DNA from: a virus | DNA length: 34,238 nucleotides | Reading direction: 5' to 3' (one strand) | IMG/VR virus record: IMGVR_UViG_3300030109_003742 | Coordinates: 1 to 34,238 of that record | In this document: positions 1-34,238 of the stretch, piece by piece | How the letters are laid out: every line of letters begins with the position of its first letter | Position numbering within the stretch: the first letter of the stretch is position 1 | Program-made: the position numbers and the translations under genes | The notes under the pieces: model-generated | What the model was told of the DNA's origin: nothing | Databases searched by the model: none | Seen by the model: the letters and a program-made list of their open reading frames with translations, nothing else

Positions 1-1
1 T

Positions 2-1129
2 GAAAGTCCCAATGCGATAGCTAATATATCTAAAGGTTTTTTGGCAATGGGGGATACGTTTACAGAAGATGCTAAAGAGCGAAGGGCGTACAACCGCCAA
101 ATTGGATTAGCAAAAGCTCAATATGGTCTTGAAAGATTAAATAAATTAAGAGATCAAAGAGATTTAGACAAAAGAAATATTACTCCTTACCGAAGTAAAA
201 AAGAAATTACGTTGGCTGACGGTACAAAAATACCAGCTGGTGAAGTATTTAACTTAAACATGGATTATATTCAAAAAAATGGTATTCCAAAAGGTGCGGT
301 TCAGTACGAATATGATTTGAAAGAGCGAGAATTGTTAGAAGCTAAAGAAGCTGCCGTGAACGAGTTACTTAAGGACGCTAAAGAAGCAAATATAATGGCA
401 GACGCTCAAATAACTTCACGCAGAGATGATTTTCAAAAATCAATTAAAGATGTTAGTAGTAACACTAAAATTGTTGAAGGAGTAGATGAGTTAAGAAATG
501 AGTTACTTGAAGGAAACATTGGTTTTGGTGCAAAAGGCATAGGGCAAGCAACAAAAGAATCAATACAGAAATTTTTTGGTACGATTCCACGCAAAGGATT
601 AACACGTGATGAGTGGATGGCAAGAACTAAACTTTTAATACAAAAAGCAATTCCTGTTACTTTGGGGGAAGCTCAATCTGCAAATTCTATTTCTAATAAA
701 GATGTGGATAGGTTAATAAAAGCCTATTTTGATGGAATAGGTGAAGATGTTGGTAAATTTGGTTTTGAAACTGCTTTTCAATCGCCAGGAACTTTTTTTA
801 AAGTATTGACTGATTTACGAGGTATGGCAACTACAAATCGTAAAAATGCTTTAGGTATGATGAGTTCTATTGAAACTGAATTATCAGATAGAACTACCCC
901 TTCAGGTAGGAAAGCATCTGTGATAATCGAACCTTTTAGAGGGTCAGCAGGGATGGCTAAAGATAAAGAAGGAATTTGGAATGTAGTTGGCGAACAACTA
1001 GAACAAGAAAAAGAAAGACAAGCACAATTTGAAGAAAATTTACAGAATTTACCTGAGCCAAATTCAAATATTAATACACAATCAGACGGTGGCGGTTATT
1101 TACGTAGGCTTTTCCGAGATGAGGGTTAG
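2..1129 (+). CDS. Virion-associated protein, 5'-truncated by the window edge
   Basis: The reading frame is open from base 2, so the true start lies outside the window; an in-frame TTG at 41 is only a possible internal start. The visible part is about 375 residues, charged and rich in Lys, Glu and Gln, with helical coiled-coil-like stretches (about residues 15-40 and 100-135) and no recognised catalytic motif. It ends two bases before the next large gene, in the same direction, and precedes a lysis module. Position and composition fit a late virion or tail-associated protein. I do not recognise the family; the virion role is inferred from context only. Confidence 0.65.
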   Translation, partial: ESPNAIANISKGFLAMGDTFTEDAKERRAYNRQIGLAKAQYGLERLNKLRDQRDLDKRNITPYRSKKEITLADGTKIPAGEVFNLNMDYIQKNGIPKGAVQYEYDLKERELLEAKEAAVNELLKDAKEANIMADAQITSRRDDFQKSIKDVSSNTKIVEGVDELRNELLEGNIGFGAKGIGQATKESIQKFFGTIPRKGLTRDEWMARTKLLIQKAIPVTLGEAQSANSISNKDVDRLIKAYFDGIGEDVGKFGFETAFQSPGTFFKVLTDLRGMATTNRKNALGMMSSIETELSDRTTPSGRKASVIIEPFRGSAGMAKDKEGIWNVVGEQLEQEKERQAQFEENLQNLPEPNSNINTQSDGGGYLRRLFRDEG

Positions 1130-1131
1130 TT

Positions 1132-4100
1132 ATGGCGGTTATTAAAGTAAGAACTCCTCAGGGAATAGAACAAGTAAGAATAGCGGGTGATGAACCTACT
1201 AGTAATGAAATAGAAGCGATTAAAAATACTTTTTTTAAAAATACAACTAGTTCGTTAGATAAAGACCCATACGAAGGTTTAAGTTTTAGCGAAGCACAAA
1301 GAAAATATAAAACAGGTACAGTTACTCGTTCAGAAGAGGAACAAAAAGAGCTATTGCCCGAAATAAAAGACAAATCATTTCGTTTTAATTTAGGCCGAAA
1401 AGATACGGATAAAGAAAAACTAGGGTACATACAAACAGTAATGGGGTCTAACGAAGCCGTTGTGCAAGATGCAGATGGCTCGTTTTTAGTTAATCAAGAA
1501 TTATTATCTCCTGAAGTACGGGAAGAATTTGGTTTAGGAGATAAAGGTTATGTATACGCTAATAAACCGGGATTTACTTGGTCTGATTTAGTTCAATTTT
1601 CTGGTGAAGCTGGACCAGAAATACTTGCTGGTTTAGCAGCTAGTGTCGCAGTTGCAGGAACGGGAGGTGGTATTATTCCATTTCTGGCAGCAGCTGCTAA
1701 AGTAGGGGCTGCTTCCGCAGCTGGTAGGGCAGCTGACGAAGCAGTAGAATATTTAGAAGGCTATAACAAGCAATCATTTGGTGATGTGGCTAGTCAAATA
1801 GCTATATCAGGTGCTTTGGGCGCTGGTGGTGAGGGAGGAGGCCGAGCAGTCACCGCATTAGGAGGCCGTTTATTTAAAGGAAAAGGTCCAAAAATTTCTC
1901 AAGAAAGAGTGGAAGAATTAGAACGAGCAGGATTACCTAATACGTTATTAAATCCTGCGGCTACAAAAGCAGCGCAAGAAGAAGCTCGTCAACAGATGAA
2001 TCAACTCATAAAAGAAGGCGGAGTCCCTTCAATAGAAGCGGCAGCAGATAAGACGTTGGTAGGGGCAATACAAGAAATTAACGAATTAATTTTGCCCAAT
2101 CGTGGGGTAGCTAGAAGAAATAAAAGTTTTGTAAATAAAACGCTTAAAGGATTAGAAGAAGGAAGAATATCAAGCGATGCTGCTCGTCAACGGCTCACGG
2201 AACATGCAGAAGTAATTTCTCAACAAATAAATAAACAATTTATTGACCCAAAAGATGCAGTAAAAAATTCAAGAGAAAAAATACTTCCTATTTTAGAAAA
2301 ACAAATGAAAGTTTTAGGTGACAGATACTCTCCTGTTACTGGTTTACCAACAGACTTTGACGAAGCTGCAAAACTATCCGCCCAATTATATACGCAATCT
2401 ACAAGAAGATTGTATTCTCAAGCTGACGATATATTGAAAGACAAAGTATATATTGATGCTGATCCCATTTTACAACAACTTAGAGCAGTTCAAGAAAATA
2501 AATTTTTTGAAGGAGAGGGTGCATTATTTAATAAAATTAAAGCCGTAGCACAAAGCGACAAAGGTAAAAACGCATCGGGTTTAGACGATGGATTATCTAA
2601 AGCTCCAAGAGGTAAATTTACGTTAGAAGAAACGCAACAGATGAAAGAAGCGTTACGTATAGCAAGAGGTGATTCAGATTTAATAGCTACTGGCGAACAA
2701 AGAATAGTTGACGATGTTTTAAGGTCTATTGAGGACGCAAAAAAAGCAAAACATCAACAATTAGCTACTACAATAGATGCAATGCAAGACCCAGTAGTTA
2801 GAAAATCTTTAACTGACGGTTTAAATATACTTAGAGAAGCTAATAAGTTTTGGGCCGATGGGCAAGATGTATTTAATCGAGCAGGTGTAAACGCAATTAT
2901 AAAAGATGCAAAAGCAGGAAAGTTTGTTTCTAATCAAAAAATACTTGATCAAATGGACACGTTTGATCCTCGCGTATTAAAACAATATTTAGATGCCGTT
3001 ACTCCTCCAGTTACGGTACAACAACTTGCTTTAACACCAACAAAAGTAGACGCACTTGAACAAGTGCAAAATATTTTATCAAGAGGAGATATTGAGGCAG
3101 AAGCTATAAATGAGATAAATGGACTTTTGCAAGCAAACGGGTTAGCTAAAATAGGTAAAGATGGAAAAGGGTTTATTGTCCGTGAAATACCTGAATGGAT
3201 GAAAGATTCAGTACAAGTTGATTTTAAAAAAGCGTATTTAGACGATTACGCACAGGAAATTGAAAATTTTACTAATTTAGCTAGAGCAGGTGTTTCGCCA
3301 GAAAGATTAAGGACTAATATAAGAGAATCTTTAGCCAAAAAATGGGTCAATAACACGATTGAAGGAACTCGAACAGCATCTAACGAAGTCAACCCAAAAG
3401 GATTCGCTTCTGCATATTTTAGATTAGGTGATGGTGTGCGAAGAGAGTTATTTGGTGCGGATAATGTAAAAGAAATGGATAACATTATCAAAGATTTTCA
3501 CATGGTAGACACTAAACAAGCAGATGAGTTAATTGAAAAATTACCTAGTACATTTAACAAAGACATTAAGACTGAGTTAGGTGATTTAAAAAAACAAATT
3601 GAAAGGTCTAATGAAATAGATGCTAATGCGTTAACTCAAGCCATAAGGAAAGGAGAAATAGAAGACCCCAAACAAATTGCTACTTCTTTGCTAAAAAACC
3701 CTAATGCTTACGACAATTTAGTAAATGTAGTAGGTGAAGAGGCCATAGAGGGTGCTGGTGGCATAAAAGACATGGTAATGTTTAATTTATTAGAGGAACC
3801 TTTTGGAAATTTAAGTAAAGGGGCAGGCGCGGCTGAAGATTTTGTGCAAACTGGTCAATGGGGTAAAAAATTTAAAGAGTCTTTAACGTATCAAAATAGA
3901 AATGGTGCGCTAGAGAAAATATTAGGTAAAGACAAAGTACAAAGTCTTAATAAATTAGCTGATGATGCAATTAAAATATCAGACGCAGAAATGGCTGGTA
4001 CGTCAATAGCTGGCCCGAGTCGGAAGATAGCAATAGCAGCTGCTATTTTTGGTTCAATTTTAAATCCCACTATTGCACTTGGAGCAGCTGCTTCACTTAT

Positions 4101-4530
4101 TCCAGTATATTTTAGCTCAAGATTACTAAGAACTAAGTTTTTTTTAGATTACCTTACAAAACCTCGTTTAAGAGCGAGTGAATATGCAGCAATGAAAAAA
4201 GCAGGAGCCGACCTTACAGAAGAAGAACTAGGAATAAATAAGTTACTTCCCATTGCTAACTCTCAACTAGGTATATTGACCGCAAGTGGAATGTTTGGGG
4301 AGCCTATTTCAGAAGAAATTCCTCGGATTGAAAAAGCTGCTGAAGACTTTGCAGAACAAGCAGGAGATCAATTACTTGACGAAGAAGCAACCAACGTGCA
4401 GTCTCCTTCAACTTTGACACTGCCAAACACTAATCCACAAGCGTCCTTGCTTCAAGGACCACGAACCACGGCTCCTGGTATGACAGCATCAGAAGTTTTG
4501 CGAAACCAAGAATTTGCAAAAATGGTATAA
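1132..4530 (+). CDS. Large internal virion (ejection) protein-like
   Basis: 1132 residues, starting with ATG about 8 bases after a GAGGG ribosome binding site. An Ala/Gly-rich hydrophobic section (about residues 160-240) is followed by a long, charged, mostly helical region, and a second hydrophobic stretch lies near residues 965-995. Very large, helical proteins with Ala/Gly-rich segments, encoded between tail and lysis genes, are typical of the internal or ejection proteins of short-tailed phages, which enter the envelope with the DNA. No lysozyme or transglycosylase motif could be confirmed. The function is inferred from size, composition and position; a tail protein remains possible. Confidence 0.6.
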   Translation: MAVIKVRTPQGIEQVRIAGDEPTSNEIEAIKNTFFKNTTSSLDKDPYEGLSFSEAQRKYKTGTVTRSEEEQKELLPEIKDKSFRFNLGRKDTDKEKLGYIQTVMGSNEAVVQDADGSFLVNQELLSPEVREEFGLGDKGYVYANKPGFTWSDLVQFSGEAGPEILAGLAASVAVAGTGGGIIPFLAAAAKVGAASAAGRAADEAVEYLEGYNKQSFGDVASQIAISGALGAGGEGGGRAVTALGGRLFKGKGPKISQERVEELERAGLPNTLLNPAATKAAQEEARQQMNQLIKEGGVPSIEAAADKTLVGAIQEINELILPNRGVARRNKSFVNKTLKGLEEGRISSDAARQRLTEHAEVISQQINKQFIDPKDAVKNSREKILPILEKQMKVLGDRYSPVTGLPTDFDEAAKLSAQLYTQSTRRLYSQADDILKDKVYIDADPILQQLRAVQENKFFEGEGALFNKIKAVAQSDKGKNASGLDDGLSKAPRGKFTLEETQQMKEALRIARGDSDLIATGEQRIVDDVLRSIEDAKKAKHQQLATTIDAMQDPVVRKSLTDGLNILREANKFWADGQDVFNRAGVNAIIKDAKAGKFVSNQKILDQMDTFDPRVLKQYLDAVTPPVTVQQLALTPTKVDALEQVQNILSRGDIEAEAINEINGLLQANGLAKIGKDGKGFIVREIPEWMKDSVQVDFKKAYLDDYAQEIENFTNLARAGVSPERLRTNIRESLAKKWVNNTIEGTRTASNEVNPKGFASAYFRLGDGVRRELFGADNVKEMDNIIKDFHMVDTKQADELIEKLPSTFNKDIKTELGDLKKQIERSNEIDANALTQAIRKGEIEDPKQIATSLLKNPNAYDNLVNVVGEEAIEGAGGIKDMVMFNLLEEPFGNLSKGAGAAEDFVQTGQWGKKFKESLTYQNRNGALEKILGKDKVQSLNKLADDAIKISDAEMAGTSIAGPSRKIAIAAAIFGSILNPTIALGAAASLIPVYFSSRLLRTKFFLDYLTKPRLRASEYAAMKKAGADLTEEELGINKLLPIANSQLGILTASGMFGEPISEEIPRIEKAAEDFAEQAGDQLLDEEATNVQSPSTLTLPNTNPQASLLQGPRTTAPGMTASEVLRNQEFAKMV

Positions 4531-4533
4531 TTA

Positions 4534-4989
4534 ATGCGTTTATCAAAGCATTTTACGCTACAGGAGCTTATAAAATCCTCTACCGCAGAGCGTAGAGGCA
4601 TCAAAAACGTCCCTGAAAGGGCGGAAATAGAATCTTTGCGTCTTGTATGCGACAATATACTAGAGCCTGTTAGACAGCACTTTGAAGTGCCTATGGCACC
4701 CTCGAGTGGATATCGTTGTTTAGAGTTGAACCGAGCAATAGGATCCGGGGACACTTCTCAACACGTAAAAGGACAGGCAGTAGATTTTGAGATACCGGGA
4801 TTAGCAAATCAGGTTCTCGCAAACTGGATAATGGAGAATGTAGACTACGATCAATTAATACTGGAATTCTATAGACAAGAAGATCCTAACTCTGGCTGGG
4901 TGCATTGTAGTTATGTCAACAAAGAAGAAAACCGTAAAAAGTCCCTCCGTTTTGACGGAAAAAACTGGGAGAAGCTCAAAATCGCTTGA
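4534..4989 (+). CDS. M15-family peptidase (endolysin-type D-Ala-D-Ala endopeptidase)
   Basis: 151 residues. The Peptidase_M15_3 pattern is clear: SGYRC near residues 58-62, a first zinc-binding segment SQHVKGQAVDFE with His77 and Asp84, acidic Glu111 in DQLILEFY, and the last zinc ligand His124 in GWVHCSY. Such enzymes cut peptide cross-links in peptidoglycan and serve phages as endolysins. There is no signal peptide, so release would need a holin. The small membrane proteins encoded just downstream support a lysis cassette. The start lies three bases after the preceding stop. The family assignment is firm; the lysis role is inferred from context. Confidence 0.85.
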   Translation: MRLSKHFTLQELIKSSTAERRGIKNVPERAEIESLRLVCDNILEPVRQHFEVPMAPSSGYRCLELNRAIGSGDTSQHVKGQAVDFEIPGLANQVLANWIMENVDYDQLILEFYRQEDPNSGWVHCSYVNKEENRKKSLRFDGKNWEKLKIA

Positions 4990-5278
4990 GCACGATAGTG
5001 CGTATGAGCAATTTGACCTCGACCATGATGGGATAGTGTCTGACGAAGAGATTCAGCACAGCGAAAAGCTGGTACAACTGGATAAATTGCAGACTCAAAA
5101 AAGAATGTCATGGTTGGCATTGATTAGCATGATTGCTTTAACGGTTGTTTTGTTGTCTCCCGTTATATCTGAAAAAAGACTCACCCTACTCGATGAATTG
5201 ATTTCCATGTATTACATTGCCATGGCTGGCGTTGTGTGTGGCTACTTTGGTGTATCAGCATGGATGTCAAAAAAATAG
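4913..5278 (+). CDS. EF-hand protein with two membrane segments, holin-like
   Basis: 121 residues, beginning inside the 3' end of the peptidase gene in another frame (77-base overlap). The N-terminal part is basic and polar. A canonical EF-hand calcium loop, DLDHDGIVSDEE, lies at about residues 36-47. Two hydrophobic helices follow (about residues 66-84 and 95-116), and the tail is short and basic. Position next to the endolysin and two TM segments suggest a holin or other lysis membrane protein. The EF-hand would be an unusual sensor for such a protein. The deep overlap makes the exact start uncertain, but the EF-hand and TM part lies mostly beyond the overlap. Confidence 0.65.
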   Translation: MSTKKKTVKSPSVLTEKTGRSSKSLEHDSAYEQFDLDHDGIVSDEEIQHSEKLVQLDKLQTQKRMSWLALISMIALTVVLLSPVISEKRLTLLDELISMYYIAMAGVVCGYFGVSAWMSKK

Positions 5279-5409
5279 ATAAATATCGCCAAGAACTCAA
5301 AAGTTTCTGTGTAACAACAGGTTTTCTGGTTGTTATTATGGTTGCATTGATGTGTTTAGTGGGCTATCTCACGGGTCTATTGGTATGGTGGGGGATTCAC
5401 GGTGCCTGA
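5260..5409 (+). CDS. Small single-pass membrane protein of the lysis region
   Basis: 49 residues, starting at an ATG inside the end of the preceding gene and ending inside the start of the next. A basic, polar N-terminus (MDVKKIDKYRQELKSF) leads into one long hydrophobic helix (about residues 19-45). The nested overlaps on both sides suggest translational coupling. Size and topology would fit a pinholin, antiholin or spanin-like accessory protein. No family was recognised. Confidence 0.5.
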   Translation: MDVKKIDKYRQELKSFCVTTGFLVVIMVALMCLVGYLTGLLVWWGIHGA

Positions 5410-5887
5410 TCCATTAACGATCACCGCTGCTATTACTTTGGCTGGTAAATGTATAAATGGTGTAACCAAAGCTGTTAATTCTGGCCGTGAACTAGAAGAT
5501 GCCATGGGGCATATATCACGTTGGTTTGAATGTGTATCTGATGTTAATGCTGCTGAAAACAGAGCTAAGAATCCTAGTATATTTCAAAAAGTAACCGCTG
5601 CTAAATCTGTGGAAAAAGAAGCTTTCGATGCCTTAATAGCAAAGCGCAAAATGGCAGAACAAAGGAAAACGCTTTATGAATTAATTACTTACAGTTGGGG
5701 TAAAGAAGCGTGGACTGAGCTAGTGCAGATGGAGCGTGATATTCGTGCTGAACGTAAGAAACAAATACATGCTCGACAAGAACTGAAACAAAAAATTGCT
5801 GACGTTATATTTCTTGTTATAGGAGGCGCAGTAATAATTGGCATGATTATGGGATTTTTATGGATTTTATCACTAGGCGGTAGCTAG
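5402..5887 (+). CDS. Conserved-type phage protein with C-terminal membrane anchor
   Basis: 161 residues from a GTG start overlapping the previous stop. The N-terminal half (about 1-65) contains an Ala-rich helix and a GHISRWF motif. The middle is charged and helical, with many Lys, Arg and Gln (about 66-130), and a single strong TM helix lies at about residues 134-157. Similar proteins with an N-terminal Ala-rich helix, charged middle and C-terminal TM are common near lysis or tail genes of marine podoviruses, in my recollection. An envelope function such as a spanin or internal protein is plausible but not shown. Confidence 0.65.
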   Translation: MPDPLTITAAITLAGKCINGVTKAVNSGRELEDAMGHISRWFECVSDVNAAENRAKNPSIFQKVTAAKSVEKEAFDALIAKRKMAEQRKTLYELITYSWGKEAWTELVQMERDIRAERKKQIHARQELKQKIADVIFLVIGGAVIIGMIMGFLWILSLGGS

Positions 5888-6096
5888 TGCTTTTAGTGTT
5901 TATGCTAACTACATTTCTTGATGGTGCTCCACAACCAGACAAATTCTATTGGGAGTCTATAGATAGGTGCCAATACTTTGCTCGGTCATTGCGAAGACAA
6001 AACTATTGGCACTCGCAAAAATATAATCAACCAGAGGTAGGCGCAACGTGTACGCCTGTTATGGTAAACCCAGACCGTGTAAAAGTTTGGAGATAA
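5887..6096 (+). CDS. Small hypothetical protein
   Basis: 69 residues from a GTG start sharing a base with the previous stop. The N-terminus is hydrophobic (LLVFMLTTFL) and could be a signal or anchor. Two cysteines, in RCQYFA and ATCTPV, could form a disulfide if the protein is exported. It is the last + strand gene before a convergent cluster on the - strand that ends four bases away. Function unknown. Confidence 0.55.
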   Translation: MLLVFMLTTFLDGAPQPDKFYWESIDRCQYFARSLRRQNYWHSQKYNQPEVGATCTPVMVNPDRVKVWR

Positions 6097-6099
6097 AAA

Positions 6100-6441
6100 C
6101 TAATAAATTCGAGTAGTCTTACGCCTGTTTCCCATTACTTTTCCACACCCCGTAGCAATAAAACCACCTTTATTTAAAGTTTTAACATTAGTAGGTTTGC
6201 CACCAGGGTTACCCGCTGCACGTTTCCTTTTAACAGCACTTGTTCTTTGTGCTTCAGACATCTGGTTTGCTTTTGCTCTAGGAACGCACTTGGGATAGGC
6301 TCTCTTGCTACTTTTTGCAGACTTGCGACCGCATGGTTGAAATTTGCCTTTCTTTTTAGGAGCACCAATATCAACCCAATCTCCTTTCGAACCTTTACCA
6401 AACCAAGCTGTCAACCCACCCTTGGGTTTCGCACTAGCCAT
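6100..6441 (-). CDS. Small very basic protein, DUF5872-like, with CGKVM tail
   Basis: 113 residues, very rich in Lys, Arg and Gly. The N-terminal KGGLTAWFGKGSKGDWVDI and PCGRKSAK segments look like the uncharacterised DUF5872 phage family (recalled, not searched). The C-terminus, CGKVMGNRRKTTRIY, is nearly the same as that of the 82-residue protein at 28816-29064. It follows the next basic gene with a TAATG overlap, so the two are probably translated together. Its charge suggests nucleic acid or virion packaging contact. Function unknown. Confidence 0.7.
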   Translation of the reverse strand: MASAKPKGGLTAWFGKGSKGDWVDIGAPKKKGKFQPCGRKSAKSSKRAYPKCVPRAKANQMSEAQRTSAVKRKRAAGNPGGKPTNVKTLNKGGFIATGCGKVMGNRRKTTRIY

Positions 6442-6623
6442 TATGCGTACTTACCGCCTCGAGCTTTGTAGGTTCTAACCAACCATCCGTTTGCATATGC
6501 GCTAGGGTACACCTTAAACTTTTTTTTGGTTTCAGCTAACACTCTTGCATATAACTTAGGATCAGCAGGTTTAGCCCCTTTTTTTCTAGCTGGTTTTTTA
6601 GCTGGTTTTCTTTTAGCAACCAT
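6441..6623 (-). CDS. Small Lys-rich protein
   Basis: 60 residues. A Lys/Ala/Pro-rich head (AKRKPAKKPARKKG) resembles histone H1 or bacterial HU tails. A compact part with KVYPSAYANGWLVRTYKARG is a pattern I have seen with the DUF5872-type proteins of aquatic phages. It sits between two other basic genes and overlaps the following one by TAATG. Probably a DNA-contacting or virion protein; this is inferred from charge only. Confidence 0.65.
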   Translation of the reverse strand: MVAKRKPAKKPARKKGAKPADPKLYARVLAETKKKFKVYPSAYANGWLVRTYKARGGKYA

Positions 6624-6625
6624 GT

Positions 6626-6778
6626 TTAACCCTTCAACTTCTTTCTACGTTTCGCGGAAGTTTTAGCTAATTTGCTCTTAGCCTTCTTCACACCAGTTTT
6701 TTTAACGCCACCACGTTTCATACCCGTCTTCTTAACGGTCATTCCACCGCCTCTCATTCGCTTTCTAATCCCTGGCAT
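6626..6778 (-). CDS. 50-residue Lys/Arg-rich peptide
   Basis: Starts at ATG 6776-6778, preceded by an AGGAGAATA-type binding site, and ends at TAA 6626-6628, two bases before the next gene. About half of the residues are Lys or Arg, with two copies of a KKTG(M/V)K repeat separated by RGGV. It overlaps the end of the upstream 190-residue gene by 14 bases. Composition suggests a nucleic acid condensing peptide or a cleaved virion peptide. No family recognised. Confidence 0.55.
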   Translation of the reverse strand: MPGIRKRMRGGGMTVKKTGMKRGGVKKTGVKKAKSKLAKTSAKRRKKLKG

Positions 6779-7337
6779 TGATTATTCTCCTATATAACTC
6801 GTTACGTCTTTTAAGAATTTTTTGAACTTCATAGTTCCCATGCTCTCGACTATAATACCCTTTGCTCATCAGTTTTTCCGATGCTTTGCAAAGCAAACTT
6901 AATCTTTGTACGAAAATCATGCCATAAAGATACTCAACAGTCGAATCAAAATTACTTACTTCGAGTAGCTCATTAGTTTCGTCTTCTGGGTGAAATCCCA
7001 TGACATATAAATCACGGTCCCCGAAACAGTTTTCTGATATCGCTTCGTTTAATCCTGTCAAATAATCATGGTATCTTTCTTGGTCATCGTCATAATCAAA
7101 GTCTGCAATTATAACCAACTCAAAATTATCTTCATAATTAGATAACACTTTGTATATAGGCAAGTGGCTAGTAGTGTGTTTAAATTGAATGTCCACTTTT
7201 TTATCCGCCCATGCTTTGGCAGCAAACGGGCATGGAGGAAATCCATTATATTTTTCGCTAGGATTTTCTAAAGCATATGAAGACCATTCTCGTATTTCTT
7301 CACAAACTTTAACTTCCAAAATAGTGTTTGTTACCAC
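6765..7337 (-). CDS. Hypothetical protein with PPCPFA motif
   Basis: 190 residues from a GTG start that overlaps the stop of the preceding basic-protein gene. It is acidic to neutral, unlike its basic neighbours. Visible features are GFPPCPFAAKAW (about residues 32-43), an acidic strand-loop IIADFDYDDDQERY (about 76-89) and a helical C-terminal region. The PCPFA segment occurs in uncharacterised phage proteins I cannot name with confidence. No catalytic site can be assigned. Confidence 0.65.
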   Translation of the reverse strand: MVTNTILEVKVCEEIREWSSYALENPSEKYNGFPPCPFAAKAWADKKVDIQFKHTTSHLPIYKVLSNYEDNFELVIIADFDYDDDQERYHDYLTGLNEAISENCFGDRDLYVMGFHPEDETNELLEVSNFDSTVEYLYGMIFVQRLSLLCKASEKLMSKGYYSREHGNYEVQKILKRRNELYRRIINARD

Positions 7338-7621
7338 TTTACTTTATGCGACCAATATCTTGCACTTAATTTACTAGGAGTTGCATCTTGGGCGTTGTGT
7401 CTAGCGTAATAAGATTTTTTCCTTGCTTTATCTTTTGGTGTTTTAGGGCTTTTACCAGCTCCCTTAACTCCTTGTTGACCAAACCGTATGGTTTTAATTT
7501 GATCGCCTACTTTAGCTACAACAACATGTGATTTTGTGCGGTGCCCAGGAGTACGTCTGGGTTTGTTATATCCACTAACCCCAACTCTAGCTAACCTTGG
7601 ATCTTTTTTCTTTGTTGTCAT
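7331..7621 (-). CDS. Small basic phage protein, DUF6321-like
   Basis: 96 residues, strongly basic. Recognisable blocks are GHRTKSHVVVAK, IRFGQQGVKGAGKSP, KKSYYARH and SARYWSHKVKW. This arrangement matches, from memory, a widespread uncharacterised phage family annotated as DUF6321. It heads the group of small basic proteins at the end of the replication operon. DNA or virion association is likely from charge but not shown. Confidence 0.7.
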   Translation of the reverse strand: MTTKKKDPRLARVGVSGYNKPRRTPGHRTKSHVVVAKVGDQIKTIRFGQQGVKGAGKSPKTPKDKARKKSYYARHNAQDATPSKLSARYWSHKVKW

Positions 7622-7637
7622 TTTATGTGTTCCTGTT

Positions 7638-7781
7638 TCATGTAGTTTTTGGTTCGATTAAATCAAAATACACTTTTAAAATAATTGCTCCTACAGCGCA
7701 CATAAGTATAGCAATAACCCCAAACGATAAATAAAAAACTATAAAAATATTAAGTGCAACATTCTCTAAGAAATTTTTCAT
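7638..7781 (-). CDS. Small single-TM membrane protein
   Basis: 47 residues with ATG at 7779-7781, sharing an ATGA overlap with the stop of the polymerase gene, which indicates coupled translation. One long hydrophobic segment (about residues 8-37) is followed by a short charged tail ending EPKTT. Function unknown; its place after polA suggests an early accessory membrane protein. Confidence 0.5.
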   Translation of the reverse strand: MKNFLENVALNIFIVFYLSFGVIAILMCAVGAIILKVYFDLIEPKTT

Positions 7782-9706
7782 TTTGCATTCCCCCAATTTT
7801 CTCCCACCCCAACATCAATCTTAGATGGGATTAACATTTTACTAACGCATTTTTCCATCGTTTCTTTAATTTTAGGTATGTCTTCCTTGTTAATAGAAAA
7901 ACACAATTCATCATGTACCGTCAACATTGGCGTAAAACCCTTTACATAACAGTCTAATAACGCCTTTTTAGTTTGATCCGCACTCGAAGCCTGTATTAAT
8001 CGGTTCAATGCCTTGTAAGTATTGGCTACTCGATAAAACTTAGGATTGCGGTACTCCCAATCCTTTTCCCTTTTTTCTACAGGTAACTCTAAAATAGCGT
8101 CCCACTCACGCTCTAACCTATCTACATGTAAGAACTCTGAAGATTTACTGCCGTAAACACCCTTCTCTCGCATCGGAAAACGACATTTCCTCCCCAATAA
8201 CGTCCTAACCTCCTTACGCATCTCAGCTGCTTTCGATACAGCACTTGCTACTTGTCGAATAAAAGGAACTTTTTCATCGTACTCATTACGTATTTCTTTA
8301 GTTTCTTCCATGGACAAATTACCTAATACATCTGATAACTTGCCTAAACCCATACCATACATAATTCCTAGATTAATCGTTTTAGCTACTGTTCGCTCAA
8401 CATTAGCCAAATCAGCAACCATTTGATGAAAATCAAAATCCTCTTGATGATATTGTTTGATAATTTCTTGTACCCGATAGTCCTCGCTTGTACTAGGTAA
8501 TAACCCCACATAGTGCATCAACCACCGTGGTTCTTGGGCGGAGTAATCAAAACTACCCCACAACTTACCCTCTTCAGGTAAAAACAAACCTCGAATCATT
8601 TCTTTTATCACAGGGTGGCGAGCAGGTACTTGCTGTAAATTGGGGTGACTAGAAGAAAATCGTCCTGTAACAGTCCCTCCAAGCTCAGAACGTAGCTGAT
8701 TAAACTCACAATGAATACGACCATTATGCTGATGGCTAAGAATAGTATCCACAAAAGTTGTGTTCGCTTTGTTAAATTCTCTGATTTCCAAGATTTTACC
8801 CGCAATCGGATGTTCGTGATTGCTGAGGAAATGTTTTGTAAAGCTAGGTGCATTCGATTTTTTAGTGCGTTCATAAGTTAACCCCAATGTGTCAAAAGCC
8901 TTTGCAAGGCTAGTTGCGTTCCACGGTTCAATATAAAAACCTACTTCTTTTTTTACTTCCTGTAATAACTTCTTTTCTTTACCTTCCAAAAACTTCTTAG
9001 TTTTATCCGCTTTTTCTAAATCCACTCGAATGCCTGTTTTTCGCATCTCGAATATAATAGGGACTAACGATTGTTCTAATTTTAAAATCTCTTCACAACC
9101 GTCTTCTATTAAATTTTTATAGAGCACTGACCATAAATCATATGTCAGTCTAGCGTCTGTCTCTGCATAGTTAGCTACTCTAGCAGCGGGTAGCCTCCAC
9201 ATATCCTTTTTCGCATCTACTCCATGTTGCCCCGCAGTATCTTTTAGTTCTTTATCGGCTTTTCGTTGTCCAAGGTACGTGCTCCCTAATGCGTCTAAAG
9301 AATAGCTAAAACGGTTCTCGTCTAGTAACGCAGCAGCAATCATGGTATCCATTATCGTGCCTTTGACCTCGATACCCTCTGCATGTAGCCATCCTAAATC
9401 GTATTGAGCGTTATGAAATACGATGTCCATTCCGTAGCTCAACTGGTCTTTTAGCCATTTGACCACCGTATTAGGGCTTAGATTGCCTCGGCCTTCATGT
9501 CGTATGGGGAAATACCACTGGCTATCTTTCGATGCAACAGCGATACCGATTAAGTGCCCATCGTCCCTGACCCACCCTGGCCCCTTACTTATTAGATTAG
9601 GATCTTTAGTTTCTACGTCAATCGCTAATAGTTTTTCTTTAGATAAATCAGGAAATGATTCTGGGGGAGTCCAGATATTCTCATCAAAAATAAGTTCTTC
9701 TTGCAT
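7778..9706 (-). CDS. polA: DNA polymerase I family (PolA) with 3'-5' exonuclease
   Basis: 642 residues, copying the phage genome. The proofreading domain has Exo I AIDVETK (Asp30, Glu32), Exo II HNAQYD (Asp103) and Exo III YAETD (Tyr180, Asp184). Polymerase motif A is FDYSAQE (Asp387), motif B spans RTVAKTINLGIMYG and motif C is TVHDE (Asp599, Glu600). There is no 5'-3' exonuclease domain, as usual for phage PolA. The residue matching E. coli Phe762 is Leu446, a variant linked in viral surveys to slower synthesis and often to temperate or slow replication. The gene overlaps the upstream helicase by TAATG and belongs to the - strand replication operon. The identity is firm. Confidence 0.96.
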   Translation of the reverse strand: MQEELIFDENIWTPPESFPDLSKEKLLAIDVETKDPNLISKGPGWVRDDGHLIGIAVASKDSQWYFPIRHEGRGNLSPNTVVKWLKDQLSYGMDIVFHNAQYDLGWLHAEGIEVKGTIMDTMIAAALLDENRFSYSLDALGSTYLGQRKADKELKDTAGQHGVDAKKDMWRLPAARVANYAETDARLTYDLWSVLYKNLIEDGCEEILKLEQSLVPIIFEMRKTGIRVDLEKADKTKKFLEGKEKKLLQEVKKEVGFYIEPWNATSLAKAFDTLGLTYERTKKSNAPSFTKHFLSNHEHPIAGKILEIREFNKANTTFVDTILSHQHNGRIHCEFNQLRSELGGTVTGRFSSSHPNLQQVPARHPVIKEMIRGLFLPEEGKLWGSFDYSAQEPRWLMHYVGLLPSTSEDYRVQEIIKQYHQEDFDFHQMVADLANVERTVAKTINLGIMYGMGLGKLSDVLGNLSMEETKEIRNEYDEKVPFIRQVASAVSKAAEMRKEVRTLLGRKCRFPMREKGVYGSKSSEFLHVDRLEREWDAILELPVEKREKDWEYRNPKFYRVANTYKALNRLIQASSADQTKKALLDCYVKGFTPMLTVHDELCFSINKEDIPKIKETMEKCVSKMLIPSKIDVGVGENWGNAK

Positions 9707-11235
9707 TATATTTGGTAATACCTGTTAGTTTGTGGCTCTATGAAATGTAATGTGTTTTTTGTACGAGTAACTGCAACATAATAAATACGATGTTCAGTAT
9801 CTGGATTAGAAAGATAACTTTGATAAGCTGCGGGGGATAAATCTGGTATGACAACAATGTTTTCACTCTCTCCACCTTTCATTCCGTGAATCGTGCTTAA
9901 CTTTATGCGTGGTGATTCTAAGTTTTCTCCACGTTTTAAAGCACTTAGGATATACACTTGAGTATCAGTGTCAAGTTTGTCTAATGCAAAGTTCCAATCT
10001 TTTTCTCGATCTACCATCAATCCCATCGCATCTACAGCGTCTTGGTAACTTACCTCCGTTTCACTGTCCAAAGACATCATCATTTTTGAACGTGGCCCAA
10101 ACCCCCTTTTCACGCTTACGCCACTACTCATAAAAGAATAAATATTCCGAAGTTGCTGAATCGTAATGACATTTCCTTTAATCAGCCTTTGCCAATCAGT
10201 CACAGCGTTATATGTCTTGGTCGGAATAGACATCTTTCCGTTTCGAGAGAACACAATGCCATCATCTCGCAACATATTTGCGTAACCGCTTAAAATAAAA
10301 TTGGTTCTACACATGATTGTCCATTCGCCTTCATGCAACGGGACATCCCACAGACTCTGGTGATAACGCACTAAACCATCTTCTGATTTTGGATTCCAGA
10401 CCTTTTGCTCTCGATTATAAATGCGACTAACAATACGCTGTGCCTCATGCCATGCCTGTTTTGGTAGCCTATGACTTTCTTCGAGGACTTGTTTTTCTTT
10501 TGTTGCCGTTAAAAATCGGCTAACGTCTGCGCCTTGAAACCCCATGATGGCCTGATCATCATCGCCCGTAAAATACTTAATTCTGGGCTTTCTCCTCAAC
10601 ACCTCTATCATATCCCACTGTAAAGTAGACAAGTCTTGCGCTTCATCAACAAACAACGCATCTATATCTATAGGTTCGTTACGAGCAATGAACTCCTCTA
10701 TCATGTCCGTAAAATCAACTTTATTATTTGCTTTCTTATAACTTTCATAAGCATTAATTAGGCGTATAAACTCCGCCCAATCCATTGAAAAAGATGCAAA
10801 TAACCTAAACGACTCATCTAAATCTAATCGTTTGTTCCGCCCAAGTTGATATATATTAAGATACTGATCGCCCTTCGAGATGCCTATTACATCAAAATCA
10901 GACTCTACTTCAGACATTTCCTTACCGTTAAAAGCAACCCCTGTAGCAGTGCCAACCGTCCATAAATCCTTGCCCCTGACTACATCATCTTTCTTATATT
11001 GACCAGTTTTAAACGCCATAGAATGTAACGTCTGGAAATAAGGTAATGAATCCTCCGATACAGATAAGTCACGGCACACCCTATCACGGCTCTCTTGCGC
11101 TGCTTTACGAGTAAACGATACGCAAGCAATACGCTCTGGCGATATGCCCTCTTCAATACATTGCTTAATTAAAAGAGTGTTAGTGTGAGTTTTTCCGCAT
11201 CCCGGTGGCCCTAGTATTGTTCGTTCAACTATCAA
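9706..11235 (-). CDS. UvrD/Rep-like superfamily 1 DNA helicase
   Basis: 509 residues, an ATP-driven DNA unwinding enzyme. Walker A is GPPGCGKT (residues 9-16), motif Ia includes SFTRKAAQE, motif II is DEAQD (197-201) and motif III GDDDQAI (224-230). The C-terminal half has the STIHGMKG and YVAVTRTK motifs of UvrD-type enzymes. The start is TTG, 11 bases inside the previous gene, supported by the closeness of Walker A to the N-terminus and by apparent coupling. No DnaB-like replicative helicase is seen in the window, so this enzyme or the SF2 one may unwind the fork or act in recombination. Confidence 0.92.
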   Translation of the reverse strand: MIVERTILGPPGCGKTHTNTLLIKQCIEEGISPERIACVSFTRKAAQESRDRVCRDLSVSEDSLPYFQTLHSMAFKTGQYKKDDVVRGKDLWTVGTATGVAFNGKEMSEVESDFDVIGISKGDQYLNIYQLGRNKRLDLDESFRLFASFSMDWAEFIRLINAYESYKKANNKVDFTDMIEEFIARNEPIDIDALFVDEAQDLSTLQWDMIEVLRRKPRIKYFTGDDDQAIMGFQGADVSRFLTATKEKQVLEESHRLPKQAWHEAQRIVSRIYNREQKVWNPKSEDGLVRYHQSLWDVPLHEGEWTIMCRTNFILSGYANMLRDDGIVFSRNGKMSIPTKTYNAVTDWQRLIKGNVITIQQLRNIYSFMSSGVSVKRGFGPRSKMMMSLDSETEVSYQDAVDAMGLMVDREKDWNFALDKLDTDTQVYILSALKRGENLESPRIKLSTIHGMKGGESENIVVIPDLSPAAYQSYLSNPDTEHRIYYVAVTRTKNTLHFIEPQTNRYYQI

Positions 11236-11482
11236 CCGTAGTATCCAAAAAGAAAAATCTTACGTTTTCTTCGTCCACTGTTACCGACCTAATTTTATAT
11301 TTTTGTCGATCTTCATCCATGCTTTTCCAATGCCTAAAGCTCGAATACGGGATAGATACTTTGTCTTTTGGAAATATAAAGCTGTCCCCATGCGATAAAG
11401 TATCCCAGTCATACTTTGTTCGTCCTCCCTTTTTTTTAGGGACGCTTATGTCTTTTTCTATTTTAATTTCTTGGTTAAACAT
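11225..11482 (-). CDS. Small hypothetical protein with GDSF motif
   Basis: 85 residues: an acidic start, then KKKGGRTKYDWDTLSHGDSFIFP and a strand-rich end. Small phage proteins with a GR-K-Y-W/F-D...GDSF pattern are common in replication regions and may bind nucleic acid, but I cannot name the family. It overlaps both neighbours (8 bases upstream, 11 downstream) and so belongs to the helicase-polymerase operon. Confidence 0.6.
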   Translation of the reverse strand: MFNQEIKIEKDISVPKKKGGRTKYDWDTLSHGDSFIFPKDKVSIPYSSFRHWKSMDEDRQKYKIRSVTVDEENVRFFFLDTTVDS

Positions 11483-11717
11483 TCCGCTTTTTTCTCCTTT
11501 CCTTAGCCTGTCTATTAATCTTTTCTCTTACCATCTCATTCTCTTCTTCTACACCAACCATGATAGAAGCCACTGCTTTGCGCTTAGTAACATCATCAAC
11601 ATCGTCCAATATGACAACTTGTTTTTCAGTGGGTCGCCACGTTTCCCAAAACTGTTTGACCTTATCTTTCCATTCCCACCGAACATCTTTTCCGTCTACC
11701 GTTACATAAAACTCCAT
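11475..11717 (-). CDS. Small hypothetical protein, first gene of the helicase-polA operon
   Basis: 80 residues. The N-terminus is Trp-rich (RWEWKDKVKQFWETW); the C-terminal half is a charged helix ending in NRQAKERRKKRNV. An AAGGAGATTAAC ribosome binding site and a good sigma70-like promoter lie directly upstream. Function unknown. Confidence 0.6.
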   Translation of the reverse strand: MEFYVTVDGKDVRWEWKDKVKQFWETWRPTEKQVVILDDVDDVTKRKAVASIMVGVEEENEMVREKINRQAKERRKKRNV

Positions 11718-11748
11718 GTTAATCTCCTTTGTATAGTTTGTATAGACT

Positions 11749-11777
11749 ATTATACTTCATTTATAACAAGAGTTCAA
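11749..11777 (-). promoter_or_regulatory. Sigma70-like promoter of the helicase-polA operon
   Basis: Read on the - strand, TTGAAC is followed by a 17-base spacer and a perfect TATAAT, about 30 bases before the start of the 80-residue gene. The leader after the -10 box holds repeated CTATACAAA-like units and an ATAGT/ACTAT inverted pair that could be an operator. This is a separate promoter inside the long - strand block. Confidence 0.65.
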
Positions 11778-11803
11778 ATCTTTATTAATGTTGTTTTACA
11801 TTG

Positions 11804-12346
11804 TTAGACTTCATTTCCCCAAACATCCCAACCTTCTTTTTCATGCCTTGCGAATAGTTCTATCCTTGGTAAGTCGCCAGAATGTTGCACAATGATGTCC
11901 CTGAATACTTGCGGTTTTTCGCTGTGCTTACGGCTGTTAATTTCATAGACTGCGCTACCTTCTGTCTCGATGACGTTTTTCAAATCTTTTCGCAAGCGTG
12001 GTAATTTGCCTTTTACTGCAAACAAAACGTGTTCGGTTGCTCCTCGAAAGTAATACCCCAACCCCATTTCTATATCTTTATTTGAGTATTGTTTGACCCA
12101 AGTAAGCGTCTGTTTGTATTTAAAGCCCCAAGCATCACAAACGGCATGAGCTTCTCTCACAAACGAATTGGTATACCAAAGATATAAATGACAATTATCA
12201 TCGGCTATGTCTTGCACTGAAAGTTCCGCAATGCTTTTAGCGGTCATCGAATCGTAGTGGTGATGCACTGCACCATTGCCCCAGTTTTCTTTATAGCTCC
12301 ACGGTGGATCTGCATAAATAATGTTATATTTTTTGCCCTCAATCAC
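11804..12346 (-). CDS. MT-A70 family adenine methyltransferase
   Basis: 180 residues from a GTG start with an AAAGGAGACAAAG binding site. The catalytic DPPW motif is at residues 13-16, within YADPPWSYKENWGNG. The fold continues with LYLWYTNSF, a WVKQ segment and the late HSEKPQVFRDIIVQHSGDLPRIELFAR block that is typical of MT-A70 phage and bacterial enzymes. It should transfer a methyl group from SAM to N6 of adenine. In phages such orphan methylases commonly protect DNA from host restriction. The target site cannot be read from the sequence. Confidence 0.9.
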   Translation of the reverse strand: MIEGKKYNIIYADPPWSYKENWGNGAVHHHYDSMTAKSIAELSVQDIADDNCHLYLWYTNSFVREAHAVCDAWGFKYKQTLTWVKQYSNKDIEMGLGYYFRGATEHVLFAVKGKLPRLRKDLKNVIETEGSAVYEINSRKHSEKPQVFRDIIVQHSGDLPRIELFARHEKEGWDVWGNEV

Positions 12347-12399
12347 CTTTGTCTCCTTTGGATACTTTTTACATAAAGGGTTGATTTTTAAAAAAGTGT

Positions 12400-13926
12400 C
12401 TAAAACGGGACTTCCTCATCGAATGTCACCTCAGGTAATTCAACCTCGCCCTTATGTATTTCTGGGATGCACCACACTCTTACCTTGCGCCATTTGTCTC
12501 TCGAGTCTTTAAATCGATATTCCTTATCTGCCGTTTTACCACCATTCAACTCTTTCAACCTTTCCGTTATCTGACCTCGAGTGTAAGAATTGAACCCATG
12601 ACGTTTTAAAAATTCCTGTAAAGCTGACAGTTTAAAGTAAGTAAATCCTTCATCAGTCCAAGGCTTACCTGTCTGTAACTCTTCAGGAGCAGTTGCTCGA
12701 ATACGGCTCGTACAAAAAACTTCCAGTAACTCATTAAACAATCCTTTATGAGTTAACTCCTCTGGCACTGTTATTCTTGTTGCACTGTCTAATAAATTAT
12801 CTACCAAATCACGCCAATCGTTTTCCTTCATGCGAACTGGCATACGATAAGTTTGCTCCATACATGCCCTTTGAAACTCTATTTGCATCTGTAACTGCTT
12901 AGTCGTTAGTTCGAGCCTCGCTCCATCTACGTCTACAAACCACACTGGAGGTTCCGATTCTACTACCGTAAGCCCTCCCAATATCGGAAAAGCCTGATTG
13001 CTACCTATGCCAAACTTTCGATTACGACATAACCCACGATTGCAATGGCTCGATAATGGCTCTTGCTTACACATATAGTAATAGTCTTTCTTTTCCAATC
13101 GGCCTTGCATATCCACCACATCCTTCGCAGGTAATGGTGGAGTACAGTAATTCTGGTTATGCGCCTCGAGTTTCTCCTTCCAATCCGATGGTGAACTTAA
13201 CTTATAGTAAATAGCAATGTTCATTAACGTCTGATTACGACCACCCTCTGGTATCCCAAACTCTGTTAACTTCTGTAAACAAGGTGGCCCTTGGGGTAAT
13301 AAATCATCATCATCATGCACCCTAAACTCATCAAGTTTCTGTGGGGTCATCATATGCTTATCTACTTGCTCAAAAAATTCCTCAAGCGAGTAAGCCTCCC
13401 CATCACTGCGAATTGCATAACGAGTAGGATACTTAACGTCAAAGTAAGGTAAGTTAATAAAATTCCCTACATCTCCACGCTCTACCTTCACTTCCTCTTG
13501 TTTAGGAAATATCTCACATCCACCAAAACCCAAAGCTGACGCGAACTCAGCCAGTTTGTCTCGCATCTCAGCTGCCGTTATCTTCTCAGTTACAAATAGA
13601 AAACAATGAGCACCCCCACTCTTAGAACGACAAGTCACCAAAGGTAGTTTTAACCTGTCTATCTTTTTCTTCACGGCGATTAAATCTAAGTTATAATCGT
13701 CTATGTCTAAAGCACCAAAAACACAGTGATTAGACTCGTCAATAGGAATCGAGCCTATACCTTGTTTACCATCAAAATGCTTTTGCACAAGATCCGTGGT
13801 CAACGGTTCACGAACAATAAAACTCTTGGCTTTCATCTTGCCATTTTTGGCACTATCTAAAACCTTAGTTTGCCCGTGTGCTGACTGACACCCTGAGAAA
13901 ATAGTATAAAATTTTGTTACACTCAT
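12400..13926 (-). CDS. Archaeo-eukaryotic-type primase (TOTE-like)
   Basis: 508 residues, starting at ATG 13924-13926 (MSVTKFYTIF). A nine-residue upstream extension is possible but would be coded by a hairpin. The N-terminal primase fold shows LDIDDY (about residues 73-78, metal-binding Asp) and CRSKSGGAHCFLF (about 99-111, the conserved His). A Cys cluster, C286, C295 and C300, in MCKQEPLSSHCNRGLC suggests zinc binding. The C-terminal region may bind DNA or a partner. It resembles the primase domain of TOTE systems, and primes replication for the adjacent PolA. The assignment is good; the C-terminal role is unclear. Confidence 0.8.
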   Translation of the reverse strand: MSVTKFYTIFSGCQSAHGQTKVLDSAKNGKMKAKSFIVREPLTTDLVQKHFDGKQGIGSIPIDESNHCVFGALDIDDYNLDLIAVKKKIDRLKLPLVTCRSKSGGAHCFLFVTEKITAAEMRDKLAEFASALGFGGCEIFPKQEEVKVERGDVGNFINLPYFDVKYPTRYAIRSDGEAYSLEEFFEQVDKHMMTPQKLDEFRVHDDDDLLPQGPPCLQKLTEFGIPEGGRNQTLMNIAIYYKLSSPSDWKEKLEAHNQNYCTPPLPAKDVVDMQGRLEKKDYYYMCKQEPLSSHCNRGLCRNRKFGIGSNQAFPILGGLTVVESEPPVWFVDVDGARLELTTKQLQMQIEFQRACMEQTYRMPVRMKENDWRDLVDNLLDSATRITVPEELTHKGLFNELLEVFCTSRIRATAPEELQTGKPWTDEGFTYFKLSALQEFLKRHGFNSYTRGQITERLKELNGGKTADKEYRFKDSRDKWRKVRVWCIPEIHKGEVELPEVTFDEEVPF

Positions 13927-13950
13927 AAAAAATGCCCCCCGAAGGGGGCA
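13927..13950 (-). terminator. UUCG-loop hairpin with T-run ahead of the primase gene
   Basis: On the - strand, TGCCCCC, a TTCG loop and GGGGGCA form a perfect 7-bp stem, followed by TTTTTT that runs straight into the ATG of the primase. It has the form of an intrinsic terminator or attenuator between the ssDNA-binding-like gene and the primase gene. Its G-rich arm is also the only Shine-Dalgarno-like sequence for the primase, so folding could control both transcription and translation. Confidence 0.7.
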
Positions 13951-13958
13951 CACCTCAA

Positions 13959-14738
13959 CTAGAAGGGTGAATTTTCTGGTGTTTGAGATTCAAGTAACTC
14001 TGGCTCCTGGCTGGGTATCGCCAGTTTTACTTGACCTTCAGAAATCGCACCGTGGAACTCCTTGCACTCATTAAGGAGATCAATCGATGGTATCACCTCT
14101 TCGTGTTGTGGATTAAACGTGTACCAGTTACCTTTGTCGTTACCTTCTTCGACAGTAGTCAACCTATAGATGTTTGCAAAACTAGCCATAGTATTGCCCT
14201 CTATTTTTTGCATTCCCATCAAAGAATTCCAAGTTCGAGACTTTTTCAAGCTCGTCTTTTTCATATCAACTACGGCACTCTCTAGCTCATAATTGTTTTT
14301 TTCCACTTCGTGAACAATTTTCACATAGTGTTGTGCGGTCTTAACTAACTCATTACCGCTTTTCAACAACTCCATGTTGTTTTCGTCACGAACCACTTCT
14401 TTAAGTTGCGGATCATTAGGTGGTATCTCCCCTACGAACCCACCGCCCTGACTTCTCGGTATAAACTCGAGATACTTCAACTGGTAATAAACAGGAATCA
14501 CTAATACCCCTACATCACCATTCCAATGTTTCCTAGTAACAGTATTAAAGATATCTCCCTGACTTGCGCCCTCGATATACGCACTGTCTTTTTTATTTAC
14601 CTCAGGACTCATCGCCTGAACAATCCGTAAAAAGGGCATTTGCAGATCATCTGCTGTGACCTCTTCCATTCCCATATTTGCAGTGGCCGTTAAAGCCTCC
14701 TGTAGTTTCTTTTCTGTTATGCCTTGTGCCATTTTCAA
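13959..14738 (-). CDS. Possible phage single-stranded DNA-binding protein
   Basis: 259 residues. A helical N-terminus is followed by a strand-rich middle with many aromatic residues (WNGDVGVLVIPVYYQLKYLEF; the block TSLKKSRTWNSL) that could form an OB-like fold. The C-terminus is acidic and ends PENSPF, resembling the acidic, Phe-ending tails of SSB proteins. It lies between a coiled-coil protein and the primase in the replication operon, the usual place for such a gene. The family was not recognised for certain; the assignment rests on tail, size and context. Confidence 0.5.
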   Translation of the reverse strand: MKMAQGITEKKLQEALTATANMGMEEVTADDLQMPFLRIVQAMSPEVNKKDSAYIEGASQGDIFNTVTRKHWNGDVGVLVIPVYYQLKYLEFIPRSQGGGFVGEIPPNDPQLKEVVRDENNMELLKSGNELVKTAQHYVKIVHEVEKNNYELESAVVDMKKTSLKKSRTWNSLMGMQKIEGNTMASFANIYRLTTVEEGNDKGNWYTFNPQHEEVIPSIDLLNECKEFHGAISEGQVKLAIPSQEPELLESQTPENSPF

Positions 14739-15301
14739 ACTCCTTTTATATCTACATAACTTCCAATTTGAGCGTCAAATAAATCTAATTTTATCTTTTC
14801 TTTATTCTCGACACTTTCTCTCACCACTTTTTTCAGAGTCTGTGGTTCGACCCATGTTTTAGAAACGACATCATACCCATGCCCTGATAACTCCGCCAGA
14901 AGTTTCAAAGCCCTCTCATCTTGACTCACGCCAAAACTGGCCGTGACATCGTTCTTTATGAAATCGCCCTTTCCCAAATCCCTGAGATGGTCTAACGCTT
15001 TTATTTTTAGAACAGGGTCTTTTGGCATACGAGCGGATACGTAGTTCTTTAGTTTGACCTTGCTATTTCCCGCCTGTAGTTCCGTAACCCCCATCTCTTG
15101 CATCAAATTCGGAATGCGCTCATATTTGTAAGCGTCATATTTTTTTCTCACACGCTTCACTTTTTCTTCAGCTTCTTCGAGTTCCTCTCTTAACTTTTCA
15201 GCCTCTTCTATAATCTGACTTAAATCACTTACATCTGCTGATTCTGTTTTTGCAAAATCCTTTGCATCTGCTTTTAACTCTTCAAACAATTCATCACTCA
15301 T
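14735..15301 (-). CDS. Coiled-coil protein with conserved phage domain, replication region
   Basis: 188 residues. Residues 1-25 are acidic, and about 30-58 form a strong coiled coil. A compact domain follows, with PNLMQEMGVTELQ, GKGDFIKNDVTASFGVSQDE, and PQTLKKVVRE near the end. I recall phage proteins of this plan next to recombination and ssDNA-binding genes, without known function. It overlaps the neighbouring genes by 4 bases on each side, showing tight coupling. A role in recombination or replication is inferred. Confidence 0.65.
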   Translation of the reverse strand: MSDELFEELKADAKDFAKTESADVSDLSQIIEEAEKLREELEEAEEKVKRVRKKYDAYKYERIPNLMQEMGVTELQAGNSKVKLKNYVSARMPKDPVLKIKALDHLRDLGKGDFIKNDVTASFGVSQDERALKLLAELSGHGYDVVSKTWVEPQTLKKVVRESVENKEKIKLDLFDAQIGSYVDIKGV

Positions 15302-15492
15302 AATATGCGATCCTTTACTTCTTCATAGATGCCATCAATCGTTGCTTGATAATCTTCCTTCGAGTAACCCGTAGGAATTTCTCTAGCTAATAAATGAAAC
15401 CTTGCAAGGTTACTTCTTGATGCAGCTATTCTAGTTTTCAAAGCTGCAACCTCTTCCTCTAAGTCTCTATTAGTTTTTCTTCTGATATTCAT
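15298..15492 (-). CDS. Small coiled-coil-like hypothetical protein
   Basis: 64 residues from ATG 15490-15492, which has a GAGG binding site at a good distance; a GTG four codons upstream would use up that site. Charged helical segment RDLEEEVAALKTRIAASRSN, then a short domain. It begins 16 bases after the last unit of the dual-repeat array on the same strand, so it is probably on the same transcript. Function unknown. Confidence 0.55.
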   Translation of the reverse strand: MNIRRKTNRDLEEEVAALKTRIAASRSNLARFHLLAREIPTGYSKEDYQATIDGIYEEVKDRIL

Positions 15493-15507
15493 CTTTTTCC
15501 TCACTTA

Positions 15508-16123
15508 TAACTCGCTCTGATAGTATGTTTCTATCATCGTAATTGGCTCGCTCTACATGCTTGTTTCTGTCAACCAAAGTGGCTCGCTCTTTGTCGCTGT
15601 TTCTATCATCCTACTTGGCTCGCTCTATTTAATTAGTTCTCTCTGTTGTTTTGGCTCGCTCATCAATCCTGTTTCTATCATCGTTATTGGCTCGCTCCTT
15701 ATTGATGTTTCTATCCTTCGCGTGGCTCGCTCATTTACCCTGTTTCTATCATCATTGTTGGCTCGCTCAAAATTTTTGTTTCTATCTCATCTTCTGGCTC
15801 GCTCGGTTTACTTGTTTCTATCAGGCCGTCTGGCTCGCTCTTCTTTTTTGTTTCTATCGCGACCACTGGCTCGCTCACATTTCTTGTTTCTATCAAGCGT
15901 ACTGGCTCGCTCCGCATATGTGTTTCTATCCTTCGTCCTGGCTCGCTCTTAGGCGTTGTTTCTATCAAGCTGTCTGGCTCGCTCAGCGTACCTGTTTCTA
16001 TCCTGCTTGATGGCTCGCTCATTGTAGATGTTTCTATCTAATTTAATGGCTCGCTCCTATCTCATGTTTCTATCCGATCGCATGGCTCGCTCGCGGGACT
16101 TGTTTCTATCTGTTGCGATGGCT
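15508..16123 (-). repeat. TIGR-like dual-repeat guide array, about 17 units of 36 bp
   Basis: On the - strand the array alternates GATAGAAACA and GAGCGAGCCA (10 bases each), with a variable 8-mer after each, giving a 36-bp period. There are 17 copies of each 10-mer. All 34 variable 8-mers differ from one another; one, at 15716-15722, is 7 bases. Copies are exact except at the distal end: GAGAGAACTA, GACAGAAACA and GAGCGAGTTA. Both 10-mers, including the degenerate copies, keep the pattern GAnnGAnnnA. The array starts at the stop codon of the upstream gene, where AGCCA of a partial repeat overlaps TAG. This matches TIGR arrays, whose roughly 36-nt tigRNAs carry two short spacers. The - strand orientation follows from the adjacent gene; processing is inferred. 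Confidence 0.9.
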
Positions 16124-16943
16124 AAAAAGGTGGTTCAATCTTATGGGCATGACCTCCATGCTCTAATACAAATGGGTTCGGTGGGTTCTTACCATACTCA
16201 TGCTTGTACCACACCTCATGCAGATGTGAGAGAAACAGTTTCACTGCATAACGGGTAGACCTCGCCTGAATATGTGCTGGTGGCAACTTCCCATTAATGT
16301 AATGCTTGTATGCCTCTGTCGTTTTCTTAAAATTCTTTCTCTCGAGCATAGCCTCTGCCTGATCCGCAAACGCTCCCTCTTCATTACGTTTAATTTCTGA
16401 CTGCTTACGCTCCTTATATACCTTACCGTAAAAAGCATTCTCGTTTCCCGATACCTTGACAAAGCTCTCACCCAACTTCCAACACAACACTTTTAATTGT
16501 GCATTAAATGGACGCTTGGTTTTCTTCTTCCACTCCATCGTTGGGTCAAGCCCTGCGAATCGCCAGATGGCTCCTGCTGTGGGTGCTCTTGTGATATCAA
16601 TGTGTGCCACCAACCCCGATGCAATCACCTCACCGATACCAACTACTGTGCGGATTCTTTTGCCAATAGGATGTGCATTGGAATAAACATTCAATGCTGA
16701 CTTTACATTTCTTTCTAATACCGTGGACTGCGTAGACAACCAAAATAAAATGTCGTGTGGCTCTTCTCCAATCTGTCTTATCTGATTGTTCGCCCGTATC
16801 CTACTACCTTGCATTTGATAGTATGAGTCCACTAAAAATCTAGCTTCATCATCCGTCATAGTACTGGCGGCATTTCGTAAGTCTTTATCTAAAGTGGCTA
16901 CTGATGACCTAATCTCTTCTACTGTTATCTCTTCATTAAACAT
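16122..16943 (-). CDS. Tas-like (TasA-type) RNA-guided DNA-binding protein, IS110 C-domain relative
   Basis: 273 residues with an AAAGGAGAAAG binding site. Residues 1-92 are helical and coiled-coil-like. Residues 97-134 hold a helix-hairpin-like core, VVGIGEVIASGLVAH then IWRFAGLDP, typical of the IS110 Transposase_20 domain and similar in plan to Nop domains of box C/D snoRNPs. The region from 140 to 250 is basic. The RuvC-like DEDD domain of IS110 is absent, no Ser follows GLDP where IS110 has its catalytic serine, and no HNH motif is seen. Tas proteins share this Nop-like core and accompany TIGR arrays, and the array begins at this stop codon. A nuclease-less TasA-type DNA binder is the best reading; a plain transposase remnant is less likely. 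Confidence 0.82.
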   Translation of the reverse strand: MFNEEITVEEIRSSVATLDKDLRNAASTMTDDEARFLVDSYYQMQGSRIRANNQIRQIGEEPHDILFWLSTQSTVLERNVKSALNVYSNAHPIGKRIRTVVGIGEVIASGLVAHIDITRAPTAGAIWRFAGLDPTMEWKKKTKRPFNAQLKVLCWKLGESFVKVSGNENAFYGKVYKERKQSEIKRNEEGAFADQAEAMLERKNFKKTTEAYKHYINGKLPPAHIQARSTRYAVKLFLSHLHEVWYKHEYGKNPPNPFVLEHGGHAHKIEPPF

Positions 16944-16968
16944 TACTCTTTCTCCTTTAATCTATCGC

Positions 16969-16998
16969 TTGTGTTTTACGATGTTTTGGCAGTATAAT
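16969..16998 (+). promoter_or_regulatory. Rightward promoter in the tas/helicase divergent region
   Basis: TTGTGT, an 18-base spacer and a perfect TATAAT lie about 40 bases before the + strand gene at 17037. The -35 box is weak. It shares its -10 region with the opposing leftward promoter, so the two could compete for polymerase. Confidence 0.45.
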
Positions 16999-17019
16999 AT
17001 GGGAATTGATGAAATGCAA
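16991..17019 (-). promoter_or_regulatory. Leftward promoter for the tas-like gene and array
   Basis: On the - strand, TTGCAT, a 17-base spacer and TATACT stand about 48 bases before the tas-like start. The -10 is good and the -35 modest. The transcript would include the tas-like gene and the array. It overlaps the rightward promoter. No separate promoter for the array itself was seen. Confidence 0.45.
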
Positions 17020-17036
17020 TACAAGGAGATAAAAAA

Positions 17037-17267
17037 ATGTCAGATAACAAAAGTTGGTTAGATGAGTATAAGATACCTGAAAGCTGTTTGGAAGCTATTA
17101 GATTGAATGAAGGGCTTCGAGACTTAGAGTTGTTTAAGCTCGGTGTAACCTTTGGGGCGAAGGTCGCATTAGAACAAGCGCAAAAGATAGTGAGCAATCC
17201 AAACAAGAGAAAAGTAACTATACAAGAAGAAGACCCTCAGGATATTAAGGTAGGTCTTACAGCTTGA
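17037..17267 (+). CDS. Small hypothetical protein
   Basis: 76 residues with an ACAAGGAGAT binding site. Visible: helical LDEYKIPESCLEAIRLNEG, then a helix LFKLGVTFGAKVALEQAQKI, and an acidic, strand-like tail. First gene of the + strand helicase operon, divergent from the tas-like gene. No family recognised. Confidence 0.65.
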   Translation: MSDNKSWLDEYKIPESCLEAIRLNEGLRDLELFKLGVTFGAKVALEQAQKIVSNPNKRKVTIQEEDPQDIKVGLTA

Positions 17268-17380
17268 AGATAGAAGTTACTATCTCTGTCGATACAGAGT
17301 CTGGGGACGACCATGAGCTTGTCCTCAGACTCATCGAAGCATTGGAGAAGTTGAATGATAAAATATCAATTCAAAACTGA
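17264..17380 (+). CDS. Possible 38-residue peptide, TTG start
   Basis: TTG overlaps the stop of the upstream gene (TTGA), and the frame runs into the first bases of the helicase gene. The product is amphipathic (VDTESGDDHELVLRLIEALEKL) and looks like a strand-helix unit. It fills an otherwise empty 87-base gap with two-sided overlap, which favours coding, but there is no independent support. Confidence 0.4.
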   Translation: MKIEVTISVDTESGDDHELVLRLIEALEKLNDKISIQN

Positions 17381-18809
17381 ACCCTATCAACACCAAAAAG
17401 AAGTGTTGCAAAAATGTTGGAACTCGAAGAACTATGCGTGGTTCATGGAAATGGGAACAGGCAAATCTAAAGTCTGTATCGATAACGCAGCTACACTATT
17501 CGAGAACAGATTAATTGATACCTTGGTCATCACAGCACCTAAGGGAGTCTATCGTAACTGGGCAGAACAAGAGATACCCACGCACCTACCTGACCGTATC
17601 GAAAGAAAGATAATGGTATGGAAACCTTCTAATTCAAAAAAGATTGAAAAGGAACGACAGGACTTTTTAGAAACTTGCGAAGAGTTAAAAATATTTCTGA
17701 TTAACATCGAAGCACTGTCCACGAAAAAAGGATGCCAGTACTTACAAAAAGTATTAATGCGCTCATGCTCTATGTTAGCAGTAGACGAATCAACGACCAT
17801 TAAACAGCCCACTGCAAAACGGACCAAGAACCTTATCAAGCTCAGTGAGTTTGCAATGTACAAAAGAATTCTTACAGGTTTCCCTATTACCAAATCGCCT
17901 CTCGACTTGTGGGCGCAAGTGCGGTTCCTGTCCAAAAATTTATTGGGCGATGTAGGCGAGTCGTTTCACAAATTTCAATATCGCTATGCCGTAGTTGTAA
18001 GAAGACATCTACAATCACATAGCTTCCAAGATGTAGTGGGGTTCAAAAACATTAAGCAGTTGAACTCCCTGTTGCAACATTTTTCTTCTCGCGTATTAAA
18101 AGAAGATTGCCTTGACCTACCCGAAAAGATTTACCAGGTAAGAGAAGTTGCCATGAGCACTGAGCAAATGCGTATCTATGAAGAGATAAGAAAATATTGT
18201 GTGTCGCATCTTGACGATCAGGAATTCATGACTACTCGAAACGTCATGACACAACTACTTCGATTACAGCAAATACTATCTGGTCACTTCAAATCAGATA
18301 GTGGTGAAATTATTAACGTGGCCGATAACCGTATCGAAGAACTCATGTCCGTGTTGCAAGAGGTACAAGGTAAGACGATTATCTGGTCACGCTTTCGATA
18401 CGATGTTATCCGTATCTACGAAAGACTTATCAAAGACTATGGTAAAGACTCCGCAGTAAATTACTTTGGAGACACGACCGATGAACAACGGTCAAAGGCC
18501 ATTGAACAATTTCAAAATGGTGACGCTCAGTTTTTTGTGGGTAATCCACAAACAGGTGGTATGGGTATTACTCTTACCTCTGCACAGAATGTCATCTATT
18601 TTGCCAACTCTTTTGATCTTGCGGTGCGTACTCAGTCAGAAGACCGAGCGCATCGTATAGGTCAAAAGAACAACGTCACGTACATCGACTTTATCTGTAA
18701 GGGCACTGTCGATGAACGCATTGTAAAAGCACTCAAAAATAAAATGGATATCGCCACAGAAGTCATGGGCGAAGAAATAAAGAACTGGTTATCAGAGGTT
18801 AAAAAATGA
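17355..18809 (+). CDS. SNF2/SWI2-like superfamily 2 helicase
   Basis: 484 residues. Walker A MGTGKS (residues 33-38) within the Q-motif-like HQKEVLQ...AWFMEMGTGKSK block; motif Ia VITAPKGVYRNW; motif II DES (144-146) in LAVDESTTIK, the variant seen in phage SNF2-like enzymes; motif III LTGFPITKSPLDLWAQ. The C-terminal half has IIWSRF, a GGMGITLTSAQNVIYF block and motif VI EDRAHRIGQ. It should use ATP to translocate on double-stranded DNA and could remodel DNA in replication, recombination or displacement of bound proteins. ATGA overlap with the next gene. Assignment to the family is firm; the precise role is unknown. Confidence 0.92.
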   Translation: MIKYQFKTEPYQHQKEVLQKCWNSKNYAWFMEMGTGKSKVCIDNAATLFENRLIDTLVITAPKGVYRNWAEQEIPTHLPDRIERKIMVWKPSNSKKIEKERQDFLETCEELKIFLINIEALSTKKGCQYLQKVLMRSCSMLAVDESTTIKQPTAKRTKNLIKLSEFAMYKRILTGFPITKSPLDLWAQVRFLSKNLLGDVGESFHKFQYRYAVVVRRHLQSHSFQDVVGFKNIKQLNSLLQHFSSRVLKEDCLDLPEKIYQVREVAMSTEQMRIYEEIRKYCVSHLDDQEFMTTRNVMTQLLRLQQILSGHFKSDSGEIINVADNRIEELMSVLQEVQGKTIIWSRFRYDVIRIYERLIKDYGKDSAVNYFGDTTDEQRSKAIEQFQNGDAQFFVGNPQTGGMGITLTSAQNVIYFANSFDLAVRTQSEDRAHRIGQKNNVTYIDFICKGTVDERIVKALKNKMDIATEVMGEEIKNWLSEVKK

Positions 18810-18961
18810 ATACCGAAAAGTACAAGAGTGTTGCAGTGAAAAAAGAAGTCTGGGAAAAGCTATGGAAAATATCAAAAGACAATGAACGTAGCCCAGCTTC
18901 ACAAGTAGCATGGTTCGTGAAACATTACGCTAAAATTAAAAAAGCACTTGCTGAGACATAA
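18806..18961 (+). CDS. Ribbon-helix-helix-like small protein
   Basis: 51 residues, ATG at 18806 inside the stop of the helicase gene (ATGA). A strand-like SVAVKKEVW, then two helices around SKDNERSPASQVAWFVKHY, fit an Arc/CopG ribbon-helix-helix fold, which binds DNA as a dimer. It could regulate the nearby promoters. The 3' end overlaps the convergent Mom-like gene by 26 bases. Confidence 0.55.
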   Translation: MNTEKYKSVAVKKEVWEKLWKISKDNERSPASQVAWFVKHYAKIKKALAET

Positions 18962-19592
18962 CACTGTCTCCCGAATCATAACGCTTGGTATCTCCTTTAG
19001 GATACGACTCCACAGGATAGTTGAGTAACGACAAGAGTTCCCTCTTCTCGCGTTTGTTTCCACAAAAGAAAACGTAACGGTGCTTTCGGGGTCGTTCGAC
19101 CACTTGATATCTGTCGGGGTTCGATATACGCTCTTCAAGCGACACTTGGTCGCACAAAGTCTTGCTGTGCTTGTTCGAGCCTATCTCACGCCACTCCGTC
19201 CTCTTATCACTTAACCCCGTATAAATAAAGTTAGTCGCCTGATATATATAGCCTATGTGGTCTACACTGGTATCCGCATAACTGACCACGATCCTTGGCC
19301 TCGGCAGTTGCTTCAACGCATTGCCTACCAAATAGCTCGCTTCATTCTTTCGGTTATGCTCGAGACACAATCGGTTTAACTCCAAGACCTGATGGCTACG
19401 CTCCTCACCACAAATGCCTATCGTCAAGGAATAAGAAGGGGGCGAACCAAAAGTCACCACCCCCGTCAGTGTGCGTCCCTCAAATATTCCAAAAGCATAA
19501 GAAATCGATGGCACTCGCTTGGCGTAATGCTTTTTGAGTAACCATTCGTGCGTTTCCCACCCCCTGATAGGTTTAACGCTCCACGTAGGCAT
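18936..19592 (-). CDS. Mom-like GNAT-fold DNA modification enzyme
   Basis: 218 residues. Recognisable blocks: WLLKKHYAKRVPSISYAFG, the GVVTFGSPPS segment, LELNRLCLEH, RIVVSYADTSVDHIGYIYQA and NFIYTGLSDKRTEW. This plan matches the Mom-related acyltransferase-fold proteins of phages. Mu Mom modifies adenine and hides DNA from restriction. The first codons overlap the end of the upstream gene by 20 bases. Together with MT-A70 and ArdC it suggests several layers of restriction avoidance. The family is recalled from motifs, and the actual base modification is not known. Confidence 0.65.
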   Translation of the reverse strand: MPTWSVKPIRGWETHEWLLKKHYAKRVPSISYAFGIFEGRTLTGVVTFGSPPSYSLTIGICGEERSHQVLELNRLCLEHNRKNEASYLVGNALKQLPRPRIVVSYADTSVDHIGYIYQATNFIYTGLSDKRTEWREIGSNKHSKTLCDQVSLEERISNPDRYQVVERPRKHRYVFFCGNKREKRELLSLLNYPVESYPKGDTKRYDSGDSVMSQQVLF

Positions 19593-19917
19593 TTATGTCT
19601 TCATCATGAACGTAATAACCGAGCTTAACTCGCTTCTCTTGCAACGCATCCGCAAATTCCTCGTAAAAATATACGTCTAACGCAAATTCAATTTCAGTCA
19701 TTATTTTTTTAGGTGATTCAGAAAATTCTTTTATCGCCTTTATAAATTTCTGCTCACTAATATAGTTCAACGCTTCAAAAAACTCTTGGGTTTCCTCTGC
19801 GTACATTAAATACAACTCCATCCTATCCTTCATCGGAACCTCACCCCAATCACTATACTTGTGCGCTAATTCCGTTAAATCCAAATGTCTTTGTATCTCT
19901 ACTACTGTCGCCATCAT
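19573..19917 (-). CDS. Hypothetical acidic helical protein
   Basis: 114 residues starting at ATG 19915-19917, chosen over an 11-codon longer frame because AAAGGGGATA stands directly before it; the adjacent ATG at 19912-19914 is also possible. Mostly helical and acidic, with LAHKYSDWGEVPMKDR and EETQEFFEALNYI. It could resemble an all-alpha NTP pyrophosphatase-like fold, but the metal-binding EExxE pattern is not clear. Function unknown. Confidence 0.6.
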   Translation of the reverse strand: MMATVVEIQRHLDLTELAHKYSDWGEVPMKDRMELYLMYAEETQEFFEALNYISEQKFIKAIKEFSESPKKIMTEIEFALDVYFYEEFADALQEKRVKLGYYVHDEDINAYVER

Positions 19918-19925
19918 TATCCCCT

Positions 19926-20156
19926 TTACGATATGTTGTTCTTTACCCACAATTCTAACTCTTCTATAGTCTTACCCGGTAATGCCCTCTGCTCTTCTAT
20001 CTCGTCCCTCGAAGGGAATACACTCTGCTCAAGGACATTAATACACTGCTCAAGGTTCTTGGCCCAATCAATCTCTGGGTCATCACTTACCACGTTTTTT
20101 AAAGTCTTAATTATAAACTCATAATCATGGTCGTGTAGCATCATTCGCTTTGTCAT
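19926..20156 (-). CDS. Small hypothetical protein
   Basis: 76 residues, acidic and helical (HDYEFIIKTLKNVV; DPEIDWAKNLEQCINVLEQS). The start overlaps the stop of the upstream gene by 4 bases. Function unknown. Confidence 0.55.
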   Translation of the reverse strand: MTKRMMLHDHDYEFIIKTLKNVVSDDPEIDWAKNLEQCINVLEQSVFPSRDEIEEQRALPGKTIEELELWVKNNIS

Positions 20157-20425
20157 GACTTTGCTCCTTGTCTTTTTCTGCGTTCAGTGTAGGGAACTAC
20201 ACTCTCCATAAACTCCCATTTTTCATCCTCTAGCTTCCCTTTTTCTTTAATAAGTTTATCTTGCATAGAATATATTTCCTGAGTTAACGCATAATCGCTT
20301 TTAAGCAATTTTTCCATTTGTGCTAATTCTGTTAATCGATCAATTTTAACAGTGATAATATCCCACTCTCGTTGAAAATTAATCATTGTTTCTTTCACTT
20401 CTTCGTCACTTAATGTACAACTCAT
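20153..20425 (-). CDS. Small coiled-coil-type hypothetical protein
   Basis: 90 residues, almost wholly helical, with heptad-like spacing through about residues 15-75 and a basic tail (PYTERRKRQGAK). Coupled by 4-base overlaps to the genes on either side. Function unknown. Confidence 0.55.
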   Translation of the reverse strand: MSCTLSDEEVKETMINFQREWDIITVKIDRLTELAQMEKLLKSDYALTQEIYSMQDKLIKEKGKLEDEKWEFMESVVPYTERRKRQGAKS

Positions 20426-20721
20426 GATCTTGCTCCTTTGAGGTTTCTTAAAAATCTAACTATTTCGCGCCTTTGGCGAATGGTTTGCGGAGTATAATCC
20501 CACAAATAAAAGTCTCGCTTTTTTAACAACGCTTCTCGCACTCTCCAATGCTCATCACTTTCATCTTTGCGATTGATCCGACCATTCAACCCAGCGCATA
20601 ATTCTGGAAACGCCCTTACTACAAAATGAAATTTATGTTTCTCGCTTTTACCTGCGATATCAATAATCTTCTGTAGTTTTTTGCCATCAGTTCCGCGTAT
20701 CATTCTTTTTTTATTAAACAT
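20422..20721 (-). CDS. Small basic hypothetical protein
   Basis: 99 residues, basic and helical, containing KFHFVVRAFPEL and WDYTPQTIRQRREIVRFLRNL. The second half could be a helix-turn-helix, so a DNA-binding regulator is possible but not shown. First gene of the leftward early cluster, with a clear promoter and an AACAAAGGAAG binding site upstream. Confidence 0.55.
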   Translation of the reverse strand: MFNKKRMIRGTDGKKLQKIIDIAGKSEKHKFHFVVRAFPELCAGLNGRINRKDESDEHWRVREALLKKRDFYLWDYTPQTIRQRREIVRFLRNLKGARS

Positions 20722-20763
20722 TGTATGTACTTCCTTTGTTTTGTTAATCAGACTGTGAATCTA

Positions 20764-20792
20764 ATGTTAAAGCATGGGATATGATGAGTCAA
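20764..20792 (-). promoter_or_regulatory. Leftward sigma70-like promoter
   Basis: On the - strand, TTGACT, a 17-base spacer and TAACAT lie about 43 bases before the start of the 99-residue gene. It should drive the 20721-18936 cluster that ends with the Mom-like gene. Confidence 0.6.
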
Positions 20793-20807
20793 CCCTTTTT
20801 TGCTCTT

Positions 20808-21043
20808 TATATACCCCCAATATTAAAAAGAGTAGGTGAAAATATTTTTTTGGGTGAAAAAAAGTGAGACAAATGGGACGATAACGAATATTTATAACGA
20901 AAACAGATACTTGTGTCACGATTCCTGTCCCATTGTTCGTTCCACTTGTCCCAATATGCGTGTATACGTCCCAGATATAGGCCGTTCGATACAACTTTTG
21001 AGTTTTGAAAAAAAATTTCTTAAAATACTTTTGGGGGTATATA
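20808..21043. other. Non-coding block before terS with inverted repeat and GTCCCA motifs
   Basis: TATATACCCCCAA at 20808-20820 and its exact complement TTGGGGGTATATA at 21031-21043 bound a 210-base segment. Inside lie TGGGAC at 20874 and GTCCCA at 20927, 20948 and 20968, the last three about 20 bases apart. An open frame crosses the block in phase with terS, but its product is low-complexity and it lacks a binding site. Iterated motifs next to terS are where pac or cos sites often occur; a regulatory role is the alternative. Confidence 0.45.
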
Positions 21044-21069
21044 TAGATCAAACTAGGAGTTTGCACCAC

Positions 21070-21627
21070 ATGAAAAGACGAGTAGATAGGATTGCCGAAG
21101 AGATAGAAGATAGCCATAACCGAAAACTCACTAACCGACAAAAAGAATTTGCAAGACACTATGTAGACGGCACTCACTCAAATGCCGAATGTGCTCGTTT
21201 GGCAGGATACTCCGATAAAAATGGCATCGCTAAAAACAAAGCCTATTCGTTGCTAAATGGTGCAGAATTCCCCCACGTACTCGAGTACATAGAGGAGCTT
21301 CGAGAAGAAAGGGAGAAGAAGTATGGCGTAACACTTACAGGACAATTAAAAAGGTTTAGAGAACTGTCTATTAAGGCGGAAGAGGAAAACCAATTCTCCG
21401 CAGCTGTGAACGCTGAAAAAATCCGATCTTCTCTTGGTGGCCTTACTATTGACCGTAGGGAAACCAATCATTATCACGCAATAGAAAACATGAGTAGGGA
21501 AGAAATTGAGAAACGGCTGGGCGAACTCAGGAAAAGTCACCCTACTGCATTTATAGAGGGAGAAATAATCGATGAGTCAACAGCCAGAAGCCCAGTTTTG
21601 GAGCACATTGAAGAGGAATCTACCTAA
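21070..21627 (+). CDS. terS: Terminase small subunit
   Basis: 185 residues from ATG 21070, with AGGAG about 10 bases upstream; the open frame extends to 20836 but the extra part looks non-coding. The N-terminal region LTNRQKEFARHYVDGTHSNAECARLAGYS is the Terminase_2 DNA-binding pattern. A charged helical region follows, and the C-terminus is acidic. It should recognise the packaging site and feed DNA to TerL. TerL is encoded about 6 kb away, beyond many early genes, which is an unusual separation. The 3' end overlaps the next gene by 56 bases. Confidence 0.82.
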   Translation: MKRRVDRIAEEIEDSHNRKLTNRQKEFARHYVDGTHSNAECARLAGYSDKNGIAKNKAYSLLNGAEFPHVLEYIEELREEREKKYGVTLTGQLKRFRELSIKAEEENQFSAAVNAEKIRSSLGGLTIDRRETNHYHAIENMSREEIEKRLGELRKSHPTAFIEGEIIDESTARSPVLEHIEEEST

Positions 21628-22060
21628 TACATGGTTTGTTAATCGTATTGAAAACCGTATTGGTGGCGGTGTTCCTGATGTATATATCTGTATTAATGGA
21701 AAGTCAATTTGGTTAGAACTTAAAGTTACTAAATCACACCGTATTTCTATCTCTCCTAACCAGATTGCATGGCATTATAGCTATTATCAATCTAAAGGCG
21801 TATCTTTTTTCCTTGTTAAGGCCCTCCCGTCCTCCACCCTATTTTTATTTGAAGGGGTTCATGGTCGGGGGTTATCGGAGCATGGACTTCGGGTCGGGGT
21901 TCGGGATTCGGGGTCTGACGTTTCGGGGTTCGGGTTTTCGGGTTCGGGGTCTGACGTTTCGGGTTCGGGGTCTGATGTTTCGGGGTCGGGGTTATCGGTT
22001 CCGTGTGCATGGTCTGGCACTTCCTGTGTGGACTTGACCACGCACCTAGCCTCATTATAA
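21572..22060 (+). CDS. VRR-NUC nuclease with repeat-built C-terminal tail
   Basis: 162 residues with a GAGGGAGAAATA binding site. Residues 1-95 form a PD-(D/E)XK VRR-NUC domain: Glu6 in PEAQFW, GGGVPDVYI with Asp36, and WLELKV with Glu49 and Lys51, then QIAWHYSYYQSKGVSFFLV. Such nucleases cut branched or flap DNA in phage replication and recombination. Residues about 97-143 come from a G-rich DNA repeat and read GSGSDVSGSG-like; they are not part of the fold. The original stop was probably lost when the repeat expanded. Confidence 0.85.
   Translation: MSQQPEAQFWSTLKRNLPNTWFVNRIENRIGGGVPDVYICINGKSIWLELKVTKSHRISISPNQIAWHYSYYQSKGVSFFLVKALPSSTLFLFEGVHGRGLSEHGLRVGVRDSGSDVSGFGFSGSGSDVSGSGSDVSGSGLSVPCAWSGTSCVDLTTHLASL
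21857..22003 (+). repeat. G-rich TTCGGGG repeat tract inside the nuclease 3' end
   Basis: Imperfect units built from TTCGGGG, TTCGGG and GGTCTGACGTTTC, all with the G-runs on the + strand. There are well over ten runs of three or more G. Neighbouring DNA is AT-rich, so the tract stands out. It resembles two other tracts at about 22614-22740 and 24853-24880. Confidence 0.85.
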
Positions 22061-22088
22061 ATAAAATAACAACGCCTGGCATAAAGTG

Positions 22089-22116
22089 TTGACAATGAAT
22101 TAACACTTAGTTAACA
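22089..22116 (+). promoter_or_regulatory. Possible promoter with consensus -35
   Basis: TTGACA at 22089-22094 is perfect and sits in the same GTGTTGACAAT setting as two stronger promoters at 23417 and 24393. The -10 at 22111, TTAACA, is poor, so activity may need an activator. It would serve the small genes from 22176. Confidence 0.4.
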
Positions 22117-22175
22117 TTGAAATCACTGGAACGAAAACAACACAAATGTTGCACTGCAACACAAAGGAGACAGGT

Positions 22176-22418
22176 ATGAGACAATTTAACAACAGCATAG
22201 AAAGAATTGCAGACAAGGCCACTGAAGGACAATTAGTGGACTCTAGGTTGCTTAAGGTAGGTGAGGCCATGAACAAGTTGCACAGCGCATATTGTTTCTG
22301 TGACAGCTTCAACAGGGCGACCTTCAGACAAACGATTGGCCAAATGACTGTGATGGAGGTCATCGAAATGTTTGGGGAACTGGACCATGTTTCGGAGAAC
22401 GTAAAGGAGGGCGTTTAG
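22176..22418 (+). CDS. Small hypothetical protein
   Basis: 80 residues from ATG 22176, which follows ACAAAGGAGACAGGT; an earlier in-frame ATG at 22146 lacks a binding site. Helical, with YCFCDSFNRATFRQTIGQMTVMEVI. Function unknown; part of the run of small early-type genes. Confidence 0.6.
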   Translation: MRQFNNSIERIADKATEGQLVDSRLLKVGEAMNKLHSAYCFCDSFNRATFRQTIGQMTVMEVIEMFGELDHVSENVKEGV

Positions 22419-22419
22419 C

Positions 22420-22605
22420 ATGAAATACACAAAAGAAGATTTTTTATTGGAGAAATCAGAAAAGCCAGAATGGAAGGATGTTCAATGGGAAGATGTTGAT
22501 CCTTCACAAGAGGCCAAAAGAAAACAAGCGATTGAGGAACGAATCCAAGAACTAGAAGATATGTATCCTAATGGTGGCGTAGATGATTATGATATGTATG
22601 ATTAG
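22420..22605 (+). CDS. Small acidic protein
   Basis: 61 residues, with AAAGGAGGGCG just before the start. Strongly acidic, ending in GGVDDYDMYD, with a central helix QEAKRKQAIEERIQELE. Could be a DNA mimic or an inhibitor of a host protein, but this is a guess from charge. Confidence 0.55.
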   Translation: MKYTKEDFLLEKSEKPEWKDVQWEDVDPSQEAKRKQAIEERIQELEDMYPNGGVDDYDMYD

Positions 22606-22613
22606 ATTTGTGA

Positions 22614-22740
22614 GTTCGGGGTGCCCCTTCGGGGGCATTTCGGGTTCGGGCTTTCGGGTTCGGGCTTTCGGGGTTCGGGCTTTCGGGGTTCGGGCTTTCG
22701 GGCTTTCGGGCTTTCGGGCTTTCGGGTTTCGGGGTTCTTT
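22614..22740 (+). repeat. Intergenic TTCGGG/CTTTCGGG repeat tract with hairpin
   Basis: About 12 to 14 units of TTCGGG, TTCGGGG or CTTTCGGG follow the stop of the previous gene. Within it, TGCCCC, TTCG and GGGGCA (about 22622-22637) form a hairpin with the same loop as the one before the primase gene. The rest of the 22606-22998 gap holds another stem-loop (22766-22790: ACCTAGC pairing with GCTAGGT), an unused AAAGGAGAT, an 18-codon ATG frame I do not call, and a promoter. Confidence 0.8.
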
Positions 22741-22940
22741 AAGTAGTGGTATGTAGGGGTTAAAAACCTAGCCCCAAGAAGGAGCTAGGTACAAAGGAGA
22801 TATTCATTTAAAAAATGAAGACGCTCACAATAACACGAACCACAAAAAAAATCTTCTATTTTTCTCTATAAAACAACTATAACACAAATTAAAACTAAAG
22901 TAAAAGACTTTTTAGTTATTAACATATAATTATAAATTAG

Positions 22941-22968
22941 TTGATAATCCCTTAACAATGGCTATAAT
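22941..22968 (+). promoter_or_regulatory. Sigma70-like promoter for the gene at 22999
   Basis: TTGATA, a 16-base spacer and a perfect TATAAT, about 30 bases before the ATG. One of several near-consensus early-type promoters here with 16-base spacers. Confidence 0.7.
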
Positions 22969-22998
22969 AGTAAGCACATTCAAACAAAGGAAAAGATT

Positions 22999-23409
22999 AT
23001 GGGAAATAGAGCAGTTATCGCATTTGAAAGAACTATATTTGTAGATTATAAATCACAGCCACTCAGAAGTCCTAGTTGTATAGGTATATATTTGCACTGG
23101 AATGGAGGCCGAGACAGCGTGGAGGGTTTTTTGCAAGTGGCTAAAGATTACGGTTTGCGGTCGTGCAGTTATGGAGTCGCAAGGTTAAGCCAGATTATTA
23201 GTAACTACATGGGAGGCACTCTTTCTGTAGGGGTTGACATTGTTAAGCATTTAGACTGTGACAACTGCGACAATGGCACTTACTGGGTAGATTCTGGCTT
23301 TAATATTGTAGGTCGTGATTTTTTTGAAGATGGAATCGAACAGTCAGGTTATCCGCTTGACGAAATGGTTGCAGATATTAAACTGAAAAATAATGAACAT
23401 TTTAATTAA
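22999..23409 (+). CDS. Conserved-type phage protein of unknown function (MGNRAVI family)
   Basis: 136 residues with an AAACAAAGGAAAAG binding site. Features: MGNRAVIAFE start, IGIYLHWNGGRDSVEGFL (about residues 28-45), YGVARLSQIISNYMGGTLSVGVD and LDCDNCDNGTYWVD. I know this pattern from many uncharacterised phage and gut-phage proteins; no activity is established to my knowledge. It has its own promoter, suggesting early expression. Confidence 0.7.
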   Translation: MGNRAVIAFERTIFVDYKSQPLRSPSCIGIYLHWNGGRDSVEGFLQVAKDYGLRSCSYGVARLSQIISNYMGGTLSVGVDIVKHLDCDNCDNGTYWVDSGFNIVGRDFFEDGIEQSGYPLDEMVADIKLKNNEHFN

Positions 23410-23416
23410 TAAAGTG

Positions 23417-23457
23417 TTGACAATGGGTTCACAATGTCTATAATAGGCATTGTGAAC
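23417..23457 (+). promoter_or_regulatory. Consensus promoter with operator palindrome around the -10 box
   Basis: TTGACA (23417-23422), a 16-base spacer and TATAAT (23439-23444). Around the -10, GTTCACAATG (about 23427-23436) and CATTGTGAAC (about 23448-23457) form a perfect 10-bp inverted repeat with an 11-base centre. A dimeric repressor bound here would block the promoter directly. Confidence 0.75.
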
Positions 23458-23478
23458 TTAAAAACAAAGGATAAACAA

Positions 23479-23841
23479 ATGGATATATTGAACAAAAAAT
23501 TTAACGCAAATATTAGACTGGGCAGAAGGTCAGACGAATCATTAGCTACTCTTTTATTAGAGTTGAAGCCAGTCTACGACAAGATTAGCTTGTTGTTGAA
23601 TAGCTGTAAAAAAGAATTCAGGAATCGCACAGGTGAAACTAACGAGCGAACCATTTACAAATGCTCGAAGGGAACTGTCATTGTAGATCGTGCATCTTTG
23701 AATCCGCCAACAGTTACGCTTGCTCGAACAAGGAAGGCACTCGAGGAAGGGATCATTGATCAAGCTCAATATGACTATTTAGTTAAAGAGCCAGTTACGC
23801 CTTACAAAGATAAACCAGTCAAACTATCAAGGGTGGCTTAG
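23479..23841 (+). CDS. Hypothetical protein
   Basis: 120 residues from ATG 23479 with AAACAAAGGATAAAC upstream; the frame is open further but the upstream part is the promoter. A helical N-terminus, a basic middle (CKKEFRNRTGETNERTIYK) and a C-terminal helix TRKALEEGIIDQAQYDYL. The stop codon lies inside a hairpin. Function unknown. Confidence 0.6.
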   Translation: MDILNKKFNANIRLGRRSDESLATLLLELKPVYDKISLLLNSCKKEFRNRTGETNERTIYKCSKGTVIVDRASLNPPTVTLARTRKALEEGIIDQAQYDYLVKEPVTPYKDKPVKLSRVA

Positions 23842-23850
23842 GCCACCTTT
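23832..23850 (+). terminator. Weak terminator-like hairpin at the end of the 23479 gene
   Basis: GGTGGC, loop TTAG and GCCACC form a 6-bp GC-rich stem, followed by TTT. The stop codon lies in the loop. The T-run is short, so it may be a partial terminator or an RNA stabiliser. Confidence 0.4.
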
Positions 23851-23864
23851 AAGGAGAAACGAGA

Positions 23865-24020
23865 ATGCAAAAGACAATAGTCGATTGGATGATCAAAATT
23901 CAATGGAATGATGAGACAAAAATGCGGATTTTGTTGGCGGAAGCTCCAGACGATGTTGTGCAATCTATGAACGATTGGTTTAAGTCGCTCGAGCATGAAC
24001 GTAACGTCATAGAGTCTTGA
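23865..24020 (+). CDS. Small hypothetical protein
   Basis: 51 residues from ATG 23865, after AAGGAGAAACGAG. Helical and amphipathic, containing VDWMIKIQWNDETKMRILLAEAP. Function unknown. Confidence 0.55.
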   Translation: MQKTIVDWMIKIQWNDETKMRILLAEAPDDVVQSMNDWFKSLEHERNVIES

Positions 24021-24033
24021 GAAGGGGTAAAAG

Positions 24034-24303
24034 ATGAGTAATAAATATTATATAGGTGTGATCGAGGAAAAGTATGGAGAATTTAAAGTAAAGCAACCCT
24101 TATTATTTTCTTTGCCAGAATCCTTTAATCCCAACAAGCATATGGAAGAGTACAACCGAGACTGGTACGGCCAAGATTGTACTGATGCCGATGAAGATGA
24201 AAACGGATGGATAGAAAACGATTTTATGATGCACAGAGCTGGCAAGGTGACAGAGATCAGCGAGGCTTGCTTTAATGAGTTAAACGAAAAGGGGGCGTTA
24301 TAA
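24034..24303 (+). CDS. Small acidic hypothetical protein
   Basis: 89 residues with GAAGGGGTAAAAG upstream. A strand-rich N-terminus, then an acidic part (DCTDADEDENGWIENDF) and a short helical end. TAATG overlap with the next gene. Function unknown; a regulator of replication or a DNA mimic is possible but unproven. Confidence 0.6.
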   Translation: MSNKYYIGVIEEKYGEFKVKQPLLFSLPESFNPNKHMEEYNRDWYGQDCTDADEDENGWIENDFMMHRAGKVTEISEACFNELNEKGAL

Positions 24304-24407
24304 TGTTTGACGCAAAAACTTTATTTTTATTGATAGCTTCGATCAGCGTTATTATCACAGGATGCTTTGCTCTCGCTCAGTATTATTTAGTGTTGACAAT
24401 CTATTAA
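24303..24407 (+). CDS. Tiny membrane peptide
   Basis: 34 residues, ATG in a TAATG overlap. A single hydrophobic helix FLLIASISVIITGCFALAQ contains an ITGC segment a little like a lipobox, but the N-terminus lacks basic residues. Its 3' end carries the -35 box of the next promoter. Low certainty. Confidence 0.4.
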   Translation: MFDAKTLFLLIASISVIITGCFALAQYYLVLTIY

Positions 24408-24420
24408 TAATCAGTATAAT
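24393..24420 (+). promoter_or_regulatory. Consensus sigma70-like promoter
   Basis: TTGACA (24393-24398), a 16-base spacer, and TATAAT (24415-24420), about 35 bases before the ATG at 24456. Same GTGTTGACAAT context as the 23417 promoter but no matching palindrome. Confidence 0.75.
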
Positions 24421-24455
24421 AGTAGTTACAACATAAACAAACAAAGGAGAAAACA

Positions 24456-24668
24456 ATGAATGGATACAATCAAATAGCTACCTTGTTAAATGATGGAATG
24501 TCTAGGGACGAGGTGTTTGCGGAGTTATTAGTGGATTTTCCGACTATAGTTTCTAAAAAACAACGACAACAATTAGCCGATACAATCGCACAAATCGATA
24601 TGCGAAATATGTTCGCTACTGGTCAAATTCCTAGAACAAACAAAGGAAAAAAAAATGATGAAACGTAG
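24456..24668 (+). CDS. Small hypothetical protein
   Basis: 70 residues with AAACAAAGGAGAAAAC upstream. Helical; the first half, YNQIATLLNDGMSRDEVFAEL, resembles a helix-turn-helix segment, and the tail is basic (NKGKKNDET). Function unknown. Confidence 0.55.
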   Translation: MNGYNQIATLLNDGMSRDEVFAELLVDFPTIVSKKQRQQLADTIAQIDMRNMFATGQIPRTNKGKKNDET

Positions 24669-24780
24669 TGAATTTTGGGAATGGATGAATACTTGTCCAT
24701 CCAAAGAGTGGTTTCAAGCCACTGATGATGGTAATGGAGTAAAAATTTATTTTCCAGTTGACGAAGATAAGGAGGAATAA
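24655..24780 (+). CDS. Small hypothetical protein
   Basis: 41 residues, overlapping the previous gene by 14 bases, with AAACAAAGGAAAAAA in front. Rich in Trp and acidic residues (FWEWMNTCPSKEWFQA). Last gene before the strong terminator. Function unknown. Confidence 0.5.
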   Translation: MMKRSEFWEWMNTCPSKEWFQATDDGNGVKIYFPVDEDKEE

Positions 24781-24790
24781 GATCCTTTGT

Positions 24791-24853
24791 CCCTCTCGCT
24801 TTGAGCCTCACACTTTTTATACTTATATAGGCTCAGGGTGGGAGGGTTTTTTT
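24791..24853 (+). terminator. Strong intrinsic terminator with 18-bp stem
   Basis: The arms at 24791-24808 and 24829-24846 pair along all 18 positions, four of them G-U wobbles, around a 20-base AT-rich loop. Seven T follow at 24847-24853. It closes the small-gene transcript directly before the origin-like region. Confidence 0.85.
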
Positions 24854-24880
24854 CGGGTTCGGGTTTTCGGGGTTCGGGTT
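24853..24880 (+). repeat. Third, short TTCGGG tract beside the origin-like region
   Basis: Four G-runs (GGG, GGG, GGGG, GGG) separated by TTC or TTTTC-type loops, the minimum for an intramolecular G-quadruplex. It abuts the terminator T-run and lies about 65 bases before the parS palindrome. Confidence 0.7.
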
Positions 24881-24946
24881 TTTCTTTTCAGTTTCACTAT
24901 GTATGTAGTGTAGGTATATAGACCCTAAAAAAAAAAAAAAAAAAAA

Positions 24947-24962
24947 TGTTTCACGTGAAACA
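24947..24962. promoter_or_regulatory. parS: parS site (ParB-binding palindrome)
   Basis: TGTTTCACGTGAAACA is a perfect 16-bp palindrome and matches the bacterial chromosomal parS consensus. A run of 20 A (24927-24946) stands directly before it. No parA or parB gene is seen in the window, so the site would be read by host ParB or by a gene outside the window. Confidence 0.85.
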
Positions 24963-24968
24963 TAAAAG

Positions 24969-24997
24969 TTATCCACAGGCTATAAAAGTTATCCACA
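24969..24997 (+). promoter_or_regulatory. Two perfect DnaA boxes, probable replication origin
   Basis: TTATCCACA occurs at 24969-24977 and 24989-24997, same orientation, start to start 20 bases (about two helical turns), as part of a repeated AAAAGTTATCCACAG unit. A very AT-rich stretch of about 120 bases (25000-25120) follows, suitable for unwinding. With parS next to it, the 24781-25137 gap is the best origin candidate in the window. DnaA would come from the host. Confidence 0.75.
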
Positions 24998-25137
24998 GCT
25001 TATTAACAATTTACTTATAACTAAAAATAAAACTATATAACAAAATAGACTAAAAATAATTTATAAAACTATTGATAGATAGTTGTTAATGCTTTAGTAT
25101 TGCAATTGTAAGTTAAATAAAACAAAGGTAATACAAC

Positions 25138-25314
25138 ATGAGAGATATAGTAGAAGCATTAACAAACCTAGAATATTTCCTAGCAGACTTAGGTTCTAGT
25201 TCATTATATAAAAAAGATGAGTTCGATGAGGATGCTCCAAGTCCTCAAGAACAACGAATGATGCTTAGGGAGCTATGCAAAAGAATGATCGCCACTTTAG
25301 ATAGTGTCGAATAG
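25138..25314 (+). CDS. Small acidic protein next to the origin
   Basis: 58 residues from ATG 25138 with AAACAAAGGTAATACAAC upstream. Helical N-terminus (VEALTNLEYFLADL), an acidic centre (KKDEFDEDAPSPQEQ) and a helical end. Position just after the DnaA boxes hints at a role in replication control, but nothing in the sequence proves it. Confidence 0.55.
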   Translation: MRDIVEALTNLEYFLADLGSSSLYKKDEFDEDAPSPQEQRMMLRELCKRMIATLDSVE

Positions 25315-25326
25315 TTAATTTTAACA

Positions 25327-25352
25327 ATGGTGGCGGACTGTTCCGCCACCAT
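25327..25352. repeat. Hairpin repeat upstream of ardC
   Basis: ATGGTGGCGGA and TCCGCCACCAT form a perfect 11-bp stem with a CTGT loop. It lies in TTAACA...ATAA flanks that recur around the hairpin after ardC. There is no T-run, so it is more likely an RNA processing or stability element, or a protein site, than a plain terminator. Confidence 0.75.
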
Positions 25353-25372
25353 AAAACAAAGGTAATATAACA

Positions 25373-26350
25373 ATGAACGACAAACCATATTCAATAAGAC
25401 AAGATCAGCAGGAAGAGTATAAAACAATGATCCTGAATGCCATGGAGCAAGCTAAGGATCAGAAAATCCGATTCACTACAGGATGGGCATCCGATTTAAT
25501 CAATAATGGATGGCCAGTGAGGTTACAAGGATCAGAATGGGTACCTTATAGAGGTATCAATATTATATGGCTAAACATGTTCGCAGTAGCCAATGGATTC
25601 ACTAGTAACCAATTCGCCACTATTAGAGGATGGAAAAGGCTACATGGTGACGCGGTAAAGGCTAAAGAAAATCAAAAAGCAACGATCTCAATCTTTGCTA
25701 TGCCTAGCAAAGGTTCAAAAACAGATCCTAAGACTGGCGATGTAGAAGAGTTTGCTTATTATATTTATAAGTGTAATTACGTATATAATCGCGATCAGAT
25801 CGAAGGCTTACCAGTAGAATCAAAAAACGAAATAGAAGATCAACTAATAGAGTTTAACCATGAAGTGACTGAGCAATACTTAAATGCTCAAAATGTTAAG
25901 GTTACTCATGGCCACAATGGAGCGTTTTACAATTCCAATGATGACTATATTGGAATGCCTGACAAAACGTCATTCACTGGTACTGATCAACTAGGATCTA
26001 TGGAAACTTATTATTCTACTTTATGCCATGAGCATGTACATGCTACTGGCCATAAATCACGCCTAGCTCGACCAACCTTTACGAAAAAAACACGTACTGG
26101 TAAGGCAGATTATGCGCTTGAGGAATTAGTTGCTGAGATAGGATCTGCGCTACTTTGTGCAAAGTTAGGCATACTGGCAGATCCACAAAACCAACTAAAA
26201 GATCATGGTGCCTATCTTAACGGATGGATCAAACATGTTAAGGAATCAAAAGCGAAAGCATTATTCTCATCGTTCGCTAAAGCTACAGCTGCGATTGAAT
26301 ACATGGACAAACAGCAAGGCAACAATCAATTAGAGTTAGACGTAGCCTAA
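25373..26350 (+). CDS. ArdC-like antirestriction protein with zincin domain
   Basis: 325 residues with AAACAAAGGTAATATAAC upstream. The N-terminal half (about 1-140) has the ArdC ssDNA-binding pattern: IRFTTGWASDLINNGWP, YRGINIIWLNMFAVANGF, then FATIRGWKRLHGDAVKAKE. The C-terminal half is a metallopeptidase-like domain with HEHVH (219-223) and ALEELVAEIGSALL (about 248-261), which carries the third Glu ligand. ArdC proteins protect entering DNA from type I restriction and often ride with phages and plasmids. The gene is bounded by matching hairpins and is unusually rich in GATC, so it may have come in as a cassette. Confidence 0.88.
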   Translation: MNDKPYSIRQDQQEEYKTMILNAMEQAKDQKIRFTTGWASDLINNGWPVRLQGSEWVPYRGINIIWLNMFAVANGFTSNQFATIRGWKRLHGDAVKAKENQKATISIFAMPSKGSKTDPKTGDVEEFAYYIYKCNYVYNRDQIEGLPVESKNEIEDQLIEFNHEVTEQYLNAQNVKVTHGHNGAFYNSNDDYIGMPDKTSFTGTDQLGSMETYYSTLCHEHVHATGHKSRLARPTFTKKTRTGKADYALEELVAEIGSALLCAKLGILADPQNQLKDHGAYLNGWIKHVKESKAKALFSSFAKATAAIEYMDKQQGNNQLELDVA

Positions 26351-26358
26351 CATTAACA

Positions 26359-26384
26359 ATGGTGGCGGAATATTCCGCCACCAT
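26359..26384. repeat. Hairpin repeat downstream of ardC
   Basis: ATGGTGGCGGA and TCCGCCACCAT around an ATAT loop, the same arms as at 25327-25352; only the loop differs (ATAT versus CTGT). Preserved arms with different loops suggest selection on the stem. Confidence 0.75.
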
Positions 26385-26407
26385 AACCTAAAATAAAGGA
26401 TCTTATT

Positions 26408-26599
26408 ATGTTTGAATCTAGCGAAAATTATGGATATTACGAAAGCGCAAAAGGTATGACTATCAGCCATGATCGAGCCATCCAAGAAATCACAAAAAAC
26501 CATGATACCCCTATTAATGAGTTACGTTTTTTTTATACTGATTTAGGGATACATGACTACTATGACGCTCAAAAAGTTTTAACATGGTTAGGTTATTAA
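26408..26599 (+). CDS. Small hypothetical protein
   Basis: 63 residues, AAAATAAAGGATC upstream. Tyr-rich and acidic, with helical middle (ISHDRAIQEITKNHD). Function unknown. Confidence 0.55.
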   Translation: MFESSENYGYYESAKGMTISHDRAIQEITKNHDTPINELRFFYTDLGIHDYYDAQKVLTWLGY

Positions 26600-26646
26600 A
26601 AAAAAATAATAATTACCCTCACAAATCATGTATTCAGATCGTTATA

Positions 26647-26652
26647 TATAAT
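26647..26652 (+). promoter_or_regulatory. Possible -10 box for the 26684 gene
   Basis: A perfect TATAAT within TTATATATAATAG, about 32 bases before the ATG. No convincing -35 box is seen 16 to 18 bases upstream, so it may be weak or activator-dependent. Confidence 0.35.
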
Positions 26653-26683
26653 AGATAAACAAAAAACAAAGGAAATAAAAAGC

Positions 26684-27004
26684 ATGATGAATATCACAAA
26701 AGATGAGAGGACATCTACAACCAACCTTACAAACAATTTAACAGAAACCGATCTGATCTCAATGGTTATGAACCATGATCTCTATGATGAAGTCTATGAG
26801 GAATACATAGAGGATCTCGACTGTAGCGCAGATGTGAACTCAGAGTTCGAGCAATTTTTTGGCGTTCTCGAGTTACTGTATAAGTACAATTCCAATAACG
26901 CTACCTTGATCGAAATCGTACACGTAGCGCATAAGATAGTTAAACAAAGGCACGATCTATTTGGTGAAGTGTTAGAAGATGGAACACTAAAAAAGATCAA
27001 CTAA
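26684..27004 (+). CDS. Acidic hypothetical protein
   Basis: 106 residues (a second ATG follows directly) with AAACAAAGGAAAT upstream. Strongly acidic centre (LYDEVYEEYIEDLDC), then a helical half. Last gene before a terminator. Function unknown. Confidence 0.6.
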   Translation: MMNITKDERTSTTNLTNNLTETDLISMVMNHDLYDEVYEEYIEDLDCSADVNSEFEQFFGVLELLYKYNSNNATLIEIVHVAHKIVKQRHDLFGEVLEDGTLKKIN

Positions 27005-27025
27005 CCAATAAAAACGGGAAACAGA

Positions 27026-27056
27026 AACGGGATCATAAGATCCCGTTTTTTATTTT
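27026..27056 (+). terminator. Intrinsic terminator after the early-type block
   Basis: AACGGGATC, loop ATAA and GATCCCGTT form a perfect 9-bp stem, running into a T-rich tail. It separates the early-type genes from the packaging and structural genes. Confidence 0.85.
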
Positions 27057-27227
27057 CGGACCAGGTGGCTAGGTACTTAGGACTCATGCCAATTTTTGCG
27101 ATGCAACATTTTTTCAAAATTTTTGGGTTATGTCCCCCTCTTAGTAGTAGAGAGGTAGCAAGATGTATGATTTATAAATATAATTCATTGTAATTATCAT
27201 TGGACAGTGGGTAATGGGTAGTGTTCT
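27057..27227 (+). promoter_or_regulatory. Intergenic leader before the terminase operon
   Basis: No gene. It contains a CCTCT/AGAGG small hairpin near 27136-27155 and a TATAAT at 27179-27184 without a good -35, which could be a late promoter needing a phage activator. Nothing else was recognised. Confidence 0.35.
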
Positions 27228-27353
27228 ATGAATGAAGTAACGAGGGTAGAGAGCAAGCCATTGGTAGTTCCTCCTGTGGAGCGTAAGCCTGTGGAGGAGA
27301 AGGTGGAGCGAGTGGAGAAGCCTAAGCGAACTGAGGTAGATGTGTTGGTATGA
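27228..27353 (+). CDS. Small Val/Glu/Lys-rich peptide before TerL
   Basis: 41 residues, with ATGA overlap into TerL. Composition is repetitive, VERKPVEEKVERVEKPKR, and probably unstructured or one charged helix. The frame was chosen because it is coupled to TerL. No family recognised; confidence is limited. Confidence 0.45.
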   Translation: MNEVTRVESKPLVVPPVERKPVEEKVERVEKPKRTEVDVLV

Positions 27354-28816
27354 AATTAAATGCGGTTAGTGATGATGTAGCGCGAGAGATACTGGCATTG
27401 GAGCAAGCTCGGTTGACGTTGGAGGTTAGGGAACGTGCTCAGGATGATTTTATGGTGTTTGTGAACCATGTTTATGAGGGATTTATAGAGGGTACGCATC
27501 ATAAACAGGTGGCAAAGCAGTTTGAGAAGTTAGCCGTGAACCGTGGTTCCCGAATCATTGTCAATATGCCCCCGAGACATACGAAGAGTGAGTTTGCGAG
27601 TTATTTATTGCCTGCTTGGTTGATAGGCAAGAATCCCAGTTTAAAGATTATTCAGACTACGCACACGGCGGAGTTAGCGGTACGGTTTGGGCGTAAGGTA
27701 CGGAATTTGATGGAGTTGAAGGAGTACAAGGATGTTTTTCCAGATGTTGAGCTTAAAGCGGATTCAAAGGCTGCAGGACGGTGGGAGACTGAGCAAGGTG
27801 GTGAGTATTATGCTGCGGGTGTTGGTGGTGCGATCACGGGTCGTGGGGCTGACTTGCTCATTATTGATGATCCGCATTCGGAACAGGATGCGTTATCTGA
27901 GACTGCGATGGAGAATGCTTATGAGTGGTACACCTCGGGTCCCCGACAACGGCTCCAACCAGGTGGTTCGATAGTTGTAGTAATGACTCGTTGGAGTTTA
28001 AAGGATTTGACGGGCAAGTTGATTAAGGCACAGGCCAGTGATGTGATGAGTGATCAGTGGGACATTGTGGAGTTTCCTGCGATATTGCCGAGTGACAATG
28101 TGTTGTGGCCTGAGTTCTGGAAGAAGGAGGAGTTATTAAAGGTCAAGGCATCGTTGTCTGTGGGCAAGTGGAATGCCCAGTGGCAGCAAAATCCTACGGC
28201 GGAAGAAGGTGCGATTATCAAGAAGGAATGGTGGAATGTGTGGGAAAAGGAAGCGGTTCCTCCAGTAGATTATATTATGCAGAGTTATGATACGGCATTT
28301 AGCAAGAAGGAGACTGCGGATTATAGTGCGATTACGACCTGGGGGATATTCCAGCCTGAAGAGGGAGGTTCGGATCATATTATTTTGCTGGATGCCCAGA
28401 GGGGCAGGTGGAATTTCCCGGAGTTAAAAGACACGGCGTTACAGGAGTATAATTACTGGGAACCTGATATGGTGATAGTAGAGGCGAAGGCTACGGGTAC
28501 GCCGTTAACGGACGAGTTGCGAAACATGGGTATTCCTGTGGTAAATTATACGCCTAGTAAGGGAAAGGATAAGCATACGCGGATGCACATGGTGGCTCCG
28601 ATGTTTGAGAGTGGCAAGGTTTGGGCACCTGAGAAGAAGTTTGCGGAGGATTTGATTGAGGAGTGTGCGGCTTTTCCGCATGGGGAGCATGATGATTATT
28701 GTGATTCGATGTCCATGGCGTTGATACGTTTCCGTAAGGGTGGTTTTTTGAGGTTGAACAGTGATGAGGAAGATGATATTCCAGATTATAGGGTAACACC
28801 GAGGGTATTTTACTAA
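27350..28816 (+). CDS. terL: Terminase large subunit
   Basis: 488 residues. ATPase: Walker A-like NMPPRHTKSE (about residues 72-81), Walker B LLIIDD (169-174), then MTRWSLKDL (212-220). C-terminal RNase H-like nuclease: Asp314 in SYDTAF, Glu378 in VIVEAK and the late HDDYCDSMSMAL block. It drives genome packaging and cuts the concatemer. It starts inside the upstream stop and ends in TAATG with the next gene. Codons end in G more often than in the AT-rich genes upstream, hinting at a different history. The identity is firm. Confidence 0.95.
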   Translation: MKLNAVSDDVAREILALEQARLTLEVRERAQDDFMVFVNHVYEGFIEGTHHKQVAKQFEKLAVNRGSRIIVNMPPRHTKSEFASYLLPAWLIGKNPSLKIIQTTHTAELAVRFGRKVRNLMELKEYKDVFPDVELKADSKAAGRWETEQGGEYYAAGVGGAITGRGADLLIIDDPHSEQDALSETAMENAYEWYTSGPRQRLQPGGSIVVVMTRWSLKDLTGKLIKAQASDVMSDQWDIVEFPAILPSDNVLWPEFWKKEELLKVKASLSVGKWNAQWQQNPTAEEGAIIKKEWWNVWEKEAVPPVDYIMQSYDTAFSKKETADYSAITTWGIFQPEEGGSDHIILLDAQRGRWNFPELKDTALQEYNYWEPDMVIVEAKATGTPLTDELRNMGIPVVNYTPSKGKDKHTRMHMVAPMFESGKVWAPEKKFAEDLIEECAAFPHGEHDDYCDSMSMALIRFRKGGFLRLNSDEEDDIPDYRVTPRVFY

Positions 28817-29064
28817 TGGCTGATAAAAAAGAAATGATGAAGATGCAGGAGTTAGAGGTTCCAGACCAATATGGTGGAAAAAGAACGGTAAAGTTTTATG
28901 GCGACCAGACTGAAGAACAAGCGAGAAAGAACTGGGCGAAACATTTAGAAAGACTAGAAGCACGAAGAAAAAGAAGAATGGAAAGGTTCATGTCTAAAGG
29001 TGGCATAGCAACCGACTGTGGAAAAGTGATGAAGAACAAACTTAGAAAAACGAGGATTTTCTAA
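28816..29064 (+). CDS. Small basic protein with CGKVM tail
   Basis: 82 residues, overlapping TerL by TAATG. A strand-rich start, a Lys/Arg/Glu helix (about residues 33-60), and a C-terminal tail CGKVMKNKLRKTRIF that is nearly the same as the tail of the protein at 6100-6441, encoded elsewhere on the other strand. Position between TerL and the holin. Function unknown; the shared tail suggests a sorting or virion-incorporation signal. Confidence 0.65.
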   Translation: MADKKEMMKMQELEVPDQYGGKRTVKFYGDQTEEQARKNWAKHLERLEARRKRRMERFMSKGGIATDCGKVMKNKLRKTRIF

Positions 29065-29459
29065 TGATACAAGCACTAATAGGACCCGTGACCGGGTTAT
29101 TGGATAAATTTATCCAGGACAAGGATTTGAAGGCCAAGTTAGCGCACGACATAGCGACTATGGCGGAGAAACATTCGCATGAGAATGCTTTGGCACAGAT
29201 CGAGGTTAATAAGATTGAGGCGGCTTCCCCTGATTTTTTTAAAAGTTCGTGGCGACCGTTTATTGGATGGGTTTGCGGGGTAGCTTTTGCATACCATTTT
29301 GTGTTACAACCTATAATAATATTTGTGGTAGCATTATTTGGTGCGGAGATACCAGCATTGCCTGAATTCGACATGGCGAGTTTAATGACAGTTCTGGGTG
29401 GTTTATTGGGATTAGGTGGACTTCGCACATACGAAAAATCTAAGGGGTTAGCAAAGTAA
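29064..29459 (+). CDS. Three-TM holin (GTA_holin_3TM/Holin_3TMs type)
   Basis: 131 residues. A charged N-terminal helix region (about 1-60), then the typical SPDFFKSSWRPFIGWVCGVAFAYHFV block, a second hydrophobic helix LQPIIIFVVALFG, and a third in SLMTVLGGLLGLGGLRTYEK. The SW-RPF-GW pattern followed by L-GLGG-R is the hallmark of this holin family, as I recall it. It would form membrane lesions that let the M15 endolysin out. It is far from the endolysin in this window, though a circular map would bring the two modules closer. Confidence 0.8.
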   Translation: MIQALIGPVTGLLDKFIQDKDLKAKLAHDIATMAEKHSHENALAQIEVNKIEAASPDFFKSSWRPFIGWVCGVAFAYHFVLQPIIIFVVALFGAEIPALPEFDMASLMTVLGGLLGLGGLRTYEKSKGLAK

Positions 29460-29460
29460 C

Positions 29461-31860
29461 ATGGCTACTGAACCAACATCGCTGATTGATAGGTCTATGC
29501 CTTCTATGGGCGAGCCTATAGAGGGTATGGAAGAAGAAGAGATTATCGTTGAGGAACTGGAAGAAGATCCTGACGTAACTGAGCAAGAAGACGGATCGGT
29601 AGTAATCGGCCCTGAATTAGAAGACGAGATGCAACAGCAGATGTTGATGGAGCCTGATGCGAATCTGGCAGAGTTACTTGAGGAAGATGAACTTGCAAAG
29701 ATAGCTTCTGATTTAATATCCAATTATGAGGAAGATCGTTCAGGTCGCCAAGAGTGGGAAGATGCTTATACTGAGGGGCTAGAGCTTCTAGGTATTAAGT
29801 ACGAAGATCGAGAAGAACCTTTCCGTGGGTCAAGCGGAGTGACGCACCCCCTAATCGCTGAGGCTGTGACGCAGTTCCAAGCACAGGCATATAAAGAGCT
29901 TCTCCCGAGTTCTGGACCTGTCAGAACACAAGTAGTCGGAACGTCTACGCCAGAAGTTGTTTCGCAGTCTCAGCGAATCCAAGACTTCATGAATTACCAG
30001 ATTATCCATGTCATGGACGAATACGACCCTGAGATGGACAGATTATTGTTTTATCTGCCGTTGGCGGGTAGTGCTTTTAAAAAAGTATATTTTGACGACA
30101 TTTTAGATCGTGCAGTTTCTCGTTTCGTACCCGCTGATGACCTAGTAGTACCATATAACGCTACTGATTTAGCCTCAGCTTCCAGAGTAACTCATGTTAC
30201 TCGTATGTCATTGAATGATGTACGAAAATTCCAAGCTGGAGGGTTCTACCGAGACATAGAATTAGAACCTTATGAGGAAGAAGATGAAGTTAGGGACAAG
30301 GAAAGGGAGCTTTCAGGCGTAGAAAAGACCTCAAGTGACCTAGATTGTACGCTTTTAGAGGTACATACCGACCTAGATTTACCGGGTTTTGAGCATATGC
30401 ACCCTATTGAAGAGGAAAAAACAGGTATAAAAATCCCATATATCGTCACAATCGACCAAGGAAGTGAAAAAGTACTGTCCATTCGTAGAAATTACCGTGA
30501 AGGGGACGAATTTTACCGAAAAATCCAGTATTTTGCCCATTATAAGTTCCTTCCGGGGCTAGGATTCTATGGATTTGGCCTATTGCACATGATTGGTGGA
30601 CTGGGACGGACGGCAACCTCATTATTACGACAATTAATTGATTCTGGTACGTTAGCGAACCTCCCGGCAGGGTTCAAAGCCCGTGGAATACGGATAAGGG
30701 ACGCTGATGAGCCGTTATCGCCAGGAGAATTCAGGGATATTGACGCTCCGGGTGGTGCTTTAAGGGATAGTTTGATTCCTTTACCCTACAAAGAGCCTAG
30801 TCAGACGTTATTTCAGTTATTGAGCTTTACGGTTGAAGCAGGTCGCAGATTTGCGATGGTAGCGGATATGCAAGTGGGTGATGGGAACCAACAGGCAGCG
30901 GTAGGAACTACGGTTGCTTTATTAGAGCGTGGTTCGAGGGTGATGTCTGCGATACATAAACGTATGTATTATGCCCAAAAACAAGAGTTTAGGATGATGG
31001 CGAGGGTATTTTCAGAGTCACTGCCTCCGATGTACCCTTATCAGCTTGTAGGTGTCGATGCGATGATCAAACAGGCTGATTTTGACGATAGGGTAGATGT
31101 GATTCCAGTTGCTGACCCGAATATATTCTCGATGTCACAACGTATGGCACTGGCACAGACCCAGTTGCAATTAGCACAATCGAACCCTCAGATGCACAAT
31201 TTATACGAGGCGTACAGGCGAATGTACCAAGCGATTGGAGTGGAGAACATAGAAGCGATTTTACCTCCTCCGCCACAGCCTCAACCGATGGATCCTGCTT
31301 TGGAAAACTCTATGGCGATCATGCAGAAGCCATTACAAGCGTTCCCAGATCAAGACCACGATGCTCATATTGCTGCCCACATTGCCTTCATGAAAACCCC
31401 CATTCCTTCATCTACCCCGGCCATTTTCGGTATCCTACAGTCCCATTTGTGTCAGCACGTAGCTTTTAAAGCACGTAACATGGCACAGGCCGAAATGGAA
31501 CAAATGATGCAGGAACAAATGGCGATGGGGCAGCAACCTCAACAAACGGACATGGAGCCGAGGGTGGCTCAATTAATTGCGGTAATTACGGAAGAAGTGA
31601 TGGGTGCGCTGATGCCACCTCAGAAAGGTCCAGATCCATTAGTCGAATTGCGGTCGAAAGAACTGGATATCAAGGCTATGGACATGCAACGGAAAGCGAA
31701 TGAGTTTTCTGAGAAACAGGCTTTTGAAGAACAACGTGAAGCAGAACGCCAGGACATTACCCGTGAGAAGATAGATTCCAGTGAAGACATAGCCCAGTTG
31801 AGGGCGAATGTTAACATGGAGCGTATTGACCGCATGGGTGGTGCAGGGAGGGGTGAATAA
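29461..31860 (+). CDS. Portal protein
   Basis: 799 residues. An acidic N-terminal arm (about 1-80) is followed by the portal core: EDRSGRQEWEDAYTEGLELL, EPFRGSSGVTHPLIAEAV, RLLFYLPLAGSAFKKVYFD, FVPADDLVVPYNATDL, then GLLHMIGGLGRTATSLLRQL and a Gln/Met-rich helical tail with EMEQMMQEQMAMGQQPQQ. Size and plan fit the large portals of short-tailed marine phages. It forms the dodecameric ring through which TerL pumps DNA. It is the most conserved structural gene in the window. Confidence 0.88.
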   Translation: MATEPTSLIDRSMPSMGEPIEGMEEEEIIVEELEEDPDVTEQEDGSVVIGPELEDEMQQQMLMEPDANLAELLEEDELAKIASDLISNYEEDRSGRQEWEDAYTEGLELLGIKYEDREEPFRGSSGVTHPLIAEAVTQFQAQAYKELLPSSGPVRTQVVGTSTPEVVSQSQRIQDFMNYQIIHVMDEYDPEMDRLLFYLPLAGSAFKKVYFDDILDRAVSRFVPADDLVVPYNATDLASASRVTHVTRMSLNDVRKFQAGGFYRDIELEPYEEEDEVRDKERELSGVEKTSSDLDCTLLEVHTDLDLPGFEHMHPIEEEKTGIKIPYIVTIDQGSEKVLSIRRNYREGDEFYRKIQYFAHYKFLPGLGFYGFGLLHMIGGLGRTATSLLRQLIDSGTLANLPAGFKARGIRIRDADEPLSPGEFRDIDAPGGALRDSLIPLPYKEPSQTLFQLLSFTVEAGRRFAMVADMQVGDGNQQAAVGTTVALLERGSRVMSAIHKRMYYAQKQEFRMMARVFSESLPPMYPYQLVGVDAMIKQADFDDRVDVIPVADPNIFSMSQRMALAQTQLQLAQSNPQMHNLYEAYRRMYQAIGVENIEAILPPPPQPQPMDPALENSMAIMQKPLQAFPDQDHDAHIAAHIAFMKTPIPSSTPAIFGILQSHLCQHVAFKARNMAQAEMEQMMQEQMAMGQQPQQTDMEPRVAQLIAVITEEVMGALMPPQKGPDPLVELRSKELDIKAMDMQRKANEFSEKQAFEEQREAERQDITREKIDSSEDIAQLRANVNMERIDRMGGAGRGE

Positions 31861-31952
31861 TGGACTTGATAGGTGTTTTATTTATAGGCATTATTATTGG
31901 TTATGTGCTGGACAAGTACGGTGTATTAGACCGTTTTAAGAAAGGGGAATAG
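31860..31952 (+). CDS. Tiny single-TM peptide
   Basis: 30 residues with TAATG overlap after the portal. A hydrophobic segment LIGVLFIGIIIGYVL leads to a basic end. It may be a small envelope protein or an artifact, but the coupling and hydrophobic pattern favour coding. Confidence 0.4.
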   Translation: MDLIGVLFIGIIIGYVLDKYGVLDRFKKGE

Positions 31953-31953
31953 A

Positions 31954-32226
31954 ATGTTCCACGTGAAACATTGTTTAATTTTGTTAGTCATGTCTTTCCC
32001 GCTTTGGGCGGAAGAGTATGTAATTCCGAGGATAGATGGCGGATACCAGTTCAGTGATGGACGCTACGTCATTCCTCGCATAGATGGTGGGTATACTTAT
32101 AGTAATGGGGGTTCCGCAGTCCCTCGTATAGACGGTGGGTATACTTTTAGCCGTAAAATTACACCGCAGGAAACTACAATACTTCCTAATTCGAGCCTTA
32201 AATTAGATTCTTTGTGGGATAACTAA
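31954..32226 (+). CDS. Exported protein with three IPRIDGGY repeats
   Basis: 90 residues. A signal peptide (about residues 1-20: HCLILLVMSFPLWA) is followed by three tandem copies of VIPRIDGGYxxS or its close variant (about residues 23-68), then a polar tail. Exported phage proteins between structural genes could alter the host envelope or block superinfection. The first six codons are made by a parS palindrome and read MFHVKH, so start and operator are fused. An AAAGGGGAATAG binding site precedes the ATG. Confidence 0.6.
   Translation: MFHVKHCLILLVMSFPLWAEEYVIPRIDGGYQFSDGRYVIPRIDGGYTYSNGGSAVPRIDGGYTFSRKITPQETTILPNSSLKLDSLWDN
31955..31970. promoter_or_regulatory. parS: Second parS site, at a start codon
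   Basis: TGTTCCACGTGAAACA equals the classical Bacillus subtilis chromosomal parS sequence, one base away from the perfect palindrome at 24947. It overlaps the ATG of the exported-repeat gene. ParB bound here could affect translation or transcription, or act as a second partition site about 7 kb from the first. Confidence 0.8.
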
Positions 32227-32828
32227 TGGTTCGCCGAGCGCAAATGCAGAAACAGATGGATATTTCGTCTACCAAGGCGGATAAGTTGTTGAAAAAAGCA
32301 AAGAAAATGAACAATCGAATGTTTAACGAAGGCGGTGTGAAAATGACAAAAAAAGGCGAAGATCCGTTTAAAGGCGACAAGCCTACAGGGAAAAAAGATA
32401 AAAAAGGTCTTAAACAATACAAAAGACCAGATGGGTCTACTTATTTTCGTTTACCTGGTGGTGATGAAAAACGTAATGTTGGCGGTATTTTAGACTTGCT
32501 CAAGCCTTCAATGGGAGCTGCTACGGGTTCAGGGCAAAGTATAGAGCAAAAAGGGATGCCTAGACGCATTAAGAAAATAAAACCCAAAGAGCAAAAAGGT
32601 ATGCCTAAACGCACTAAGAAAATAGAACTTAAAGAGAAAAAATTATCGGAAGGTGGAGCTTTGAAAGCAATTCCATCAGAAAATAAAGGGCTACCTAACC
32701 TACCTAAAGAAGTTAGGAATAAAATGGGCTACATGAAAGATGGTGGCACCGCCCGAAGCAATAACGCCAAGAAAAGTCGTGGTGCAGGAGCTATGATCAA
32801 GGGCACTACATTCCGAGGAGTATATTAA
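32226..32828 (+). CDS. Basic protein with degenerate EQKGMPxRxKKI repeats
   Basis: 200 residues, Lys-rich. Two near-identical units, EQKGMPRRIKKIKPK and EQKGMPKRTKKIELK, lie at about residues 101-132, with a third diverged unit after. The C-terminus ends KGTTFRGVY, similar to GMAFKGIF at the end of the next gene. Located after the portal, so a virion or DNA-condensing role is possible. Function unknown. Confidence 0.6.
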   Translation: MVRRAQMQKQMDISSTKADKLLKKAKKMNNRMFNEGGVKMTKKGEDPFKGDKPTGKKDKKGLKQYKRPDGSTYFRLPGGDEKRNVGGILDLLKPSMGAATGSGQSIEQKGMPRRIKKIKPKEQKGMPKRTKKIELKEKKLSEGGALKAIPSENKGLPNLPKEVRNKMGYMKDGGTARSNNAKKSRGAGAMIKGTTFRGVY

Positions 32829-32829
32829 G

Positions 32830-34107
32830 ATGCCAATAGTAGTAAGAGATAGAGAAGACTTCAAAAGACCAGAAACACGTTCTACTCAGAAGATGAAGAG
32901 GTTACTGAGAGATAAGGCGAAACAACCTAAAGGTAGAGCTAAACCTAAAGAAGGCATGATGGGCGCAGGAAAATCTCCTGGCTTAGGCATGACTAGAAGT
33001 AAACCTAAGAGAAGTGCGCCTAAGAAACAACCTAGCACTTCAGCTAGAGCTAACTCTATTTCAGATCGTGATTTAGATTTAATGAAAAAAAGTATGATGG
33101 GCATGAAAAAAGGCGGTACAACATCAGCTTTTGGCAAGGCTTTTGCTGCAGCGAGAAAAAAACATTTAGCAGGTGAAGGCCCAGCTAATTTTACTTATAA
33201 GGGTAAGCGTTACAATGTCCAGACTAAACAAGACCGAAAGACTACCGTAAAGAAAGTACAAACGGGTTCACGTGATTATTCTGAAAGACCGAGCAAGGCG
33301 ATAAGTAAAGCTACTGCTCAAAAACGTAGATTGACAGGTGATAGAGCTAAGATTACGGAAGTTAAGTCTCCCGTTACCCGTAGAGGCAAAAAACAAGCGG
33401 TAGTGGCAGGTAAAGTTAGTAGAAAAGGAGCAAGTAAGCCATTATCCGTAAAAGAAGCTAGATCGGCTGGTTTAACAGGTACATCAAGACGAACGGGTGC
33501 TGCTAAAGTTAAAAAAGACATTGCAAGCCGTAAAACTGCTTTAGCGGCAGATGCTAAGAAAGAAGCGGCTAAGATGAAAACAGCGGGTAAAGTTGTAGGC
33601 ACTGCTTTGTTAGCAGCAGGTCCTGGTAGGGCAGCAGCATCAAAAATAGTAACAAAAGCAGCACCAAAAGTTCGTTCCGCAGTTAAAACGGCGAAAGACC
33701 TTTCCGCTTCTGTAAGAGGTAAAACGACTAGACCTTCTGCTACTAGAGAAGTAAGGCGCGACAAAAAAGGAAGAGTATCTGAGTTGTCAGGAAAAACTCA
33801 AAGAACATCGAAGAAAATAAGAGATGCTATTTCTGAAGTTAAGAAAACAGCGAGAACTACCACGGGAGTTGGTGTTGGAAAGGGGCCTAAAGGAACTCAA
33901 ACCACACGAAGCAAAAGTGGGAAAATTACAGGTAATATTTCTAGAAAAACTGTTCAAAGAGGAAAAAATATTAGGAAAGGCGCAGCGGCAGCAGGAGGAG
34001 CTGGTGCGATAGCGGCCACATCTCCTACGGCAGCAGGTAAAACTAGAAAGAAAAGAAAAGAAACTAAAAGAGCCATGGGTGGCATGGCGTTTAAAGGGAT
34101 ATTTTAA
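32830..34107 (+). CDS. Large Lys/Arg/Ala-rich protein, histone-like
   Basis: 425 residues, exceedingly rich in Lys, Arg, Ala, Gly and Thr, with no acidic domain and little aromatic content. One more hydrophobic Ala-rich segment (GKVVGTALLAAGPGRAAASK) falls at about residues 253-272. The C-terminus GGMAFKGIF resembles that of the upstream protein. Composition matches histone H1-like or virion-packed DNA-binding proteins. Not a known enzyme. Position after the portal suggests a virion component, possibly ejected with the DNA. Confidence 0.6.
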   Translation: MPIVVRDREDFKRPETRSTQKMKRLLRDKAKQPKGRAKPKEGMMGAGKSPGLGMTRSKPKRSAPKKQPSTSARANSISDRDLDLMKKSMMGMKKGGTTSAFGKAFAAARKKHLAGEGPANFTYKGKRYNVQTKQDRKTTVKKVQTGSRDYSERPSKAISKATAQKRRLTGDRAKITEVKSPVTRRGKKQAVVAGKVSRKGASKPLSVKEARSAGLTGTSRRTGAAKVKKDIASRKTALAADAKKEAAKMKTAGKVVGTALLAAGPGRAAASKIVTKAAPKVRSAVKTAKDLSASVRGKTTRPSATREVRRDKKGRVSELSGKTQRTSKKIRDAISEVKKTARTTTGVGVGKGPKGTQTTRSKSGKITGNISRKTVQRGKNIRKGAAAAGGAGAIAATSPTAAGKTRKKRKETKRAMGGMAFKGIF

Positions 34108-34113
34108 TACAAG

Positions 34114-34238
34114 ATGGATGACCCCACTACGTTCTCGTATTTTGTGCTGAAAGCGGTCCAAGAAAGGATCAAACTGACGGAAGATGCTGTTTTACACGGC
34201 ACTCCGAAAGAATTCACAGAATATCGAGAATTAATAGG
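34114..34238 (+). CDS. Partial gene running off the window
   Basis: Starts ATG 34114, seven bases after the preceding stop; the 3' end lies outside the window. Only 41 residues are visible: MDDPTTFSYFVLKAVQERI and a short helical continuation. A small head or scaffold-region protein is possible by position. Not identified. Confidence 0.45.
   Translation, partial: MDDPTTFSYFVLKAVQERIKLTEDAVLHGTPKEFTEYRELI

What the first reader, a model, noticed from the sequence alone, without database searches (positions are those of the whole stretch)
15508..16123. TIGR-type guide array: about 17 units of 36 bp with two alternating 10-mers and two 8-base spacers
Seen: strict alternation of GATAGAAACA and GAGCGAGCCA (- strand), an 8-base variable segment between each, and a 36-bp period kept for 600 bases. 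All 34 spacers are distinct. No protein-coding or CRISPR explanation fits, since spacers are far too short for CRISPR. Known: TIGR-Tas systems (described 2025) use about 36-nt tigRNAs carrying two short spacers that pair with the two strands of a target. Inference: this phage makes up to 17 dual-spacer guides. The phage setting and repeat sequences may be new.
Basis: partly seen in the sequence, partly recalled or inferred. Interest (0 to 1): 0.98.

Follow-up and report, generated by a model that had tools for sequence, protein, structure and literature searches.

The report
Phage RNA-guide array with TasA protein
A marine phage carries 17 small two-part RNA guides and the protein that should hold them (a known kind, TIGR-TasA), and a sister system in a soil bacterium fits a neighbouring parasitic element so well that these phage guides look like a way to silence rival mobile DNA.

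Summary
The array is real: 17 units on the minus strand, alternating loop GATAGAAACA and edge GAGCGAGCCA, 8-nt spacers, 34 distinct. [quoted passage not shown] The protein matches TasR and TasH by sequence and predicted fold and has no nuclease domain: TasA. Edge repeats match those of the published Salicola phage TasH array. Across 83 related loci the repeats show RNA covariation, including an extra pair in edges only. So this is a new member of a known kind (TIGR-TasA, Faure 2025). The cassette is accessory, and spacers turn over completely while repeats stay fixed. No target of the window's own guides was found. In a relative (Acidobacteriaceae KBS 96), one guide matches 16/16, in the predicted A.rc(B) geometry, a 10.2-kb tRNA-Glu-integrated satellite-like element of the same genome. 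Other guides match the same operon better than 0 of 1,071 control windows; the phage's own homologous operon does not match. This is a first candidate natural target and suggests non-cleaving, RNA-guided repression of competing elements. The KBS case is single; nothing was tested at the bench.

The parts
15511..16123 (-). TIGR dual-repeat array, 17 units
   Evidence: alternating edge GAGCGAGCCA / loop GATAGAAACA with 8-nt spacers; 5'-truncated edge AGCCA at 16123-16119 overlapping the tasA stop codon; 3'-truncated edge GAGCGAG at 15517-15511
16122..16943 (-). tasA: 273-aa Nop-domain protein without nuclease domain
   Evidence: Pfam Transposase_20; TasR 9mty E 5e-21 and TasH 21kl E 3e-13 with the family profile; model pLDDT 86.6; TasH Z 19.7, TasR Z 18.7, IS621 Z 13.6, Nop5 Z 7.2
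15303..16963 (-). inserted tasA-array cassette (about 1.66 kb) between the SNF2 and gp33 genes
   Evidence: relative L179 has the same flanks joined by 35 bp here and carries its own tasA-array elsewhere, next to MazG/Mom; L176 and L177 show no tasA in the stretch held around the replication genes
14735..15301 (-). Pam3 gp33-like gene, first gene of the leftward replication operon, downstream of the array
   Evidence: DUF7307
7778..14738 (-). leftward replication operon: gp34-like, primase, DNA methyltransferase, helicase, DNA polymerase A
17355..18809 (+). SNF2-type helicase, divergent neighbour of the cassette

Best explanation
This is a phage-borne TIGR-TasA system. Shown by sequence: a tasA gene without nuclease and, in the same transcriptional direction and starting in its stop codon, an array of 17 dual-spacer guides with conserved box C/D-type repeats. 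Inferred from published biochemistry of relatives: the transcript is cut inside each edge repeat into 36-nt tigRNAs; a TasA dimer holds each one; spacer A pairs with one DNA strand and spacer B with the other at a 16-bp site reading A.rc(B). Without a nuclease, TasA would bind, unwind and bend the site rather than cut it. Inferred from the best relative with a known genome (KBS 96): the guides are aimed at early-operon DNA of rival mobile elements (satellite or competing prophage) in the same cell, blocking their transcription, excision or replication while sparing the phage's own homologous genes. The targets of this window's 17 guides are unknown. My confidence is 0.97 that it is TIGR-TasA, about 0.85 for guided binding without cleavage, and about 0.6 for the anti-competitor role in this phage; the number below weighs the three parts together.
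For: Identity: protein and fold; array anatomy with truncated edges at both ends; edge AAGCGAGCCA and 8-nt spacers in the published TasH phage CGphi29. RNA constraint: 83 loci: pair 3-8 kept in edges 78/83 and loops 79/83 through G-C, T-A and A-T; pair 4-7 kept in edges only (79/83, C-G, T-A, T-G), against 9/83 in loops; last base A/A in 59, G/G in 21, other in 3. Guide-like behaviour: spacers differ completely between phages with 85-89% identical TasA while repeats are identical. Not coding: 35- and 37-nt units. Target logic: KBS 96 guide 2 matches TAAAAGCAGAATCGAA exactly at 6329962-6329977 of its host scaffold; the site is 26-41 nt into an HTH_17 gene of a 10.2-kb element with 26-bp att repeats at tRNA-Glu, integrase, repressor, O-like replication gene, TerS, MCP and protease. 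Guide 5 matches 14/16 (14 contiguous) and guide 6 13/16 in the adjacent gene. Leaving guide 2 out, the element beats all 119 windows of 10 kb and its operon all 1,071 windows of 1.04 kb from 1.2 Mb of the same genome; the opposite geometry gives no signal. The phage's own homologous region has 4-7 mismatches per guide. In a scan of 83 arrays over 4.6 Mb the KBS array ranked first over mispaired controls.
Against: No target was found for the window's own guides: none in its own genome, none above control in 2.8 Mb of relatives. The KBS case is single: over all lysogens and MAGs tested I estimate about 0.2 exact own-genome hits by chance, so the exact match alone is weak; the weight lies in the clustering of other guides and in the location. 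The 1.04-kb operon window was chosen after seeing the matches. Other lysogens and MAGs gave no exact own-genome match; a 15-mer in Halomonas NO4 lies where no mobile-element gene was recognised and looks like chance. The KBS element may be a remnant prophage rather than a satellite. No promoter above chance and no terminator was found near the array.
Confidence: 0.78

Rival explanations
1. TasA with its guides regulates the phage's own genes (an RNA-guided repressor or DNA-bending aid for its own replication or packaging).
For: The cassette sits at the head of the replication operon and TasA lacks a nuclease.
Against: Own-genome matches with 0 or 1 mismatch are absent in all arrays tested, in both geometries and gaps 0-2 (for most relatives only about 20 kb around tasA was held). 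The cassette sits elsewhere or was not seen in close relatives. Spacers turn over completely between close phages.
Confidence: 0.07
2. The guides target the host chromosome (shut-down of host genes or host defence), not mobile elements.
For: Hosts of most of these phages are unknown, so this is untested for the window. The searches of three lysogen genomes would have shown exact 16-bp host sites only.
Against: In KBS 96 the only exact site, and the clustered near-sites, lie in an integrated mobile element rather than core genes.
Confidence: 0.2
3. An IS110-type transposon with a repeat-rich flank: the protein is a transposase, as PHROGs and Pfam name it.
For: Pfam Transposase_20 and PHROG 4285 'transposase'.
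Against: The N-terminal DEDD catalytic domain is missing: the model aligns from residue 28 to IS621 from residue 125. TasH and TasR score far higher. The gene is tied to a guide array in most relatives, which no bridge RNA explains.
Confidence: 0.02
4. A repetitive protein-coding region or a CRISPR-like array.
For: 36 is a multiple of 3, so frames of 95-131 aa stay open.
Against: Units of 35 and 37 nt break the frame. The repeats show RNA pairing between positions 3-8 and 4-7. CRISPR repeats are 25-36 nt with one spacer of similar size, and no Cas effector or adaptation protein was found among the proteins tested against PADLOC.
Confidence: 0.01

Closest known systems
TIGR-TasA systems (Faure et al. 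2025, Science, PMC12045711; Flavonifractor plautii FpTIGR)
   Same: solo Nop-domain protein, dual-repeat array downstream, truncated edges at both ends, phage setting
   Different: 8-nt spacers (FpTIGR 9-nt); array starts inside the tas stop codon; no rho-independent terminator found
Salicola phage CGphi29 TIGR-TasH (SpTIGR; structures 21kl, 9w04 and others)
   Same: edge AAGCGAGCCA against GAGCGAGCCA, 8-nt spacers, same fold, phage
   Different: TasH has an N-terminal HNH nuclease; the window protein has none and is about 22% identical
TIGR-TasR (9mty)
   Same: Nop fold, box C/D-type repeat ends, A.rc(B) target geometry assumed from it
   Different: TasR has RuvC and cuts DNA; 9-nt spacers
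IS110/IS621 bridge-RNA recombinases
   Same: Nop-like RNA-binding domain, Z 13.6
   Different: no DEDD recombinase domain, no bridge RNA, array instead
[quoted passage not shown]
   Same: proposed logic only: guided binding without cutting against rival elements (named in Faure et al. 2025)
   Different: unrelated proteins and guides

Membership tests
TIGR-Tas | Two distinct alternating 8-12-nt repeats separated by short spacers | tested here: met
   10-nt edge and loop, 8-nt spacers (published norm 9; SpTIGR 8)
TIGR-Tas | Array adjacent to a Nop-domain (Tas) gene | tested here: met
   273-aa gene ends where the array begins
TIGR-Tas | Array begins with 5'-truncated and ends with 3'-truncated edge repeat | tested here: met
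   AGCCA at the start, GAGCGAG at the end; same start in KBS 96
TIGR-Tas | Box C/D motifs covary between edge and loop; edge has an extra base pair | tested here: met
   last base A/A 59, G/G 21, other 3 of 83 loci; pair 4-7 in edges only
TIGR-Tas | Rho-independent terminator after the array (typical, not strictly defining) | tested here: not met
   no terminator-like site found in 14500-17500; here a replication operon follows in the same direction
TIGR-Tas | Processing into 36-nt tigRNAs bound by Tas | not testable with these tools
   needs RNA sequencing and pull-down
TIGR-Tas | DNA targeting by spacers A and B on opposite strands | tested here: inconclusive
   no target for the window; one supported site in KBS 96 in A.rc(B) geometry
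TasA subfamily | No RuvC or HNH nuclease domain | tested here: met
   273 aa, model aligns from residue 28 to TasH from residue 65
IS110 transposase | N-terminal DEDD catalytic domain | tested here: not met
   only the C-terminal Transposase_20 part; alignment to IS621 from its residue 125
CRISPR-Cas | Single 25-36-nt repeat, spacers of similar length, Cas proteins | tested here: not met
   10-nt repeats of two kinds, 8-nt spacers, no Cas effector or adaptation hit among the proteins tested

The most novel reading that the evidence does not exclude
Phage TIGR-TasA arrays are an RNA-guided, non-cutting weapon of phages against satellites and rival prophages: guide sets home on the excision-replication operon of a co-resident, related mobile element and spare the phage's own homologous genes. 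KBS 96 would be the first natural target of any TIGR system that I know of, and the window's phage carries the same weapon against unknown rivals.
Probability: 0.55. Interest if true: 0.9.

Novelty: new member of a known kind. Interest (0 to 1): 0.66.

Why it matters
What nuclease-free TIGR systems do in nature, and what their guides target, is stated as open in the discovery paper (PMC12045711). This window adds a clear phage member and shows that the cassette is accessory and its spacers turn over fast. The comparison set gives a concrete, testable target in a sequenced isolate (KBS 96), so the question of role can go to the bench.

Tried and rejected
Own-genome targets for all arrays, both geometries, gaps 0-2: none with 0-1 mismatch. 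Targets among 160 TerL and DNA-polymerase relatives and TasA contigs: not above mispaired controls; MCP relatives of the KBS phage: likewise, apart from the KBS element itself. Exact own-genome sites in other Acidobacteriaceae genomes with TasA and in five MAGs: none. Halomonas NO4 guides were mispaired at first and repeated with the right edge/loop register: only a 15-mer in a region without recognised mobile genes. Relatives of the KBS element in 237 family genomes and in IMG/VR by its O-like gene: none useful. Codon-phase test on near-duplicate units to read target geometry: no signal. Further TasA lysogens in three larger samplings: only one partial match beyond those known. No TasA in plasmids at E 1e-10; no Rfam or tRNA hit in the window. 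Fold matches below Z 8 (apart from Nop5 and Prp31) were taken as generic helical similarity.

Full report
Observation. The minus strand from 16123 to 15511 holds 17 units of loop GATAGAAACA and edge GAGCGAGCCA with 8-nt spacers. Two loops are degenerate, one spacer has 7 nt and all 34 spacers differ.

The missing half. The array begins inside the stop codon of a 273-aa gene, 16122-16943 (-). Pfam calls it Transposase_20 and PHROGs a transposase, but the closest solved relatives are TasR and TasH. The predicted model (pLDDT 86.6) aligns best to TasH (Z 19.7) and TasR (Z 18.7), then IS621 (13.6), Nop5 (7.2) and Prp31 (6.8). It starts where the nuclease domain of TasH ends, so it is a TasA. [quoted passage not shown] this one does both.

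Family tests. IMG/VR holds at least 80 contigs with relatives of this protein, most with arrays of the same repeat type. The edge of the published Salicola phage TasH array differs by one base. In 83 loci, positions 3 and 8 of both repeats form a standard pair in 78 and 79 loci, through G-C, T-A and A-T; positions 4 and 7 pair in edges (79) but not in loops (9); the last base agrees between edge and loop in 80. This is the pattern described for box C/D and for the extra edge pair in the discovery paper.

Behaviour of the cassette. The nearest named phages by terminase and polymerase are pelagiphages HTVC023P and HTVC027P, phage 023Pt_psg01 and phage DSL-LC04. In relatives with about 48-89% identical replication genes, SNF2 and gp33 lie about 390-450 bp apart (L176, L178, L179). 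In the window a 1.66-kb tasA-array cassette sits between them. L179 has its own tasA-array next to MazG/Mom instead; in L177 no tasA lies in the 21 kb held. L003, L004, L178 and L179 share the repeats but no guide with the window; one half-spacer, TTAAATTA, recurs in L178. In larger arrays, near-duplicate units that differ by one to three bases are common, at positions that show no codon phase, as if units multiply by duplication and then drift.

Targets. The discovery paper reports that swapped spacers still work and that cleavage leaves 8-nt 3' overhangs; I read this as fixing the target as A followed by the reverse complement of B. No array matches its own phage with 0 or 1 mismatch, and 2.8 Mb of relatives give nothing above mispaired controls. 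Among lysogens, guide 2 of the six-guide array of Acidobacteriaceae bacterium KBS 96 matches its own host scaffold 16/16. The site is 26-41 nt into an 86-aa HTH_17 gene. The gene belongs to a 10.2-kb element flanked by 26-bp repeats, one at the 3' end of tRNA-Glu, with integrase, repressor, O-like replication gene, TerS, capsid protein and protease, and no further reading frame long enough for a terminase large subunit or portal. Its capsid protein is 68% identical to that of the TasA prophage over the matched part. Guide 5 matches 14 contiguous bases and guide 6 13 of 16 in the next gene. With guide 2 left out, the remaining five guides fit the element better than any of 119 windows of 10 kb, and its operon better than any of 1,071 windows of 1.04 kb, from 1.2 Mb of the same genome; the opposite geometry shows nothing. 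The prophage's own homologous region differs by 4-7 bases per guide. A scan of 83 arrays against 4.6 Mb ranked this pair first over mispaired controls.

Limits. The operon window was chosen after the fact. The case is single, and no bench data exist. For the window, host and targets are unknown.

Mechanism. Shown: gene, array, repeat pairing, accessory cassette, spacer turnover. From published relatives: processing to 36-nt tigRNAs and two-strand pairing (PMC12045711). Inferred: binding without cutting, and use against rival mobile elements. Two open-access papers treat the system in depth; neither mentions satellites or names a natural target; papers outside the library were not seen.

Verdict. 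A new member of a known kind, with evidence from a relative that makes an open question, what TasA guides are for, directly testable.

Noticed in passing
window 21888-21993, 22633-22737, 24850-24882: Dispersed tandem repeats of TTCGGGG / GGGCTTTCGGGGTTC type, partly inside a predicted ORF (21572-22060).
   Followed up: no
window 18936-19592, 11804-12346, 25373-26350: A Mom-family DNA modification gene, a DNA methyltransferase and an anti-restriction protein, suggesting a heavily counter-defended phage.
   Followed up: no
L044, L011, L013, L020: Very large TIGR sets (up to 79 distinct guides parsed in one locus), sometimes on both strands and on both sides of tasA.
   Followed up: partly
L073, L077, L091, L089, L093, L049: Near-duplicate guide units differing by one to three bases in either spacer; such pairs are far more common than chance, positions show no codon phase.
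   Followed up: partly
L255:1952-12129: 10.2-kb tRNA-Glu-integrated element in KBS 96 with its own capsid protein and protease but no terminase large subunit or portal seen; a possible capsid-forming satellite of an acidobacterial phage.
   Followed up: partly
phrog_4285, PF02371: TasA proteins are filed as transposase in public family libraries, so phage annotations will mislabel them.
   Followed up: no
L086 and L267 (spacer ATGGGCGC): The same 8-nt spacer occurs as spacer A in one acidobacterial TasA locus and as spacer B in another.
   Followed up: no
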